Notes under the pieces: generated by a model
Told to the model about the DNA's origin: nothing
The model's database searches: none
The model's input: the letters and a program-made list of their open reading frames with translations, nothing else
Position numbers and translations under genes: made by a program
Part shown: positions 1 to 64,000 of the stretch, piece by piece
How the letters are laid out: each line of letters opens with the position of its first letter
How positions within the stretch are numbered: position 1 is the stretch's first letter
Assembly (NCBI RefSeq): GCF_029892785.1
Contig: NZ_JARXXA010000001.1
Coordinates: 1-64,000, forward strand
Length of the DNA stretch: 64,000 bases
Direction of reading: 5' to 3'
Source of the DNA: Parabacteroides sp. PH5-46
GTDB lineage: Bacteria; Bacteroidota; Bacteroidia; Bacteroidales; Tannerellaceae

Positions 1-96
<96 letters not shown>

Positions 97-106
97 TTTT
101 TATTAT

Positions 107-143
107 AAAGAGACTGATTCTTTTAGAATCAGTCTCTTTTTTT
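107..143 (+). terminator. rRNA operon terminator
   Basis: A perfect 12-bp stem (AGAGACTGATTC at 109-120 pairing with 126-137) with a 5-base loop and a T run. It lies immediately after the 5S rRNA and fits an intrinsic terminator of the rRNA operon. Confidence 0.9.
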
Positions 144-241
144 GTTTATAGGGGGTGTCTAACGTTATTTAACGATATTGTGTGAACAATCGATCGTTGA
201 TTCTTTTTCTTATATAGAATAGTTATTAATAGGAAAACCTG

Positions 242-1408
242 ATGGTGAAAATTGCAAATAGGAAAACTCTGCTACTGATGGTGGGTTTATTTTTTTTGTT
301 GTCGGCTTGTCGTGAGAAGGAAAAAGTACAACTACCCATTGTTATCGTAGAAAAACCAGCAAAAAGTGATGTTCAGATTTATGGCGAATATGTAGGACGT
401 ATTCGTGCAGCTAGTTATGTGGAAGTGCATGCGCGTGTAGAAGGTTATCTGGAAGCAATGTTGTTCAAGGAAGGGAAATTTGTACAACTAAATGAACCTT
501 TATTTCAAATCAACTCATTGCAATATAAAGCCCGGCTGGAGAAGGCAAAAGCTCAACTGAAGAAGGCTGAAGCTCAAGCTGCCAAGTCCAAGCGAGACGT
601 AGAACGTCTGAAGCCTTTATACGAGCAACATGCTGCCAGTCAGCTGGATTTGGATAATGCAACTGCGGCGTTGGAAGATGCAGAAGCGAATATCGCGATC
701 AGCAAAGCCGACCTGGAGCAGGCTCAATTAGAGTTGAATTATACGACTGTAAAGTCTCCTATAGCAGGATATATCAGCGAACGTTTTGTAGATGTTGGCG
801 CTTTGGTTGGTCCGGGAGTCAACTCCAAGTTGGCTGCAGTTGTTAAGAGTGATACGGTGTTGGTAGACTTCAAGATGACGGCTTTGGATTACTTGCGTGC
901 AGAGCGTCGGAACGTACGTTTCGGCGTGCAGGATACGACACGTTCCTGGCAACCTACCGTTACGGTAACGTTAGCTGATAATACCGAGTATCCGATAACC
1001 GGCTATGTGGATTTTGCCGATCCTATTGTTGATCCTCAAACCGGGACGTTTGGGGTGCGGGCAGAGTTGTCTAATCCGAACCAGCGTCTGCTTCCCGGAC
1101 AATTTACGAAAGTCAAGCTCTTACTGGATGTACGTGAGAGAGCCATTGTGGTACCTCGAAAGTCCGTTTCGATAGAGAAGGGGGGCGCTTTTATATATAT
1201 TATCCGCCGGGATAATAAAGCAGAAAAACGATTTGTACAGATAGGTCCAGAAATACAGAACAACATTGTTATAGAACGAGGTTTGGGAGAAAGTGAGAAT
1301 GTCGTGATAGAAGGGTATCATAAGCTGACACCCGGTATGGAAGTCCGCTCCATTGAATCCGGAGATGAGGAAACCCTGAGCATCTTCAGAGAGGAGGATG
1401 CCGAATGA
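242..1408 (+). CDS. RND efflux periplasmic adaptor (AcrA/MexA type), lipoprotein
   Basis: Membrane fusion protein of a tripartite RND efflux pump; it bridges the inner-membrane permease and the outer-membrane channel. The N-terminus is a lipoprotein signal (LFFLLSAC, lipidated Cys about 23). A barrel-sandwich half-motif (VEGYLEAMLFKEGKFV, about 67-82), an alpha-helical hairpin rich in Ala/Lys/Glu (about 95-160) and a second lipoyl half (TTVKSPIAGYISERFV, about 165-180) follow, then beta-barrel and membrane-proximal domains. Length (388 aa) is usual. Its stop overlaps the permease start by 4 bp (ATGA), so the three pump genes form one translationally coupled operon. The substrate cannot be read from sequence. 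Confidence 0.95.
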   Translation: MVKIANRKTLLLMVGLFFLLSACREKEKVQLPIVIVEKPAKSDVQIYGEYVGRIRAASYVEVHARVEGYLEAMLFKEGKFVQLNEPLFQINSLQYKARLEKAKAQLKKAEAQAAKSKRDVERLKPLYEQHAASQLDLDNATAALEDAEANIAISKADLEQAQLELNYTTVKSPIAGYISERFVDVGALVGPGVNSKLAAVVKSDTVLVDFKMTALDYLRAERRNVRFGVQDTTRSWQPTVTVTLADNTEYPITGYVDFADPIVDPQTGTFGVRAELSNPNQRLLPGQFTKVKLLLDVRERAIVVPRKSVSIEKGGAFIYIIRRDNKAEKRFVQIGPEIQNNIVIERGLGESENVVIEGYHKLTPGMEVRSIESGDEETLSIFREEDAE

Positions 1409-4400
1409 GTCCGGGTTTTTTCATAGAACGTCCGGTGTTCTCTACGGTACTATCTATCCTGATTGTTATTGTAGGAATTATCGGTTTGGTGTCGTTGCCT
1501 ATCGACCAGTATCCGCAGATTACGCCTCCTGTTGTGAGGGTTAGCGCTTCTTATCCGGGAGCTAGTGCGCTTACGGTTTCCCAGGCGGTGGCAACACCTA
1601 TTGAGCAGGAATTGAATGGTACGCCCGGGATGATTTATATGCAGAGCAGCAGCTCAAACTCCGGGGGATTGTCGGTTACTATCACCTTCGATATCGGTGC
1701 CAATCCGGACCTGTCGGCTGTAGAAGTGCAGAACCGTATCAAGCTGGCCGAATCACGTTTGCCTGCCGAAGTAGTACAAAACGGGATCACTGTAGAAAAA
1801 CAGGCTCCCAGTCAGTTAATGACCCTGAGCCTTTTGTCGGAAGATCCCCGTTTTGACGAAATATACCTGAGTAATTTTGCCACCATTAATGTTCTCGACG
1901 TATTACGCCGTATTCCCGGTGTTGGGCGTGTATCTAATATCGGTAGCCGGTATTATGGTATGCAGATATGGGTGTATCCCGACCGCCTGGCCAATATGGG
2001 GCTAACCGTGCAGGACTTGCAGAACGCCTTGAAAGATCAGAACCGTGAATCGGCAGCTGGAGAGTTAGGTAAACAACCCGTTCTGGATGTTGATATTACG
2101 TTGCCTGTTACTGCTCATGGACGTCTTTCTACCGTAAAAGAATTTGAAGATATTGTTGTACGTGCCAATACAGACGGTACAATCGTGCGCCTGCGTGATG
2201 TGGCACGTATTTCGTTGGAAGCCTCGTCTTATTCTACCGAGAGTGGTTTGAATGGGGAGAATGCAGCCATCTTGGGCATCTATATGCTTCCGGGCGCCAA
2301 TGCAATGGAAGTAGCCGAGAACGTAAGGGAAGCCATGAAAGAAATCAGCCAGAATTTCCCGGAAGGCCTGGACTATATGTTCCCGTTTGATATGACGGAG
2401 TATATTTCGCAATCCATCCATGAGGTGTATAAAACCTTGTTTGAAGCCTTGTTCCTGGTTATCCTGGTAGTCTTTCTGTCATTACAAAACTGGCGGGCGG
2501 CGCTGATCCCTACTGTCGCTGTACCTATCTCGCTGATCGGAACATTCGGCTTTATGCTTATGATGGGTTTCTCGCTGAATATGCTCACCTTGCTTGGGTT
2601 GATTCTGGCAATTGGTATTGTGGTAGATGATGCGATTGTAGTAGTAGAGAACGTAGAACGTATTATGGAGGAAGAAAAGCTGACTCCCAGACAGGCTACC
2701 CATAAAGCGATGAAAGAACTGTCGGGAGCCCTGATCGCTACCTCCTTAGTACTAGCTGCCGTGTTTGTGCCGGTTAGTTTTCTGAGTGGTATCACCGGAC
2801 TACTTTACAGGCAATTTTCTGTTACGATAGTCGTTTCCGTATTACTTTCTTTGGTGGTTGCTTTGACCTTAAGTCCGGCGATGTGTGCCATTATCCTGCG
2901 TCCGGCTAAAAAGAAAAAGCATTTCATTTTCAGAAAAATCAATATCTGGTTATATAAAGGAAATAAACAATATACAAAGCTTCTGTTCCGATCGATACGC
3001 TTCCCTAAGCGGGTATTGGCGGGTTTTGGTATGGTATTGATCTTTATTTATGTATTAAACCATGTGATACCTACCAGTTTTATTCCGGAAGAAGACCAGG
3101 GATTTTTCACGGTTGAGCTGGAAATGCCGGAAGGAGCCACCCTGGAGCGTACGCGTGTCGTGACAGAACGAGCCATTGATTTTCTGAAGGGCTTGCCTTC
3201 CGTGGCTTATGTGCAGAATGTAACTGGAAGCAGTTCGCGCGTTGGAACATCCCAAAGCCGTGCGATGCTGACTGTTATATTAAAGCCGTGGGAAAAGCGT
3301 AAATCTTCCGGAATGGGCGTCTCGGACGTTATGGAAGAAGCGCGTAAGGAGTTTTATTATTATCCGGAAATCAAGGCCTATCTGAACCGTCCTCCGGTTA
3401 TTCCGGGCTTAGGCGAAAGCGGCGGGATAGAAGTGCAACTGGAAGGCCGTGGTGATGCCAGCTGGGACAACCTGGTGATGGCTACCGACACCTTTCTTTA
3501 TTATGCATCGCAAGCTCCGGAACTGAGAAGTGTCTCCTCTGCTTTACAGTCTGAGATTCCTCAGCTATATTTTGATGTAGACCGCGATCAGGCTAAATTC
3601 CTGGGCATTCCTTTGTCAGACATCTTTTCGACAATGAAAGCCTACCTGGGCTCTGTATATGTTAATGATTTTAATATGTTTAACCGTATCTACAGAGTGT
3701 ACATACAGGCCGAGGCTCCTTACCGGGCAACTCAGGACAATATAGGCCTCTTCTTTGTAAGAGCTCAGAACGGATCCATGATTCCGCTGACAGCACTTGG
3801 TACCACGCAATATACTACCGGGCCGGGAACAATCCGGCGCTTCAATATGTTCTCCACAGCCTCTATCAATGCCGTTGCTGCTCCGGGATATAGTTCCGGT
3901 GAAGCCATGACAGCTATTCAGAAGATTGCCCGCGAGCATCTGCCGGAGAATATCGGTTTGGAATGGAGCGGACTTTCCTACCAGGAAAAGCAGGCGGGAG
4001 GGCAAACCGGCTTTGTGCTGGCACTGGTGTTTCTGTTTGTATTCCTTTTCCTGGCAGCTCTGTATGAGAGCTGGATGGTTCCGATTGCCGTGCTTTTATC
4101 GCTGCCGGTCGCTGCTTTAGGAGCCTATTTGGGGGTTTGGGCTACAGGCTTGAATAACGATATTTATTTCCAGATAGGCTTGGTAACGCTGATTGGTCTG
4201 GCGGCTAAAAATGCGATTCTGATAGTAGAGTTTGCCAAGATACAGACGGATGCCGGCGTTTCTGTTGTAGAAGCAGCCGTTCATGCGGCCAGGATGCGTT
4301 TTCGCCCGATTCTGATGACTTCCCTTGCTTTTGTACTGGGGATGCTTCCGATGGTGTTGGCCAGTGGTCCGGGCTCAGCTTCGCGCCATAGTATCGGAAC

Positions 4401-4530
4401 GGGTGTTTTCTTCGGTATGTTGGTAGCTATTACCGTCGGAATTGTATTGGTACCTTTCTTCTTTGTGCTGGTTTATAAACTGAAAGGAAAAATCCGTTTA
4501 GGTAAGATTGTTAAAAGGAAAGCAAAATGA
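1405..4530 (+). CDS. RND efflux permease (AcrB/HAE1 family)
   Basis: Inner-membrane proton-driven drug or solute exporter. The N-terminus FFIERPVFSTVLSILIVIVG is the classic HAE1 start. The TM4 proton-relay pair is present (GIVVDDAIVVVENVE, Asp about 408/409), as is the TM10 lysine (GLAAKNAILIVEFA, about 935). Porter-domain signatures such as PIEQELNGTPGMIYM and the 1041-aa length match AcrB. It overlaps the adaptor gene by 4 bp and the outer-membrane factor gene by 4 bp. No local transcription regulator adjoins the operon, so regulation is not evident. Confidence 0.96.
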   Translation: MSPGFFIERPVFSTVLSILIVIVGIIGLVSLPIDQYPQITPPVVRVSASYPGASALTVSQAVATPIEQELNGTPGMIYMQSSSSNSGGLSVTITFDIGANPDLSAVEVQNRIKLAESRLPAEVVQNGITVEKQAPSQLMTLSLLSEDPRFDEIYLSNFATINVLDVLRRIPGVGRVSNIGSRYYGMQIWVYPDRLANMGLTVQDLQNALKDQNRESAAGELGKQPVLDVDITLPVTAHGRLSTVKEFEDIVVRANTDGTIVRLRDVARISLEASSYSTESGLNGENAAILGIYMLPGANAMEVAENVREAMKEISQNFPEGLDYMFPFDMTEYISQSIHEVYKTLFEALFLVILVVFLSLQNWRAALIPTVAVPISLIGTFGFMLMMGFSLNMLTLLGLILAIGIVVDDAIVVVENVERIMEEEKLTPRQATHKAMKELSGALIATSLVLAAVFVPVSFLSGITGLLYRQFSVTIVVSVLLSLVVALTLSPAMCAIILRPAKKKKHFIFRKINIWLYKGNKQYTKLLFRSIRFPKRVLAGFGMVLIFIYVLNHVIPTSFIPEEDQGFFTVELEMPEGATLERTRVVTERAIDFLKGLPSVAYVQNVTGSSSRVGTSQSRAMLTVILKPWEKRKSSGMGVSDVMEEARKEFYYYPEIKAYLNRPPVIPGLGESGGIEVQLEGRGDASWDNLVMATDTFLYYASQAPELRSVSSALQSEIPQLYFDVDRDQAKFLGIPLSDIFSTMKAYLGSVYVNDFNMFNRIYRVYIQAEAPYRATQDNIGLFFVRAQNGSMIPLTALGTTQYTTGPGTIRRFNMFSTASINAVAAPGYSSGEAMTAIQKIAREHLPENIGLEWSGLSYQEKQAGGQTGFVLALVFLFVFLFLAALYESWMVPIAVLLSLPVAALGAYLGVWATGLNNDIYFQIGLVTLIGLAAKNAILIVEFAKIQTDAGVSVVEAAVHAARMRFRPILMTSLAFVLGMLPMVLASGPGSASRHSIGTGVFFGMLVAITVGIVLVPFFFVLVYKLKGKIRLGKIVKRKAK

Positions 4531-5894
4531 AACAACATAATATTCTAAGCATACTCATTGCACTAACGATTTTATCTTCCTGTAAGATAGGGGAGAAATA
4601 TATCCGTCCGGACCTGCATTTACCGGAGCGTTTGGAGATGTATGCCGATACCTCTTCGGTAGAAGATATTTCCTGGCAGGCATTGTATACGGATACCGTT
4701 ATGCAAAGGCTTATTGTTACGGCATTGGATAACAACAAAGATATGCTCATAGCCTCTGCCCGTATCAAGGAAATGGCGGCTACGAAGCGTATCTCTTTTG
4801 CCAATATGTTTCCTTCTATTGATGCCCGCCTGAATGCACAGAAGGAACGTTTGAATTATGGCGGAGACAATCCGTCTCCCGATCCTGAATTTTCGGCCAA
4901 GGCCGTTTTGTCGTGGGAATTGGATTTATGGGGAAATCTTCGTTGGGCAAATGAGGCGGCTGTTGCTTCTTTCATGCAAACGGTAGAAGCCCGGAAAGCT
5001 TTGCAACTGACCATTGTAGCCGAAGTAGCAGCTGCTTATTATGAGTTGCGGGCCTTGGATAATGAACTAACGATTGTGCGGCAAACACTGGATGCCCGGC
5101 GCGAAGGCGTGCGTTTGGCTAAGCTACGCTTTGAAGGCGGGCTTACTTCCGAAACATCCTACAGGCAGGCGGATATAGAATTTGCCCGTACGGAAACCCT
5201 GGTGCCCGGTCTGGAAGAGGCTATCAAACTGAAAGAAAACGACCTGAGCTTTTTGCTGGGGCAATATGCCGGAGATATACCACGAGGCTTGTCCGTTGGA
5301 GGACAACATTTACCGGAAACCTTGCCGGTAGGCTTACCTTCTTCTTTGCTGGAACGCCGACCGGATATGAGGCAGGCAGAGCAGAAACTTCGCCAGGCCA
5401 ATGCGCGGGTAGGAGTGGCGCAAACAGACCTTTTCCCCAAAATAAGGCTTACCGGAAACCTGGGAGTGGAAAGTGACGAATTGGGAAATCTCTTGAAAAG
5501 TCCGGCCTGGTTCATTGCCGGAGATCTACTCACCCCGCTTTTCGCCATGGGAAAGAACCGGGCCAAACTGAAAGCAGAAAGAACTCGCTATGAACAGGAA
5601 GTGTACACCTATCAAAAAAATGTGCTCGAGGCTTTTAAAGAAGTAAACAATGCCATTGTCAGCCTGCGTAAGGCAAAAGATATACGGGCTTCCCGTGCCC
5701 GCTTGGAGGCTTCTGCCCAAAGCCACGTCCAACTGGCATATTTGCAATATATCAACGGAGTTACCAATTATATCGATGTATTGGATGCGCAACGAAGCCT
5801 ATTGGATGCCCAGTTAAGCCTGAACGACGCCGTACTTAATGAATTACTCTCTGTCGTGTATCTTTACAAAGCCTTGGGCGGAGGCTATCAGTAA
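4527..5894 (+). CDS. RND efflux outer-membrane factor (TolC/NodT family lipoprotein)
   Basis: Outer-membrane channel of the pump. It has a lipoprotein signal (ILSSC, Cys about 19), the NodT-type opening CKIGEKYIRPDLHLPE, and two OEP repeats with long Ala/Leu/Arg-rich helices. The SSLLERRPDMRQAEQKLRQA segment (about 272-291) is a hallmark of the NodT/OprM group. Length 455 aa is normal. The overlapping ATGA junction with the permease supports co-translation. The operon ends here; only a short GAGAC/GTCTC hairpin (5896-5907) without a good T run follows. Confidence 0.95.
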   Translation: MKQHNILSILIALTILSSCKIGEKYIRPDLHLPERLEMYADTSSVEDISWQALYTDTVMQRLIVTALDNNKDMLIASARIKEMAATKRISFANMFPSIDARLNAQKERLNYGGDNPSPDPEFSAKAVLSWELDLWGNLRWANEAAVASFMQTVEARKALQLTIVAEVAAAYYELRALDNELTIVRQTLDARREGVRLAKLRFEGGLTSETSYRQADIEFARTETLVPGLEEAIKLKENDLSFLLGQYAGDIPRGLSVGGQHLPETLPVGLPSSLLERRPDMRQAEQKLRQANARVGVAQTDLFPKIRLTGNLGVESDELGNLLKSPAWFIAGDLLTPLFAMGKNRAKLKAERTRYEQEVYTYQKNVLEAFKEVNNAIVSLRKAKDIRASRARLEASAQSHVQLAYLQYINGVTNYIDVLDAQRSLLDAQLSLNDAVLNELLSVVYLYKALGGGYQ

Positions 5895-6019
5895 TGAGAC
5901 GTGTCTCGCTTAATTTTGCTCGTGTCCTGTATTTATTTGCCCGTGTGCTATTTTGGATAGCTTGTTACCCAAAAAAATATAAAGACAGACTGTTTCTTTC
6001 GTGAAACCTGCTTTTGTTA

Positions 6020-6028
6020 TATCTTTGC
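6020..6028 (+). promoter_or_regulatory. -7 promoter element (TATCTTTGC)
   Basis: Perfect TAnnTTTGC box of the Bacteroidetes primary sigma factor. It ends 6 bases before the ATG at 6034, so the transcript would be nearly leaderless. It also argues against the upstream GTG at 6001 as start. No clear TTG -33 is seen. Confidence 0.65.
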
Positions 6029-6033
6029 AAGCC

Positions 6034-8190
6034 ATGAGGTATACCTTATACATACTGGTCTTTTTGATGACAATTATGATTTCTGTCCCCATTGCAGGAC
6101 AAAGAAATCCTGGAGGTAGTGGAAGAGGAGGCTTTTCCATGTCGAATCTTACTTCTTCTCAAAAAGAAATCCCCGATAGCTTATTGATTCCCGACAGCGC
6201 CGCTTTACAAGGAAAGCGGATCACTGCTTATCGGCTGACTTCCAAGATTGGTGATGCCTATATAGCCCCGATGGATACACATTACCTGAACTTCGGTAAT
6301 TCTACTCTGGTAGAAGCCAAGTCGCTGGGTGTAGGATATCTGGCTAATCTGGGTTCTCCGGCGCAGACCCGTATATTTTCCGAGCGGAAAGAAGCCCGTG
6401 ATTTCATATTTGCCGATGCCTACGACTACTATATCATGACACCGGAGAATGTTAATTATTACGATACCAAACTACCTTATACCAATGTTACGTTTACGCA
6501 GGGAGGCGCCTCTGATAAGCGCGAAGACCAGCTGAAGGGCGTGATGACCTGGAACTTCGGTAAACGGTTTAATATGGGAGGCGAGGCCGATTATATCTAC
6601 AGTCGCGGACAGTATAGAAGTAACGGAAATAGCCTGTTAAGTTATCGGATCTTTGGTAGTTACCGTTCAGACAGATACGAGTTGAATGCCTATCTGAATA
6701 ATTATAATTTTGTGAATTACGAGAATGGAGGTTTGAGTAACGACGAATATATTACCAATGTTGAGCAGTTTGAAACTGGTCGGCAAAAGGTAGATAGAAA
6801 AAGCTATCCGGTACGTTATTATGATACCTGGAATCGTGTGCGTGGCAAGCAGTATTTCCTTACACACCGCTACAATCTGGGCTTTACCAGGGAATTGTCT
6901 CAAACAGATGAAGAAGGCAATCCGATAGAAGTATTCGTGCCTGTTTCCAGCATTATTCATACCTTTGAATATGAGGATAACCGGCGGCGTTTTATCTCTA
7001 AAATAAATATAGACAGCGCTTACGTGAAACCGGATGCAGGCGTTGAAGTATATAATCCCAACCAACGGAAATTAGAGAATGTTTTCGGACTGGATCCTAC
7101 GTTAAACGATCTTACGTCTGCCTGGAATATGAAGAATACCTTCGCGCTTTCACTCCGGGAAGGTTTTCAGGATTGGGCCAAATTCGGGCTTACCGCTTTT
7201 GCTACATTTGAGAAAAGAAAATTCCAATTACCCGCTGCCATAGACGGGCTGACTTATAACCGAACGGAAGGAAGCGGGGTGAATCCCAACCCTTCTACCC
7301 TGGATTTTCCCTTTGTTAAGATATACGATGAGTTTACTACCTATCTGGGGGGAGATTTGTCTAAAAGGCAGGGTTCCGTACTAACCTATAATGCCCGGGG
7401 AGAATTCGCGTTAATCGGCGACGACCTTGGCGAATTCAGGCTCAGTGGGGATTTGCAGACCAATTTCAAACTATTAGGCAAGGAGGCTTCCTTTAAGGCG
7501 AATGGATACATAAGGAACGTTACACCGGCCTTTTACCAGCGATATAATCACTCCAGGTTTTATTGGTGGGATCCTGACCAGCCGGAGAATAAAACAGCCA
7601 AGCTGAGTAAAGTTAAGCAGTTTTATGCCGGAGGCGACATACATCTGGCATCTACAGGGACTACCTTGTCTGCCGGTTTTGAAAGCATACAAAACTATGT
7701 GTATTTCGGCCTGGATGGCTATCCGTACCAACACGGAAGTAATTTGCAGGTTATTACCGCCCGCTTGAAACAAGACTTCAAGTTTCGCGCATTTGGTTGG
7801 GAAACAGAGGCGGCATACCAGTTCAGCAGTGATCAGAATGTGATTCCGCTTCCCGACCTTACGGTGTCGTCTAATATGTATGTACAGTTTAAATTGGCCA
7901 AGGTGCTGTCGGTACAGTTCGGGGCGGATGTTCATTATAATACCAAGTATTATGCTCCGTATTACGAACCGGCTACTCAGCAGTTTCAGCTGCAAGACAC
8001 TAAGAAGATAGGCAATTATCCTTTGCTGAACGGCTATGTGAATTTCCACCTGAAACAGGCTCGATTCTTCATTATGGGATATAATTTAGGCTCAATGTTT
8101 ATCGATAAGCCCGAATCCTTCTCCCTGCTGCATTACCCGATGAATCCCATGGTGTTAAAGATGGGAATTTCCGTAGTCTTCAATAATTAG
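6034..8190 (+). CDS. putative porin (Bacteroidetes Porin_10-like outer-membrane beta-barrel)
   Basis: Predicted outer-membrane beta-barrel protein of about 718 aa. The ATG at 6034 was chosen over the GTG at 6001 because it gives a clean signal peptide (MRYTLYILVFLMTIMISVPIAGQ) and because a -7 promoter box ends just before it. A Gly/Ser/Arg linker follows, then alternating aromatic-rich strands (for example GGEADYIYSRGQYRSNGN and FYWWDPDQPENK), and the chain ends in a beta-strand (LKMGISVVFNN) as barrels do. This resembles the 'putative porin' family of Bacteroidetes; function is inferred from fold. The next gene starts 1 bp after its stop, so they probably share a transcript. Confidence 0.8.
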   Translation: MRYTLYILVFLMTIMISVPIAGQRNPGGSGRGGFSMSNLTSSQKEIPDSLLIPDSAALQGKRITAYRLTSKIGDAYIAPMDTHYLNFGNSTLVEAKSLGVGYLANLGSPAQTRIFSERKEARDFIFADAYDYYIMTPENVNYYDTKLPYTNVTFTQGGASDKREDQLKGVMTWNFGKRFNMGGEADYIYSRGQYRSNGNSLLSYRIFGSYRSDRYELNAYLNNYNFVNYENGGLSNDEYITNVEQFETGRQKVDRKSYPVRYYDTWNRVRGKQYFLTHRYNLGFTRELSQTDEEGNPIEVFVPVSSIIHTFEYEDNRRRFISKINIDSAYVKPDAGVEVYNPNQRKLENVFGLDPTLNDLTSAWNMKNTFALSLREGFQDWAKFGLTAFATFEKRKFQLPAAIDGLTYNRTEGSGVNPNPSTLDFPFVKIYDEFTTYLGGDLSKRQGSVLTYNARGEFALIGDDLGEFRLSGDLQTNFKLLGKEASFKANGYIRNVTPAFYQRYNHSRFYWWDPDQPENKTAKLSKVKQFYAGGDIHLASTGTTLSAGFESIQNYVYFGLDGYPYQHGSNLQVITARLKQDFKFRAFGWETEAAYQFSSDQNVIPLPDLTVSSNMYVQFKLAKVLSVQFGADVHYNTKYYAPYYEPATQQFQLQDTKKIGNYPLLNGYVNFHLKQARFFIMGYNLGSMFIDKPESFSLLHYPMNPMVLKMGISVVFNN

Positions 8191-8191
8191 T

Positions 8192-9031
8192 ATGATGATG
8201 AAGTCGCGTAAATTGCTCACGGTTTATCTGTTTCTGTTATTCCTGGCAGTTGCAACGATGTTTGTGATATGGTTTGGGAAAAACTACCGGAAACCCATTC
8301 TCCCTCGCGATTATGCGGAAATAGAAGAAGAAGGAATCCTGCGCATCATAACAGAATATAGTCCTTCAGGCTATTATATTTCCGGAGATACGATTGAAGG
8401 ATTTCAGTATGAACTGAGCCAGGCGATTGCCCGTGTATCGGGACTGGAAGTACAGACGCTCCTGGAAACAGGATTGCCCAAAAGTTTTGAAGCCCTAAAC
8501 AAAAATACCTGTGATATTATTGCCCGCAATATCCCGGTAACATCAGAAACGAAAGAAAACTATTTGTTTACGGAACCAATCGTGATGAACAGGCAAGTGC
8601 TCCTCCAACGGACGGCAGAGGCTAACAACGGAATTGCACCGATTCGTAGCCAACTGGATCTGGCAAACAAAGAAATTTATGTACCCCAGAATTCTCCGGC
8701 TCTGCTGCGTTTGCAGCACTTGGAGCATGAGATAGGGGATTCTCTTTATATAGTGGAAGATCCTGCTTATTCGTCTGAGCAATTAGCTATGATGGTGGCG
8801 AAAGGAGACATCGATTATGCCGTATGCGATTTGCAGGACGCTACCATTTTTCAAAGAGAACTGCCGGAAATAGATATACAAACGGATATTAGTTTTACCC
8901 AATTGCAAGCCTGGGCTGTACGGAAAAATTCGCCTGTATTGGCCGATAGTCTGAACAGTTGGCTTAGGAAGATAAAAGAGGAAGGTTCGTTTGATAAAAT
9001 ATATAAACGCTATTATAGCAGCCAACGCTAA
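8192..9031 (+). CDS. membrane-anchored periplasmic substrate-binding-like protein (SBP_bac_3)
   Basis: An N-terminal hydrophobic segment (about 9-29) is followed by a type-3 solute-binding fold: GILRIITEYSPSGYYISGD, IEGFQYELSQAIAR, CDIIARNIPVTSETKENYLFTEP and a C-terminal EEGSFDKIYKRYY. These are standard landmarks of amino-acid-binding proteins and of the N-terminal domain of lytic transglycosylase MltF. No transglycosylase domain follows and no ABC transporter genes are adjacent, so it may be an MltF-like sensor or regulatory domain rather than a transporter part. It starts 1 bp after the porin gene. Confidence 0.78.
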   Translation: MMMKSRKLLTVYLFLLFLAVATMFVIWFGKNYRKPILPRDYAEIEEEGILRIITEYSPSGYYISGDTIEGFQYELSQAIARVSGLEVQTLLETGLPKSFEALNKNTCDIIARNIPVTSETKENYLFTEPIVMNRQVLLQRTAEANNGIAPIRSQLDLANKEIYVPQNSPALLRLQHLEHEIGDSLYIVEDPAYSSEQLAMMVAKGDIDYAVCDLQDATIFQRELPEIDIQTDISFTQLQAWAVRKNSPVLADSLNSWLRKIKEEGSFDKIYKRYYSSQR

Positions 9032-9079
9032 TTTATTCGTGGGAATTGCTTACTTTTACACGCATTTTAATGATAAATA

Positions 9080-10351
9080 ATGAGATTTGATGAACTAAAT
9101 CTGGAAGATGCCGTTCTTGATGGGCTCGACGCCATGAATTTTCAGGAAACAACACCTATCCAGGAATTAACAATACCTATCATTTTAGAAGGGAAGGATG
9201 TGATAGCCTGTGCCCAAACCGGTACGGGAAAGACTGCCGCTTATGTATTACCCTTGATTAATGAACTGAGTAAGGGAGGTTTCCCTGTAGATGCTGTCAA
9301 TGCTGTGATTATGGCACCGACACGTGAACTGGCCCAGCAGATTGACCAGCAAATTGAAGGTTTCTCGTATTTTGTGCCTGTTTCGGCTGTAGCCGTTTAC
9401 GGCGGAACCGACGGGGTTACATGGGAACAGCAAAGAAAAGGACTTGAAGCCGGAGCCGATATTGTAATCGCTACTCCCGGACGTTTATTATCCCATATCA
9501 AACTGGGAACCGTAGACCTGTCTCGTGTTTCTTATTTTGTGCTGGATGAAGCAGACCGCATGCTCGACATGGGCTTTTACGAGGATATCACACAAGTGTA
9601 TAAACAAATGCCCGCTTCGTGCCAGATCATTATGTTTTCGGCAACTATGCCTCCCAAGATCCGTACCCTGGCAAAAACGATATTAAAAGACCCCGAGGAA
9701 GTTAAAGTAGCCATATCCCGTCCGCCTGACACGATTATGCAAACGGCATATATCTGCTATGATACGCAGAAGCTGAGTATCCTGGAAGATCTGTTCAGGC
9801 AAAATCGTCCGCAGCGTGTGATCATATTTTCTTCGTCCAAAGTAAAGGTAAAGGAACTGGCCGCTACGCTTAAACGAATGGACTTTAATGTAGCCGCTAT
9901 GCACTCGGACCTGGAACAATCGCAGCGCGAAGAAGTGATGCGTGAGTTTAAAAACGGGCGGATAGATGTTTTGGTGGCAACAGATGTGGTTTCTAGAGGA
10001 ATTGACATCAATGATATAAAACTGGTCGTTAACTTCGATATTCCCCATGATCCCGAAGATTATGTGCATCGTATCGGACGAACTGCCAGAGGGACAGACG
10101 GGAAAGGGCTTGCCATTACGTTTGTCTCTATAGAAGAGCAGGCGCAATTTCAACGGATAGAAACGTTTTTGGATAAAACGATCTATAAGATACCGATTGA
10201 TCCCAAATTTGGAGAGACACCCTTGTATGAACCCGGCAAATATGCCCGGAATAAACGGGGATTCTCGCGCAAAGGAGGAAAGCCTTCCGGAAATAGAACG
10301 AATAAGTCCTCGAAAAATACACAGAGTAGAGGTCGTTTTTCGAAACGCTGA
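9080..10351 (+). CDS. DEAD-box ATP-dependent RNA helicase
   Basis: RNA unwinding or remodelling enzyme. All core motifs are present: Q motif (FQETTPIQELTIP), Walker A AQTGTGKT, PTRELAQQ, TPGR, DEAD, SAT, and in domain 2 VATDVVSRGIDI and HRIGRTAR. The C-terminus is a short basic tail rich in Lys/Arg/Gly/Ser (from about 385), typical of RhlE-like proteins. A TACTTTTA box near 9051 is a plausible -7 element with a short leader. Cold-response or ribosome-assembly roles are common in the family but cannot be assigned here. Confidence 0.95.
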   Translation: MRFDELNLEDAVLDGLDAMNFQETTPIQELTIPIILEGKDVIACAQTGTGKTAAYVLPLINELSKGGFPVDAVNAVIMAPTRELAQQIDQQIEGFSYFVPVSAVAVYGGTDGVTWEQQRKGLEAGADIVIATPGRLLSHIKLGTVDLSRVSYFVLDEADRMLDMGFYEDITQVYKQMPASCQIIMFSATMPPKIRTLAKTILKDPEEVKVAISRPPDTIMQTAYICYDTQKLSILEDLFRQNRPQRVIIFSSSKVKVKELAATLKRMDFNVAAMHSDLEQSQREEVMREFKNGRIDVLVATDVVSRGIDINDIKLVVNFDIPHDPEDYVHRIGRTARGTDGKGLAITFVSIEEQAQFQRIETFLDKTIYKIPIDPKFGETPLYEPGKYARNKRGFSRKGGKPSGNRTNKSSKNTQSRGRFSKR

Positions 10352-10373
10352 CTAATAACTAAAAGAAATCAAC

Positions 10374-10381
10374 TATTTTTG
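10374..10381 (+). promoter_or_regulatory. -7 promoter element (TATTTTTG)
   Basis: TAnnTTTG box ending 9 bases before the ATG at 10391; a near-leaderless start like the one at 6034. It overlaps the TTG at 10379, which is therefore unlikely to be the true start codon. Confidence 0.55.
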
Positions 10382-10390
10382 TATATTGCT

Positions 10391-12490
10391 ATGAAGAAAA
10401 GTAATATTCTTATTGTTTTGTTTATAAATACATTTGTTATGTTGCAAGCACAGAATCCACTATTAAGTGAGTATAGTAATACCCCGTATGCTACGCCTCC
10501 CTTTGATAAAATAAAGGTTGAGCATTATGAACCGGCCTTTGCAGAAGCGATTACGCAGTTGGAAAAAGAGGTTGAATATATAACCAATAACCCGGAATCC
10601 CCGACGTTTGAGAATACCATTGTAGCCCTTGAACGCAGCGGTATCCTGTTGTACCGGGTAAACTCCGCCTTCTTTAATGTATTGAATGCGGAAGCCAATG
10701 ACGAGATGATGGAGATTTCCCAGCGTATCTCTCCCAAGCTTTCGGAAAGCTCGAACAATATATATCTGAATGAAAACCTGTTCAAGCGTGTAAAAGCCGT
10801 ATATGAAAATAGGGCGAAACTAAACCTGAACACCGAAAATGCCAGGTTACTAAGCGAAACCTACGATTCCTTTATTGTACAAGGCGCAGACCTGAATGAA
10901 AAGGACAAAGAAACATACCGCAAACTAAGTACCGATCTGGCGATACTATCTTTGCAGTTTGAGCAAAATTCCCTGAAAGATAAGAACCGTTTCGAATGGC
11001 TTATAACAGACGAAACCCAGCTTTCCGGACTACCTGGAAGTATTCGTGATGCAGCCAGAACCTTAGCCAAAGATAAAGGCAAAGACGGCTGGTTATTCAA
11101 TCTTTCTGCCCCTAGTTACACCGCCTTTTTGCGCTATGCCGATTCACGCGAACTACGCGAAAAGATGTATTGCGAATACATGAGTGTAGCAAACAAAGGT
11201 GACGAATTCGATAATAAAGGTATTATCAAACAGATTGTTAACAAGCGATTGGAACTGGCCCGCCTATTAGGATACAATACCTATGCCGATTATGCATTGA
11301 AACATACAATGGCGAAAACGCCGGCTAATGTATATAATTTGTTGAACCAGTTGCTGGACGCTTATAAGCCAGCGGCCATTAAAGAATATAATGAAATTCT
11401 GGCTTTCGCTAAAGAAGAAGGCTTGAACGATACGGCTGTTATGCCCTGGGATTGGAGTTATTATGCCGAAAAGCTGAAAGATAAACGCTTTCAGGTTAAC
11501 GACGAAATGACACGTCCTTACTTTGAACTGGAGAATGTAAAGAAAGGCGTATTCGGACTTGCCACTCAGTTATATGGCATTACATTCAGAAAAAATACAG
11601 AGATACCTGTGTACCACAAGGAAGTGGAAACGTATGAAATATACGATGCCAACGGAGAATTCCTGGCCATCCTTTATACGGACTTCCACCCGCGCGACGG
11701 AAAGCAGTCCGGTGCCTGGATGAATACGATAAAGCCTCAGTTTAAAGGCATAGAGGGCGATCAGGGGAATCCGCAGATCATTATTGTAATGAACTTTACC
11801 CGTCCCACAGAGACAGAGCCTTCTCGCCTAACCTATGACGAGGTAAATACCTTGCTCCATGAGTTTGGACATGCTTTACACGGTATCTTAGCCGATGGCA
11901 CCTATGCTCTGCTGACCGGAACCAGCGTATATCGTGATTTCGTAGAGCTCCCTTCACAAATAATGGAGAACTGGCTGACAGAGAAAGAATACCTGGATCA
12001 AATAGCCGTACATTATCAAATCGGAGAGAAGATCCCGCAGGAAATGGTACAAAACCTGATCGACGCGTCTAACTTCAATGCCGGATATGCTTGTTGCCGC
12101 CAGCTAAGTTTCGGCTTGTTGGATATGGCTTGGCACACAATGACAAAGCCTTTTGAAGGCAATGTAGAAGACTTTGAAAACAAGGCCTGGAAGCCGGCTG
12201 CTATTCTGCCGACAGTTCCTGGTGCGCTGATGAGTTCTGCTTTCGGACATATCTTCTCCGGAGGTTATGCAGCCGGATATTATGGGTATAAGTGGGCGGA
12301 AGTATTGGATGCCGATGCCTTTTCCATGTTTAAGGAAGCCGGTATCTTTAATAAGGAAGTGGCTCGCTCATTCCGCGAGAATATCCTTTCCAAAGGAGGA
12401 ACCGAAGATCCGGACATCCTATATAAACGCTTCCGGGGAAGAGAGCCGTCTATTGACGCCTTGCTGATACGGAACGGAATTAAAAAATAA
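10391..12490 (+). CDS. dcp: M3 family metallopeptidase, peptidyl-dipeptidase Dcp-like
   Basis: Zinc peptidase that removes C-terminal dipeptides from oligopeptides. The HEFGH zinc motif with downstream Glu is seen (TLLHEFGHALHGILA, about 492-506), as is the family segment EMTRPYFELENVKKGVFGLA. The start is placed at ATG 10391, which gives a signal peptide (MKKSNILIVLFINTFVMLQAQ) and fits the promoter; the protein is about 699 aa, normal for Dcp. A secreted or periplasmic location is inferred from the signal. It ends 71 bp before the dCMP deaminase gene, which has its own promoter-like box. Confidence 0.92.
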   Translation: MKKSNILIVLFINTFVMLQAQNPLLSEYSNTPYATPPFDKIKVEHYEPAFAEAITQLEKEVEYITNNPESPTFENTIVALERSGILLYRVNSAFFNVLNAEANDEMMEISQRISPKLSESSNNIYLNENLFKRVKAVYENRAKLNLNTENARLLSETYDSFIVQGADLNEKDKETYRKLSTDLAILSLQFEQNSLKDKNRFEWLITDETQLSGLPGSIRDAARTLAKDKGKDGWLFNLSAPSYTAFLRYADSRELREKMYCEYMSVANKGDEFDNKGIIKQIVNKRLELARLLGYNTYADYALKHTMAKTPANVYNLLNQLLDAYKPAAIKEYNEILAFAKEEGLNDTAVMPWDWSYYAEKLKDKRFQVNDEMTRPYFELENVKKGVFGLATQLYGITFRKNTEIPVYHKEVETYEIYDANGEFLAILYTDFHPRDGKQSGAWMNTIKPQFKGIEGDQGNPQIIIVMNFTRPTETEPSRLTYDEVNTLLHEFGHALHGILADGTYALLTGTSVYRDFVELPSQIMENWLTEKEYLDQIAVHYQIGEKIPQEMVQNLIDASNFNAGYACCRQLSFGLLDMAWHTMTKPFEGNVEDFENKAWKPAAILPTVPGALMSSAFGHIFSGGYAAGYYGYKWAEVLDADAFSMFKEAGIFNKEVARSFRENILSKGGTEDPDILYKRFRGREPSIDALLIRNGIKK

Positions 12491-12532
12491 GGCAAACAGG
12501 CATTAATTAATTCAAATATAATTACTTTTGTT

Positions 12533-12540
12533 GCTTGATT
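12533..12540 (+). promoter_or_regulatory. -7 promoter element (TACTTTTG)
   Basis: TAnnTTTG box 21 bases before the ATG at 12562, in an AT-rich gap after the Dcp gene. A purine-rich AAGAGGAGGG stretch lies between box and start. It probably drives the dCMP deaminase / S41 protease / cyclo-ligase operon. Confidence 0.55.
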
Positions 12541-12561
12541 ATTAAGAGGAGGGATTGATTA

Positions 12562-13011
12562 ATGGATGAAAAGGCGAGCAAACAAGGCGAACTGGACAAA
12601 CGCTATTTGCGGATGGCTATGATCTGGGCTGAGAATTCGTATTGCAAACGTCGTCAGGTAGGGGCGATCATTGTGAAAGATAATATGATTATTTCTGACG
12701 GATATAATGGTACCCCTTCCGGTTTTGAGAATGTATGTGAAGATGAAAACAATGTGACAAAACCCTATGTCTTACATGCGGAGGCAAATGCCATAACAAA
12801 GGTAGCAGCCTCGTCCAACAGCAGTAAAGATGCGACGATCTATGTAACTTCGGCACCTTGCATTGAATGTGCGAAATTAATCATACAATCCGGAATAAAA
12901 CGAGTGGTTTACTCGGAGAAATATCGTGTGGAAGATGGGTGTGACCTCCTGGAACGCGCAGGTATTGAGTTGGACTATCTAGAGATAAAAGAAGAAAGGA
13001 CGAACAAATAA
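12562..13011 (+). CDS. dCMP deaminase family protein (ComEB-like)
   Basis: Zinc-dependent deoxycytidylate deaminase fold, converting dCMP to dUMP for dTMP synthesis. The zinc and catalytic motifs are clear: HAEANAI (His and proton-shuttle Glu, about 74-80) and SAPCIECAK (two Cys, about 94-102). Length 149 aa is usual. It is the first gene of a three-gene operon, 1 bp from the S41 protease. The same three-gene neighbourhood is common in Bacteroidales as far as I know. Confidence 0.92.
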   Translation: MDEKASKQGELDKRYLRMAMIWAENSYCKRRQVGAIIVKDNMIISDGYNGTPSGFENVCEDENNVTKPYVLHAEANAITKVAASSNSSKDATIYVTSAPCIECAKLIIQSGIKRVVYSEKYRVEDGCDLLERAGIELDYLEIKEERTNK

Positions 13012-13012
13012 G

Positions 13013-14737
13013 ATGAACAATAAAAAACTATATGTATGGCTTCCGGTAATCATTGCTTTTAGTATTGCTCTGGGTATTTTTATCGGCAATTATTACCTGA
13101 ATATAAGCTCTCAGAATAAAGGAATGCGCCGTTATGCCACCGGGAATAAGGTTAATTACATCCTCGATATCATTAACGAGCAATACGTGGATACCGTAGA
13201 GGTGGGTCAGCTAGTGGAAGGGGTAATACCTAAAATATTCAGTGAATTGGATCCGCATTCCGTGTATATTCCGGCAGAAGATGCAGAAAGTGTAAACGAA
13301 GAGTTGGAAGGATCATTCAGCGGTATAGGTGTTTCCTTTAATATGCAGACAGATACCATTTTGGTTATTAGTGTTATACCCGGAGGCCCTTCAGAGAAGG
13401 CAGGGCTTCAGCCTTTCGACCGCATCATCACTATTAATGATTCCGTGTTCTCGGGAAAGCATGTAGATCAGAACTATGTAATGAAGAACCTTCGCGGAGC
13501 AAAGAACAGTACCGTTACTCTGGGGGTGAAACGGAGGGATATGCCCGAACTTATCTACTTTGACGTAACCCGTGGCGATGTTCCGGTGTACTCTGTGGAT
13601 GTATCCTATGAAGTAAAGAAAAACATCGGCTATATCAAGATCTCTAAATTTGCCCGTACCACTTACAACGAATTTATTACGGCGATTGCCAAGCTAAAGC
13701 AAGAAGGCTGTAATTCATTTGTGGTTGACCTTCGCGGCAATTCAGGAGGTATGATGGATGCTGCCATAAATATGATCAACGAATTTCTTCCGGCTGGGCA
13801 ACTTATTGTCTATACGGAAGGGAAGGCTTATCCCCGGAATGATATATTTTCGAATGGAACGGGTACTTGCATCGATAATCCGCTAGTTGTACTGACAGAC
13901 GAAGGCTCAGCTTCAGCCAGTGAGATCTTTGCCGGAGCCATTCAGGACAATGACAGGGGGATGATTATCGGCCGGAGAACATACGGGAAAGGATTGGTGC
14001 AATCTCAGATAGCGCTGACGGATGGTTCCCAGCTACGGCTTACCATTGCCCGCTATTATACGCCGTCTGGCCGCTCCATCCAGAAAGAATATCAGATGGG
14101 GAAAACGGAAGACTATGATATGGATATCTACAACCGCTTTTTGCATGGTGAGTTTTATTCTGCCGATAGCATCAAGATAGACAATCTACCGGAGTTTACG
14201 ACTTCTATCGGACGTACCGTTTACGGCGGCGGAGGCATTATGCCCGACATCTTTATTCCGAGCGATACCAGTGGTGTAACTTCCTATTTCAACAATATCG
14301 TGCGGAGTACGAATGTGCTTTATCTGTTTACTCTGCTGTATTCGGACGAGAATTACAATAAACTATCTTCCTTTGATAATTACGAGGAATTGTACAGCTA
14401 CTTAAAGCAGCAACCCTTGCTGGCTGAGTTTACGGACTTTGCGGCAGCAAGAGGGGTAAAGAAACGTCCTGCCCTGATCAATATTTCAGCCAAACTGATC
14501 GAAACGCATATACATGCGTACATCGTTCGTAATTTCTTTGAAGATAGCGGCTTCTATCCGATCTTTTATAAAGATGATGAAACGATCAAGCAGGCTGTTA
14601 AAGTCATAGAAGAAGGGAAATCGCTTCCCACATTAGATGATAAGATGTCTGAACATGGAATTACAGCAAGCAAAAAAACTCCTGCGGCAATCTTTAGCCT
14701 CTACAAAGAAAGAATACACGGAAACTACGTTGCTTGA
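13013..14737 (+). CDS. S41 family C-terminal processing protease with PDZ domain
   Basis: Tail-specific serine protease of the CtpA/Prc group, acting in the periplasm. An N-terminal signal anchor (WLPVIIAFSIALGIFIGNYY) is followed by a PDZ domain (about 95-175; GIGVSFNMQTDTILVISVIP) and the S41 core with the nucleophile region GSASASEIFAGAIQD and the general-base lysine in RRTYGKGLVQ. A C-terminal region of about 150 aa follows, as in Bacteroidetes homologues. Its last 83 bp overlap the next gene in another frame. Confidence 0.93.
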   Translation: MNNKKLYVWLPVIIAFSIALGIFIGNYYLNISSQNKGMRRYATGNKVNYILDIINEQYVDTVEVGQLVEGVIPKIFSELDPHSVYIPAEDAESVNEELEGSFSGIGVSFNMQTDTILVISVIPGGPSEKAGLQPFDRIITINDSVFSGKHVDQNYVMKNLRGAKNSTVTLGVKRRDMPELIYFDVTRGDVPVYSVDVSYEVKKNIGYIKISKFARTTYNEFITAIAKLKQEGCNSFVVDLRGNSGGMMDAAINMINEFLPAGQLIVYTEGKAYPRNDIFSNGTGTCIDNPLVVLTDEGSASASEIFAGAIQDNDRGMIIGRRTYGKGLVQSQIALTDGSQLRLTIARYYTPSGRSIQKEYQMGKTEDYDMDIYNRFLHGEFYSADSIKIDNLPEFTTSIGRTVYGGGGIMPDIFIPSDTSGVTSYFNNIVRSTNVLYLFTLLYSDENYNKLSSFDNYEELYSYLKQQPLLAEFTDFAAARGVKKRPALINISAKLIETHIHAYIVRNFFEDSGFYPIFYKDDETIKQAVKVIEEGKSLPTLDDKMSEHGITASKKTPAAIFSLYKERIHGNYVA

Positions 14738-15221
14738 GCTTTCCGAAAAGATAATGAACCGGCTGGAGGATACGGAATCCTTTAGCCGGTCTTCTTGTAT
14801 TGCCTTCTATCATGCCATCGCGGGAGAAGTACAAACAGCCTATTTTATAGACAAATGGCATTCTGACAAGAAAATATTATTGCCGCTAGTTGAAGGAGAC
14901 GATTTACAATTCTTCCTTTATAAAGGGAAAGAGCATCTGAAAGCAGGTGCTTTTGGCATATTGGAACCGCTTGCCGAAGAAGGCCTGCCGACTGAAGAGC
15001 CGGACTTAATCATCGTCCCGGGAGTAGCTTTCGATCGCTCACTCAATCGTATGGGACGTGGAAGAGGCTACTACGACCGCTTCTTGGCCTCCCATCCCGA
15101 TGTTCCCAAAATAGGCATTTGTTTTGATTTCCAGCTGGTAGAAACAGTTCCTGTCGAACCTTTCGACATCAAGATGGATCTGGTTATTACTGACAAAGAA
15201 GTTATCACACATAAAATATAA
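14655..15221 (+). CDS. 5-formyltetrahydrofolate cyclo-ligase
   Basis: ATP-dependent conversion of 5-formyl-THF to 5,10-methenyl-THF in one-carbon metabolism. Landmarks are the N-terminal KKLLRQSL helix, the middle LPLVEGDDLQFFLY, and the signature PGVAFDRSLNRMGRGRGYYD (about 122-141) with the nucleotide and folate loop. I place the start at ATG 14655 (188 aa) because family members begin with this basic helix; the ATG at 14637 would add six residues. Either start lies inside the S41 protease gene, so the two genes overlap by 83 bp or more in different frames. Confidence 0.9.
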   Translation: MELQQAKKLLRQSLASTKKEYTETTLLELSEKIMNRLEDTESFSRSSCIAFYHAIAGEVQTAYFIDKWHSDKKILLPLVEGDDLQFFLYKGKEHLKAGAFGILEPLAEEGLPTEEPDLIIVPGVAFDRSLNRMGRGRGYYDRFLASHPDVPKIGICFDFQLVETVPVEPFDIKMDLVITDKEVITHKI

Positions 15222-15237
15222 GATTTATAAAAATCAA

Positions 15238-15272
15238 AAGAAGGTGTCCAAAAGCGGATACCTTCTTTTTTG
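15238..15272 (+). terminator. intrinsic terminator between convergent genes
   Basis: Stem GAAGGTGTCC (15240-15249) pairs with GGATACCTTC (15256-15265) with one G-T wobble, followed by TTTTTT. It lies after the cyclo-ligase gene and just beyond the end of the convergent LRR gene, so it may serve both. Confidence 0.85.
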
Positions 15273-15286
15273 TTATGCTATAAATC

Positions 15287-17989
15287 TTATTTCTTCAATA
15301 TCACTTTGCGGTATAAACTGTTTGCTGTTTTAACAATCACGATGTAGCCTCCCGAAGAAAGGTGACCCATGTCAACTGATTGGATATCTCCCTTTTGCGA
15401 AATGACTAATACGCCTTGTAGATTATAAATATTCACCAACTGAACACGCTCTGCGTTGATGTATAACATATCTACAACCGGATTGGGATAGACTTGCAGG
15501 TCGATTGCTGTATTGCTGTCTATTCCGGAAGCGTTTAATGGTTCTAATTTTGCTATCAACTCTAAATCCTTCGTTACCGTAAATGTATACGGGTTCTCGG
15601 TTGAAACAACGTTGCCTTCAGAATCAGTCCAATTAATAAAGCGATTATTACCTTCGAGCAACACAGAGAGGGTTGCCGTTTCCCCGTAATTGTAGGTTCC
15701 ATTGCCAACGATACTGCCATTGAGGGGATTGTTGGCGGTAGCGTTGATGTTGAAGTTTCTATATTCTACGGTATAGTAGATGCTTACTTTTGCTTTTGCT
15801 TGCTCTTTGTCGACTACATCTGGATGGAACATGAAAACCTTTATAGGTTGTTCGGTAGTCTTTATGAATGTAAGCTCTCCATCTATATAGTTATAATAAT
15901 TCCTATCGGCAATTACCTCAACATCGTAATAGGTACCGTTAATGGAAGGTATAGTTATCACATCGCCTATCATGACTTTTGTCTCAGGTAATCTTTGAGG
16001 CGAAATAATACAACTATTCGCATAAGGCGCACCGTTGTTCATTATGTCATACAACTGCTCAAGCGAGAGCTGGTTGTCATTACACTCAAAATAGTCAATC
16101 TTTTTGTTGTTACTCAAATCGAGCGATTGCAGTTTGTTATTTGCGCAGTAAAGTCTTGAAAGGTCGGGCGCATTGGTCACGTCGAGTTGGGTTACCCCTG
16201 AGTTGTTTACAGCTAAATAATCCAATACATGTTTGGGATTTACACGTCTTATTTTGGCATTATAAGGTCCGCTTGCGTTGGCATAAGGTATGTCGATATA
16301 ATATCTTCCTCCATCGCTATTGTGCGTAGTGACCGTTCCATTTCCCCAGTCTACCATAATATTATTGGTGCCTTCGGTGGCTCTTATACGGAGTTTGGAC
16401 TCGCTTGTCGGGTTCCATGTGAATGAAATATCCCAAGGGCTTATGGTGTAGGTCGTGATAATTTTTACTAACTTAAAATGCTCTTCCTTAACCTTCTCAT
16501 GGGTCATTGAAACGGTGTATGTACCTGTCTTAAGGAAGGTGAGTATACCGTTGATATAGGTGTAGTCAACTCCGGAGACTCCGTTTTCGACCGAAATTTT
16601 GCTGGCTATTCCGTTATAAAGGAGCGAGATGTCTTCTTCTTGATAACGTGTTTCTCCGGCGTATTGAGGAGACATCCTCAACGCCCTGGAGTAGGTCGAT
16701 CCGTTATTATGTACATTTGCCAATTGATTGTAAGGCAGATAATTATCGTAGCAATGGAGCTTCTTGAGTTTTGAATTCTTACTCACATTCAAGGTTGATA
16801 GTTTATTGTCGTTGCAGATCAACTCATTTAATCTCTCGCTATTTCTGAGGTCTAAAGAGGTTAGTTGATTGGTATTGCAAATCAACTTTTCTAATCCCAC
16901 ATTGTTGCTGAGGTTTAAAGAGGTTAGTTGATTGTTGGAACAATATAATTCCATTAATTTCACATTATTGCTAATATCTAAAGAGGCGAGTTTATTGGAG
17001 TCGCATACCAATTCAAACAATGTAGCATTGTTTTTCAGATTTAAATCAGTGAATTTATTATTGCTACAATACAGCTTTGTTAATGCCGTATTGTTGCTTA
17101 GATTTAAAGAGGCGAGTTGATTGTTGGAACAATGCAGGCCATTTAATTTCAGGCTGTTTTGTATATTTAAGTACTTAAGATTATTATTATCACAATAAAA
17201 TTGCAGCAATTCTTTGTTGTTATTCAGATCCAAAGAAACGATCTTGTTCTGGTAGCATTCAACCGTTTGCAATGCCGGATTGTTTTCCAGATCTAAAGCG
17301 GTGAGTTGGTTGCTATGACAATAAAGCTCTCTTAATTGGGGGTTGGATTTGAAGTCTAAGGAAGCGAGTTGATTATTATTGCAGTCTAAATTGATCAATT
17401 CTGCGTTCGCTGTCACATTCAGAGTTGTGATCTGGTTGTAGGGACAAAATATCTGGAATAATTTCGGATTCTTATTCACCTCCAAAGAAGTCAGTTGATT
17501 GTTGCCGCATGATATACTCTCTAATTTTGTATTCTTACTCACATCCAATGAAGAGAGTTCATTCTTGAAGCAACTTAAGTATATTAATGCTGTGCATTGA
17601 CTCAGATCTAAGGAAGTGAGTTGATTGTTGGCGCATTCCAAATCTTTTAATGCTGTGCATTGACTCACATCCAAGCTTGTGATTGAATTATCGTTGCAAT
17701 TAAATCTGATAATGTTTGCCGGATTTACGGCCGTAATGGTCACATGATACGTATCGTTCTTGCTGTAAAAATGATTCAATTCCAAAAAATACTTCACCGA
17801 AGAGGTACTGTTTTGCGTCTCTATATTCCCATCGCCCCAATCAATCGTGATAGATTGCTGCTTCTCTGTTGTTTTTATATGTAATTGTTTCCGACCACCT
17901 TTGTCTTTCCAAGTGAGGGAAATTTTAGCTGATGCTTGTCCCGGATATCCCAACAGGCATACGATGAATATTAGTAAAATTTTGTTCAT
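15287..17989 (-). CDS. secreted leucine-rich-repeat protein with PKD-like domains and T9SS C-terminal sorting domain
   Basis: A 900-aa exported protein. A signal peptide (about 1-21) precedes a PKD-like domain (ITIDWGDGNIET) and about 15 tandem 21-residue leucine-rich repeats of the pattern LxCxxNxLxxLDLxxNxxL (about 90-405). A second PKD-like unit (IMVDWGNGTVTT), a short second LRR block, an InlB B-repeat-like domain (YNYGETATLSVLLEGNNRFINW) and a C-terminal type A sorting domain (DLQVYPNPVVDMLYI to YRKVILKK) follow. The sorting domain indicates export by the type IX system and surface attachment or release. Most LRRs keep a Cys at one position, so a cysteine ladder lines the solenoid. Binding partner unknown. 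A strong promoter lies about 90 bp upstream. Confidence 0.88.
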   Translation of the reverse strand: MNKILLIFIVCLLGYPGQASAKISLTWKDKGGRKQLHIKTTEKQQSITIDWGDGNIETQNSTSSVKYFLELNHFYSKNDTYHVTITAVNPANIIRFNCNDNSITSLDVSQCTALKDLECANNQLTSLDLSQCTALIYLSCFKNELSSLDVSKNTKLESISCGNNQLTSLEVNKNPKLFQIFCPYNQITTLNVTANAELINLDCNNNQLASLDFKSNPQLRELYCHSNQLTALDLENNPALQTVECYQNKIVSLDLNNNKELLQFYCDNNNLKYLNIQNSLKLNGLHCSNNQLASLNLSNNTALTKLYCSNNKFTDLNLKNNATLFELVCDSNKLASLDISNNVKLMELYCSNNQLTSLNLSNNVGLEKLICNTNQLTSLDLRNSERLNELICNDNKLSTLNVSKNSKLKKLHCYDNYLPYNQLANVHNNGSTYSRALRMSPQYAGETRYQEEDISLLYNGIASKISVENGVSGVDYTYINGILTFLKTGTYTVSMTHEKVKEEHFKLVKIITTYTISPWDISFTWNPTSESKLRIRATEGTNNIMVDWGNGTVTTHNSDGGRYYIDIPYANASGPYNAKIRRVNPKHVLDYLAVNNSGVTQLDVTNAPDLSRLYCANNKLQSLDLSNNKKIDYFECNDNQLSLEQLYDIMNNGAPYANSCIISPQRLPETKVMIGDVITIPSINGTYYDVEVIADRNYYNYIDGELTFIKTTEQPIKVFMFHPDVVDKEQAKAKVSIYYTVEYRNFNINATANNPLNGSIVGNGTYNYGETATLSVLLEGNNRFINWTDSEGNVVSTENPYTFTVTKDLELIAKLEPLNASGIDSNTAIDLQVYPNPVVDMLYINAERVQLVNIYNLQGVLVISQKGDIQSVDMGHLSSGGYIVIVKTANSLYRKVILKK

Positions 17990-18076
17990 TTTTTATTGAG
18001 TTATATAATATGAATATTGTTTTAGATACGAACTTTCAAAAGAAGACAGAGATAGCTACATTCTGCTTTGCTGCGA

Positions 18077-18107
18077 CAAAGATAGTTTAATCCATTGAAA
18101 ACAACAA
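18077..18107 (-). promoter_or_regulatory. sigma-ABfr promoter (TTG-N20-TATCTTTG)
   Basis: Read on the minus strand, TTG (18105-18107) is followed 20 bases later by TATCTTTG (18077-18084). This is close to the Bacteroidetes consensus for both elements. It lies 88 bases upstream of the LRR gene start, giving a leader of about 80 nt. Confidence 0.75.
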
Positions 18108-18150
18108 TATAACCTAATCAGTGTCTGATTTTTTACCAGAATATAAGAGA

Positions 18151-18182
18151 AAAAAGAGGGTGTGTCAAAATGACACACCCTC
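18151..18182 (-). terminator. terminator of the S9 peptidase gene
   Basis: Perfect 12-bp stem (GAGGGTGTGTCA at 18156-18167 with 18171-18182) and 3-base loop; on the minus strand it is followed by six T's. It lies 25 bases downstream of the S9 peptidase stop codon. Confidence 0.9.
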
Positions 18183-18207
18183 TCGTGTTAAAAAAACGTC
18201 AGATCTT

Positions 18208-20322
18208 TTATTTTACATTCATCCCCAGGTTATACATGATAAATGAGTAGATGTCAGCAGATTCGTCCAGGATTTTGCTGATGGGCTTTCCTGCTCCGTG
18301 GCCAGCTTTTGTTTCTATGCGGATCAGCTTGGGAGCGTCTCCTGTATTGGCAGCTTGTAAAGTTGCGGCATATTTAAAGGAGTGGGCGGGTACTACCCGG
18401 TCGTCATGGTCGGCTGTCGTTACCATAATGGCAGGGTAAGGGGTTCCATCATTCTTTATGTTGTGCAGCGGCGAGTAGGCATGTAGATAGTTGAACATCT
18501 CTTTGCTGTCTTCGCTTGTGCCATAGTCGCTCGCCCAGTTCCAGCCAATCGTGAATTTGTGGTAGCGAAGCATATCCATTACACCTACTGCCGGAACAGC
18601 TGCCTTAAACAGGTCCGGGCGTTGGTTTACAACTGCTCCAACCAGCAAACCGCCATTAGATCCTCCATTTACAGCTATTTTTTCCTTATTGGTGTACTTC
18701 TCCTGAATCAGGTATTCGGCAGCACCTATAAAGTCGTCAAACACATTCTGCTTGTTCATCTTTGTACCGGCCTGGTGCCATTCTTCTCCGTATTCGCCAC
18801 CGCCTCTGAGGGTTACTTGTGCATAGATACCTCCGTTTTCAAGGAAGACCAAGCGGCTGGTAGAGAAGCCCGGGTTCAGGCTTACGTTAAAGCCTCCGTA
18901 TCCATACAGGAATACTGGGTTTGCCCCATCTTTTTGCAGACCTTTCTTATAGGTAAGGAACATGGGTATCTTCGTGCCGTCTTTGCTGGCGAAGAATACC
19001 TGCTCGGTTGTATATTCGTCTGGATTAAAAGCTACTTTAGGAGCCAGGTAAAGCTCAGACTGGTTCTTGTCCAGATCATATTTGTAAATAGTAGCCGGGA
19101 AAGTAAATGACGAGAACGAATAGAAGGTCTCTTTGTCGTCTTTGTCTCCGCTGAAGTAAACTGATCCCAGGGTAGGAAGCTTCACTTCGTGTTCCTCTTT
19201 CCCTTCCAGACTATACACATAGGCATGATGGGAAGCATCTTTCTCATAGGTAAGCATCAGTTTTCCACCAATAATAGAGGCATTGGAAAGAACCGATTCC
19301 GACTCAGGAATCAACTCTACCCAGTCTTTCAGCATCGGCGAGCCGATAGTAGCTGTCATAATCCTGTATTTAGGTGCCCCATAGTTTGTTATCAGATAGA
19401 TCTTGTCGCCCACTACTTCGATAGGAGCATAGGAATACTCCATATCATCCGTCAGAGCCATTACCGGAGCGTTTGCCTTGGTAAGGTCTTTAATAAACAG
19501 GTTATTACCACTTCCGGCTCCGGATTCAAAGATAAACATAAGCCGTTCGTCTTCACTTACACTTCCGTAATAGAAACGCTTGGGTTCTTTCGGATTCTGA
19601 TAGATCAGCTTGTCGTCACTTTGCGGGGTACCTAGCTGGTGGTAATATATCTTATGATTTTCGTTCATGTTGGAGTACTCCTTACCTGCTTCAGGAGCAT
19701 CATAGGCACTGTAATAGAAGCCGTTGCCATGCCAGGATGCACCGCCGAACTTGGCCCATAGGATATGGTCGTCCAGGCGTTGACCGCTTGCCAGGTCTAT
19801 CACAAATATTTCGTTCCAGTCCGAACCGCTACGCGAAATATTGTAAGCCAGGTATTGTCCGTTGTTTGAGAAAGAAATACCGCTCAGAGCCACAGTTCCG
19901 TCGTCAGACAATTTGTTCGGGTCGAGCAACACCTTTGCTTCCCCGTCCAGCGTTTCTTTTACGTACATTACGCTCTGGTTCTGCAATCCGTCGTTCTTAA
20001 AGAAATAGTACTTTCCTTTCTTTTTGGATGGGGTTCCTATCTTTTCGTAATTTGTCAGATCAGTAAGACGTTGTTTGATTTTATCACGGAAGGGTATTTT
20101 CGACAAATACGCTGCTGTTACCTTATTCTCAGCTTCCACCCAGGCTTCTGTTGCCTTCGAGGTGTCATTTTCCAACCAACGATACGGGTCTGCCACTTCG
20201 GTTCCGAAGTAGGTGTCTACCGTATTGTCCTTATCTGCTACGGGATAAGCCAATTTTGCTCCCTGATTACATGCTCCTAACACAGTCATGCCACACACTA
20301 AAATTAAAAGTTTTGTTTTCAT
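18208..20322 (-). CDS. prolyl oligopeptidase family serine peptidase (S9A), lipoprotein
   Basis: Cleaves short peptides after proline. A lipoprotein signal (MTVLGAC, Cys about 18) is followed by the propeller domain opening (YFGTEVADPYRWLENDTSK) and the C-terminal alpha/beta-hydrolase domain. The catalytic triad is visible: Ser in NGGSNGGLLVG (about 556), Asp in TTADHDDRVVPAH and His in KAGHGAGKP. Its 704-aa length is typical. It is monocistronic: a TATCTTTG promoter box lies upstream and a strong terminator downstream. Confidence 0.95.
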   Translation of the reverse strand: MKTKLLILVCGMTVLGACNQGAKLAYPVADKDNTVDTYFGTEVADPYRWLENDTSKATEAWVEAENKVTAAYLSKIPFRDKIKQRLTDLTNYEKIGTPSKKKGKYYFFKNDGLQNQSVMYVKETLDGEAKVLLDPNKLSDDGTVALSGISFSNNGQYLAYNISRSGSDWNEIFVIDLASGQRLDDHILWAKFGGASWHGNGFYYSAYDAPEAGKEYSNMNENHKIYYHQLGTPQSDDKLIYQNPKEPKRFYYGSVSEDERLMFIFESGAGSGNNLFIKDLTKANAPVMALTDDMEYSYAPIEVVGDKIYLITNYGAPKYRIMTATIGSPMLKDWVELIPESESVLSNASIIGGKLMLTYEKDASHHAYVYSLEGKEEHEVKLPTLGSVYFSGDKDDKETFYSFSSFTFPATIYKYDLDKNQSELYLAPKVAFNPDEYTTEQVFFASKDGTKIPMFLTYKKGLQKDGANPVFLYGYGGFNVSLNPGFSTSRLVFLENGGIYAQVTLRGGGEYGEEWHQAGTKMNKQNVFDDFIGAAEYLIQEKYTNKEKIAVNGGSNGGLLVGAVVNQRPDLFKAAVPAVGVMDMLRYHKFTIGWNWASDYGTSEDSKEMFNYLHAYSPLHNIKNDGTPYPAIMVTTADHDDRVVPAHSFKYAATLQAANTGDAPKLIRIETKAGHGAGKPISKILDESADIYSFIMYNLGMNVK

Positions 20323-20346
20323 GTTTTACCATTTAAGTACAATCCT

Positions 20347-20354
20347 CAAAGATA
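20347..20354 (-). promoter_or_regulatory. -7 promoter element (TATCTTTG, minus strand)
   Basis: Plus-strand CAAAGATA at 20347-20354 reads TATCTTTG on the minus strand, 24 bases before the S9 peptidase ATG. No clear -33 TTG at the expected distance. Confidence 0.6.
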
Positions 20355-20468
20355 ATAAATAAATGAAGAATGATGAATGTAGAGTGAAGAATAGAAAGAA
20401 ACAATCCTTATATTCGTATTCTTATATGATGGAGATGCTTTTGTTGTAATAATAAATAAGAGATAATA

Positions 20469-21614
20469 ATGAACAACTTTATTTTTCAAAATCCGGTGAA
20501 GCTCATAATGGGCAAGGGTATGATTGCAAAATTGGCTAAGGAAATACCTGCCGGAAAGCGTGTGATGGTAACCTTTGGGGGTGGAAGTGTTAAAAAGAAT
20601 AATGTTTACACTCAGGTGATGGAAGCCCTGAAAGACTTTCACACCGTAGAATTCTGGGGTATTGAGGCCAACCCTGCCATCGAAACCCTTCGCAAAGCCA
20701 TCGTTTTGGGAAAAGAAGAGAAGATAGACTTTCTTGTTGCCGTAGGCGGCGGTTCGGTGATTGACGGGACAAAACTGATCTCTGCCGGAATATTATACCA
20801 GGGCGATGCATGGGACCTGGTATTGGCTGGTGCAGAAATGAATACCATTCCGCTTGCAACTGTTCTTACCCTGCCTGCAACGGGTTCTGAAATGAACAGT
20901 GGAGCGGTGATCTCCAATAAGGAAACCAAAGAAAAGTTTGCTTTCTATTCCAATTTTCCTGTGTTTTCGATCCTCGATCCGGAGACTACTTTTACGCTGC
21001 CTGATAACCAGATTGCCAACGGACTTACCGATACCTTTGTACACGTGATGGAGCAATACCTTACCGTTCCCGCCGTATCACGTTTGATGGACCGCTGGGC
21101 CGAAGGTATCCTGCAAACTGTGGTTGAAATCGCTCCTCTGATTAAAAAGGATAAACAAAACTATGACCTGATGGCCGAATTTATGCTATCGGCAACCATG
21201 GGCCTCAATGGTTTTGTAGCCTTGGGTGGCGTGCCGCAAGACTGGGCAACCCACATGATAGGGCACGAGTTGACGGCTTTACATGGCCTATCCCACGGAC
21301 ACACACTGGCGATTGTTCTTCCGGGAACAATGAATATCCTGCGCGAAAGTAAAGGCGACAAGATCATCCAATACGGCGAACGTGTATGGGGCATCACCGA
21401 AGGAAGCCGTGACGAACGTATCGATAAAACCATCGCCAAAACCGACGAGTTCTTCCGTTCACTCGGTATGACCACCCGCTTGAGTGAAGAAGGCATCGGC
21501 ATGGATACGATTGCGGAAATAGAACGCCGCTTCAATGAGCGTGGCGTTGCTTTTGGCGAAAATAGAAAGGTGAATGGCGAAATGGCTAAGCGGATTCTAA
21601 TGGATAGGATCTAA
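20469..21614 (+). CDS. iron-containing alcohol dehydrogenase (YqhD/BdhA-like)
   Basis: NAD(P)H-dependent alcohol or aldehyde oxidoreductase of the type III, metal-dependent family. N-terminal FQNPVKLIMGKGMIAKLAKEI and the nucleotide-binding FGGGSVKKN and AVGGGSVIDGTK are seen. The metal site is formed by Asp in LTDTFVHVMEQY and His residues in GHELTALHGLSHGHTLAIV. At 381 aa it matches the YqhD/butanol dehydrogenase branch. The preferred substrate cannot be told. A hairpin repeat array follows its stop. Confidence 0.93.
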   Translation: MNNFIFQNPVKLIMGKGMIAKLAKEIPAGKRVMVTFGGGSVKKNNVYTQVMEALKDFHTVEFWGIEANPAIETLRKAIVLGKEEKIDFLVAVGGGSVIDGTKLISAGILYQGDAWDLVLAGAEMNTIPLATVLTLPATGSEMNSGAVISNKETKEKFAFYSNFPVFSILDPETTFTLPDNQIANGLTDTFVHVMEQYLTVPAVSRLMDRWAEGILQTVVEIAPLIKKDKQNYDLMAEFMLSATMGLNGFVALGGVPQDWATHMIGHELTALHGLSHGHTLAIVLPGTMNILRESKGDKIIQYGERVWGITEGSRDERIDKTIAKTDEFFRSLGMTTRLSEEGIGMDTIAEIERRFNERGVAFGENRKVNGEMAKRILMDRI

Positions 21615-21637
21615 AAAAGATAAAAGTTTCATACGGA

Positions 21638-21733
21638 TGAGAAAAGATTCTCATGCCGGTGAGAATAAATTCTCATGGGCTTGAGAAAAAGTTCTCATCC
21701 GCATGAGAAAACATTCTCACGCCCAAGAAAAAG
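21638..21733. repeat. tandem 22-bp palindromic repeat array
   Basis: Units begin TGAGAA at 21638, 21660, 21682 and 21704, with a degenerate fifth at 21726, giving an exact 22-bp period. Each unit has the form TGAGAA-N4-TTCTCA, so every unit can form a 6-bp hairpin, and neighbouring units can also pair. It lies between the convergent alcohol dehydrogenase and DUF6078 genes. No T run follows it, so a simple terminator role is doubtful. Confidence 0.85.
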
Positions 21734-21769
21734 TTGAGAAAATGTACAAAAATTAAGGGATATTAAGTA

Positions 21770-22201
21770 TTACCAATCGTATTGGTCTACGTATTCGTCA
21801 AAGACAGGCTCCTCCTGAATCCCTTCATTGAGGAAAACCTGCCGGATAAAGGCTTGTTCTTTCGGAGTAATAAGACGCACTTTATTACGGATACGGTAGT
21901 ACATACTTCGCTCAAAATGATGATAAAGGATATTCCGTATTTTAAGCGCTTTCGCATGAGGCACTTTGTCGAACAGACGCCTCATCCCCAACGCAAAATG
22001 AGTCAAACGGTCAAGATGAAAAAACGGACATTCTTCGCGGGCGGCAACATAAGCCGGGTTGACTATCGAAAAAGACGAACGATCCTGATCAGTATGAAGA
22101 GTAACCTGAAAGCGTAAGCAATCGGCAGATCGTGGACATTGTGCATTTAAGCAATGAAGGTAATCCCAAGGGACATCCTTATAATTGAAATTTTCTTTCA
22201 T
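21770..22201 (-). CDS. DUF6078 family protein
   Basis: A 143-aa cytosolic protein with a Cys-rich N-terminal part (LHCLNAQCPRSADCLRF and REECPFF), spaced like a small metal-binding site, followed by a basic helical half (ALGMRRLFDKVPHAKALKIRN). I recognise the opening MKENFNYKDVPWDY and the overall layout from the Bacteroidetes DUF6078 family; no function is known. It stands alone. Its upstream flank is the left edge of the AT-rich island. Confidence 0.75.
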   Translation of the reverse strand: MKENFNYKDVPWDYLHCLNAQCPRSADCLRFQVTLHTDQDRSSFSIVNPAYVAAREECPFFHLDRLTHFALGMRRLFDKVPHAKALKIRNILYHHFERSMYYRIRNKVRLITPKEQAFIRQVFLNEGIQEEPVFDEYVDQYDW

Positions 22202-22422
22202 AATTAGATCTGTTTGATTATATTACAAAGATAACATTTTTAATGTTTCGATGTCAATATTTTTTGTTTTAAGATTAAACCATACTATACCCCAAAGCTA
22301 TTTCTGTCTACTCAAGCATTAAGTTTTATATTCATAGCAATTTATTCTCTCAATCTTGTAAATTCCAATTATCAGAAATATATAGTAAATTTTATTTATG
22401 TTTGTGTGAAAATACTGTAGAG

Positions 22423-22468
22423 TAAAATCCAAAAGAAGCGAAAAAGTTTTTGTTTCTTTTGGGTTTTA
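22423..22468. promoter_or_regulatory. 15-bp inverted repeat overlapping the island promoter
   Basis: TAAAATCCAAAAGAA (22423-22437) is complementary to 22454-22468 with a single G-T mismatch and a 16-base loop. The right arm contains the TTTG used as -33 element for the nuclease-STAND gene. It could be a terminator shielding the switch from upstream transcription (a T-rich tract follows) or an operator. The rest of the 22202-22515 gap is AT-rich without a recognisable gene. Confidence 0.6.
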
Positions 22469-22487
22469 TATTTATTTTTTACCTTTG
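22458..22487 (+). promoter_or_regulatory. fixed promoter facing the invertible segment (TTTG-N18-TACCTTTG)
   Basis: TTTG (22458-22461) and TACCTTTG (22480-22487) are separated by 18 bases, matching sigma-ABfr promoters. The -7 box ends 9 bases before the left inverted repeat and 28 bases before the ATG at 22516. It lies outside the invertible segment, so it would drive whichever gene is brought to the left end. Confidence 0.7.
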
Positions 22488-22496
22488 ACGAACAAC

Positions 22497-22520
22497 TGAT
22501 AACTATTTATTATAGATGAA
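22497..22520 (+). repeat. left 24-bp inverted repeat of the nuclease/glycosyltransferase switch
   Basis: The 24 bases 22497-22520, including GATAACTATTTATTATAG and the start codon ATGAA, recur exactly in inverted orientation at 27586-27609. A short dyad CTAT-N5-ATAG at the centre is like a tyrosine recombinase core site. The nuclease-STAND start codon lies inside the repeat. Confidence 0.92.
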
Positions 22521-25500
22521 TCACTTAACTACTGATTATTGGGCAGAATTCAAATCTGATGGCTTACTGTTCGAAGATTTAGTACATGATCTATTAGAAT
22601 TAAAGTATCCCGGAATCGAGTTCTACGCAACGAAAAAATCATGGGACGGGAGTCGCGATTTTGAGGCTACTATAAATCTGTTGGAAGAAGCCAAAGCAAA
22701 AATATGGTTGGAGTGTAAGTATCATCAAAATGACCGATTGCCAGTCCATGATGTTTCAATGACATTATTAATGGCATTTATTCATGATGCGAAACAGATT
22801 ATCATCTTTTCATATTCTCCCATAAACAGAACTTTCGAAAAGCATATTGCCGACTATGTGGAAAGGACAAAGACTAAGGTGGATATTTATCATGACTTAA
22901 CATTGGAGGAGCTAATACTTACATATTCTTCATCAATGAAGAATTTTAATAAGTACTTCCCTACATTTAAAAAAGAAGTTGACATCTTACAACATCATTC
23001 AGATATTCAATATGAATACAGAATCGAAAAAAAAGAGTCCGATCGGAAGAAAATTGTAATAGGCATAAATCAACCCTTCGAATTAAATCTATATATATAC
23101 AACCATCATTCAAAAGAAAGAAATATAGAAGTTTCAATAATTGATAATGTTAAAGATTATTTTCACATCAAAAGTAGAGACCTTTTATTTCCCGAATATA
23201 AAATACTCAAAAATATACCCCCAAACAGTAGCAGTGTTATCAGACTAAAAATGCGAGTGAAATCTTATTCTGAAAAGATAAAATTTCCCCGAGTATCCAT
23301 AAAAGAAGAAGATGGTCGACAAACAATCTGCAAAATCGACCAAAAACTTGAATGTCGTTGGATTGCCACAACACCATTAATCGGTGATTCGTATTATGAA
23401 ATATTGAATAACTGTGGCCAGTATATCGGGAATACACATAACTTCTCTGTAATAACAATAACAGGCACAAGCGGAGTCGGGAAAAGCAGAATACTTAAAG
23501 AATTGAATCTTTACAGTCAGGACATCAATAATAAAGTATGTTACATAGATGCTGACGAGAAAGATATCACCGCTAAGCTTTTTGTGGAGAAATTAATTTC
23601 AACTCTAGAAGATTTACCTTTATTTGATAATAAACAAACCAATTTGTGTTTTTCATCCAATATCGAAGACAATAAATATTATGCATGCAGAATATTGTAT
23701 GACAAAAGTTTTAATGTAGCAAAAGAGAAAGAAAATGTTGTAAAATATCTATCTGATCTATTGTGTCGGAAATCATGTAGCATTATTCTGGATAACTTGC
23801 AAGCCTATGACGAATTGAGTATTGAGATAATAGATTTATTACTTAAATACATGGATGAAAGAACTTCCGTATCATCTCTAATTTTAAGTTTCAATTTAGA
23901 TTATCTCTATTCAGACACCGATACGCATAATTTATACAAGCGTCTACTCTATTTATCCTCTAAAGAGGTGCATAGTTACTACCATACCCAAATAGAAGGA
24001 TTTACGAGAAAAGAGGCCATCCAATATTTACAGGAAAGTCTTATAAAAGTATATGATGAGCATCGGGAAGTCGATACGATTACTTATCAAAGATCTATTG
24101 AAAAAATTGTAGACACCTGCGGCACAAATCCGTTTTTCCTGCATGAGTTCATATTATATCTTTTACAACAAGGCGTAATACGTCACACAGACACTACCAG
24201 TTATTATATACACGACATAGACAGATTCCAAATATGTTTAAATACTACCCCTGTCTCCATCAATGATTTAATAGGCAAACGAGAACAGTTATTCCTCGAA
24301 AGCATTAAAGATTCTCTTACTCTCACAAAATCATATGAGGACCTTATATCGGTAATTGCCCTTACAAAATCGTTGCCTCTGATTGTATTTAATGATCTAA
24401 TTGGTGATAACAATCTGCTTAGGCAGCTCGAACGGATTGGGTTTATCAATATCGGCATGGATGATCATATTCGGTTTTCGCACCAATTCTTTGAGAAATA
24501 TTTTATATCAAGGCATTCATTGTTATCCAAGCCAGAAGAATTCCGCAGGAAACTCTTAAAATCATTTGATCAATATGGCTATACGTATGAATTCTTCTTC
24601 TCTTTGTTCTTGGTGAAGAAATCATTGAACCAGTTAAACCAAAATGATTTCGACGCTGCATTAGAAAAAATAATGCAACGGGATGTGGAATTTAATTATA
24701 GTTTGGAGATCTTTAATATTATAAGTGATTATCTGGATTTATCCATAGAATCGATATCTCCAAAAACCTATATTAAAGTATATTGGCAGATCGAATCTAT
24801 GACCGTAAAGCGTCATGGAATGACAAAGTGCCTGATTTATAACGAAAAAGTATTTAACCAGTTTATCTGTAATTATCCAAAATTCGCAGAACATTTGGCT
24901 AATGTTTTTAAGTTACTGGAAGAATATATTTGTCACTTGCTGAACCTTCAGGAATTTGATGAGAGTTTAAAGAAAAATAAGCAGTTGACAGATCTGCTTG
25001 AAAATGAAATGCTTGACCATGTTGGTTGTGAAGAGATTTTAATAAACATGTATATCAGACAAACAATGGTTTATTATCACCTCCAATTAATAGAAGATGC
25101 CGAGTTTACTAATTCTAAAGCAATGAACTTAGCTCAAAATATTGGCGACAGAGAAGGCATTTTGAAATGCTGGAAGTCTAAAGGAGATATTTATTATCAT
25201 AATTATGATGCAGATTTATACGCTGATAAAATTATAGATGCTTGGTCAATGGCATACAAAAAATATTGTGAATATAGTGAACATACTATTCGATTCAGCC
25301 TAAAATTAGCAATTGCACTTAAAGCTATACGTGTTAACATCTTGAATAATGATTTAGCTGCTGTAGAACCAAAAATAGAATTTGTTTCAAGTTGTATCGA
25401 TAAAACCAATATGGTATTTTATGAGATAATCATTCGCTTGGTTAAAGCCATGTTTCTAATCATTAAATATGACAAATATTTATCATACGAAAATAGTGTA

Positions 25501-25923
25501 TATAACGAGGTTATAAAATTAGTGAACCAAGCTACCGATCTATGTGCAATTTACGGTAATAAAAATATATATATAAACTGTTTCCATCTTCGTGCAATAG
25601 CGCAGTTTAAAGCCTCCAAATGGGATTTTTCATTTGATAATTTTATCAAAACACTATCAATCATAGTTGATAAGACAGAATGGAATGTACTTGAAAAAAA
25701 ATGGAGCGGATTCATCACCGATCTAATGATTTTTGAAAGAAAGCTCAATAAAAAAATACCAGAATCAATTGAGAGTAAACTATTTGTTAATGAACAAATC
25801 AAAGAAAATATCCTAAAGATAAGAACACTTAGCAATGAAAAATTTGAAGATTTTTTTGATAACTATGTAACAAAATCTCTTTTCAAAGATAAGGAGAAAA
25901 AAATAGGATTTCCGAATATTTAG
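22516..25923 (+). CDS. PD-(D/E)XK nuclease / STAND-like P-loop NTPase fusion, candidate antiviral protein
   Basis: A 1135-aa multidomain protein. (1) Residues about 10-150 are an Mrr-like PD-(D/E)XK endonuclease: FEDLVHDLLELKYPG, then WDGSRDFEA (Asp48) and WLECKYH (Glu66, Lys68). (2) About 170-290 look like an Ig-like beta-sandwich. (3) About 300-600 form a STAND/AAA-type NTPase: Walker A TGTSGVGKS (about 316-324), Walker B SIILDN (about 422), and the STAND-typical CGTNPFFLHEF near 536. (4) About 600-1135 are helical repeats of TPR type. Nuclease-STAND-repeat architecture matches Avs-like antiviral sensors, but I cannot place it in a named family. The start codon lies inside a recombination repeat and the gene is AT-rich. 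Antiviral function is inference. Confidence 0.82.
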   Translation: MNHLTTDYWAEFKSDGLLFEDLVHDLLELKYPGIEFYATKKSWDGSRDFEATINLLEEAKAKIWLECKYHQNDRLPVHDVSMTLLMAFIHDAKQIIIFSYSPINRTFEKHIADYVERTKTKVDIYHDLTLEELILTYSSSMKNFNKYFPTFKKEVDILQHHSDIQYEYRIEKKESDRKKIVIGINQPFELNLYIYNHHSKERNIEVSIIDNVKDYFHIKSRDLLFPEYKILKNIPPNSSSVIRLKMRVKSYSEKIKFPRVSIKEEDGRQTICKIDQKLECRWIATTPLIGDSYYEILNNCGQYIGNTHNFSVITITGTSGVGKSRILKELNLYSQDINNKVCYIDADEKDITAKLFVEKLISTLEDLPLFDNKQTNLCFSSNIEDNKYYACRILYDKSFNVAKEKENVVKYLSDLLCRKSCSIILDNLQAYDELSIEIIDLLLKYMDERTSVSSLILSFNLDYLYSDTDTHNLYKRLLYLSSKEVHSYYHTQIEGFTRKEAIQYLQESLIKVYDEHREVDTITYQRSIEKIVDTCGTNPFFLHEFILYLLQQGVIRHTDTTSYYIHDIDRFQICLNTTPVSINDLIGKREQLFLESIKDSLTLTKSYEDLISVIALTKSLPLIVFNDLIGDNNLLRQLERIGFINIGMDDHIRFSHQFFEKYFISRHSLLSKPEEFRRKLLKSFDQYGYTYEFFFSLFLVKKSLNQLNQNDFDAALEKIMQRDVEFNYSLEIFNIISDYLDLSIESISPKTYIKVYWQIESMTVKRHGMTKCLIYNEKVFNQFICNYPKFAEHLANVFKLLEEYICHLLNLQEFDESLKKNKQLTDLLENEMLDHVGCEEILINMYIRQTMVYYHLQLIEDAEFTNSKAMNLAQNIGDREGILKCWKSKGDIYYHNYDADLYADKIIDAWSMAYKKYCEYSEHTIRFSLKLAIALKAIRVNILNNDLAAVEPKIEFVSSCIDKTNMVFYEIIIRLVKAMFLIIKYDKYLSYENSVYNEVIKLVNQATDLCAIYGNKNIYINCFHLRAIAQFKASKWDFSFDNFIKTLSIIVDKTEWNVLEKKWSGFITDLMIFERKLNKKIPESIESKLFVNEQIKENILKIRTLSNEKFEDFFDNYVTKSLFKDKEKKIGFPNI

Positions 25924-25925
25924 CA

Positions 25926-27590
25926 TTAGTATGCTATCATTGAGATATTACCTGTCAGGTCAATAAGAATATCTTTATCGTGATTTCTTTTTTCGAATTC
26001 TTCATAAAAAGCCGTGCCTTTATGTGTTTCCGAATCTTCGACTAAAAAGATCAATGGCAATTTAAAATTTTTAATCTCATTCAGTAAATGCTCACGAATA
26101 TTTTTCTGTTTATACAAATAGACCCTATAATGGCCAACTATAAAGATACCCACTTCCCTTTCAAGTAAAGATATTACAGATTGGGCTCCTGAATCATTTA
26201 CAAGATCAATGAAACAATAAGAATGACCAAAGATCTTATTTTCTTCAGTGAAAGCTGCCAATGCTTCCATGTCGGGTAATTGAGGAATAGAGTTCACCAT
26301 TTGTGTAATACCTAAAGTTTTGGACAATACCTTTAGCTTAGTTTCTTCTTCAACGAATATAAAGTCCATAATATCCATCGAATTATAATGAAGGCGAAAC
26401 TGTGGTCTGAAAAGACTTATATTAAATTCATTTCCCCAATCTATTCTTATCTTATTTCCCGATCGGCATATATATACATTTTGGCTGATCCTTAGTGCTT
26501 CCTGAAGAACCCCACAAGCTATTACCTGAGGATAAACAAAAATATTATCGGATATAAAAGCATTAGTGAACGTTTGACTTTTAAAACCTAATTTTAACCC
26601 GATAAAGTAGACGGTTTCTTCCTCTGTTTCATCCAGATAGTAACTTATGTTACCCTTTGGATATTCGGCTGATATGGTATTTATATATATGCTGTTTTTA
26701 CAAGGTTCAATGTCAATCGGATTCAATGATATCAATCTCATTCTGCCGATCATCATAAAAACATTTTCAAAAAGATTAGGTGAGGCTTTATATTGGGCAA
26801 GTACCTCAAATTCCCAAACCTTATACTTTTCCAGCATCATGCAGATATTGGAATAATTGTCAAATTCGCAGGAGATAAGATCTCGTTTATGTGGAATATG
26901 AAGCCCTCTGAAATAAGGAAGGAATCCGATCGCTCCTTGTTGTGATATCCTATAGCCAAAATCGACATCTTCAGCTCCCCACTTCTCAAAGTTTTCATCA
27001 AATCCTTTCACAGTCTCAAAACACTTCTTTTCGACAGAACAGAATGCTGTAAAATAATGCAACCAAAAGAAATTACGATTTTTATCCTCTTTAAAAAAAG
27101 AACTTCGTTTGTCCTGAAACAGTGGATTCTCAAATATTTGTTTTCGACCTTCATAATCTTCGATTTCATTTACATAAGCAGTAATACCAGAATACAATGC
27201 TAATGGATATTCCGAAAATCTTGATGCATGTGTTGATCCTATAAATGCTATCTCACTACGATTCATGTGTGCCCTTCTCAATTCTTCCAGAGCATATCTA
27301 TCAAGTATCATATCTCCATCTATGAAGAGTAGAATCTGTTTGTTAGCCTTGTACCCGCCGATATTCCTATTATAAGATCTGTTACCCTTTTTGTCAGCAT
27401 GTATAAGTTCAATATTGTTTCTTCTTTGATACTTCTCTAACTTCTGAATAATATCGCTTGATGAGTGGTCATCAACAATTATAAGTTCATCCGTTTCACT
27501 CATTTGATCATAAACAGTATCAATACACAAGGTTATATATGGATTGTTTGAACTGATTATAATAACACTAATATCCCATTGATTTTTCAT
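25926..27590 (-). CDS. GT2-type glycosyltransferase with long C-terminal extension
   Basis: A GT-A fold glycosyltransferase opens the 554-aa protein: ISVIIISSNNP, IIVDDHSSSD, RNIGGYKANKQILLFIDGD (DGD metal site at 91-93) and GFDENFEKWGAEDVDFGYR (acceptor-side motif, about 197-214). The remaining 330 residues are unrecognised, with no predicted membrane span. No other sugar-pathway genes adjoin it, unlike a capsule locus. It is convergent with the nuclease-STAND gene (2-bp gap) and its start codon lies in the right inverted repeat. In this orientation it has no promoter of its own, only possible read-through from the recombinase gene 16 bp upstream. Donor, acceptor and role are unknown. Confidence 0.82.
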   Translation of the reverse strand: MKNQWDISVIIISSNNPYITLCIDTVYDQMSETDELIIVDDHSSSDIIQKLEKYQRRNNIELIHADKKGNRSYNRNIGGYKANKQILLFIDGDMILDRYALEELRRAHMNRSEIAFIGSTHASRFSEYPLALYSGITAYVNEIEDYEGRKQIFENPLFQDKRSSFFKEDKNRNFFWLHYFTAFCSVEKKCFETVKGFDENFEKWGAEDVDFGYRISQQGAIGFLPYFRGLHIPHKRDLISCEFDNYSNICMMLEKYKVWEFEVLAQYKASPNLFENVFMMIGRMRLISLNPIDIEPCKNSIYINTISAEYPKGNISYYLDETEEETVYFIGLKLGFKSQTFTNAFISDNIFVYPQVIACGVLQEALRISQNVYICRSGNKIRIDWGNEFNISLFRPQFRLHYNSMDIMDFIFVEEETKLKVLSKTLGITQMVNSIPQLPDMEALAAFTEENKIFGHSYCFIDLVNDSGAQSVISLLEREVGIFIVGHYRVYLYKQKNIREHLLNEIKNFKLPLIFLVEDSETHKGTAFYEEFEKRNHDKDILIDLTGNISMIAY

Positions 27591-27609
27591 CTATAATAAA
27601 TAGTTATCA
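27586..27609 (-). repeat. right 24-bp inverted repeat of the switch
   Basis: Exact reverse complement of 22497-22520, covering the glycosyltransferase leader and its start codon and reaching the last codons of the recombinase gene. Four more bases (GAAC) further out also match after three mismatches. Confidence 0.92.
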
Positions 27610-28587
27610 ACCGTTCCCTGCCAGCTGGAGTTTTCTTCGAGGATGTTTTGTCGTTAAAATCTTCTTTTGTTTATTCATATTAACATGAGTGTAAATCTGT
27701 GTTATTGCAATAGAACTATGACCTAACATATTTTGAATATATTTTATATCAACATCTTCTTCCAAAAGTAAGGTGGCGAAAGTATGTCGAAAGGTGTGCG
27801 GTGTAATATGCTTAGTTAGTCCAGCTCTGTTAACATAGGATTTCACCATCAGTCTGACTGACTGTGTTGATAATGGAAGTCCTAGACGATTTACAAAAAA
27901 GAAAGTTCCATCCTTTATCTGAGTTCTATGCAGCTGGTAATAGTTTTTTATTATAGAGATAGTTTCAGACTGGCATATTTGGATCATGCGCTCTTTGCTC
28001 CCTTTACCGAAAACCTTAATAATCCCATTTTTTAGATTTATATCTTGCAACTGCAAATTACAAACCTCTGAAACTCTCATTCCTGTTGAAAATAAAATTT
28101 CAACAATCGCAATGTTACGAACCAGAGCTTTATAGGTATATCGATCTACATTACTATTATTTTCAAGTTCTTTATACATGATGCTTAATATTTTTTTTAC
28201 TTCATGTAGTGTCATAACGGATGGTATAAGACTAGGCTCTTTTAAGCGAACTTTAATCTTCCTGAAAGGATTGATATAGTCATCGTCTTCATACTCTAAG
28301 TAGTTTAACATCGCTTTTAATGAGGCTACTTTCCTTTTTATTGTTTTGGGTTTTAGGTGTGAAATTTTCTGAAGATAGCTTTTTAGTGTATCTTTAGTCA
28401 TACTCTTGAATCTTTTTTCATCTTCCGTCCCTTTTATATATGCAGCAAATTGTTTCAAATCTGTTGTATATGCCCGTAAAGTCTTTGAGCTTAGATTTTT
28501 CTCGAATTGACAATGGAAGAGAAAACCTTTAATGACCTCACTAACATTCATTTCACTCACACTCTCTTGTAAACTTCTTGTATTCAT
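27607..28587 (-). CDS. tyrosine site-specific recombinase (XerC/D-like)
   Basis: A 326-aa recombinase with an N-terminal SAM-like DNA-binding domain (about 15-105) and a complete catalytic set: Arg171 (TGMRVSE), Lys195 (GKGSK), His264/Arg267 (HTFRH), His290 (LGHSS) and Tyr299 (IYTHV). It lies immediately beside the right inverted repeat; its last three bases fall within that repeat. In Bacteroides, tyrosine recombinases of this kind act on neighbouring invertible segments, so it is the likely enzyme of the switch. Its gap to the glycosyltransferase gene is only 16 bp, so the two may be co-transcribed in the present orientation. Confidence 0.93.
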   Translation of the reverse strand: MNTRSLQESVSEMNVSEVIKGFLFHCQFEKNLSSKTLRAYTTDLKQFAAYIKGTEDEKRFKSMTKDTLKSYLQKISHLKPKTIKRKVASLKAMLNYLEYEDDDYINPFRKIKVRLKEPSLIPSVMTLHEVKKILSIMYKELENNSNVDRYTYKALVRNIAIVEILFSTGMRVSEVCNLQLQDINLKNGIIKVFGKGSKERMIQICQSETISIIKNYYQLHRTQIKDGTFFFVNRLGLPLSTQSVRLMVKSYVNRAGLTKHITPHTFRHTFATLLLEEDVDIKYIQNMLGHSSIAITQIYTHVNMNKQKKILTTKHPRRKLQLAGNG

Positions 28588-28770
28588 GTTTGTTATTTTT
28601 AATAATTAAACTGCGAAGAAACGGATTTCTTGAAGTAGATTCAGTAGTATCCGAAAGTATTCTTTCTAAAGTTGTTGCAGTTCAAACACTGTGTAAAGCT
28701 TTATGTGGAATTACGGAGGATGACAAAAAATGATGTGGATTTACAGCCGTTATTATGGGAGATTAACTGA

Positions 28771-28923
28771 TTATGGGAAGTGTTGATTCATCTGGGCCTC
28801 TACGTTCTTGATACTGTTGAATTTATTGCAGCCGTAGGCACCGACCTCGACGGTATGAAGATCGCCGAAGTTGTAAAGGTTATCAACGATATTGCTGATG
28901 CCACGGGTTGCAATCAGGATTAA
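28771..28923 (+). pseudogene. 3' remnant of an unrecognised gene
   Basis: From 28771 to the TAA at 28921-28923 one frame reads as plausible protein, including EFIAAVGTDLDGMKIAEV and NDIADATGCNQD, with core-genome-like codon use. It has no start codon or usable 5' end; the frame is closed by a TGA at 28768. A second open piece in the same gap (about 28598-28733, ending CGITEDDKK) may be another fragment. I do not recognise the family. It looks like a gene cut by arrival of the island. Confidence 0.4.
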
Positions 28924-28971
28924 AAACATGCTGGAGCTGCTGCTGAAGTAAGGATTAAGCCTGCGTTCTGG

Positions 28972-29853
28972 TTAAAAGATATATTGAATACCTACTTGAT
29001 AGCCTATGTAGAGTTGTTGTAGCTTAGAGGTTTGTTCTTTTTTCCAGAGCGAATGGCTTGGGAATAGTTTGTGATTGTCAGGGTTGTCGCTTTGCATGTA
29101 GTTGATGTTTGGGCCGGCAAAAAGTTCCAGGTATTGTCCTATCTTGCAGGCGGGTAGGAGGGCATAAGCGGCTTTAAAGGTTGTTTCATCATCCGAGAAG
29201 CAGTTTACGGACTCTATTGTCAGTTCATTGTTGATCCTTAGCCATGAGGCAATATGTACATGTGCGCCGAGACCTCCGAGGGCTGTAAATGCTTCTTTTT
29301 CTTTGGCTTTGTGGTTATATCCTAATCCGAGAATCCCGTATGTAACCCTTCCTCCTGAGCGGAAGGTGATGGCTGTGGTTCCGATTTCGTTGTAAGTGGC
29401 CGAAATGCCCATTTCTCCTTCTTTTATGATGTTAATCAGCCCGATAGGATAGTCGCTTTGGTTGGCAATATTCAATAGTCCGGCTAGCTGAACGCCCGAT
29501 ACATTTTTGGCAATATTCACTAATCCAGCTACTTGTAATCCTGTAAAGTTATTTCCTACATAGTTGGCAAGTCCGGCCAGTTGAAACCCGTTTGCATTGT
29601 TCAGGACAATATTGCCCAGCCCTCCTAAGGTAAATGCTGTTTCATTTTTGGAGATACCTGCTAGCAGATTTAAAGAGAAATGGTTTGTATATTGCCCCGC
29701 ATGGATACCATTTGTGCTCAAAGGGGGAATAAAACTGAGATGTACGGCTGCCTCTTTTTCCTGGTTTGAAACCTTTGTCTGGGCTGATGTAGTGCCGATG
29801 GAGAATATTGATATTCCCAACATAATACGTAGTGTTACTTTTTTCATATTCAT
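28972..29853 (-). CDS. secreted LA_2272-type surface repeat protein
   Basis: A 293-aa exported protein. A signal peptide (MKKVTLRIMLGISIFSIGTTSAQ) is followed by repeats of the form GxQxAGLxNxxxN (GFQLAGLANYVGNNFTGLQ, GLVNIAKNVSGVQLAGLLNI) across about 85-145, then beta-strand-rich sequence ending in an aromatic strand (YQVGIQYIF). This resembles the LA_2272 surface-repeat family found in Bacteroidetes; function is unknown. It may start at the first or third codon. It is divergent from the LytS-like kinase gene at 29978, which may control it. Confidence 0.7.
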   Translation of the reverse strand: MNMKKVTLRIMLGISIFSIGTTSAQTKVSNQEKEAAVHLSFIPPLSTNGIHAGQYTNHFSLNLLAGISKNETAFTLGGLGNIVLNNANGFQLAGLANYVGNNFTGLQVAGLVNIAKNVSGVQLAGLLNIANQSDYPIGLINIIKEGEMGISATYNEIGTTAITFRSGGRVTYGILGLGYNHKAKEKEAFTALGGLGAHVHIASWLRINNELTIESVNCFSDDETTFKAAYALLPACKIGQYLELFAGPNINYMQSDNPDNHKLFPSHSLWKKEQTSKLQQLYIGYQVGIQYIF

Positions 29854-29965
29854 TTGTTTTTATTGATGGAGCAAATGTCGGAAGAAGCTCATAAGCAGAG
29901 AAAACTTTTTGACTAAGCCCTTGTTTGCTTATGACGAACGAGTAGCATATCTGTAAGGAATACAT

Positions 29966-29974
29966 TAGCTTTGC
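29966..29974 (+). promoter_or_regulatory. -7 promoter element giving a leaderless start (TAGCTTTGC)
   Basis: A perfect TAnnTTTGC box ends 3 bases before the ATG at 29978. With transcription starting about 4 bases past the TTTG, the first transcribed bases would be at or next to the start codon. Confidence 0.65.
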
Positions 29975-29977
29975 CGA

Positions 29978-31000
29978 ATGAAAATAGATTATCTCAAAAA
30001 CTATAATCAGTTTATTCATCTGATCTGGGTGTTTTTCGGGCTGATTCTTTGTCTGATATACACGTCTTCTTCCTCTGTATTGGAAGGATGTTTACTTGCG
30101 ATATCTGTTCTGATCTGTGCCTATCCGTTTACTACTTATCTGAGCCGGAGTTTGCTGACAAAAGCGATTAAGCGGAGGAAAATGCAGTTGTTTATCGGGC
30201 AGTTTGTGCTGATTACAGCTTTGTCGGCTTTCTTTATTCCGTTTATATTGTATGGCTTTTTACTGTTGGAGAAAGCTGGTTTCTTTCCCTCGTCCGAATT
30301 AGTGATAAACGAGAATTCGTTCGGGCGTGAATACCTGAATGCTTTTTTGGTTACTTTACTGGTGAATTTTGGCTTTTGCGGACTGCGTTTTTACGAGATA
30401 AACCTCAAACTTCAGAACGAACTTATCGAATCCAAACTTGAAACCCTTCAGGGCCAGATAACCCCGCATTTTATGTTCAATGTACTTAATCATATTAATG
30501 TACTTATGCAGCATGATGTAGACTTGGCATCCTCTTTGTTAATCAAATATTCGGACATCTTGCGCTATCAGTTATACAGCAGCAAAATGGAATTGATTAC
30601 GTTGGATCAGGAAATCAGTTTTCTGACCGATTTTATAGACATTGAAAAGATACGTTGGGAAGACAATCTGGATGTAAATTGCTCATGGAAAGTAGAAGAC
30701 AAGAAGAAAAAAATAGCTCCATTGCTCTTAATTACTTTCATAGAAAATGCTTTTAAACATGCCCCACGTGATGATTTTGAAAAAGGATTTATCAGCGTTG
30801 ATTTCCGGCAAGAAGGGGATATTATTTTTCTGGAAGTACAAAATTCAAAATCTATAATAACAGATAAGAAGAATGAAAACTCAGGACTGGGACTAACTAA
30901 TACAATCAAAAGATTGGATATTTTATACCCCGATAGATATGATTTTTCGGTAAAAGAAACCGAGAAAATATACCATTCAACATTGATTTTAAAGCTATAG
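29978..31000 (+). CDS. LytS/YehU-type sensor histidine kinase
   Basis: A 340-aa membrane kinase of the His_kinase (PF06580) group. Four hydrophobic segments fill about 10-140; the H-box QITPHFMFNVLNHINVL (about 161-177) contains the phospho-accepting His; the ATPase N-box is FIENAFKHAP (about 251-260) and a G-box SGLGLTNTIKRL is present. It is followed 3 bp later by its LytTR response regulator. The signal is unknown as there is no periplasmic sensor domain. Confidence 0.93.
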   Translation: MKIDYLKNYNQFIHLIWVFFGLILCLIYTSSSSVLEGCLLAISVLICAYPFTTYLSRSLLTKAIKRRKMQLFIGQFVLITALSAFFIPFILYGFLLLEKAGFFPSSELVINENSFGREYLNAFLVTLLVNFGFCGLRFYEINLKLQNELIESKLETLQGQITPHFMFNVLNHINVLMQHDVDLASSLLIKYSDILRYQLYSSKMELITLDQEISFLTDFIDIEKIRWEDNLDVNCSWKVEDKKKKIAPLLLITFIENAFKHAPRDDFEKGFISVDFRQEGDIIFLEVQNSKSIITDKKNENSGLGLTNTIKRLDILYPDRYDFSVKETEKIYHSTLILKL

Positions 31001-31003
31001 AAA

Positions 31004-31756
31004 ATGACAAATATCGTATCCAAACAAACAGAAGAATCCCTCTTGCGCTGCCTGATAGTAGACGATGAATCAGTAGCCATAAAAGGCATTGTAAACTATA
31101 TTCAGAGAATAGACTTCCTGGAAGTAGCCGATACCTGTACTTCCGCTCTGCAAGCAGCAAGCATACTCAAAAAGAAAGAGATAGACCTGATGTTTCTGGA
31201 TATCAATATGCCACACCTTTCCGGTCTTGACTTTTTGGAATCGCTGGAAAAAGCCCCTCTGACTATCATAACAACAGCTTACTCGGAGTATGCACTGGAA
31301 GGCTACCGTTTAAATGTTGTCGACTATCTATTAAAACCCTTCTCCTTTCAGCGATTTTTTCAGGCAGTAACAAAGGCGCAAGAAGTGTTCAAATCAACTA
31401 TTTCAATAAAACAAGACGAAAAATCCGCTACCTCAGACTTATACGTTCGCCAAGCCGATGCCTTCAGGAAAATCTCAAGAGAAGATATCCTGTACGTAGA
31501 AGGCATGCAAAATTATCTGAAACTCTATCTGAAAGGAGAAGTAATCGTTATCCACCAAACAATGATCTCTTTAGAAGAAATGCTCCCCAAAAATATGTTC
31601 TTCAGAATCCACCGCTCCTTCCTCGTAAACCTATCCCACATAGACACCATCTCCGGCGGCAGAATTATCATCGCAGGCAAAGAACTACCCCTCGCCTCCG
31701 CCCGCAAAGACGAGTTGCTAAAGACTGTTGTTTACAAAAAGTTGATTAGTAAATAG
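31004..31756 (+). CDS. LytTR-family response regulator
   Basis: A 250-aa regulator. The receiver domain (about 10-130) keeps the acidic pair (IVDDES), the phospho-Asp in LMFLDINMPHLSG and the Lys in YLLKPFSF. The C-terminal LytTR DNA-binding domain has the typical YVEGMQNYLKLYL and FFRIHRSFLVNLSHI. It forms an operon with the kinase; the divergent surface-repeat protein or the downstream DUF1349-like gene are candidate targets. Confidence 0.95.
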   Translation: MTNIVSKQTEESLLRCLIVDDESVAIKGIVNYIQRIDFLEVADTCTSALQAASILKKKEIDLMFLDINMPHLSGLDFLESLEKAPLTIITTAYSEYALEGYRLNVVDYLLKPFSFQRFFQAVTKAQEVFKSTISIKQDEKSATSDLYVRQADAFRKISREDILYVEGMQNYLKLYLKGEVIVIHQTMISLEEMLPKNMFFRIHRSFLVNLSHIDTISGGRIIIAGKELPLASARKDELLKTVVYKKLISK

Positions 31757-31777
31757 AGCTATATTGAAGCAAATCTA

Positions 31778-31785
31778 TATATTTG
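31778..31785 (+). promoter_or_regulatory. -7 promoter element (TATATTTG)
   Basis: TAnnTTTG box 20 bases before the ATG at 31806 of the DUF1349-like gene; suggests independent transcription from the LytTR operon. Confidence 0.45.
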
Positions 31786-31805
31786 TTTTTGAATGTAATA
31801 CTTGT

Positions 31806-32441
31806 ATGAAAATGAAAAAGGTGAAGTTTTTTTGTGGTTTGCTTGGGATCGTTTGTATGGTGTTGCTGACGGCTGCGACGGTTGGTGATTTGTTTGAGGG
31901 TTCAGGTGATGTTGGAGCTGTTAAACTAAAGGGGTCGGTGCATTATAATCCTACTACGCAGACGTATTTGCTGACGGGTGGTGGTACGAATATGTGGGGG
32001 AATAGTGACGAGTTCTTTATGGTGTGGCGGAAGGAGAAGGGGGACTTTTCCCTCTCGGCTAAGGTTGGTTTTGTGGGGGATGGAGTGGATGCGCATCGCA
32101 AGTTGGGGATTATTATCCGTGAATCTCTGACGGGGAAGTCTCGTTATGCCGACGTCTGCGTACATGGGGATGGGCTTACGTCACTTCAATACCGTGACCT
32201 GGCCGGACAGGAAACCAAGGAGGTGCAATGGGAAGGGAAAGCTCCGGACCATATCACCCTCGAACGGATCGGAAAGCGGATCGTCATGAAGACGGCTACC
32301 GGTGCCTATACGGACGAAGTTACAGGTGAAATAGAACTGGAGCTTCCGGAGACTTGCTATATCGGCCTTTTCGTTTGCTCGCATAATCCTGATATACTTG
32401 AAACTGTTTACTTCTCAAAGCTAATCTACAAGAAGCTATAG
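31806..32441 (+). CDS. secreted DUF1349-like (concanavalin-fold) protein
   Basis: About 211 aa. The ATG at 31806 gives a signal peptide (KFFCGLLGIVCMVLLTAATVG). The mature part is a beta-sandwich of the DUF1349/laminin-G-like type: DFSLSAKVGFVGDGVDAHRK, LGIIIRESL, YADVCVHGDGLTSLQYR, then EIELELPETCYIGLFVCSHN. Such domains occur alone or attached to carbohydrate-related enzymes in Bacteroidetes; ligand unknown. It is convergent with the receptor-like gene, 7 bp apart. Confidence 0.65.
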   Translation: MKMKKVKFFCGLLGIVCMVLLTAATVGDLFEGSGDVGAVKLKGSVHYNPTTQTYLLTGGGTNMWGNSDEFFMVWRKEKGDFSLSAKVGFVGDGVDAHRKLGIIIRESLTGKSRYADVCVHGDGLTSLQYRDLAGQETKEVQWEGKAPDHITLERIGKRIVMKTATGAYTDEVTGEIELELPETCYIGLFVCSHNPDILETVYFSKLIYKKL

Positions 32442-32448
32442 GTTTCCA

Positions 32449-34968
32449 TCAGAATTTATACCTTGCCGCCAGGAGAAATTCGCGTCCACGAATGTTGATC
32501 CAGGAGGTGTAGCTTTGCAGCGAGTTGTACTCGGTGTAGCGGTATTGTTGTTTGTCGAAGAGGTTGGAGGCGAGGGCTTCAAACTGCCAGTTGCCATGTT
32601 TCAGGCGTATACCGGAGTCAGCGAAGAAGGCGTTTACCGACTTGCTGCTGCCTACATCGTTATAGTAATGCTCTGCCGAGAGGTTTACTTCCAGTGGGAA
32701 GAGTTCGTAAGAGACTTCTGCTTTCTGTACCACATTCCAGAGGGGGCTTAGCCGGGTGTCTTTGCCAATGGTAGAGCCTCCGTAGCGGATGGTAGACTGG
32801 TAGGATGCCTCTACATGTTTGGAGGGCGACCAGCTGAGCTTCGGCTCATACTGCATATAGCTGGCTTTGAAGGGAAGGCGGACTCCCTCGCTGAGCTGCT
32901 CTGCCCGGTTGAGGCTAAAAAGGTAGGCCAAAGAGGCCTTCAATCCCCAATCATAATAGCCTTTCGAGATCGTTCCCCGGAGCGACCATCCGTAGCCGTC
33001 GGTGTCTGACTCACGGGAGGCTATTGTCACTTTCCCATCTTCGATAAGCTGTTCATACATATGGTCTGACCCATTCCGGCTGTGGCTTATAGACAAGGAG
33101 GCAAAGAACTCTTTGACCGTGCTTTTATACTCTCCGTAAACAGAATACTGCTGGATGTGTAGGGTAGGGAGCTTGCCGCTATTCCACACGATATGCCGAT
33201 AGTCTGTCTGGTAGGGAGTTGCCTGGTAATTCAGGATGTCGCCATATTGCTCGCGATAGCTGCCGGAGACAGAGAAGCGCCAGGCATAGTTGAGCTTATA
33301 GTTGAATGAAACAGACGGATTTACAGCCATACGAGACAGCTCACCTTGCGGGAAGTTTGTCCATATTAATGGAATACTCAGGTTGGCATACCACTTGCTG
33401 CGCTTCCATTGCCAGGAGGGGATTCCGTAGAGGCTGAAGCCGTTCTTTATATTGTTGGCCTGTCCGGTGAATCCAGCGGTATACTGATGATTGACACTCC
33501 CTTGTTTCCTGATCAGTGACAGGGAGTTATCCGTATATAGTTGATTGAGGTGCATAGCTTCCTTGTTGTCATTCACATACAAGCGGGAGGGGCTGTGATT
33601 ATAGCGGAGCAGTGAGCGGACTTCGAGGGTGTACTCTCCCGGATTCCAGAGGTTCTTGAAGTCGTTGCGCAGCCCCCAGTTCTCTGTCTTTATTTGCTGG
33701 CGGACGGACTGCTTGCCGGAGAAAAGGGAGGTGCTATTGTCCCAGTTTCCAATGGCTTTGAAGCGATTGCTCAGGTAATAATCCGTGGCATTATTCTCGA
33801 GGTTGAGGCTAAGCTCTGCCTGATCCGAGCGGATGCGTGTGTCACTTTCTTCTGCAATGTGTATGCTGTCATGCTGCTGATAGTAAGTGGTTTCGCTGCC
33901 TCGTTCCTGTTTGCGAATGTCGTGTGTATAACCGGCATTGATGCGTAGCTGGGCGGTTTCGCCTATTCGGTACAGGCGGTTGGCCGACAGGGTATGCACA
34001 TCGTTGAACAAGAGCCTCTCCTTCTTCAGTGGAGCCATGATAGAGGGCTGGCTCAGGTAGGAGGGAGCATCCGGCTCCTGAAGCCTTCCGAAGCTGTAGT
34101 CGAAGAAGCGAAACTGCTCATCCGTTACATCTTTCCCCGTATTGTCACCTTTATATATATAGGCGCTTTGGCTTTTGCGGCTGAGTTGCATGGCATGGGC
34201 CGATCCCTCCCAGAGAAGGGAAGACTTGTCACTGCCGAGGCCTCCCCGCAACGTCAGCAACCATTTGTCGCGGAACTCCGGTTTCAGTTTCAGGTTGAGG
34301 GCGATATTCTCGGTCTTCACCTTGTCCTGAAGGATACGGATGGGCTGATGGTTTTCGAGTAGCTGAACACTTTCCACAGCTTTGGCATCCAGGTTGTTTG
34401 TAATCTGATTGTAGCGTCCGCCGGTCAGATCCATGCCTTCTACATAGAAGTTTGATATGTCTTTTCCGTTGTAGGATATTCTCCCAAGGTCATCTACGTC
34501 TAATCCCGGTAGTTTCCGGATGACATCCTTGATGCTCTGGTCTTTAGACGTAAGGAATTGTGATATATCATAGTTGATCGTGTCGCGCTGTCCCCATACC
34601 CGTCCGGGACGAATCTCTACCTCTTTCAGGGCGAAAGCCTGCTCTTCCAGCCGGATCTGCCATTGTCGCTTGTCTCCTACGAGCTGTTTCCAGGTTTTGT
34701 AACCTAAAAGGGAAACGCTGATCTGCAGGGAGTCGGATACTTGCCTTAGCGGCATGGAGAAGGCACCTTTAGCATTTGTGAACGTATAACTTACAATCGA
34801 CGCGTCACTTTTCTTCAGGAGTTGAACAGTTGCCATTTCAATGGCCTGTCCTGTGCCGGCTTCTGTTACAACTCCCTGAAGAAAGTGCTGGGCTTTGGTG
34901 TGATGCAAATTAGTATATAAAAGTGCTATGTATATAATTAGACGTAGGAGGCAGGCTGAATGTTTCAT
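32449..34968 (-). CDS. TonB-receptor-like outer-membrane protein with carboxypeptidase-regulatory domain
   Basis: An 839-aa outer-membrane protein. A signal peptide (to about 26) precedes a carboxypeptidase-D regulatory-like domain (FLQGVVTEAGTGQAIEMATV, about 28-110) and a plug-like region (KDQSIKDVIRKLPGLDVDD, GKDISNFYVEGMDLTGGRYN). A long beta-barrel ends in a Phe-terminated strand (REFLLAARYKF). It lies 1 bp downstream of a GLPGLI gene, and this pairing is frequent in Bacteroidetes. The divergent two-component system is the likely regulator. The imported or exported substrate is unknown; metal or peptide is a guess only. Confidence 0.85.
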   Translation of the reverse strand: MKHSACLLRLIIYIALLYTNLHHTKAQHFLQGVVTEAGTGQAIEMATVQLLKKSDASIVSYTFTNAKGAFSMPLRQVSDSLQISVSLLGYKTWKQLVGDKRQWQIRLEEQAFALKEVEIRPGRVWGQRDTINYDISQFLTSKDQSIKDVIRKLPGLDVDDLGRISYNGKDISNFYVEGMDLTGGRYNQITNNLDAKAVESVQLLENHQPIRILQDKVKTENIALNLKLKPEFRDKWLLTLRGGLGSDKSSLLWEGSAHAMQLSRKSQSAYIYKGDNTGKDVTDEQFRFFDYSFGRLQEPDAPSYLSQPSIMAPLKKERLLFNDVHTLSANRLYRIGETAQLRINAGYTHDIRKQERGSETTYYQQHDSIHIAEESDTRIRSDQAELSLNLENNATDYYLSNRFKAIGNWDNSTSLFSGKQSVRQQIKTENWGLRNDFKNLWNPGEYTLEVRSLLRYNHSPSRLYVNDNKEAMHLNQLYTDNSLSLIRKQGSVNHQYTAGFTGQANNIKNGFSLYGIPSWQWKRSKWYANLSIPLIWTNFPQGELSRMAVNPSVSFNYKLNYAWRFSVSGSYREQYGDILNYQATPYQTDYRHIVWNSGKLPTLHIQQYSVYGEYKSTVKEFFASLSISHSRNGSDHMYEQLIEDGKVTIASRESDTDGYGWSLRGTISKGYYDWGLKASLAYLFSLNRAEQLSEGVRLPFKASYMQYEPKLSWSPSKHVEASYQSTIRYGGSTIGKDTRLSPLWNVVQKAEVSYELFPLEVNLSAEHYYNDVGSSKSVNAFFADSGIRLKHGNWQFEALASNLFDKQQYRYTEYNSLQSYTSWINIRGREFLLAARYKF

Positions 34969-34969
34969 G

Positions 34970-35839
34970 TTATTCCAGTTCTATTGGATTAAAAGGCATG
35001 TTTTTAGGATTTTTTATACTTTGCCCGTCTTCTCCCTTTACTACGACTGTAACATTGGGAGCTGAGGACTTGACAAAACCTACCGGGTCGGCGGCATTCC
35101 GTTCATACATCTTGTTGAGGTCTTTGCGTGAGATAGGCTCGAAGCCCTCGTCTCCATATTCTACCTGCTCTTCACCATTATATTGCGCCAGGGCAATGGC
35201 CTCGAATGTATAGTGCCCTTTGCTATCCTGAGCTTTCAGTATAATGCCCGGCAATCCCTGTAGTTTCCAAGGGCCTTCGCTTCGTGGAATGTCAGAAGTA
35301 TACCAAGCCTCCCAGGTACGTCCGCGAAATTGGCAGATCGCTTTACGGCAAGGGTAGGAGAGCACTGTCAGCGTGTCGCTAAGCAGCTCCCATTGGGGGA
35401 TATCCGTTTTCTCTTCGCAGCGATAGCGGTTCATGGCAAGTTGTTCCAGCATAGTGGTCTTCCCCGCCGGATAGTTTTTGTAGATTTTGTAACTAATCAT
35501 GCTTCGATATTGTTGTAGGCTTTCATTAATCACATCCATCCCTACGCCTTTGTTTATTTGATCGCGAAAGACCGAATCGCCCAGAAATTTGGCATAGCTG
35601 TAATACACAGAGCTCTTCTTACCCACCTTCAGCATCATCAGTTCTTCCATAGGTTTATCCGGTTTCAGGGTGTCGGAGATAAAGGAGGTTTGGTATTCTA
35701 CGGCAAACTGTACCTCGTCTATCGGTTTCAGCTTTTCTACGTCATTGGTATTTCGTATGTTGATCACCATCTGAGCTTGTAAGCCCATTAGCTGTAGCGT
35801 TGCTATCAGCCAAACTGCCATTTTGATTTTTCTTTTCAT
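34970..35839 (-). CDS. GLPGLI family protein
   Basis: A 289-aa secreted or periplasmic protein with a signal peptide (KMAVWLIATLQLMGLQAQ). The family motif appears as GPWKLQGLPGIILKAQDSKG (about 191-210). It is first in a two-gene operon with the TonB-receptor-like gene and faces the histidine kinase gene across a 177-bp promoter region. The molecular role of the GLPGLI family is not established. Confidence 0.92.
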   Translation of the reverse strand: MKRKIKMAVWLIATLQLMGLQAQMVINIRNTNDVEKLKPIDEVQFAVEYQTSFISDTLKPDKPMEELMMLKVGKKSSVYYSYAKFLGDSVFRDQINKGVGMDVINESLQQYRSMISYKIYKNYPAGKTTMLEQLAMNRYRCEEKTDIPQWELLSDTLTVLSYPCRKAICQFRGRTWEAWYTSDIPRSEGPWKLQGLPGIILKAQDSKGHYTFEAIALAQYNGEEQVEYGDEGFEPISRKDLNKMYERNAADPVGFVKSSAPNVTVVVKGEDGQSIKNPKNMPFNPIELE

Positions 35840-35880
35840 ATTGCTCTACTTTTTGTTATTAAATTTTGATGACTCATGAT

Positions 35881-35889
35881 GCAAATGTA
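35881..35889 (-). promoter_or_regulatory. -7 promoter element for the GLPGLI operon
   Basis: Plus-strand GCAAATGTA reads TACATTTGC on the minus strand, a perfect TAnnTTTGC, 41 bases ahead of the GLPGLI start codon. Confidence 0.65.
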
Positions 35890-35964
35890 TCTCCCCGAAG
35901 TGTTTCCCCGCCTTTGTTTTTATTACTGAAATATTACTCCGTAGATAAAAAGCCTCTGTGTACA

Positions 35965-35996
35965 TTGTTATCTCAAACCGTCTGCTTTATCTTTGC
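35965..35996 (+). promoter_or_regulatory. sigma-ABfr promoter of the two-component operon (TTG-N20-TATCTTTGC)
   Basis: TTG at 35965-35967 and TATCTTTGC at 35988-35996 are 20 bases apart, a near-ideal match. The box ends 20 bases before the ATG at 36017 and supports that start over the TTG at 35993. Confidence 0.75.
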
Positions 35997-36016
35997 AGAA
36001 GACAAAAACAAAAGAA

Positions 36017-37489
36017 ATGGAACGACGCATACGGATTATATGGATACTTTCTCTGGCATCGGCCTTGCTGCTGATAGGGGTGCAAGGCTATTGGCTGTAT
36101 AATCAATACCAGTATGTAACAGACACCTACTCGCAGGAGTTGGCCGAGAAGATCCTTCAGGCAGGCGAAAAGGAATATACGATTCGCAAAAACAATATCA
36201 AGCTGTTTTACACCTATATCATTCAGCAAAACAGCGAATACTCCAATACAGGGGAAGAAGGCATGGCTAAGCAACACCTGGCGTTTTCTTTTACCCATGA
36301 TCGAAACGAATCGAAGCCGATGGCTCAGAAAAGCATCGACCTCGCCCAAAAGGCTTTGAAGATGATAGACAACGATTCATTACGGCATACTGCCCTGCCG
36401 AAAGACTCTGTCAGGCTGAATTTATCTTTCCCTATGCAAATATCTACCGATAGTATGCATGCGGGTATCAACCGGGCGGTGACGAATTTTAACAATCCTT
36501 TTGATGAAGCCCTGCTCGATTCGATCCTTACATCGGATCTGCCGGACATCCGCTATACTATCAAGCAAGATACCGTGCCGTATACTTCCCAATGGGAAAA
36601 GTCGGGCAGTCTGCTGCATCCCGCTATAGCTGTATCTTATGTCTATAGCCCGTTTGAGAAAAAGGGGATACTCATAGAGGTTGGTATTCCGTCTCAGCCG
36701 GTATTCAAGCGGATGACTATCCAGTTGCTGCTGGCTCTGGGATTGATACTGCTGCTGATTGCTTGCCTGGTTTTACAGATAAAAACCATTCTGAAGCAAA
36801 AGAAACTCAGCGAATTGCGGGAGAGCTTCGTCAATACCATGATTCACGAACTCAGGCGTCCTGTGCAGACTTTGAAGACCTTTGTTTCTTTCCTGGGAGA
36901 CAAAGAGATGCGTGCCGACGAAACAGCTACGGAGCAGGTATTGCAAGATTCTATGTTCGAACTAGATAACCTCTCGGCTTATCTGAATAAACTGAAAGAC
37001 ATGGTACGTGCCGACAACGAATCAACACCCCTTCGCCTCTTGAAGTTTAACTTGGAAGAACTGACTGAAAAGGTGATCCGCCTGACGCATACACCAAGTG
37101 GCAAGAACGTAAAGATATCAGCCCGCTACGAAATGGAATCCCCCTGGATAGAGGCCGACCCGGTGCATATCGCCAATATACTGAGCAACCTGATAGAGAA
37201 TGCCGTAAAATACTCGGGAGCCGAAGTAGATATCGAAATCAATGCCCGGCAGAAGGGACGCGAATTGTGGCTGACGGTTTCAGACAATGGCATCGGCATC
37301 CCCTATGCCGAACAAGAGAAGGTATTTGCCAAATTCTACCGGGGAACCAACCTGCCGGGAAATGATGTTCCCGGTATCGGATTGGGACTGAGTTATGTAA
37401 AACTGATTACCGAAGCGCATCACGGCAACGTATCGCTGTCGAGCCATTTGGGAAAAGGAACATCTGTAACCTTATATCTGCCACAATGA
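36017..37489 (+). CDS. membrane sensor histidine kinase
   Basis: About 490 aa. Two membrane spans (about 8-26 and 232-254) enclose a periplasmic domain of about 200 aa. The cytoplasmic kinase core has the H-box VNTMIHELRRPVQTLKTF, N-box NLIENAVKYSG, G1 DNGIGIPYAEQEKVFAKFYRG and G2 GIGLGLSYVK. It overlaps its response regulator gene by 4 bp (ATGA). The divergent GLPGLI/receptor operon shares the intergenic region and is the likely target. The sensed signal is unknown. Confidence 0.93.
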   Translation: MERRIRIIWILSLASALLLIGVQGYWLYNQYQYVTDTYSQELAEKILQAGEKEYTIRKNNIKLFYTYIIQQNSEYSNTGEEGMAKQHLAFSFTHDRNESKPMAQKSIDLAQKALKMIDNDSLRHTALPKDSVRLNLSFPMQISTDSMHAGINRAVTNFNNPFDEALLDSILTSDLPDIRYTIKQDTVPYTSQWEKSGSLLHPAIAVSYVYSPFEKKGILIEVGIPSQPVFKRMTIQLLLALGLILLLIACLVLQIKTILKQKKLSELRESFVNTMIHELRRPVQTLKTFVSFLGDKEMRADETATEQVLQDSMFELDNLSAYLNKLKDMVRADNESTPLRLLKFNLEELTEKVIRLTHTPSGKNVKISARYEMESPWIEADPVHIANILSNLIENAVKYSGAEVDIEINARQKGRELWLTVSDNGIGIPYAEQEKVFAKFYRGTNLPGNDVPGIGLGLSYVKLITEAHHGNVSLSSHLGKGTSVTLYLPQ

Positions 37490-38175
37490 AACAAGCCCTG
37501 AAAATATTATTTGCCGACGACGACCTGAAGTACTCCCTTGTAATAAAGCGCTTTCTGGAAAAGGAAGGCTACGACGTAACCTATACCGGAAACGGAACAA
37601 TGGCCGTAGAGCAGTTTCCTGTTGTGAAGCCCGACCTGGTACTATTAGACATTAATATGCCCGGCTTAAACGGCTTTGAAGTAGCCGAGAAAATACGCGA
37701 GAAAGACAAACATACGCTGATCTTCTTCCTGTCCGACCGCTCCGACAAAAGCGACCGACTGAAAGGCTTCAGCCTCAAGGGGAATGACTATATCGCCAAG
37801 CCCTTTTATCCCGAAGAGCTATTAGCCCGTATCAAAGAGCGTTTTGATATGAATGCTGCGGGAAGTGTACAGGAAGAAGTCTTCCGTATCGGCAATACCG
37901 TCTTCAACTACAGTACCAACGAGTTGCGCACCGGCAACAGTAAAACACTGATCACCTCGCGCCAGGCCGAAATCCTCCGCATACTGGCTACCAATCTGAA
38001 TGTCGCCGTCAGCCGCGATCTCCTGCTCGGCAGCATCTGGAGAAACGAGTCCTACGCCAACTCCCTGGCCCTGAACGTTCAAATCACTTACCTCCGCAAA
38101 GCCCTCCGTAACGATCCCTCTATCAGCATCACTTCCCTCGTAGGGAAGGGCTACGTCTTGAGCGTCGTCAAGTGA
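37486..38175 (+). CDS. OmpR-family response regulator
   Basis: A 229-aa two-domain regulator: a receiver (about 6-118) with FADDDLKYS, phospho-Asp in LVLLDINMPGLNG and Lys in DYIAKPFYPEE, then a winged-helix Trans_reg_C domain (SRQAEILRILATNLNVAVSR, ending GKGYVLSVVK). Translationally coupled to the kinase gene. Its 3' 354 bp lie opposite the open frame of the convergent DUF6261 gene. Confidence 0.95.
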   Translation: MKQALKILFADDDLKYSLVIKRFLEKEGYDVTYTGNGTMAVEQFPVVKPDLVLLDINMPGLNGFEVAEKIREKDKHTLIFFLSDRSDKSDRLKGFSLKGNDYIAKPFYPEELLARIKERFDMNAAGSVQEEVFRIGNTVFNYSTNELRTGNSKTLITSRQAEILRILATNLNVAVSRDLLLGSIWRNESYANSLALNVQITYLRKALRNDPSISITSLVGKGYVLSVVK

Positions 38176-38916
38176 TAAGGTATATCGAGAGGTGCGTCGC
38201 GACAGGTTTTCAGACGCCGTGATGATATACGAATTGAAGGTGTCAATCAGACTGGTTATCAGTGGAATGTGCTCTGATCCGGGCGTTATCAGCAGCATGC
38301 TTTGACGGATAACAAGCAATGCATCGGCCACTGCGCTGAACGAGAAATCCACTGTACGCCTTACATCGTATAATTTCAGCCGCTGTCCCTCCATTTTCTT
38401 CTGTGCGCGTGTACGATAAAGGGCTTTGAAGGCATTGTTATGCGTTTCCAGCAAATCTATTTCTTCCTCCAGTTCAAGTAACCCTGCAGCCGTCCTATTG
38501 GGTTCTTCCTTCAGGTTGATAACAAGATCTGTAATCAAAGTCGAATTTTTCGTATAGGATTTGCTGCCGGTGCCTTTATATAGTAAGAGACAGTCTTTTA
38601 ATTGTATAGCAGCTGCTTTTTTAGCCTTATTCTTGCTGAAAGTATAATATTCTACCGTACGATTAATACTACGTAAGCTGTCATTACGCAAGACATTTAA
38701 TTGAGCCAGCTCTTTTGTAGGCAGTCGCGATTTAGTTTGACAAAATTTCTTGCTCTCAACAAGAAAATTAGCCGTATACGTATTCCATACAGCAGTAAGT
38801 CCCGGAATAAGCATGTGCTTATCCATTCCATAGTTAATGATTGCATCATGCGTATCAAAATGTTCTGCATTTGTTAATGCTTTAAACAATCCTTGATGGG
38901 CGATTACTTTTTTCAT
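37822..38916 (-). CDS. DUF6261 family protein, probably frameshifted at its 3' end
   Basis: The first about 245 residues resemble DUF6261 proteins of Bacteroidetes: MKKVIAHQGLFKALTNAEHF, then helical ELEEEIDLLETHNNAFKALY and HIPLITSLIDTFNSYI. The start is placed at 38916, since upstream residues look unnatural. The frame does not stop where expected but runs 354 bp antisense through the response regulator gene. A TGA in another frame at 38170-38168 would end the protein at about 249 aa, close to my expectation for the family, so a single indel near the 3' end is the simplest explanation. Function unknown. Confidence 0.6.
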   Translation of the reverse strand: MKKVIAHQGLFKALTNAEHFDTHDAIINYGMDKHMLIPGLTAVWNTYTANFLVESKKFCQTKSRLPTKELAQLNVLRNDSLRSINRTVEYYTFSKNKAKKAAAIQLKDCLLLYKGTGSKSYTKNSTLITDLVINLKEEPNRTAAGLLELEEEIDLLETHNNAFKALYRTRAQKKMEGQRLKLYDVRRTVDFSFSAVADALLVIRQSMLLITPGSEHIPLITSLIDTFNSYIITASENLSRRTSRYTLSLDDAQDVALPYEGSDADRGIVTEGFAEVSDLNVQGQGVGVGLVSPDAAEQEIAADGDIQIGSQYAEDFGLARGDQCFTVAGAQLVGTVVEDGIADTEDFFLYTSRSIHIKTLFDTG

Positions 38917-38977
38917 AGTGTCGATAATAATAAATAATGTCTGCAAATTAACTATTTTTTATCAAATGACATAATAA

Positions 38978-39170
38978 AAAGTGTAAAAAGATGTATCCTA
39001 TAATCATTTATATAAAAAAGATTACCGAAACGGCCGTTCCTGTAATCATTTGGGGTAAAAAGATTATCGGAACGGCTGTTCCTGTAATCATTTAGGACAA
39101 AAAGATTATCGGATGTTGGGTTTGGGCAATCTTTTTAGGTGAAATGATTAGAGGAACGTCCGTTCCTTCA
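38978..39170. repeat. tandem 42-bp repeat array with internal palindromes
   Basis: GATTA-containing units begin at 39020, 39062, 39104 and 39146, exactly 42 bp apart, with a degenerate unit from 38978. Units carry TAATCATTT and a palindrome such as AACGGCCGTT or GGAACGTCCGTTCC. It fills most of the 320-bp gap between the DUF6261 start and the epimerase fusion gene. A TATTTTTA box near 39182 may be the -7 element of the latter. Confidence 0.85.
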
Positions 39171-39239
39171 TAATATTTTCTTATTTTTACGAGGTAAAAA
39201 GAAATAGAAACCCTAATGTTTATTTATTAAGTAGAAACC

Positions 39240-42200
39240 ATGTTAGTACAAGTATTGCTTGCTCTGTTTTCCTTATTGCCCGTTTCTTCTCCGGCAACAG
39301 AGGATAAGGCTGAACTCTCTCAGATGCGTGAAGAAATAGTAGATGATTTGCAGTATAACATCCTTCCTTTTTGGGAGAAGTATGCGCCCGACCCTTCAGG
39401 AGGCTTCTATGGAACTATCCTGCACGATGGCACTCCGGTAGCTGATGCGGAGAAAGGTTTGGTATTGAATGCCCGTATTCTGTGGACATTTTCTGCAGCC
39501 TATCGTTTGTTTGAAAACGAAAATCATAAACTGCTGGCAGACCGTGCCAGGAAATATCTCTTTGATTACTTTATCGATCCTGACTATGGCGGAGCTTATT
39601 GGAGTGTGAAGGCGGATGGAAGTCCGGGCAACACAGAGAAGCAAACCTATGGAATAGCGTATGCCATCTACGGTTTGTCGGAACATTACCGGGCTACGGC
39701 TGATACCAAGAGCCTTGAACAGGCTATAGCCTTGTATCGTACCTTGTTCCAAAAGGCATACGATCCTGTGAACAAAGGATATATCGAATCGTTTACCAGA
39801 AACTGGAGTTTGCCGGAACGCTTTGGCTACGACGGAAAAGGAGTTGCCGCCAAGACAATGAATACCCACCTACATGTATTGGAAGCCTTTACCAGCCTGT
39901 ATCGCGTTTGGCCGGATGCACATTTGCAGGAGCAACTGGCGGAATTAGTCAATGTATTTTATGACAAGATAATAGATGGGAAAAGATATCACCAACGACT
40001 CTTCCTTACTATGGATTGGCAGAATCTGGAAGATATCGACTCGTACGGGCATGATATCGAACTGTCGTGGCTACTGTATGAAGCCGTAGAGGTATTGAAG
40101 GACAAAGCCCTGATAGAGAAAACCAAGGATATGGCAGTTCGCCTGGCGGATGTGCAGCTAAAAGAAGGCTGGAATAAAGCAGGCTATATGTATTATGAAA
40201 AGGCAGACGGGCGCTTGATAGAGAAGATCGACTGGTGGCCACAGGCCGAGTCGGTAGTAGCCTTTGTAAATGCCTGGCAGATCACTAATAATCCCAAGTA
40301 TGCCAATGCCGCAAAAACAACCTGGAAATGGATAAAGGAGAACTTGATAGACCATGAATATGGCGAATGGTATTATGGACTGAACAAAGAAGGCCAGCCG
40401 GATAAAAGACAACCAAAGGTTAGTATGTGGAGATGCCCCTATCACAACAGCCGGATGGGCTTTGAAATGTATGAAAGGCTGAAAGCAAGCCTCTCTGTTC
40501 CGGATCAAACCGAAGTAATGGCCTGGGGCAATATGAGCGGTATCCGCGTAGACGGGCAATTGATGGAGTTTGAGTCGAAGTTCCGAGTGGTAGATAAAGA
40601 TTTGAATGTCTTGTCGGAAACAGGAAAGGAACGGCAGTATCGCCCCGAATATACCCGCAACGGACAGAAACAGACCGTTAAGACAGTTGTAGAGCAGATC
40701 CGCTTTGAACAAATAGTGGAAGATAAGGATAAGGGCGTGGCTGATGTATCCCTGCTTGTTGCCTCTGATACAACCCGTAAATCCGTAGCTGCCTATTTAT
40801 GTTTTGAGTTACCGCTCAAAACGTACGGCGAAGGTACCATCAAAGTGGGGCAAGAGCAGATCTGGCCTGCTAAGACTACCGACTTACAGCCCGCTTCCGG
40901 AACCACCCTTTCTGTCAAAGGAAAGACAAATGAATTGGTGTTTACCTTCTCTAAACGCATCATTGCCTTTGCCAAAGAAGAAGGCGATGTAGCAACAATT
41001 TACATTCATCTGCTGGGAGATAACGTAAAGAAAGGACAGTCTGCCAAGCTAAACTATACCATCAAAGCCAGTGGCGAGATAGACCATGAAGCAGCAGAGA
41101 TAGTAGTAGACCGTACGAATCCCGGACGCTTGTTTGAAGGCTTTGGAGGAAACTTTCGCTTGCAAGGCCAAAAAGACCCACAAGTGGTGGACTATTGCCT
41201 GAACAACCTGCGCGTAGCCTGGGGACGTGTGGAAATGCCCTGGCGCAACTGGCATCCGGAAGAGAACACAGATCCCCTCGCCCAAGCTCGTAGCGGCAAG
41301 ATGGACCCGCGCGTAGAAGCTGCCATGAAGATGGCTCAGCGCCTGGCTGCTATCGGTATGCCGGTGATTGTCAGCGCCTGGTTCCCTCCTGAGTGGGCAA
41401 TTGAAGGTGATCCGGCCTCGTATGTAAGTAACGGAGGTGTGCAAGCCTTCCGCTTGGATCCGCAAAAAACAGAAAAGATATACCAATCGCTGACCAGCTA
41501 TTTACTCTACCTGAAGCAGGCTTATGGCGTAGAAGCCGTGATGTATTCGTTCAATGAGTCAGACTTGGGGATCGATGTCTTGCATACCCCACAGGAGCAT
41601 GCGGACTTCATCAAAGGCTTGGGTGCTTATATGGCCTCCAAAGGCTTGGCTACCAAGATGCTGCTGGGCGATAATTCAGACGCTACGACATTCGACTTTA
41701 TCCTGCCTGCCATGCGAGACAAGGAAACTCATAAATACATCGGCGCCGTATCCTTCCACTCCTGGAGAGGTTGCGACGACGAAACACTGAAGAAATGGGG
41801 AAATGCAGCCCGCGAACTGAATGTGCCGCTCATCGTAGGCGAAGGAAGCACCGATGCCGCCGCCTGGAGGTATCCGCAGATATTCAAAGAGAGTACCTTT
41901 GCCTTGTACGAGATCAATCTGTATATCCGTATCTGCGCGATCAGTCAACCGCTTTCTATTCTTCAATGGCAGCTCACTTCAGACTATTCTGTCCTTTGGG
42001 GAGATGGTATCTTTGGCTCGGATGGACCCATGCGTCCTACGCAGCGTTTCTGGAACCTGAAGCAGTTGGCCAATACGCCTGAGCAGTCTTTTGCCCTTCC
42101 GTTTAACTGCAATAAGGAAGGCTTGAATTGTGCTGCCTTCGGTAATCTTGCACAAGGCAAGTATGCCGTTCATGTGGTGAATAACGGAGCCTCTCGCCGG

Positions 42201-42359
42201 GTGACAATAAAAGGTTTGCCTTCCGCCTCTAAAGTAAAGGTGTATGCTACGAACAGTCAGCTTAAGATGGCAGAAATAACGGATGTGCAGAGTAGTCAGG
42301 GAAGTATCTCCTTCGAGATGCCGGCGATTAGTTTTGTTACCTTATTTGCCGAAGAATAA
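39240..42359 (+). CDS. cellobiose 2-epimerase-like / GH-A (GH30-like) fusion protein
   Basis: A 1039-aa secreted fusion. After a signal peptide (to about 19), residues about 25-415 are an AGE-superfamily epimerase closest to cellobiose 2-epimerase: MNTHLHVLEAFTSLYR, YGHDIELSWLLYEA, WWPQAESV and MWRCPYHNSRMGFE, with the active-site His residues. A beta-sandwich linker (about 420-620) is followed by a clan GH-A barrel (about 635-950) with acid/base Glu773 in YSFNESD and nucleophile Glu868 in VGEGSTDAA, then a C-terminal beta domain. It suggests cleavage of a beta-linked glycan coupled to epimerisation of the released disaccharide, possibly mannan or a related hexan. An esterase gene follows 29 bp downstream. 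Confidence 0.85.
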   Translation: MLVQVLLALFSLLPVSSPATEDKAELSQMREEIVDDLQYNILPFWEKYAPDPSGGFYGTILHDGTPVADAEKGLVLNARILWTFSAAYRLFENENHKLLADRARKYLFDYFIDPDYGGAYWSVKADGSPGNTEKQTYGIAYAIYGLSEHYRATADTKSLEQAIALYRTLFQKAYDPVNKGYIESFTRNWSLPERFGYDGKGVAAKTMNTHLHVLEAFTSLYRVWPDAHLQEQLAELVNVFYDKIIDGKRYHQRLFLTMDWQNLEDIDSYGHDIELSWLLYEAVEVLKDKALIEKTKDMAVRLADVQLKEGWNKAGYMYYEKADGRLIEKIDWWPQAESVVAFVNAWQITNNPKYANAAKTTWKWIKENLIDHEYGEWYYGLNKEGQPDKRQPKVSMWRCPYHNSRMGFEMYERLKASLSVPDQTEVMAWGNMSGIRVDGQLMEFESKFRVVDKDLNVLSETGKERQYRPEYTRNGQKQTVKTVVEQIRFEQIVEDKDKGVADVSLLVASDTTRKSVAAYLCFELPLKTYGEGTIKVGQEQIWPAKTTDLQPASGTTLSVKGKTNELVFTFSKRIIAFAKEEGDVATIYIHLLGDNVKKGQSAKLNYTIKASGEIDHEAAEIVVDRTNPGRLFEGFGGNFRLQGQKDPQVVDYCLNNLRVAWGRVEMPWRNWHPEENTDPLAQARSGKMDPRVEAAMKMAQRLAAIGMPVIVSAWFPPEWAIEGDPASYVSNGGVQAFRLDPQKTEKIYQSLTSYLLYLKQAYGVEAVMYSFNESDLGIDVLHTPQEHADFIKGLGAYMASKGLATKMLLGDNSDATTFDFILPAMRDKETHKYIGAVSFHSWRGCDDETLKKWGNAARELNVPLIVGEGSTDAAAWRYPQIFKESTFALYEINLYIRICAISQPLSILQWQLTSDYSVLWGDGIFGSDGPMRPTQRFWNLKQLANTPEQSFALPFNCNKEGLNCAAFGNLAQGKYAVHVVNNGASRRVTIKGLPSASKVKVYATNSQLKMAEITDVQSSQGSISFEMPAISFVTLFAEE

Positions 42360-42388
42360 TTTTGTGTTGAACTTAATATATTAAACGT

Positions 42389-43249
42389 ATGAAAAAACTA
42401 GTTGGATTATTCGTAATGGCTTTTGCTGTTACAATGGCTTCCTTTGGCCAGGGGCAAGTATTTGAAACACTTACCGTAAAGAGTGGTATCCTGAAAATGG
42501 ATCGTAAATTCGCTATTTATCTACCCGACGGCTATGAGAAGAGCGACCAGTCGTATCCAGTCTTATACCTGCTGCATGGAGGAGGTGACGACCATACCGG
42601 CTGGGTACAGTTCGGACAGGTACAGCACATTGCCGACAAGGCTATCGCCGAAGGACAGGCATCCCGTATGATTATCGTGATGCCGGATGCCAACACCGAG
42701 CGTCGGGGCTACTTTAATGATATCAGGGGAGACTTCAATTATGAAGACTTCTTCTTCAAAGAGCTGATCCCCCATATCGAGAAGACCTATCGTGTACGTA
42801 CGGAACGTCGCTACCGGGCTGTAGCCGGACTATCGATGGGTGGCGGCGGAACTATCTTCTATGCCCTACACCATCCGGAAATGTTTGCAGCAGCAGCTCC
42901 TCTGAGCGCTTCTACGGGTAGTTGGAGCTTAGATCAACTAAGAATCCCTGAAGGCGTAAAAGTAACGGATAAGCAGAAAGAAGCCTATTACAAACGGCAT
43001 AGTGTGGAAGAGATTATCAAAGCGGCTTCCGAAGACCAACTGAAACAAATCAAACAAATCCGCTGGTATATGAGCTGTGGCGACGACGACTTCCTGTACG
43101 AAGGCAACTCACTGATGCACATTCTGTTCAAAAAGAAGGAAATCCCTCATGAATACCGCGTAAAAGACGGAGCCCACACCTGGTCATACTGGCGTATGGA
43201 ACTCCCGTTGGTCATGGAGTTTGTCTCCAAATCCTTCTCTCAATATTAA
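42389..43249 (+). CDS. secreted CE1-like esterase (esterase D/feruloyl-esterase type)
   Basis: A 286-aa alpha/beta hydrolase. A signal peptide (MKKLVGLFVMAFAVTMASFG) precedes the core: PVLYLLHGGGDDHTGW (oxyanion region), nucleophile Ser in AGLSMGGGGTIF (about 150), Asp in SCGDDDFLYEG and His in DGAHTWSYW. It matches the putative-esterase family that deacylates carbohydrates. Located 29 bp after the epimerase/GH fusion, it probably removes acyl groups from the same glycan. Confidence 0.9.
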   Translation: MKKLVGLFVMAFAVTMASFGQGQVFETLTVKSGILKMDRKFAIYLPDGYEKSDQSYPVLYLLHGGGDDHTGWVQFGQVQHIADKAIAEGQASRMIIVMPDANTERRGYFNDIRGDFNYEDFFFKELIPHIEKTYRVRTERRYRAVAGLSMGGGGTIFYALHHPEMFAAAAPLSASTGSWSLDQLRIPEGVKVTDKQKEAYYKRHSVEEIIKAASEDQLKQIKQIRWYMSCGDDDFLYEGNSLMHILFKKKEIPHEYRVKDGAHTWSYWRMELPLVMEFVSKSFSQY

Positions 43250-43261
43250 TCGCAAAACGAA

Positions 43262-43325
43262 AACACGCAGTACGCAGTACGGAAAAAGTGATATCCCGTT
43301 CTGCGTTCTGCGTGTTCCGTTCTAC
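43262..43325. repeat. inverted heptamer-repeat hairpin
   Basis: The left arm is built of 7-mers CAGTACG-CAGTACG-GAA; the right arm, read in reverse complement, of AGAACG, GAACACG, CAGAACG and CAGAACG. Together they form an imperfect hairpin between the convergent esterase and oxidoreductase genes. A related copy lies at 44942-45016. A short CTCAACGAG/TTTTTA hairpin follows at about 43328-43350. Confidence 0.75.
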
Positions 43326-43347
43326 TGTAAAAAGCTCAACGAGCTTT

Positions 43348-44718
43348 TTACATGATAGGAGCTTCAGGAGCTTTACCCGGCTTAGGAGCAACACCTTCTT
43401 TGTAGAAAGGAAGTGGGCCCATAGCGTAGGTTTCAGGTCCATAGCGTAGGTTAGAAGCCATGATTTCATCCCATGTGATTGGTTTTCCTGTATAAGCCGC
43501 TTCGCGTCCCTGGATAGCCACCTGAGTTGAGTAAGCCAAGTCTTCTGCCTGATTGATTTTCTTGTTCAAGCGGATAGATTCTACCAAGTGTACGTGTTCC
43601 TGATCATATGGATTCTTTACCGGTTTGCTCTTGTAGTCATATTCCCACATTACATTTCCGCTATAATCCAAGATCTTGATTTCGCCTCTGTCATTGAGTT
43701 GAACCATCCCTTTGGTTCCGTATACTTGTTCAGATACGTTACCGTCGCATCCGTCAATCTGACGAGCTGTTGCCAGCATGCGCTTGTTATTGTTATAGTA
43801 ATAGTCTACACTGAAGAAGTCGTAGATATCACCTGTCAGACGTTGAGCGCGTCCTCCGAAACCAACAGCTTTTGTTGGGCGTTCTCCCATGAACCAGGTT
43901 ACGATATCTATATTATGGATGGCTTGGTCTAGTAAGTGGTCACCACTTAGCCAAAGGATATTAAACCAGTTACGGATGCAATATTCCATGTCGCTCCATC
44001 CTGCTTGTTTGCGTTTGTTCCACCAAGCTCCCTGATCCCAATGGGCAGATGCGGAAACTAAATCACCGATCATACCGTTTTGTACCTGTATATAGGCTTC
44101 CCAATAGTCGCGTCTGTGGCGTCTTTGGTTACCTGTAACAACTGTCAGGCCTTTGCTGGTTGCGATCTTAGCAGAAGCAATTACGGTACGGATACCGGTT
44201 GGGTCTACAGCACAAGGTTTTTCCATAAAGATATGCTTTCCGGCTTCTACGGCAGCTTTGAATTGTTCCGGGCGGAAATGGGTAGGAGTACAAAGCAATA
44301 CTACTTCGATATCGCTCATTTCCATCACTTTCTTATACGCATCAAAACCAAAGAAGCAGTTAGCATCAGCTACTTCGTTGTTGAATTTTTCTTTCAATAC
44401 TTTGCGGCAGGTTTCCATTCTGTCGGGGAAAACATCCACCAAAGCTGTGATTGAAACATTAGGACCAGATTTAAGGAATTGAGTAGCAGCGCCTGTACCA
44501 CGGTCTCCGCATCCTATTAATGCAGCTTTCAATGGCTTGCCGTCGGGGGCGATGTCTACAAATGAATACATACCCAGTTCTTCGGGTGATTTGGTTTTTA
44601 CATTGCTGGTCTTGCTGTCTGTTGTACCGCTACAGGAAGATAGTACTGTTGGAGCCATTCCTAAAGGAATTCCTGCACCTAACATAGCCGACCCTGCGAG
44701 AAAATCTCTTCTTTTCAT
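43348..44718 (-). CDS. Gfo/Idh/MocA family oxidoreductase with Tat-type signal
   Basis: A 456-aa NAD(P)-dependent sugar or cyclitol oxidoreductase. The N-terminus KRRDFLAGSAMLGAG with a downstream LSSC lipobox suggests Tat export as a lipoprotein. A Rossmann motif (ALIGCGDRGTGAATQF, about 64-79) and the EKPCAVDPTGI motif (about 165) are seen; the C-terminal domain is of the long GH109-like/Gfo-Idh type. A TACATTTG promoter box lies 36 bases upstream. Substrate unknown; glycoside hydrolysis by an NAD-dependent mechanism (as in GH109) is possible. Confidence 0.88.
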   Translation of the reverse strand: MKRRDFLAGSAMLGAGIPLGMAPTVLSSCSGTTDSKTSNVKTKSPEELGMYSFVDIAPDGKPLKAALIGCGDRGTGAATQFLKSGPNVSITALVDVFPDRMETCRKVLKEKFNNEVADANCFFGFDAYKKVMEMSDIEVVLLCTPTHFRPEQFKAAVEAGKHIFMEKPCAVDPTGIRTVIASAKIATSKGLTVVTGNQRRHRRDYWEAYIQVQNGMIGDLVSASAHWDQGAWWNKRKQAGWSDMEYCIRNWFNILWLSGDHLLDQAIHNIDIVTWFMGERPTKAVGFGGRAQRLTGDIYDFFSVDYYYNNNKRMLATARQIDGCDGNVSEQVYGTKGMVQLNDRGEIKILDYSGNVMWEYDYKSKPVKNPYDQEHVHLVESIRLNKKINQAEDLAYSTQVAIQGREAAYTGKPITWDEIMASNLRYGPETYAMGPLPFYKEGVAPKPGKAPEAPIM

Positions 44719-44753
44719 GATATAATACTTTAAAATATGAGTAGGTTATGCCC

Positions 44754-44761
44754 CAAATGTA
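44754..44761 (-). promoter_or_regulatory. -7 promoter element (TACATTTG, minus strand)
   Basis: Plus-strand CAAATGTA reads TACATTTG on the minus strand, 36 bases before the start codon of the oxidoreductase gene. The remaining intergenic DNA to 44940 shows nothing else I can name. Confidence 0.55.
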
Positions 44762-44941
44762 AGCAAAAAAATGATACTTTTCGTTTTAAAAGAAGATATA
44801 ACTTATTGAAAATTTATAAAATAAAATAAAGAATGCTGTTTCTTCTACAATAAGGTGTCATTAATATTGTACTATATACTATAACTTATCATTAACGACC
44901 GGATTCCGTAGCTATACAGTAAGCAAAAAAAGTTAAAAAGG

Positions 44942-45016
44942 CAGAACGGAACACGCAGAACGCAGCACGGAAGGCTGAAGACTCATCCCGTTCTGCGTGT
45001 TCCGTTCTACGTTCTG
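44942..45016. repeat. inverted heptamer-repeat hairpin, second copy
   Basis: Left arm 7-mers CAGAACG-GAACACG-CAGAACG-CAGCACG; right arm in reverse complement CAGAACG-TAGAACG-GAACACG-CAGAACG, separated by a spacer of about 20 bases. Adjoins the stop codon of the second Gfo/Idh gene, downstream of it, so it may act as its transcription terminator. Confidence 0.8.
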
Positions 45017-46111
45017 CTAATCGAATAAGATTGGCTTCCCCGTTTGGGAGCTACGAATGGCCGCTTCCAGGATAGATACTACCGTTAGATTGTTTTCCAG
45101 GGATGATAAATCTGTCGGCTTTACTTTGATATCGCCTCGTACAATGGCTCTGAAATAGAGGAACGAATCGTTGTAGGGAGCCTTTAGCGAGGGAGCGATT
45201 TCTTTTACTTCTTTCTTTTCGGCATAAATGCGCATTTCGGTAGGGGTATCCTGGTAGATATAGCCTTTGCTGCCGTATATGTGCATGTCTTTCCGGTTCA
45301 TCGGCCAGTTCCATGAAGCCATGATCTGGACAGTTACATTCGGGTATTCAACGATAATGGTTGCATCATCGTCTACTTTGGGGTATAGAGCCGGTTTTTG
45401 TTGGTTGAGGACGGCATACACGCTCTTGGGTTTCTGCCCATTTAAGAGCCAGGTAGCCAGATTCGCACCGTAGCAGCCAAAGTCTATCACTGCCCCTCCG
45501 CCGTTCAATACAGGGTCGGTGAGCCAGTCTAAGAACTCTTTGCCGCAACCTATTTCAATCGGGCCCTGATGTCCGTCGTACACATTGATCCGGGTAATAG
45601 AGCCGATTACGCCCTCGTTTATTAAGCGATACGCTTCGTGATTGGTGTTATACCAGGTTGTTTCATAGTTTGTCAGTAAATGGATCCTATGTTTCCGTGC
45701 CAGTTCGGCCATCCGTTCGGCATGAGCGGTACTGACAGCCAAGGGCTTTTCCACCATTACGTGAATACCTCGCGGAGCACAGGCTTCTACTACGCGCAGA
45801 TGGTCGAAGATGGATTCATATACGATGACAGCTTCCGGCTTGGTTTTGTCGAGCATCTCTTCCAGGTCGGCATAGAACAGGGAAGCGTCTACTTTGCCCC
45901 GCAGGCCGTTATTGGCGCGCAATTCGTCGTCTTTTTCGGCTACACCTACAATAACAAAGTCGCCTCTGTCTACACGGCTGATCACTTCCCATAAATGCCC
46001 GTGGGATATTCCGGCCACTCCCAACCGAAGGGGAGGGGTGGTATTTTGCGCTGTTATAAACATTGGAAATAGAAGTGCAAGCAAGCAGAAATAAGCCTTT
46101 ATTGTTTTCAT
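45017..46111 (-). CDS. Gfo/Idh/MocA family oxidoreductase, secreted
   Basis: About 364 aa. The start at 46111 gives a signal peptide (MKTIKAYFCLLALLFPMFITAQ); an upstream extension to 46153 would run into a hairpin. The Rossmann part RLGVAGISHGHLWEVISR, EKPLAVSTAHAERMAELARK (about 130-150) and an unusual GCYGANLATWLLNG stretch fit the family. It follows the DUF1097 gene in the same direction. The substrate is unknown; the neighbourhood points to sugar metabolism. Confidence 0.87.
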   Translation of the reverse strand: MKTIKAYFCLLALLFPMFITAQNTTPPLRLGVAGISHGHLWEVISRVDRGDFVIVGVAEKDDELRANNGLRGKVDASLFYADLEEMLDKTKPEAVIVYESIFDHLRVVEACAPRGIHVMVEKPLAVSTAHAERMAELARKHRIHLLTNYETTWYNTNHEAYRLINEGVIGSITRINVYDGHQGPIEIGCGKEFLDWLTDPVLNGGGAVIDFGCYGANLATWLLNGQKPKSVYAVLNQQKPALYPKVDDDATIIVEYPNVTVQIMASWNWPMNRKDMHIYGSKGYIYQDTPTEMRIYAEKKEVKEIAPSLKAPYNDSFLYFRAIVRGDIKVKPTDLSSLENNLTVVSILEAAIRSSQTGKPILFD

Positions 46112-46143
46112 GTATCTTATAAGAATTGAGTAGTTATATAAGC

Positions 46144-46180
46144 AAAGATGCATGCTTTGTTTGTAAAAGCATGCATCTTT
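46144..46180. terminator. strong hairpin between DUF1097 and Gfo/Idh genes
   Basis: AAAGATGCATGCTTT (46144-46158) pairs perfectly with 46166-46180 around a 7-base loop. A T-rich tract lies on its plus-strand 3' side; on the minus strand, the direction of both flanking genes, only a weak T run follows. Terminator or attenuator between two co-oriented genes. Confidence 0.65.
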
Positions 46181-46196
46181 ATTCTATTTTTTTGGT

Positions 46197-46721
46197 TTAT
46201 TTACCCGATTTTACTTTCTCTTCATATTTGGAACGGAAGAATATCGTGATGAAACCAAACAGAAGCCCGATGAAACAGTAAACCATGATAGTGAATGCTG
46301 CATTGCCGAAGGTAGCTCCCGGAACATAATTCATAAAGGCGAAGAATGCGCCTGCTCCGATGAATAAGGCAGGGATACAGGATGTCCACTCGTTGCGTTC
46401 GAGGAAGATAGCAGCACAAGCCATTATTCCTACGGCAAGTGGTACGGCACAGAAACCAAGTATCGGACTCATAGCTCCTCCCATGGTCATAATCAGGATA
46501 GAAACTATAATACCCAAAGCATACGATATAAAGGCTTTGATACCCCCCTTCAGCGTACAGCCCGAGAAGAAGTAAACAGCCCACGACTGGAAGCATATCC
46601 AACTAAAGCCCACATTTGTAGCAGGAGGCATCATAGGTGCCAATAGTTGATCTACCACTTGAATAAGGAATGCCAAAACACCGATGATAATAGGAATAAC
46701 CGCAAATTGTTTTAATGACAT
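46197..46721 (-). CDS. DUF1097 family membrane protein
   Basis: A 174-aa integral membrane protein with about five hydrophobic helices and Gly/Ala-rich faces: WAVYFFSGCTLKGGIKAFISY, MGGAMSPILGFCAVPLAVGIMA, and a basic C-terminus (RSKYEEKVKSGK). It resembles DUF1097 proteins, whose transported species is uncertain. It may be co-expressed with the downstream Gfo/Idh gene, subject to the hairpin between them. Confidence 0.8.
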   Translation of the reverse strand: MSLKQFAVIPIIIGVLAFLIQVVDQLLAPMMPPATNVGFSWICFQSWAVYFFSGCTLKGGIKAFISYALGIIVSILIMTMGGAMSPILGFCAVPLAVGIMACAAIFLERNEWTSCIPALFIGAGAFFAFMNYVPGATFGNAAFTIMVYCFIGLLFGFITIFFRSKYEEKVKSGK

Positions 46722-47285
46722 AATTGTAATTTTTAAGTTTATAATAGCATTAGCAATAATAGTATTTGGGCGAAAATAGGAAATTAAATGACTCCTATCT
46801 ACTTGTTATATTAGCAGATATGTAAACCTTATATGTGTATCTTACAATAAGTATTCCGTCTTTGTCTTCTTAGTACCGTCCCTTGGCACGTAACAAAAGT
46901 TTTCAGATTACAATAATAAAAATATGTTAAATATTTCAATAGATCGTTTAAAGCCAAAAAACACCCTGACACAAAAAAACATTTTGTCACAATCTGCTAT
47001 AATTTACAATCTGTCAAAACACCCCTCAAAATCCGGTGCTATTTGACCCCAGACCGGAGTAGTATGCAAAAAAAACGCTGAAATCGAAGCTTGAGAATTA
47101 ACACTTTGTAAGCATTCGGTAGTGAGAGTTGAATATTAAAAACAATATATGGCTAATCTTTATTCATTATTCTATATTCTTCCTTCGATCCCCTTTCTTT
47201 TTGTTAATTCAATTTTGAGCCTGTTTTTTGATGATTTTGAGCCAAAAATGACTATTTTAGAGACTTTTTCCCTTCATTTTGCGAC

Positions 47286-47373
47286 TTCATTTGGATCACT
47301 CTGCTCATTGATCTAAATGATTTCGGTAAATAATCCAAATGAAAGTGCTAAAACATCCAAATGATTTCGCTCA
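47286..47373. repeat. ATCCAAATGA repeat cluster in a long gene-free stretch
   Basis: TTCATTTGGATCACT (47286-47300) is followed by an inverted AATCCAAATGAA and by two direct copies of ATCyAAATGATTTCG at 47311 and 47355, 44 bp apart. It is part of a gene-free AT-rich stretch (46722-47728) that otherwise contains only the left direct repeat of the element at 47582. Confidence 0.6.
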
Positions 47374-47581
47374 TTTTTGAAAAAAATCCAACAAAAACAT
47401 TGTAAATATACCAATAATCCGCGAGTTAGTTTCGATAATGACCAAAAAAGTCATCAACTTTGTTCAAAGTACGAGTTAGCAAAAAATACCTTATATTTAA
47501 ATAGTGACACGAAATATCCTGTTTGATGATTATTTTGTTTTTCACTATTGAAATGTATAATATATAAGGACAAGAACTATA

Positions 47582-47629
47582 GTTAGCGTCTTCGACGCAA
47601 ATACATTACCTCTTTAAAGCAAATTCAAA
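47582..47629 (+). repeat. left direct repeat (attL-like)
   Basis: The 48 bases 47582-47629 match 58830-58877 with a single mismatch (37 identical bases first, then one change, then 10). The core holds a palindrome GCGTCTTCGACGC. Weaker similarity continues upstream with small gaps (from about 47549). The integrase gene starts 99 bases downstream. Confidence 0.88.
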
Positions 47630-47728
47630 TGCGTTTTCTTATCCATATGTAGAAAATAATCTTTGTGAAAGATACATTATTATTTCATTTATATGATTTT
47701 TATTCACTAATCTTAATTATAAATATTT

Positions 47729-48697
47729 ATGGTATCATTAAAAGGACTTATTATTCAGAAATGGCGTAAACAGTATCCATCCAAAATGTTTTTTGTTTTT
47801 ATGCAGAGTAAAATTGTGGAGTTGAAAGAAAAAGGTAAAGAAAATACAGCAAAAAAATATGAAGTAACCTTACGTTGCTTCTCTTCATTCAGGAAGATGA
47901 AAGATGTTTCCATGGAACAACTAACATCTAAAGAACTCAAGTTGTTTGAAGAATACCTTATCCGAAGAGGAGTGGTTATGAATACGATTTCTTTTTATAT
48001 GCGGATTCTGCGGGCGGTTTATAACAGGGCTATTAATGAATCAATAATTCCTCCTGGAAATCCTTTTAAACAAGTATATACCGGAGTTGCTAAAACACAG
48101 AAAAGAGCTGTGGATGAAAATGTTATTAGAGAATTACAAAGAATAACGTTAAAATCTACCCTTGCTTTTGCACGTGATTTATTTTTATTCAGTTTTTATA
48201 CCCGTGGAATGTCTTTTATTGATATGGCCAATTTGAAAAAAAAAGATGTATCAAATGATATAATTTCCTATTGTCGTTCCAAAACCGGACAACAAATATC
48301 AATAGGGCTTGAACCCTGTATGAAAGAGATCATCAAACGATATGTTAATGAAACAAATGAAACTGATTTTATATTTCCTATCCTATACAAAACCGGACAA
48401 CAAATCAAATACGAGACAGCAATTCGTTCCCAAAACCATCGCTTAAAGATAATTTCAGCTCAATTAAAACTATCAAAAGCATTGACAACATACACAGCTC
48501 GCCATACATGGGCCACCATTGCTCGTAACAAAGGCATCCCTCTACCCGTAATCAGTGAAGGAATGGGACATACTTCCGAACAAACCACTCGTATCTACTT
48601 AGCTTCTCTCAACCATACGCTGATAGACCAGGCCAATCGTAAAATCATAGGAAAAACATCAAAAACAAAAGGAGTTACTACAAAGGCTTTAAAATAA
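47729..48697 (+). CDS. tyrosine site-specific recombinase (Bacteroides invertase/integrase type)
   Basis: A 322-aa recombinase with an N-terminal SAM-like domain (about 15-110) and catalytic residues Arg159 (FYTRGMS), Arg258 (YTARHTW; the usual His is Tyr255, common in Bacteroidetes members), His281 (GMGHTS) and Tyr290 (TRIYLAS). It lies 99 bp from an att-like repeat and 7 bp from the left arm of a 25-bp inverted repeat. It could therefore serve integration, inversion of the 190-bp segment, or both. It is AT-rich like the rest of the left half of the element. Confidence 0.93.
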   Translation: MVSLKGLIIQKWRKQYPSKMFFVFMQSKIVELKEKGKENTAKKYEVTLRCFSSFRKMKDVSMEQLTSKELKLFEEYLIRRGVVMNTISFYMRILRAVYNRAINESIIPPGNPFKQVYTGVAKTQKRAVDENVIRELQRITLKSTLAFARDLFLFSFYTRGMSFIDMANLKKKDVSNDIISYCRSKTGQQISIGLEPCMKEIIKRYVNETNETDFIFPILYKTGQQIKYETAIRSQNHRLKIISAQLKLSKALTTYTARHTWATIARNKGIPLPVISEGMGHTSEQTTRIYLASLNHTLIDQANRKIIGKTSKTKGVTTKALK

Positions 48698-48704
48698 AAA
48701 ACTC

Positions 48705-48894
48705 CATCTCTTTGACAGAGATAGAGAAAACTATGTATTATTAAAGATAATACAACACAAAGTAAGTGTTTTTTTTATGAGAAATCAAAATAAATTACAA
48801 AATATTATTTCCATATATAAAATATAGAAACCTAATCCTTGTTTAATTCGTTGTGTTATAGAATATTTATTTCTCTATCTCTGTCAAAGAGATG
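48705..48894. repeat. 190-bp segment bounded by 25-bp perfect inverted repeats (predicted invertible promoter region)
   Basis: Bases 48705-48729 are repeated exactly in inverted orientation at 48870-48894; the core is the dyad ATCTCTTTGACAGAGAT. The 140-bp interior is very AT-rich without a gene. The best -7-like box inside is TATCTTTA on the minus strand (about 48743-48750), pointing away from the WG gene in the present orientation. Segment size, adjacent recombinase and position ahead of a surface lipoprotein operon match phase-variable promoters of Bacteroides. Promoter strength cannot be judged. Confidence 0.85.
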
Positions 48895-48994
48895 AGGAAG
48901 AATTGCGATAAAATAGTATATCATAACACTCTTGATATTTTGTTGAATATTTTTTTATTAAAATGAACATTGCTTAATTAATTATAAACTTATC

Positions 48995-50620
48995 ATGAAA
49001 ACTTTTAAGCTCTATCTTGTTTTTTTTCTTATGTTAACATCTTGTACTAGTAGTGAAAAAATGGATTTAATACCACTTTATGATGGTGAAACATTCGTGT
49101 ATATAGATAAAAAAGGTAAAGTGTTAAAACCTAGTGTGAAAGTTAAAGAAACTTCTGTGTTCAGAGGGAAATATGCATTAGTATCTGTTAATTCCGATCA
49201 GGGAAATGGGAAATCCATCAATGCTATTGGAAAAGGATATGCATTTGGATTTCTAAATCGTAAAGGTGAATTAGAAATACCTGCAGAATATTTTGATGCT
49301 ACAGTTTTTAGTGAAGGTATAGCTTGGGTTGTAAAAGCTAATAGTTATCCAGTAGCCATAAATGAAAAAGGGAAAGAAATGTTTTCCATGCCTAAAGCAG
49401 CAAAAGTAAGGTGTTTTCGAGAAGGACTTGCTGCTTTTTCAAGAATTAGAGAAGACGGAACTGAACTATGGGGTTTTATAGATAAAAAAGGAGAAATTAT
49501 AATTGAGCCTTCATTCAGTGTTGTTGGCGATTTTTCAAATGGATTAGCATATGCTTCTTTCGATGAATTATTTGGCTATATCAATAAAAAAGGAGAAATG
49601 ACTATTAAGGAGCAATTCTATTCGGCACAAAAATTTACTTCTGATGGATATGCTATAGTTTCATTAGCAAATGAAAGAACAGGAGTGATTAATAAAGAAG
49701 GAAGCTATCAGATTAATCCAAAATATTATTCAATAATAAGTGATGGTGATAATTTCTTAGTCAGTACAGATGGAAAAAAAAGCGGATTTGTTAATGTTGA
49801 AGATGAAATGATTATTCCTCAGGATTTTAATGACTTAATACCGTTTTTCAACAGCAAGTTCACAGGAGCGACAATGGATGGGGAGAAATGGGGTGTTATT
49901 GACTCTAAAGGGAAAATGATCATTAATCCTCAATTTGATTTTATTGCTCCATTTTATAATGGAATGGCAGTTGTGAAAATAAGTGATAAGTTTGGGATAA
50001 TTGACAATAGTGGTAAGTATGTGATAAATCCGATTTATGAAAACTCTTCTGTTGATATAATAACTGCTATATTTGGTGAGTCAAGGCCTTCTATAGTAGA
50101 GACGGATTTCTTTAATACAGAGGAGATTGTGGATGAATTTATTCAATTTACTCAGAAGAATGCATTTAGAGGGATAGACAAAACATTTACTTATTCTGAT
50201 TTAAAGAATCAATTCCCCAATATATCAACACCTTATCGCTTTAATTCATCATTGCGGCAATTTAACGATAGAATAAATCTGTCAAGCGATGTTTATATTT
50301 CACGAATTAATTTCAATTTCCTAAATCCGTTAACTAAAAATGAATATAATTATTACACTCGAAAATATGAATCATTCGAAATTAATGAAACACGAATTTC
50401 ATCTATAGAATATGAGATTAGATTTAATGAAGAAAAAATATCAACCCGAAAAAAAGAATCACTAATAAATTTTTTACTAACTAAAATTGAAAATCAATAT
50501 TTAGCAACAGTTACTTCTGATTCTAAGGGAGGTCTTCTTCTTAATAATCAAGAATTAGAATTTAATTTAAATTTTTCACAGAGTAGATATATTATTAAAA
50601 TAAACTATTTAAATCATTGA
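48995..50620 (+). CDS. WG-repeat lipoprotein
   Basis: A 541-aa lipoprotein (signal LVFFLMLTSC, Cys about 17) with at least seven WG-type beta repeats of the form GFIDKKGEIIIEPSFSVVGDFSNGLA (about 75-350). A C-terminal region of about 180 aa is unrecognised and rich in Asn, Ile and aromatic residues. Function of WG repeats is unknown; they are thought to form surface beta-propeller-like folds. It is AT-rich. It is the first gene after the predicted invertible segment and is followed 2 bp later by the Sel1-repeat gene. Confidence 0.85.
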   Translation: MKTFKLYLVFFLMLTSCTSSEKMDLIPLYDGETFVYIDKKGKVLKPSVKVKETSVFRGKYALVSVNSDQGNGKSINAIGKGYAFGFLNRKGELEIPAEYFDATVFSEGIAWVVKANSYPVAINEKGKEMFSMPKAAKVRCFREGLAAFSRIREDGTELWGFIDKKGEIIIEPSFSVVGDFSNGLAYASFDELFGYINKKGEMTIKEQFYSAQKFTSDGYAIVSLANERTGVINKEGSYQINPKYYSIISDGDNFLVSTDGKKSGFVNVEDEMIIPQDFNDLIPFFNSKFTGATMDGEKWGVIDSKGKMIINPQFDFIAPFYNGMAVVKISDKFGIIDNSGKYVINPIYENSSVDIITAIFGESRPSIVETDFFNTEEIVDEFIQFTQKNAFRGIDKTFTYSDLKNQFPNISTPYRFNSSLRQFNDRINLSSDVYISRINFNFLNPLTKNEYNYYTRKYESFEINETRISSIEYEIRFNEEKISTRKKESLINFLLTKIENQYLATVTSDSKGGLLLNNQELEFNLNFSQSRYIIKINYLNH

Positions 50621-50622
50621 TT

Positions 50623-52314
50623 ATGAAGATAAAAATATTTTTGTTGTTATATGTTTTTTTATTTTTTTGTGCATATACGCATGCTCAAGAATATGAAATG
50701 GTGAAAGTAAGGAGTTCCATTAAAGATTTGGATATACGATTTGAAAGTTGTATAAAAGAAGGGAATTTAACTCTAATTACATATTATATAAAAAATAATA
50801 TTGGTCAGCCTATAAAAATGGTCAATATAGGATCGAGAGAGGATTTTTTTGATGATAATGATCCCGCCTGCAAAACTAATATTGTTGATAATATTGGAAA
50901 TTCTTATATAATGAGATCTCTGACTCTGGGAACAGAATCAAGCATTCCAGATAGCGATAGTTATCCAGCAAGGATGACTATAGATTTACCTACTGATGTT
51001 TGGTTAAAAGGAACTATCGGTATTCTCACTCATGCTTCTGCTAAATCTTTTCAAAATGTAAATATTGGATTTTTATTACGTTTAGAAAAAGGATTTTATG
51101 GGTTTTGCTATACTTTTCAAAATGTACCAATATACACAAAAGCTGATTTACTTCGTATTAAACAAGAAAAGCTGATTAAAGAAACACAAGATATAAAAAT
51201 AAAAGCAGAACAAGGAGATGCTAAGGCGCAGTATGAATTAGGAAAAAGATATTATGATGGTATAGGTATTTCGCATAATTCGGATCTGGCTTTTGAATGG
51301 TATAGAAAAAGTGCAGAACAAAATTTTGCTGATGCCCAATCTATGATTGGTGTCTATTATTGTCAGAAAGAAGAATATGATGAGGCTATTAAATGGTTTG
51401 AAAAAAGTATAATACAAGGAAGTTCAGAAGGCTTATGCAACATGGGGCTAATGTATTATAGCGGTATCGGTGTTCAAAAAGATATACAAAAAGCATATGA
51501 TCATTTTTATAAAAGTGCTCAGCAGGGAAATGTAGATGCTAAGGTTATGATTGGAGAAATATTCTATTATGGACATTTAGGGAGTCAAGATTATCAAAAA
51601 GCCTTTACTTTATATACTCAAGCTGCTAGTGAAGATAATGCCTCTGCCCAAAATAAATTAGGATTGATGTATTATTTTGGTCGTGGAGTTACAGCAAATT
51701 ATGAAACGGCTGCAGAATGGTTTGAAAAAAGTGTTAGACAAGGAGAAGGAAGTAGTAAATATTATCTTGGATATATGTATCTGAAAGGATTAGGGGTAAA
51801 TAAGAACATAAGTAAAGGGATAGAACTTTTAAATGAAAGTGCACAACAAGGATATAGTCATGCTAATGTAGTATTAGGAGATTATTATATTGAGACAAAC
51901 GACTATTCAAAATCTTTATCTTATTACCAACAGGCTGCTGATCAGAGTGATGCCGAAGCCATCTTGAATCTTGCTTATATGCATAAAAATGGTTTAGGAG
52001 TATTAAAAAATCCACAGAAAGCAATAGAATTTTTTGAAAAAAGTGCTAATTTGGGGAATGCTGATGCTCAATATCAACTTGCTCTTATTTATAAAGAAGC
52101 GAATAATCTAACAAAAGCTTTACCATGGTTTGAAAAAAGTGCTGGAAATGCTAACGCTGATGCTCAATATGAATTAGGGCTGATGTATTATTATGGGAAA
52201 GGTACAACCAAGAATAATAAAAAATCTGCAGAGTGGATAGAAAAATCGTATTCGTCTGGTCATAAAGAAGCTGAAAAAATATGGAATAGTTTAGAATTAT
52301 GGAAATATAAATGA
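50623..52314 (+). CDS. secreted Sel1-like (TPR) repeat protein
   Basis: About 563 aa; start at ATG 50623, 2 bp after the WG gene. A signal peptide (MKIKIFLLLYVFLFFCAYTHAQ) is followed by an N-terminal beta domain (about 25-175) that I do not recognise. Then come about ten 36-residue Sel1-like repeats of the pattern AQYELGxxYYxGxGxxxNxxKAxEWFEKSAxxGxxxA to the end. Sel1 proteins are scaffolds in signalling and envelope complexes. Coupling with the WG lipoprotein suggests a common surface or periplasmic complex. Confidence 0.88.
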   Translation: MKIKIFLLLYVFLFFCAYTHAQEYEMVKVRSSIKDLDIRFESCIKEGNLTLITYYIKNNIGQPIKMVNIGSREDFFDDNDPACKTNIVDNIGNSYIMRSLTLGTESSIPDSDSYPARMTIDLPTDVWLKGTIGILTHASAKSFQNVNIGFLLRLEKGFYGFCYTFQNVPIYTKADLLRIKQEKLIKETQDIKIKAEQGDAKAQYELGKRYYDGIGISHNSDLAFEWYRKSAEQNFADAQSMIGVYYCQKEEYDEAIKWFEKSIIQGSSEGLCNMGLMYYSGIGVQKDIQKAYDHFYKSAQQGNVDAKVMIGEIFYYGHLGSQDYQKAFTLYTQAASEDNASAQNKLGLMYYFGRGVTANYETAAEWFEKSVRQGEGSSKYYLGYMYLKGLGVNKNISKGIELLNESAQQGYSHANVVLGDYYIETNDYSKSLSYYQQAADQSDAEAILNLAYMHKNGLGVLKNPQKAIEFFEKSANLGNADAQYQLALIYKEANNLTKALPWFEKSAGNANADAQYELGLMYYYGKGTTKNNKKSAEWIEKSYSSGHKEAEKIWNSLELWKYK

Positions 52315-52383
52315 TATGACAAAACATACAAATAATAATATGTAATATACAGACAATCTGTTTATATAACAATTAATGCTAAT

Positions 52384-52425
52384 AAAACCCGTTAATAGTA
52401 TTTAAAATACTTAAGCGGGTTTTTA
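52384..52425 (+). terminator. terminator of the WG/Sel1 operon
   Basis: AAAACCCG (52384-52391) pairs with CGGGTTTT (52416-52423) around an AT-rich inner stem, with a T run. It lies 70 bases after the Sel1 gene stop. Confidence 0.8.
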
Positions 52426-52440
52426 TATTTTGGTATGTGT

Positions 52441-52496
52441 GCCTCTCACGCTCCTGTCCCTTCCCCCACACACAGAGGCGAAGCCGGAGCGTGGGG
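52441..52496. other. GC-rich segment with interleaved inverted repeats
   Basis: In a very AT-rich context this short GC-rich stretch carries GCCTCT (52441) and CACGCTCC (52447), followed in the same order by AGAGGC (52474) and GGAGCGTG (52486). The a-b-a'-b' order would allow an H-type pseudoknot in RNA. It directly precedes the degenerate third copy of the element repeat. The remaining DNA to 52880 holds GACCCC/GGGGTC inverted repeats (52621-52649) but no recognisable gene. Confidence 0.45.
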
Positions 52497-52500
52497 TTAA

Positions 52501-52524
52501 TCGACACAAATATATTATCTCTTT
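52501..52524 (+). repeat. degenerate third copy of the element's terminal repeat
   Basis: TCGACACAAATATATTATCTCTTT-like sequence matches the terminal repeats (TCGACGCAAATACATTAC and following bases) at 21 of 24 positions, in the same orientation. It marks the switch from the AT-rich left half to the right half of the element. Confidence 0.5.
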
Positions 52525-52885
52525 GTCTTTTCTATCGTTTCCATGAATGAAATGTATATCAATTAAAAAAAAGGAAAAACAATGGTTTATAGCCTAATGA
52601 TGATTTTCTAAAATAAAAATGACCCCACTTATCAGGATACTTTGGGGTCAATATTAAATAATTTTCAGAGGTCAAAGCTATTTTGGCTTAAGGGGTCAAC
52701 ACATATTGGGTTTTCCAATGACACTTAAAGATACTAATCTTTAGACACATTGGCAAGTCTTTGTTTAGTGAAATGAAGGCTCGCTTCTTTTTATGTTGAA
52801 TTTGTTTTGGCAGGAATATTGTAGATGCTGTCTTTTTGTGTAGAATATGTTGACATGGTTTATGCTTTAGTAAGAGAAAAGATAG

Positions 52886-52894
52886 TATCTTTGC
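52886..52894 (+). promoter_or_regulatory. -7 promoter element (TATCTTTGC)
   Basis: Perfect TAnnTTTGC box 40 bases ahead of the first GLUG lipoprotein gene; probably drives both GLUG genes, which are 22 bp apart. Confidence 0.65.
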
Positions 52895-52934
52895 CGCGAA
52901 AAAATATACATAATTCTTTTTATATCCTATTTTT

Positions 52935-55808
52935 ATGACAAAAAGAGGTCCTCTCTATTTATTTTTATGCGGATTAGTGCTAATGTTTCATTTTTCCTTC
53001 CTGCAAGGTTGTACCGAAGATGATGATCCACAAATTATTCCACCTCCAGAGGAGGATGCATATTATGGGATTCATTCCCAATTAATGTTTACCGACGAAA
53101 CGGATAAATTCCATTCGTTAGAGTTGGCCTGTTATTTCCAGACCGAGAGCGGGGAAATCATCAAACGTGAAGCGACCCACCTGCGTATGCGCGATACATC
53201 CCATTTTGAGATGAAAGCCGGACTCAAAGAAGGCCTTTATCGCCTGCTTTATCTGCAGTATTCATACCAGACGGAAGGGGACACTATCACAGAATCGTAT
53301 GGTATGGGTAATCTGTTGGAGGTGAACCCTCAGGGTTTTGTCAAACGTAGCACATACAGCCAGAATGTCGGTTTCGTTGGTACAGGCACGAAGGATGATC
53401 CCTATATCATAAGTAGCGATGATCATCTGTATAGACTGCAAAAGCTGGTCAATGACCTCGATGGTAATCGCGACCAACTCAGTCCGACTGCATACTACCA
53501 ACAAGTAGCGGATATCAATCTGTATTTTGTTTCCTTCAAAGGGGATAATGCCAATGGCTGGATTCCAATCGGGCATGAGCCGGGATTACCTTTTCAGGGA
53601 TACTACGATGGTGGCGGCTATAAAATTGAAGACCTGTGGAGCCATCGTGGATCTACCTTTGGCGTCGGACTCTTCGGATACGTTAATAACGCAGTCATAA
53701 GCAATGTACATATTGACCGTGCCGAAGTATTGGGTCTTTTTGCTACTTCTGCCCTCGTAGGTGCTGCCGTTACGGCCGGCAACAGTCGGGATGCCACCAT
53801 TATCCGCAAATGCCAGGTAACCGGTTCCACCATCGACGGTGAAGAAGGAGGCTTTGGAACGGCGGGCATCATCGGGGCGGTAGACTCCCGCGTCAAGCTA
53901 TTGGTGGATTCTTGCGAAGTGAGTGGGGGTACGTCAATAAAAGGCTCCTTTAACGTAGGAGGGATATTGGGCTTGGGGCAGATATACTCCTTCTGTCAGA
54001 TTACGAACTGTCGTAACAGCAGCAAGATCGTTGAAGGAAGTCAGTCCTGCGTGGGTGGATTGATTGGTTCGGCGGATACGTTGATTGTGCAATCGTGCAT
54101 AAACGAAACACCGGTTATAGGTTCGACAGCCAACAGCAAGGATACACGGATGGGAACGGGCGGAATTGCCGGAGCTTCGGGCATCGCGCTGATTTCAGCT
54201 TGCTCTAATTCGGAAACGATAGAAGGGAAAATTGGTGTAGGCGGTATTTTAGGTAGTACCCGCTTAAGAACCGATCCCCACCCGATTTATAACAGCGTTG
54301 TTCTCCAGTCGTCCATCAATAGCGGTGCTATCAGTGGAGAGGAGAGCGTTGGAGGTATTTGTGGAGAATCACAAGCGAACTGTTACGCTTTATTGAATGA
54401 GGGTATGATAACGGGGAAAAAATTTGTAGGTGGCATTATGGGAGCCCTTCCCGGTGGTGTTGTCCTGAATGCTTCGAATGTGGGAAGCCTCGACGCCACC
54501 TCACACTGTGGTGGTATTGTAGGAAAGGCGGATATGGCCATATTAGCTTTAACCCAAAATTTCTCACCCATTCAGGCAAAAGGCAAGCACGTTGGTGGTA
54601 TTCTGGGCTTGGGCGGTAATAGCACGATGATTCATTATAGTGGTAACTTTGGAGATGTTGCCAACAATGCTGATGGAAACACCGGTGGTATTGTAGGTAT
54701 GATTGGAGATGTAAACGACTGGACAGCAACGGAGATTGCGGATCTTGTAATCGGCTCTATCTATATTGTGTCGGGTGTTGGCGATTGGGTTACTTTAGGA
54801 TTTGATAAAATCTTAAAAGCTGTTAAGATTGGCAAATCGATTGCTGATGCTGCCTTGGTTGCCTCTTCTATGACCAACTCTGTAGTGAGTCTTTTTGTCA
54901 ATGCTAATAACAAGGAGTTAGAAAGCTGGTTTGCCTCTATGGAACAAGATGCGTCTCAGTCAAATCTGCAATATACAAAGATCGTTCAGGACAAGACGGA
55001 TAACTTATTGAAAGGAATGAAGCTCAGTAGCATCAACTCACAGTTAAATAGCAATGGCATCACTGACAGTTACAGAAGATCGTATAACGATGTAATCAAA
55101 TATATCTCTAACACCGACAAAGAGTATGCCAATTCTGAACGTTTTATTGATAAGATGAACACCAAGCGGAATGATCGGGCAAAAGAGGTGGAATTGAAAG
55201 AGAAGAATAAAGAGATGGTTTTCTCGGTGATTGGTGGTGTATGTTCCGCTGTCGCCGGCATTGCATTCGTTGCCTCTTTAGTGGTCACAGCGGGAGGATC
55301 AGCCGCCGCACTTGCTACTTTCGCTGCCGGTGCAGCCTCTATTATCGGTGGAGTAAATACAGTCGTTTCAACGGCAACCGACTATACGGAAAACTCCGCT
55401 ATCATTACCCAATGTGTCAACGCGGGTAAGATAACAGGAATGTCTGATAGGGTCTGTGGTATCGTGGGTGAACTGGAACAAAACTGTCAAATAAACGACT
55501 GCATTAATCTGGGTAATGGCGACGGAAAGAAAGGCTATGCGTTCGCCTATATGCGCTCCGATGCAGTGATTGAAAACTGCCTGAACGGCGGCCTTGACTG
55601 GAAAGATGACCTCCATATGACTAATAGTATTACTGAGAGGGGTTGTTATACACTCTTGTCGAATTCGGAGTGTTATACCCTTTCTCTGGAACGTCTCGCG
55701 CAGCCTTCTTTTTATACGGGCTGGTCGATAGGTAATGGGTCAAAGTGGCGTATCCCTTCCTCTTCAAAAGGTTACTACCCGATTCCTAATCTATCAGAAA
55801 TGCAATAA
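52935..55808 (+). CDS. GLUG-repeat surface lipoprotein with inserted helical/hydrophobic domain
   Basis: A 957-aa lipoprotein (lipobox LQGC, Cys about 26, followed by acidic TEDDDP, like the surface-export signal of Bacteroidetes lipoproteins). After a beta domain (about 40-135), GLUG-type repeats (GGIxGxxxx with alternating small residues) fill about 190-590, a beta-helix pattern. Residues about 593-815 are a foreign-looking insertion: amphipathic helices with coiled-coil character, then about 40 hydrophobic, Gly/Ala-rich residues (GGVCSAVAGIAFVASLVV and following). GLUG repeats resume and end the protein. The insertion resembles alpha-pore-forming toxins in pattern only; adhesin is the alternative. 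Confidence 0.82.
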   Translation: MTKRGPLYLFLCGLVLMFHFSFLQGCTEDDDPQIIPPPEEDAYYGIHSQLMFTDETDKFHSLELACYFQTESGEIIKREATHLRMRDTSHFEMKAGLKEGLYRLLYLQYSYQTEGDTITESYGMGNLLEVNPQGFVKRSTYSQNVGFVGTGTKDDPYIISSDDHLYRLQKLVNDLDGNRDQLSPTAYYQQVADINLYFVSFKGDNANGWIPIGHEPGLPFQGYYDGGGYKIEDLWSHRGSTFGVGLFGYVNNAVISNVHIDRAEVLGLFATSALVGAAVTAGNSRDATIIRKCQVTGSTIDGEEGGFGTAGIIGAVDSRVKLLVDSCEVSGGTSIKGSFNVGGILGLGQIYSFCQITNCRNSSKIVEGSQSCVGGLIGSADTLIVQSCINETPVIGSTANSKDTRMGTGGIAGASGIALISACSNSETIEGKIGVGGILGSTRLRTDPHPIYNSVVLQSSINSGAISGEESVGGICGESQANCYALLNEGMITGKKFVGGIMGALPGGVVLNASNVGSLDATSHCGGIVGKADMAILALTQNFSPIQAKGKHVGGILGLGGNSTMIHYSGNFGDVANNADGNTGGIVGMIGDVNDWTATEIADLVIGSIYIVSGVGDWVTLGFDKILKAVKIGKSIADAALVASSMTNSVVSLFVNANNKELESWFASMEQDASQSNLQYTKIVQDKTDNLLKGMKLSSINSQLNSNGITDSYRRSYNDVIKYISNTDKEYANSERFIDKMNTKRNDRAKEVELKEKNKEMVFSVIGGVCSAVAGIAFVASLVVTAGGSAAALATFAAGAASIIGGVNTVVSTATDYTENSAIITQCVNAGKITGMSDRVCGIVGELEQNCQINDCINLGNGDGKKGYAFAYMRSDAVIENCLNGGLDWKDDLHMTNSITERGCYTLLSNSECYTLSLERLAQPSFYTGWSIGNGSKWRIPSSSKGYYPIPNLSEMQ

Positions 55809-55830
55809 TTACATAAAAAACAATTATCCA

Positions 55831-58794
55831 ATGAATAAAATAGTATATCCCTTTGTATTATGCCTCCTGTTGCTTTTCTACTCTTCCTGCGAAAAGGAGA
55901 ATCAGCCGGAAATAATTACCAATGAGGCCGGTTCGCAAATAGAAGTGGTCGGCGATATAAAAGTGAGCACTTTCAAACTGCCTAATAAAGAGTTGGCAAT
56001 AGACCGCTTGATGATGATCAGGCACAAGCTTCGCTCGCTAACCAATGACGCCCAATACGAATTTGACGGAAGGGTAAAAGAAATCACGTCCTCTGATATT
56101 ATCTGTGAATTGCATATTCCTGTCGACAAAGTAATCCCGGATGGTGATTACTGGCTGCTTTTAGCTGCCGTGGACGATTCGCATATCGTAGCCACTCAGT
56201 TCAAACTGACGTTCGAGAACGATATGGTCTCGACCATCTTACAACGAGAGCCGAATTATAAGATTTTCAAAGGCGAAGGAACGAAAGACAATCCCTACCT
56301 GGTTGACGATATGTTGAAGTTGTCCTTGGTATTAAAAGATGATTCGACCCACGCCAAAGGGATATACTTTAAACAAGACGTCTCGGAATTGGTAGTACCT
56401 ATGCAAGGAGATGCTACCGACGGAAGGGGACATGTCTCCTATCCATTTGCCGGAAACTATGATGGGGGCGGCAACGAAATCCTGAGCCTGACATATAATG
56501 GAGCATCCAACGAAACGAAAGACTCGGACGTGGGCCTTTTCAGTGCGCTGCTCAATGGGGCTTCTATCTCGAATGTGGTGCTTCGGGACGTGAAGATCTC
56601 CAATGCCGGAACCAATGTGGGCGCTGTCGCTGCTCATTCGTCGGGTACGGTGAAGCTGAAGAATATCACGGTCTCCGGCTCTGTGAAGGGCACAAATAAC
56701 GTAGGTGGTCTGATCGGAACGGCTTCGGGTAATCTTTCGATAGAGGATGTAACCCTGAAACTTGATGTGTCGGGAGAAGGAGAACGTATCGGAGGCTTGA
56801 TAGGAAAGGGGGAGAGCGGATTGAGTACAACTATTTCTAAGGTGCAAAGCACAACCTCTTTCTTTGTCAAGGGGAAAGGCTTTGTTGGTGGTTTGATAGG
56901 AGATATCAAAGGTAGCTTTACGATTGCGGATGTTGTCTTAAAATACAGCGTCGAACAGGCAGATGAGGATATTGCCATTCTGAAAGCGACGAGCAACTAT
57001 CTCGGTGGAATGATCGGGAAGGCAAAACTGACGGGAAATAGCTCGATCAGCGGTTCGACGATAAAGCTTCCGATCAAGGGAGTGGGCTATGTTGCGGCTT
57101 ATATCGGTGACCTGAATACGGACAAATCCAGTATCGGTATCGAGTTGGTGAAGAATGAGGTATTGCAAAGCCGTATCAGTGGAACGAACGACGTAGGCGG
57201 CTTTGTGGGCTCCTGGCAGAATGTTAAGGTGAATGCGTTGAAGGATTTAACTCAACAAGCTTCTGTCAGCGGAACAACCAAGGCTGTCGGCGGGCTTATC
57301 GGCTATATGAATGGGGCAGACTGGCAGAAAGACAAGGTGAGTGGTAATGCAATCACTTCGGTTCACGGTATCACGGCGATGGAGCAATCGGCCGGTGGGG
57401 TATTTGGCTATGTAAAGAATATAAAAAAGGAGATCGATGTATCTCCCGCTAGCTTTAGCATCGATAAATTGGTGTCGGTGAATGGCGCCGATGCTGTCGG
57501 TGGAATTGCCGGAAGAGCAGTTAATTGTGTGTTTGTCGGAGATGTCTATTTTGATGTAGACCGCAATCAAACCATTAAAAACAAGAAGGGGAATTCCTCT
57601 TTTTCAGGGAAGATAAACGATGCGTCTGAGTATAGTGGCTCTGCCACCTCTTCGGGAGGGCTCTTTGGATGGATAGATAACTGTACCGTCAGTGGCGTTA
57701 TGGGCAACGGTGTGGTACAAGGGAGGCAACGTCTTGGTGGTATTGTTGGTCGCGCGGTTGAATCTACCCTGTCTATGTGTGTGAAGAAAGGAGAATGGGT
57801 ATTAGCGCAATATAATGACGTGGGTGGTATTTGCGGCAAGATAGAAGATGAGACTGTAGATATGCGTCAGGTGCTCAATTTCTCTTCCGTGAAAGGTGCC
57901 AATTGCGTAGGTGGTATCGTCGGATGTGTAGAAGCGAAAAATGGCAATATATCTCATTTGATAAATGTAGGAGACGTAGAAGGCTCCGGTAAAGTGGGAG
58001 GCGGTATCGGGCTTCTCAAAACAACGACCTCTGGGAATAATAGCAAGGATATGGTGACTGTGGAGAAATCAGTCAACTTCGGTGATATATCGGGTTCCTA
58101 TAAGGGTGGCGAAGAGTTGTATGGATTGGGAGGTATTGTGGGTTCGGCCTATTACTTAGTTACGGTCAAGGAATGTGCCAACCACGGTACGGTGAAGGCC
58201 TTGTCGAATTCAACTTATAACGGCGTAGGCGGCGTGGCAGGCGTATTGGGCTACAATGAAATAGGGGGGTATCATTACACGAGCTCCCCGAACATAGTCA
58301 AAATCTATAACTGCTGCAATACGAATACTGTCATTACCGAAGGGAATAGCAGCAAAAGCCGTTATACGCTGGGGGGCGTAACCGGTCGCCTCTTCTATGG
58401 AACCAATGCTACTCATAACGTTGATATGCACGATTGCTACAACACAGGGGAGGTGCTCGGAAAGAACGATCGCGACAATGGAGGTCTCCTTGGATCAATA
58501 CATAAATATGCCAGCATACACGAATGTGTTAATTTCGGACGCGTAGAGCATGGTAATGGTGGCATTGGCTCTCATCCGAATATTGAAGGTGTTAATGCCG
58601 AGAATTTATATTACCTGAAAGGAACGGGAAAAGGCTGGAAGGCCACAGAAATAAGCAAAAGTGATGCAGAGGTATCAAAGTCTTACAAAGGCTTCGATTT
58701 CGATAAGCATTGGAATATGAATGATCGGCCTACCTTGATTCACTGCGAGTATCAGTTTGCAAAGATGCCGGTATGGAATGAGACCGGTAATTAA
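55831..58794 (+). CDS. GLUG-repeat surface lipoprotein
   Basis: About 987 aa. The ATG at 55831 gives a lipoprotein signal (FVLCLLLLFYSSC) and lies 22 bp after the first GLUG gene; an upstream in-frame start at 55735 would overlap that gene and lacks a signal. A beta domain (about 30-150), then more than 15 GLUG-type units (VGGLIGTASGN, IGGLIGKGESG, VGGIVGCVEAK) predict a long right-handed beta-helix. It lacks the hydrophobic insertion of its neighbour. Likely a surface adhesin or partner of the first GLUG protein. It is the last gene before the right direct repeat. Confidence 0.85.
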   Translation: MNKIVYPFVLCLLLLFYSSCEKENQPEIITNEAGSQIEVVGDIKVSTFKLPNKELAIDRLMMIRHKLRSLTNDAQYEFDGRVKEITSSDIICELHIPVDKVIPDGDYWLLLAAVDDSHIVATQFKLTFENDMVSTILQREPNYKIFKGEGTKDNPYLVDDMLKLSLVLKDDSTHAKGIYFKQDVSELVVPMQGDATDGRGHVSYPFAGNYDGGGNEILSLTYNGASNETKDSDVGLFSALLNGASISNVVLRDVKISNAGTNVGAVAAHSSGTVKLKNITVSGSVKGTNNVGGLIGTASGNLSIEDVTLKLDVSGEGERIGGLIGKGESGLSTTISKVQSTTSFFVKGKGFVGGLIGDIKGSFTIADVVLKYSVEQADEDIAILKATSNYLGGMIGKAKLTGNSSISGSTIKLPIKGVGYVAAYIGDLNTDKSSIGIELVKNEVLQSRISGTNDVGGFVGSWQNVKVNALKDLTQQASVSGTTKAVGGLIGYMNGADWQKDKVSGNAITSVHGITAMEQSAGGVFGYVKNIKKEIDVSPASFSIDKLVSVNGADAVGGIAGRAVNCVFVGDVYFDVDRNQTIKNKKGNSSFSGKINDASEYSGSATSSGGLFGWIDNCTVSGVMGNGVVQGRQRLGGIVGRAVESTLSMCVKKGEWVLAQYNDVGGICGKIEDETVDMRQVLNFSSVKGANCVGGIVGCVEAKNGNISHLINVGDVEGSGKVGGGIGLLKTTTSGNNSKDMVTVEKSVNFGDISGSYKGGEELYGLGGIVGSAYYLVTVKECANHGTVKALSNSTYNGVGGVAGVLGYNEIGGYHYTSSPNIVKIYNCCNTNTVITEGNSSKSRYTLGGVTGRLFYGTNATHNVDMHDCYNTGEVLGKNDRDNGGLLGSIHKYASIHECVNFGRVEHGNGGIGSHPNIEGVNAENLYYLKGTGKGWKATEISKSDAEVSKSYKGFDFDKHWNMNDRPTLIHCEYQFAKMPVWNETGN

Positions 58795-58829
58795 GGAAAC
58801 GGGTGGTGTCTGAAATGTATAAGGACTAT

Positions 58830-58877
58830 GTTAGCGTCTTCGACGCAAATACATTACCTCTTTAAAACAAATTCAAA
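58830..58877 (+). repeat. right direct repeat (attR-like) at the proS promoter
   Basis: Matches 47582-47629 with one mismatch. It ends 10 bases before the -7 box of proS, so it covers the -33 region of that promoter. Integration here would leave the essential gene's -7 box and coding region intact. Confidence 0.88.
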
Positions 58878-58887
58878 CAATATTTCT

Positions 58888-58896
58888 TAACTTTGC
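58888..58896 (+). promoter_or_regulatory. -7 promoter element of proS (TAACTTTGC)
   Basis: Perfect TAnnTTTGC box 29 bases before the proS start codon. No TTG is found at the -33 distance, where the direct repeat lies. Confidence 0.65.
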
Positions 58897-58925
58897 CACC
58901 CGTAAAATCTAATTTTTAAACGAAG

Positions 58926-60407
58926 ATGGCAAAAGAGTTGAAAGAACTTACCAAGAGAAGTGAAAACTACTCGCAGTGGTATCAGGATCTGGTTATTAAA
59001 GCCGAGCTGGCAGAGAATTCTGCTGTCCGTGGATGTATGGTGATTAAGCCGTATGGATACGCGATATGGGAGAAAATGCAACGTATCTTAGACGACATGT
59101 TTAAGGAAACGGGTCATGTGAATGCGTACTTCCCCTTGTTGATCCCCAAGTCATTTCTGAGCCGCGAAGCCGATCACGTAGAAGGCTTTGCCAAGGAATG
59201 TGCTGTAGTGACCCACTATCGTCTGAAGAATGCTGCAGACGGTTCAGGTGTAGTTGTAGACCCCGCAGCCAAACTGGAAGAAGAATTGATTATCCGTCCG
59301 ACTTCGGAAACGATTATATGGAATACCTATCGCAACTGGATACAATCGTATCGCGACCTGCCTATCCTGATCAATCAGTGGGCCAACGTGATGCGCTGGG
59401 AAATGCGTACCCGTTTGTTCCTTCGTACGGCTGAGTTCTTGTGGCAGGAAGGGCATACGGCTCATGCTACAAGTGAAGAGGCTGTAGAAGAAACGCTGAA
59501 GATGCAAGGTGTATATGCACGCTTTGCCGAAGAGTTTATGGCCATGCCGGTAGTAAAAGGGGTGAAGTCTGAAAGCGAACGTTTCGCCGGAGCGGTTGAT
59601 ACCTATACCATCGAGGCTATGATGCAGGATGGTAAGGCTTTGCAGGCCGGAACATCGCATTTCCTCGGACAGAACTTCGGAAAAGCTTTTGATGTAACCT
59701 TTATTGATAAGGAAGGAAAATCAGACTATGCCTGGGCTACTTCCTGGGGACTATCTACCCGTATGGTGGGCGCTCTGATCATGTGCCACTCTGATGATAA
59801 CGGCTTGGTGCTGCCTCCGCTATTGGCTCCGATACAGGTTGTTATCGTGCCTATCTATAAGAATATGGAGCAGTTGACACAGATCTCGGAAAAGGTTTCC
59901 GGTATCGTTTCCAAACTGAAAGCAATGGGTATTTCCGTTAAATTCGATGACGCGGACAATAAAAAGCCGGGCTGGAAGTTTGCCGAATATGAATTGAAAG
60001 GTGTTCCGGTACGTCTGGCTATGGGTGGACGCGACCTGGAAAACAACACTATAGAAGTGATGCGCCGCGACAAGCTGGAAAAAGAAACCATTACATGCGA
60101 CGGCATAGAAGAATACGTAAAGAACCTACTGGACGATATTCAGAAAAATATCTATCAGAAAGCCTACAGCTTCCGCGAGTCTCATGTGGTATCGGTAGAT
60201 ACCTATGATGAATTCAAGGAAAAGATAGAAGAAGGTTACTTTATCATGGCTCACTGGGACGGTACGCCTGAAACAGAAGAGCAGGTAAAAGCCGAAACAA
60301 AGGCTACAATCCGTTGTATCCCGCTGGAGGGAGACAAAACTCCGGGCAAATGTATGGTGACAGGTAAACCTTCCGCTCAGCGCGTGTTGTTTGCCAGAGC
60401 CTATTAA
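58926..60407 (+). CDS. proS: prolyl-tRNA synthetase, archaeal/eukaryotic type
   Basis: Charges tRNA-Pro with proline. Class II core motifs are present: motif 1 region [17 protein letters not shown], motif 2 [31 protein letters not shown] (about 148-178), and motif 3-like [16 protein letters not shown]. An anticodon-binding domain (about 290-395) and the C-terminal zinc-domain-like tail are seen. Lacking the INS editing insertion and at 493 aa, it is the archaeal-type enzyme usual in Bacteroidetes. The element repeat abuts its promoter; a terminator follows. Confidence 0.97.
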
Positions 60408-60428
60408 TTGATCATTATATCCCAATAT

Positions 60429-60463
60429 AAAAAAGGTTTCCTTATTACGAGGAAACCTTTTTT
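60429..60463. terminator. bidirectional terminator between proS and the sulfatase gene
   Basis: AAGGTTTCCT (60433-60442) pairs with AGGAAACCTT (60450-60459), flanked by A run and T run, so it can act in both directions for these convergent genes. Confidence 0.9.
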
Positions 60464-60472
60464 ATGTTGAAC

Positions 60473-61861
60473 TTATTTTTCGGCAGGAAGATCGAAAATA
60501 CTGTTTTTAATTTGTATGCCGGAAAGATATTCCTGGGCTTCAGTTGTTATATTTTTCACAATATCAGGATGTTTTGATGCTATATTGTAGAGTTCGCCTG
60601 GATCATTTTCTATGTCGTACAATAGGGGAGTGGCATGATACGTCTTATCTCCCGAACCGTAGGCCGCGCGTGATATAAAATGTACTTTATATTTGCCTTT
60701 TCTGAATGCATATAGCTCATTGCCTCTGAAAAAAGGAAATATATTACGTCGTGTTTCTTCCTTGCGTGACAATACGTTTTGCAGGCTTGTTCCATCATAT
60801 ATTCTGCCTTCGGGAAGCTTTATATCTGCCATCTCACAGAAAGTAGGGAGGATGTCTAATGAGCTACCCATACCAGCCATGGTACCCGGAGTAACCATGC
60901 TACCCCAAAATATACAAGGTACTCTGAAACCTCCTTCACAAGTAGAAGCCTTTCCGTCTTTCAGTAAGCCGGCAGAACCTCCGTCCAAAGCAAAAGTCAA
61001 CCAGGGCCCATTGTCGGAAGTAAACAGAACGAGGGTTTTATTGTCTAGTCCTTGCTTTCTTAAAGCTTGCAATATTTGTCCTACACTCCAGTCTATTTCT
61101 TCTACGGCATCTCCATATTTACCTCGGATTGATTTGCCTTGAAACGATTCAGAAGAATACAAAGGTATATGTGGCATGGGATGTGCCAGATAGAGGAAGA
61201 ATGGTTTGTTTTTCTCTTTTTGAATAAACGAAACGGCATACTCCGTAAGCCTCTTGGTGAACTGCGTCTGATCGGGATCCCTCTCTATTACTTGTAACTG
61301 GTCATAGAAAGGTAGTTCGGAACTATAATAATTATTACCCATTATCAGCTGCTCTTTTTTGCTCATATCATTAGAATAGGGGATGCCATAAAAATAATCA
61401 AAACCATGTGCCAAAGGCAATGCTTCTTCTTTATGTCCTACATGCCATTTGCCAACACAAGCAGATATATATCCTGCTTTTTTCAATAAGCCGGCTATGG
61501 TATGTTCATCTTGAGGCAACCCCTGAGGAGAGTCGGGGAAAAGTACTTCGCGGTTGTTTCCATACATGCCTGTCCGTACCCCTAAACGTCCGGTTAATAG
61601 TCCGGCTCTGCTGGGAGAAGAAACCGATGCAGAGACATAAAAACTGCTCCATCTTTGTCCTTCACAAGCCATTCGGTCGAGGTTGGGCGTTTTGATGGTG
61701 GGATGTCCGAAACAACCCAAATCGCCATAGCCTAAATCATCGCAATTAATGATAATAAAATTAGGTTTCTCTTTTTGCTTGTTTATACCTTCAGCACTTG
61801 ATGTGCTTGAACAAAGAATACTTGATAATACAATTCCTGATATTTTAAACTTGTAGTGCAT
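60473..61861 (-). CDS. secreted sulfatase (family S1, serine type)
   Basis: Hydrolyses sulfate esters, likely on host or dietary glycans. After a signal peptide (ISGIVLSSILCSSTSSAEG) the metal site NFIIINCDDLGYGDLG and the activation motif SSPSRAGLLTGR (about 81-92) are seen. The first Ser of S-x-P-S-R would be converted to formylglycine by an anaerobic sulfatase-maturating enzyme. HPMPHIPLY, FTSDNGPW and the C-terminal DIENDPGELYNIA are all typical. Length 462 aa is normal. No SusC/D pair or maturase adjoins it. Confidence 0.95.
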   Translation of the reverse strand: MHYKFKISGIVLSSILCSSTSSAEGINKQKEKPNFIIINCDDLGYGDLGCFGHPTIKTPNLDRMACEGQRWSSFYVSASVSSPSRAGLLTGRLGVRTGMYGNNREVLFPDSPQGLPQDEHTIAGLLKKAGYISACVGKWHVGHKEEALPLAHGFDYFYGIPYSNDMSKKEQLIMGNNYYSSELPFYDQLQVIERDPDQTQFTKRLTEYAVSFIQKEKNKPFFLYLAHPMPHIPLYSSESFQGKSIRGKYGDAVEEIDWSVGQILQALRKQGLDNKTLVLFTSDNGPWLTFALDGGSAGLLKDGKASTCEGGFRVPCIFWGSMVTPGTMAGMGSSLDILPTFCEMADIKLPEGRIYDGTSLQNVLSRKEETRRNIFPFFRGNELYAFRKGKYKVHFISRAAYGSGDKTYHATPLLYDIENDPGELYNIASKHPDIVKNITTEAQEYLSGIQIKNSIFDLPAEK

Positions 61862-61902
61862 GTCTTTTTTATTCTAAGTTGTGAATTCCATGGATTATGA
61901 GA

Positions 61903-61910
61903 CAAAATTA
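61903..61910 (-). promoter_or_regulatory. -7 promoter element of the sulfatase gene (TAATTTTG)
   Basis: Plus-strand CAAAATTA reads TAATTTTG on the minus strand, 41 bases before the sulfatase start codon. Confidence 0.5.
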
Positions 61911-61940
61911 GTGAAAATTTTTTGTTAATATTTTTTTCTT

Positions 61941-61948
61941 TACTTTTG
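61941..61948 (+). promoter_or_regulatory. -7 promoter element (TACTTTTG)
   Basis: TAnnTTTG box 52 bases before the ATG at 62001, back to back with the sulfatase promoter; a TTTG lies 16 bases upstream. Confidence 0.5.
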
Positions 61949-62000
61949 TAAAGCAGTGAGAAACAAGATGCGATATAAATCTATATATACATATTAGATT

Positions 62001-63188
62001 ATGAGACAGATAATTCTTCTATTATTTGTGTTGTGTCTTATGTTTCACTCGAAAGCGCAAAATGAAGTATCAGTCTCGCCTGAACGGTTTAACCAATACC
62101 TTTCAGAGCTTCAGGAGATCGAATTACCCTCTTTCTGTTTCTTTTTTTCAGAGGGATATATAGCCTTAAAAGACGTTCCGTTCGTCCTTCTGATCTTACC
62201 AATAGAAGAAGAGTTGATGGATATAGGCTGCTACACGAAAGATGGCCGTTTCGTAGACCACCTTATCGTACGCCAGCATTATTTCCGCGACCATGTGGCT
62301 GTAACAGAAGATGGTACTTTAAGGGTGATAGATAATCTGTCGACAGAAGAAGACCCACAATGGGTAGAAAACCGCTACCGGGTGGATGCAAGCGGACAGA
62401 TCTGTTTCATTGAGCAAATAAACTATAGAGAACTGGCGCGTCCGTGGGTAGAAGAAAACAGAAAAAGAAGAAAAGAGGAACTGGAACGGTTTACAGTCCG
62501 GCTGGAACAAGCAAAGCCTGCCGAAGCCAATGAATTATACGATTATGTGTTCACCTATTTTACTCCGATAAGCTTTACCGGATGGATGAATTGCGTAGAT
62601 ACATTGAATTTTTCCAATGGCGATATAACTGAGTATAATAGGGACTTCTGGTCGTCCCTGAAGTCGGATTTGTACTATTATCTTGATAGCGCCGAGTATG
62701 TAAGTCTGAATCATACGTTTTATCATCAACTCTTTGCTCCTTATGTGACAGAGGATTACAAAGAAGCCCTCCGATTGTATATAATAGATGATTATGAACT
62801 GGAAGGGGAGGAAGAGCTGCTTGTAGACAGAGAAGATATAGCAAATACGATTATCGAACGGGAACGCTATGCGGCACAATATCCGACAAGTAAGCATACG
62901 ACCTGGCTGTTAAGAGGCTGCCCGTCCTATCTTAGAGCATTCCTGTTTAGCGAAGGAGTAAACACCTCTACCTTTGAAAATAGGGACAATCGGAAGATTA
63001 TAGATGATGTATTGGAGTTTATTCTTACGTTAGAAAAGCAATATCCGGATACCCGCTTAGGGGATGTGTTTCGCTTCTTTTTAAGTGAATTGAAAAAGAC
63101 AAATAATTGCTACATCGATGAATTAAAGGAAACGGTGATGAAATATGTTGATGAAAAATATACTGACATTAATAATTTAAAGATATGA
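62001..63188 (+). CDS. secreted protein of unknown function
   Basis: A 395-aa protein with a signal peptide (MRQIILLLFVLCLMFHSKAQ). An N-terminal beta-rich half (about 40-145, repeated strands such as DIGCYTKDGRFVDHLIV and VTEDGTLRVIDN) is followed by an acidic helical half (EENRKRRKEELERFTVRLEQ onward). I do not recognise the family. The ATGA overlap with the esterase gene shows the two are translated together, so it may assist or accompany that enzyme. Confidence 0.75.
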   Translation: MRQIILLLFVLCLMFHSKAQNEVSVSPERFNQYLSELQEIELPSFCFFFSEGYIALKDVPFVLLILPIEEELMDIGCYTKDGRFVDHLIVRQHYFRDHVAVTEDGTLRVIDNLSTEEDPQWVENRYRVDASGQICFIEQINYRELARPWVEENRKRRKEELERFTVRLEQAKPAEANELYDYVFTYFTPISFTGWMNCVDTLNFSNGDITEYNRDFWSSLKSDLYYYLDSAEYVSLNHTFYHQLFAPYVTEDYKEALRLYIIDDYELEGEEELLVDREDIANTIIERERYAAQYPTSKHTTWLLRGCPSYLRAFLFSEGVNTSTFENRDNRKIIDDVLEFILTLEKQYPDTRLGDVFRFFLSELKKTNNCYIDELKETVMKYVDEKYTDINNLKI

Positions 63189-63991
63189 AAAGGATACACA
63201 CATTACTTTTTGTATTCCTGTTTTCTGTTTCGGTTTATGCCGCAAAGGTAGAAACGGTTGAGGTTTACAGTCAATCCATGAATAAAAACGTAAAAGTACT
63301 GGTCGTTTCCCCGGAGAAGAAGGAGATTCCGGCCTCTACTATTTATCTGTTGCATGGATACGGAGGGAATGAAAACCAATGGCCGGGAATAAAGCCGGAT
63401 CTGCCTGAAATAGCTGACAGGTACAACCTTGTTTTCGTTTGTCCCGATGCAGAAAACAGCTGGTATTGGGATAGTCCGCTCAATCCGGCATATCGTTATG
63501 AAACCTTTGTTTCCTGCGAACTTGTAAAATATATAGATACCCACTATCCTACAAAGCCTGAAAGGGAATCACGTGCCATTACCGGTTTGAGCATGGGAGG
63601 GCATGGAGCCTTGTGGATTGCTTTTCACCATAAAGAGACCTTCGGCGCCGTAGGAAGTACCAGCGGAGGAGTGGATATCCGCCCGTTCCCCCAAAACTGG
63701 GATATGAGCAAGCAACTGGGCGAAATGAAAGGAAATGAAAAAGTCTGGGATGAACATACGGTTATCAACCAGATAGATAAGTTGCAAAATGGCGATCTGT
63801 CCATCATTACAGATTGCGGGTTTGATGACTTCTTTTTTGAAGTAAATAACAACTTCCATGCGAAACTGTTAGACCGTAAAATAGACCATGATTATCTGGT
63901 ACGCCCCGGAGGGCATGACAGTAATTACTGGAGAAATTCACTTGATTATCAGATTCTTTTCTTTGTAAAGTATTTTAATAAAGACAAATAA
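63185..63991 (+). CDS. secreted CE1-like esterase (esterase D type)
   Basis: A 268-aa alpha/beta hydrolase with signal peptide (MKRIHTLLFVFLFSVSVYA). Core motifs: YLLHGYGGNENQWPG, nucleophile Ser in TGLSMGGHGALWIA (about 137), Asp in DCGFDDFFFE and His in GGHDSNYWRNS. It resembles esterase D/acetyl-xylan-esterase-like proteins and is a distant paralogue of the esterase at 42389. It overlaps the upstream unknown gene by 4 bp and ends 9 bases before the window edge. Confidence 0.92.
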   Translation: MKRIHTLLFVFLFSVSVYAAKVETVEVYSQSMNKNVKVLVVSPEKKEIPASTIYLLHGYGGNENQWPGIKPDLPEIADRYNLVFVCPDAENSWYWDSPLNPAYRYETFVSCELVKYIDTHYPTKPERESRAITGLSMGGHGALWIAFHHKETFGAVGSTSGGVDIRPFPQNWDMSKQLGEMKGNEKVWDEHTVINQIDKLQNGDLSIITDCGFDDFFFEVNNNFHAKLLDRKIDHDYLVRPGGHDSNYWRNSLDYQILFFVKYFNKDK

Positions 63992-64000
63992 GGCCGATAT

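Follow-up and report, generated by a model that had tools for sequence, protein, structure and literature searches.

A locus in the genome of Parabacteroides sp. PH5-46 (contig NZ_JARXXA010000001.1) belongs to a cross-phylum family of probable mobile invertons that swap whole genes. In this family, a recombinase very probably drives inversion and a fixed outer promoter selects one of two genes, a reading that sequence comparison supports well at the family level. The following features were identified in the window, that is, the whole stretch of 64,000 nucleotides analysed:

22423..22468, + strand: long imperfect hairpin with a T-rich tail, directly upstream of the promoter
22458..22487, + strand: putative outer promoter (TTTG at 22458-22461, N18, TACCTTTG at 22480-22487)
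22497..22520, + strand: left (outer) inverted repeat, with core site ATAACTATTTATTAT at 22499-22513 and the nuclease-STAND ATG
22516..25923, + strand: 1135-aa protein with an Mrr-like nuclease, a STAND-type NTPase and a C-terminal region, at present behind the outer promoter
25926..27590, - strand: 554-aa protein with a GT2-type glycosyltransferase in the first ~220 residues, at present beside the recombinase
27586..27609, - strand: right (inner) inverted repeat, with the core at 27593-27607, the glycosyltransferase ATG and the recombinase stop codon
27607..28587, - strand: 326-aa XerC/D-like tyrosine recombinase, intact and with conserved residues, the presumed invertase

As originally predicted, the perfect 24 bp inverted repeat surrounds two convergent genes, which end 2 bases apart (25923/25926), and each start codon (22516 for the 1135-aa gene; 27590, on the minus strand, for the 554-aa gene) lies within its own repeat copy. 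The repeat has no further match in the window at up to 3 mismatches (mean of 0.00 in shuffles), and in the 4.42-Mb genome a 23-mer of it, again with up to 3 mismatches, is confined to the copies at 22497 and 27586. When the window was shuffled 30 times (mononucleotide shuffling), no perfect inverted repeat of at least 18 bp arose within 20 kb. The locus combines two features of a tyrosine-recombinase inverton, flanking inverted repeats and an adjoining intact tyrosine recombinase, and has the slp-type gene-swap layout, with a single (predicted) promoter outside the segment and two inward-reading genes.

The whole-gene swap behind an outer promoter, a part of the original prediction, is supported by the recurring architecture, the opposite orientations and the Aliarcobacter cryaerophilus inversion described below, but the recombinase gene, which had been proposed to start at the right repeat, in fact ends there: the repeat opens with the three bases of its TGA (27609-27607). 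The glycosyltransferase gene starts 16 nt past this stop codon on the same strand, so that transcription of the recombinase can run into it in an operon-like fashion; the inner genes of downstream invertons follow the adjoining recombinase at a short distance and may be co-transcribed with it. The recombinase scored below the curated cut-offs for the housekeeping XerD (244.2 vs 329.6 bits) and XerC (242.4 vs 335.15 bits), and for integron integrases (123.5 vs 265 bits), which speaks against either identity. In the phylogenetic tree, read for close grouping only because the outgroup row (out_L012) is wrong and long, it groups closely with the recombinases of loci L018, L019, L021 and L022.

The promoter was placed correctly by the original prediction, TACCTTTG ending 9 bases before the left repeat; we take TTTG-N18-TACCTTTG to represent Bacteroides-type -33/-7 boxes. 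The hairpin at 22423-22468 is a possible terminator or insulator. A TANNTTTG box was found no more than 20 nt outside the outer site in 8 of 17 outer flanks (Bacteroidota loci only), the exact box being missing from the other nine, one of which is cut by a contig end. This count was not blind, the box having been spotted in some outer flanks beforehand; shuffled outer flanks gave a mean of 0.33 and a maximum of 3 in 2000 shuffles. No such box was detected outside the inner site (0/22, Bacteroidota loci only), or within 213 bp upstream of the window recombinase gene.

Among 38 loci with related recombinases, 23 contain an identical inverted site pair, ATAA-N7-TTAT, enclosing a segment (24 if the near-match pair of L063 is included) and 15 lack one; this set counts L027, a 41% relative, as a family member. 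Within it, L020 is nearly a copy of L019, and L163 has its flanks in common with L164. Convergent genes occupy the segment in 22 of the 23 site-pair loci. Identical site pairs were found neither in nine control loci with more distant recombinases and long flanks, nor in 77 further viral relatives (about 24-33% identity), nor when the 38 loci were put through 100 mononucleotide shuffles. The 23 invertons have perfect arms of 16-27 bp, an identity that follows from the selection of the pairs, so that a partner shuffle provides no evidence. The L019 recombinase adjoins two invertons with unlike spacers, CTTATTA and CTATAAA, whereas L018 has a CTTAATA site pair upstream and a lone CTATTTA site downstream, at the contig end. 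Two contigs that end at a site (G714 and G691) contain one site each, the other half not being found with a pattern requiring GG before the site. No match was obtained with megablast of the window locus against plasmids, a site-pattern scan of viral contigs, or a tblastn search of phages with the L083 methyltransferase.

A strain-to-strain inversion was seen in nature in one case, a pair of Aliarcobacter cryaerophilus plasmids, pM830MA and pACRY43158. The interior segment between the repeats is 99.9% identical on the opposite strand, and the flanks are identical at 985/985 positions on the left and at 99.87% on the right. Over the initial 6.2 kb, the two sequences match at 4762 of 6432 aligned positions as they stand and at 6195 of 6203 once the segment is inverted. 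Homologous pairs in opposite orientation were also found in L048/L061, L046/L162, L067/L163 and L019u/L023. A refuting condition given with the original prediction, that homologous loci all keep a single orientation and have repeats that diverged, did not refute the switch. In A. faecis, a different gene pair lies between the same sites as in A. cryaerophilus, which indicates that cassettes are exchanged as well as flipped. No tyrosine recombinase was found in the annotated stretch of three among the other plasmids with the DUF4172 flank.

In most pairs, a defence-like protein (nuclease-STAND, STAND-like, TPR, pentapeptide or membrane protein) lies opposite an enzyme, and this theme returns with unrelated genes across loci. 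The enzymes include glycosyltransferases, ATP-grasp proteins, methyltransferases, aminotransferases, prenyltransferases, tRNA-editing-like proteins and others. The partner of a nuclease-STAND protein is a glycosyltransferase in all six complete pairs, from two glycosyltransferase families, and that of a STAND-like protein without the nuclease is a D-Ala-D-Ala-ligase-like ATP-grasp protein in all five. The defence-like gene holds the outer position in 17 of 21 scored invertons (the labelling is partly our own), which suggests that flipping is rare or that one state is favoured.

In the window STAND protein, the PD-(D/E)xK-like nuclease residues (D44, D48, E66 and K68) and the Walker motifs (Walker A G317..G322 K323; D426 N427) are invariant compared with L063 and L064, which fits an Mrr-type nuclease fused to a STAND NTPase. 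Pfam Mrr has no match in it and does match the relatives in L063 and L061. PADLOC 2.0.0 gave no convincing model for the window proteins, with only mad8 for the STAND protein (13.2 bits, E 0.011) and no match at all for the glycosyltransferase and the recombinase. Of 395 Bacteroidia genomes, three, one of them that of the window, were found to encode proteins of the window STAND type, each time in an inverton with a GT2 protein (the L063 site pair being a near match); a scan of genome contigs with the window STAND protein detected no relative. The GT-A acidic motif is conserved in the window glycosyltransferase, and the part of this protein beyond the first ~220 residues matches no family. AlphaFold2 models had a mean pLDDT of 32.8 for the STAND protein (2-row alignment) and 34 for the glycosyltransferase (3-row alignment), both too low for any structural conclusion.

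The mechanism that we propose is directly supported in its architecture, its recurrence, the paired sites, the opposite orientations and one strain-level inversion between sites. A dedicated XerC/D-like tyrosine recombinase would act on two inverted sites (ATAA, a 7-bp spacer and TTAT), between which lie two convergent genes or short operons; the promoter would be fixed beyond the site that is farther from the recombinase. The site would contribute the greater part of the leader, and in the window the ATG too, so that inversion would exchange the gene read from the promoter. The inner gene, beside the recombinase and without a promoter box of known type, is probably weakly expressed or silent. 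For the window, we infer that this recombinase is the agent and that the locus itself flips: at present the nuclease-STAND gene would be ON, with the glycosyltransferase gene low or OFF, and inversion would reverse both. The nuclease-STAND state may be an immune state, and the enzyme state one with a changed cell component.

One inverton, L165, encodes convergent SIR2-STALD and TIR proteins (PF18185, 1.6e-39; PF13289, 2.3e-23; PF13676, 2.2e-12), which by their domains we take to be the two parts of Thoeris. Thoeris consists of a SIR2 effector and a TIR signal-maker, encoded by co-directional genes and not known to involve a recombinase or inversion; the L165 inverton likewise contains both components, but as a convergent, invertible pair. 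Among 10 partner proteins searched with PADLOC, clear matches were obtained only for the TIR protein (ThsB) and for a SIR2 protein adjacent to the L019 inverton. The presence of both Thoeris-like parts in one inverton, the fixed partner rules and the constant association of window-type STAND proteins with GT2 proteins are in favour of another reading, in which the two genes of a pair form a single two-component immune system, an effector with an enzyme that produces or hides its trigger; inversion would then set their ratio or turn the system off, and would not be a choice between two independent defences. We consider this plausible, if somewhat short of probable: with promoter boxes confined to the outer side, the layout does not provide for strong expression of both genes; a simple STAND/ATP-grasp operon was not seen (two ATP-grasp matches in 395 genomes, one at a contig end, have no STAND or recombinase neighbour); and pairs of the GNAT/methyltransferase type have no obvious effector.

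It is rather doubtful that the two genes represent alternative anti-phage states, intracellular nuclease immunity and a surface glycan change that blocks adsorption. The nuclease-STAND architecture and the GT-A motif fit this possibility, and capsule phase variation linked to phages is described for Bacteroidales (PMC12118408). However, the enzymes of the relatives are often of types that do not suggest surface glycans, and the two scanned neighbours of the window locus, a DUF6078 protein and a 293-aa protein without a Pfam family, are not polysaccharide genes. It is improbable that the segment has stopped flipping and that its repeats are the trace of an old cassette insertion, given the A. 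cryaerophilus inversion, the perfect arms of the 23 invertons and the intact window recombinase, despite the orientation bias and the single sites or decayed genes in L025, L040 and L041; in L025, the repeats are still perfect but no gene between them is intact. The reading as a mobile, recombinase-driven gene swap is preferred.

Most known cases of inversion-based phase variation concern surface antigens, promoters and specificity domains. No description of the gene pair or the inverton family was found among the matches listed in the literature searched, and a prior description is possible; a 2023 study by Milman is said to cover gene-altering programmed inversions, which could overlap with the present family. 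In Lactobacillus acidophilus, inversion of a ~6-kb segment carrying slpA and slpB interchanges the active and silent genes (PMC6015585, citing Boot 1996); these are two S-layer protein genes, whereas in the window the two proteins are unrelated, the sites are short and dif-like, and the recombinase gene ends in the site. In the Ureaplasma MBA/UU376 switch, phase variation also alternates two genes through an inversion at inverted repeats, but these genes encode surface antigens, and the sections of PMC3047005 consulted mention no neighbouring recombinase. Invertible promoters and shufflons of the same bacterial order, Bacteroidales, likewise involve short-repeat inversions with recombinase genes nearby, but there it is promoters or gene parts that flip, rather than whole convergent genes moving past a fixed promoter (PMC10939037, PMC12118408). 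PinQ/e14 of E. coli ties recombinase inversion to phage resistance, but through a serine recombinase and a chimeric receptor-blocking protein, with no defence/enzyme pair (PMC12529663). The NTP-dependent conflict systems are immune-like and include STAND-type NTPases and glycosyltransferase domains as effectors; the portions of PMC7159879 consulted describe no recombinase switch, and 'invert' is absent from its main text.

If the proposed mechanism is correct, the family would link phase variation with phage defence: complete immune-like proteins would alternate with biosynthetic enzymes, a single recombinase can stand beside two invertons that differ in spacer, and cassettes are swapped at the sites. 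A recombinase adjoining paired ATAA-N7-TTAT sites could serve as a search rule for new defence pairs, and the question of why a cell must choose between two proteins would become directly testable. A further, rather unlikely possibility is that these loci are mobile 'split immunity' switches, with an effector and a triggering or masking enzyme on one invertible cassette and one of the two strongly expressed per cell. Self-harm would then be avoided, a clonal population would divide into effector cells and enzyme cells, and whole pairs would be traded between species at the recombinase sites, in a system that both flips and swaps its cargo.

The original prediction of a 24-bp perfect inverted repeat with a start codon inside each copy, an outer promoter and a complete recombinase gene held, except that this gene does not begin at the right repeat: it lies on the minus strand and ends there, the repeat's first bases forming its stop codon.

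Probable invertons in the window
22497-22520 / 27586-27609: 24-bp inverted repeat
between the arms, outer (promoter side), plus strand: 1135-aa nuclease-STAND gene
between the arms, inner (beside the recombinase), minus strand: 554-aa glycosyltransferase (GT) gene
27607-28587, minus strand: 326-aa tyrosine recombinase
47729-48697: tyrosine recombinase of the second inverton (Phage_int_SAM_5)
48705-48729 / 48870-48894: 25-bp perfect inverted repeat after the second recombinase, enclosing a 140-bp segment

Among perfect inverted repeats of the window whose arms lie 200 bp-20 kb apart, the 24-bp pair (31 nt at 90% with flanks included) is the longest, and no further copies were found elsewhere in the source genome. 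The closer-spaced 25-bp pair belongs to a different, classical-looking inverton (47729-48994); its 140-bp segment resembles an invertible promoter and sits directly before the gene of a WG-repeat protein (48995-50620). Perfect direct repeats of 37 nt (47582-47618 and 58830-58866, 11 kb apart) precede the second recombinase gene and a prolyl-tRNA synthetase gene, and a 23-nt inverted and a 22-nt direct repeat (43301-43323, 44943-44965, 44989-45010) flank one of two adjacent Gfo/Idh/MocA oxidoreductase genes.

The 1135-aa protein contains an AAA/STAND-type NTPase (Pfam AAA_22, 1.5e-05; ATPase_2, 8.7e-05; all under curated cut-offs). Its N-terminus can be aligned to the L063 and L064 proteins (L numbers denote loci with related recombinases; u and d, the upstream and downstream inverton of a locus), with D44, D48, E66 and K68 invariant, as are the Walker residues. 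The L063 protein matches Mrr_cat (4.6e-08), and the Pfam search gave no Mrr_cat match for the window protein. The match of the 554-aa protein (2e-15) marks it as a GT2-type enzyme, with a C-terminal half that has no family match; the closest solved chains are those of chondroitin synthase (6.5e-09). The recombinase is XerC/D-like, with scores under curated cut-offs.

The search for recombinase relatives covered overlapping genome sets with one genome per species. Relatives were detected in 10 of 18 genomes of the genus set at E 1e-40 (eight of these only 32-35% identical and outside the window recombinase family), 7 of 123 of the family set (1e-70), 6 of 393 of the order set (1e-75), 10 of 395 of the class set (1e-80), 3 of 101 in the family of the Dysgonomonas carrier G427, and 3 of 12 in family f156. 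Further loci came from genome contigs (13, named), Aliarcobacter plasmids (three), faecal records carrying a bacteriophage label (three) and viral contigs (80 loci retained of 206 relatives). This patchy distribution, together with a block of about 16 kb, both invertons included, that is 99.99% identical between two Dysgonomonas species (L019, L020), suggests horizontal transfer. In L019 (4126-13569) and L020, one recombinase and a SIR2-like gene lie between two differing invertons.

The site, ATAA-N7-TTAT, resembles Xer dif sites. Its core overlaps the recombinase stop codon in the window, L019-L023 and L026, lies 4-31 nt past the stop in L046, L048, L061, L062, L064, L066, L067, L083 and L162-L164, and is found around, or at most 180 nt before, the start in L018, L025, L039, L084 and L165. 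The partner site is inverted and 1.6-5.6 kb away, enclosing convergent genes, except in L025 (7110-8880, Phocaeicola massiliensis type strain), where the repeats are perfect over 26 bp and the recombinase is intact, and the longest open frame of the enclosed segment has 107 codons. An inverted pair with identical cores was present at 23 of the 38 relative loci (fewer independently, as L019 and L020 are near-identical), at none of nine loci of more distant recombinases, at none of the remaining 77 viral relatives, and in none of 100 shuffles. The 23 invertons use twelve different cores; arm identity was a requirement of the search that gave this count and hence no independent evidence. An unrestricted site listing for the first loci also showed paired arms, L022 having one additional site that does not match. 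The 7-bp spacers differ between the two invertons near one recombinase in L019 and L018, which, given the tyrosine recombinase mechanism, should prevent recombination between neighbours.

Loci without an identical pair
L038, L065, L068, L069, L082, L185, L029, L030: record ends at or near the recombinase match
L186: record of 5.3 kb
L037, L040, L041: single sites or decayed genes
L063: partner site with one core mismatch
L027: one site at its recombinase
L049: site absent

The L065 end and the L068 start break exactly at the site, as might happen where an assembly contains both orientations.

Complete cargo pairs
Nuclease-STAND + GT2: window, L022, L063 (with APH-type kinase), L064
Nuclease-STAND + GT4: L048, L061
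STAND-like + ATP-grasp: L039u, L046, L084, L162, L164/L166
TPR protein + ATP-grasp-like: L018u, L019d (GT2 in addition)
Membrane protein + GT4: L019u, L023
Membrane protein + methyltransferase: L021, L083
Pentapeptide protein + ATP-grasp + another gene: L026
Pentapeptide protein + aminotransferase: L062
345-aa protein + UbiA-type prenyltransferase: L066
GNAT + methyltransferase: L067 (with SET protein), L163
SIR2-STALD + TIR: L165

The nuclease label derives from Pfam for L061, L063 and (under cut-off) L022, and from alignment for the window, L064 and L048. STAND-type Pfam matches are mostly under curated cut-offs. The TPR partners are called ATP-grasp-like for their weak resemblance to L046 (E 2.5e-04 to 0.001), and "membrane" was judged by reading sequences. 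Partner rules exclude the single-site loci L040 (orphan nuclease-STAND-like fragment) and L037 (GT4-kinase gene). Two viral contigs carry invertons, L083 (9935-11538; methyltransferase/252-aa, 78-82% identical to the L021 pair) and L084 (1953-5472; STAND-like/ATP-grasp). In L165 (5535-7692), a faecal record labelled bacteriophage, convergent Thoeris-like SIR2-STALD and TIR genes lie within an inverton of the same kind.

With STAND, TPR, pentapeptide, membrane and 345-aa proteins counted as defence-like (our own labelling), and L067, L163, L165, L025, the cut L018 downstream inverton and L020 excluded, the defence-like protein is outer in 17 invertons (window, L018u, L019d, L021, L022, L023, L026, L039u, L046, L061-L064, L066, L083, L084, L164) and inner in four (L019u, L048, L162, L166). 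Homologous pairs were found in both orientations.

Pairs in opposite orientation
Nuclease-STAND/GT4: STAND outer in L061, inner in L048 (41%, 54%, 50% identity)
STAND-like/YbaK/ATP-grasp: STAND outer in L046, inner in L162 (31%, 53%, 52%)
GNAT/methyltransferase: GNAT outer in L067, inner in L163 (36%, 41%)
GT4/membrane protein: GT4 outer in L019u, inner in L023 (71%, 67%)

The Aliarcobacter cryaerophilus plasmids pM830MA (NZ_MK715471.1) and pACRY43158 (NZ_CP032824.1) themselves differ by inversion. They share one recombinase record (WP_105918336.1) and flanks (100% and 99.87% identical), and the segment between the 17-bp repeats is 99.9% identical in reversed orientation; over the first 6.2 kb, agreement is 4762 of 6432 aligned positions as is and 6195 of 6203 after inverting. 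In pM830MA the STAND-like gene is broken into two annotated frames. Plasmid pAFAEC of A. faecis has the same flanks (97.8%, 90.7%) as far as the same sites but carries GNAT/methyltransferase in place of ATP-grasp/STAND-like, a case of cassette exchange at the sites.

Among Bacteroidota loci (L020 excluded), 8 of 17 outer sites have a TANNTTTG box no more than 20 nt to their outside (of the nine that lack it, L018u is truncated by a contig end), against none of 22 inner sites; shuffled outer flanks gave a mean of 0.33 and a maximum of 3. The 213 bp upstream of the window recombinase contain no such box. In L048, where the GT is outer, the box is likewise on the outer side, as predicted by a fixed outer promoter. 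That inversion would swap expression between the two genes is well supported by structure, and either/or expression of the pair is likely.

Inversions swapping two whole genes are already known, from slpA/slpB (PMC6015585) and Ureaplasma MBA/UU376 (PMC3047005). The matches listed, with earlier surveys partially covered, included no description of this inverton family or of defence/enzyme pairs.

Window-type STAND proteins occur in 3 of 395 class genomes (the window's own included), all beside the recombinase and with GT2; the two ATP-grasp relatives located outside invertons in these 395 genomes, one at a contig end, show no STAND neighbour. As for the SIR2-STALD/TIR inverton, it favours the view that some pairs, at least, are parts of one system. 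A surface-glycan role of the window GT is a guess, and the nuclease-STAND state, judging by its architecture, probably has an immune function.
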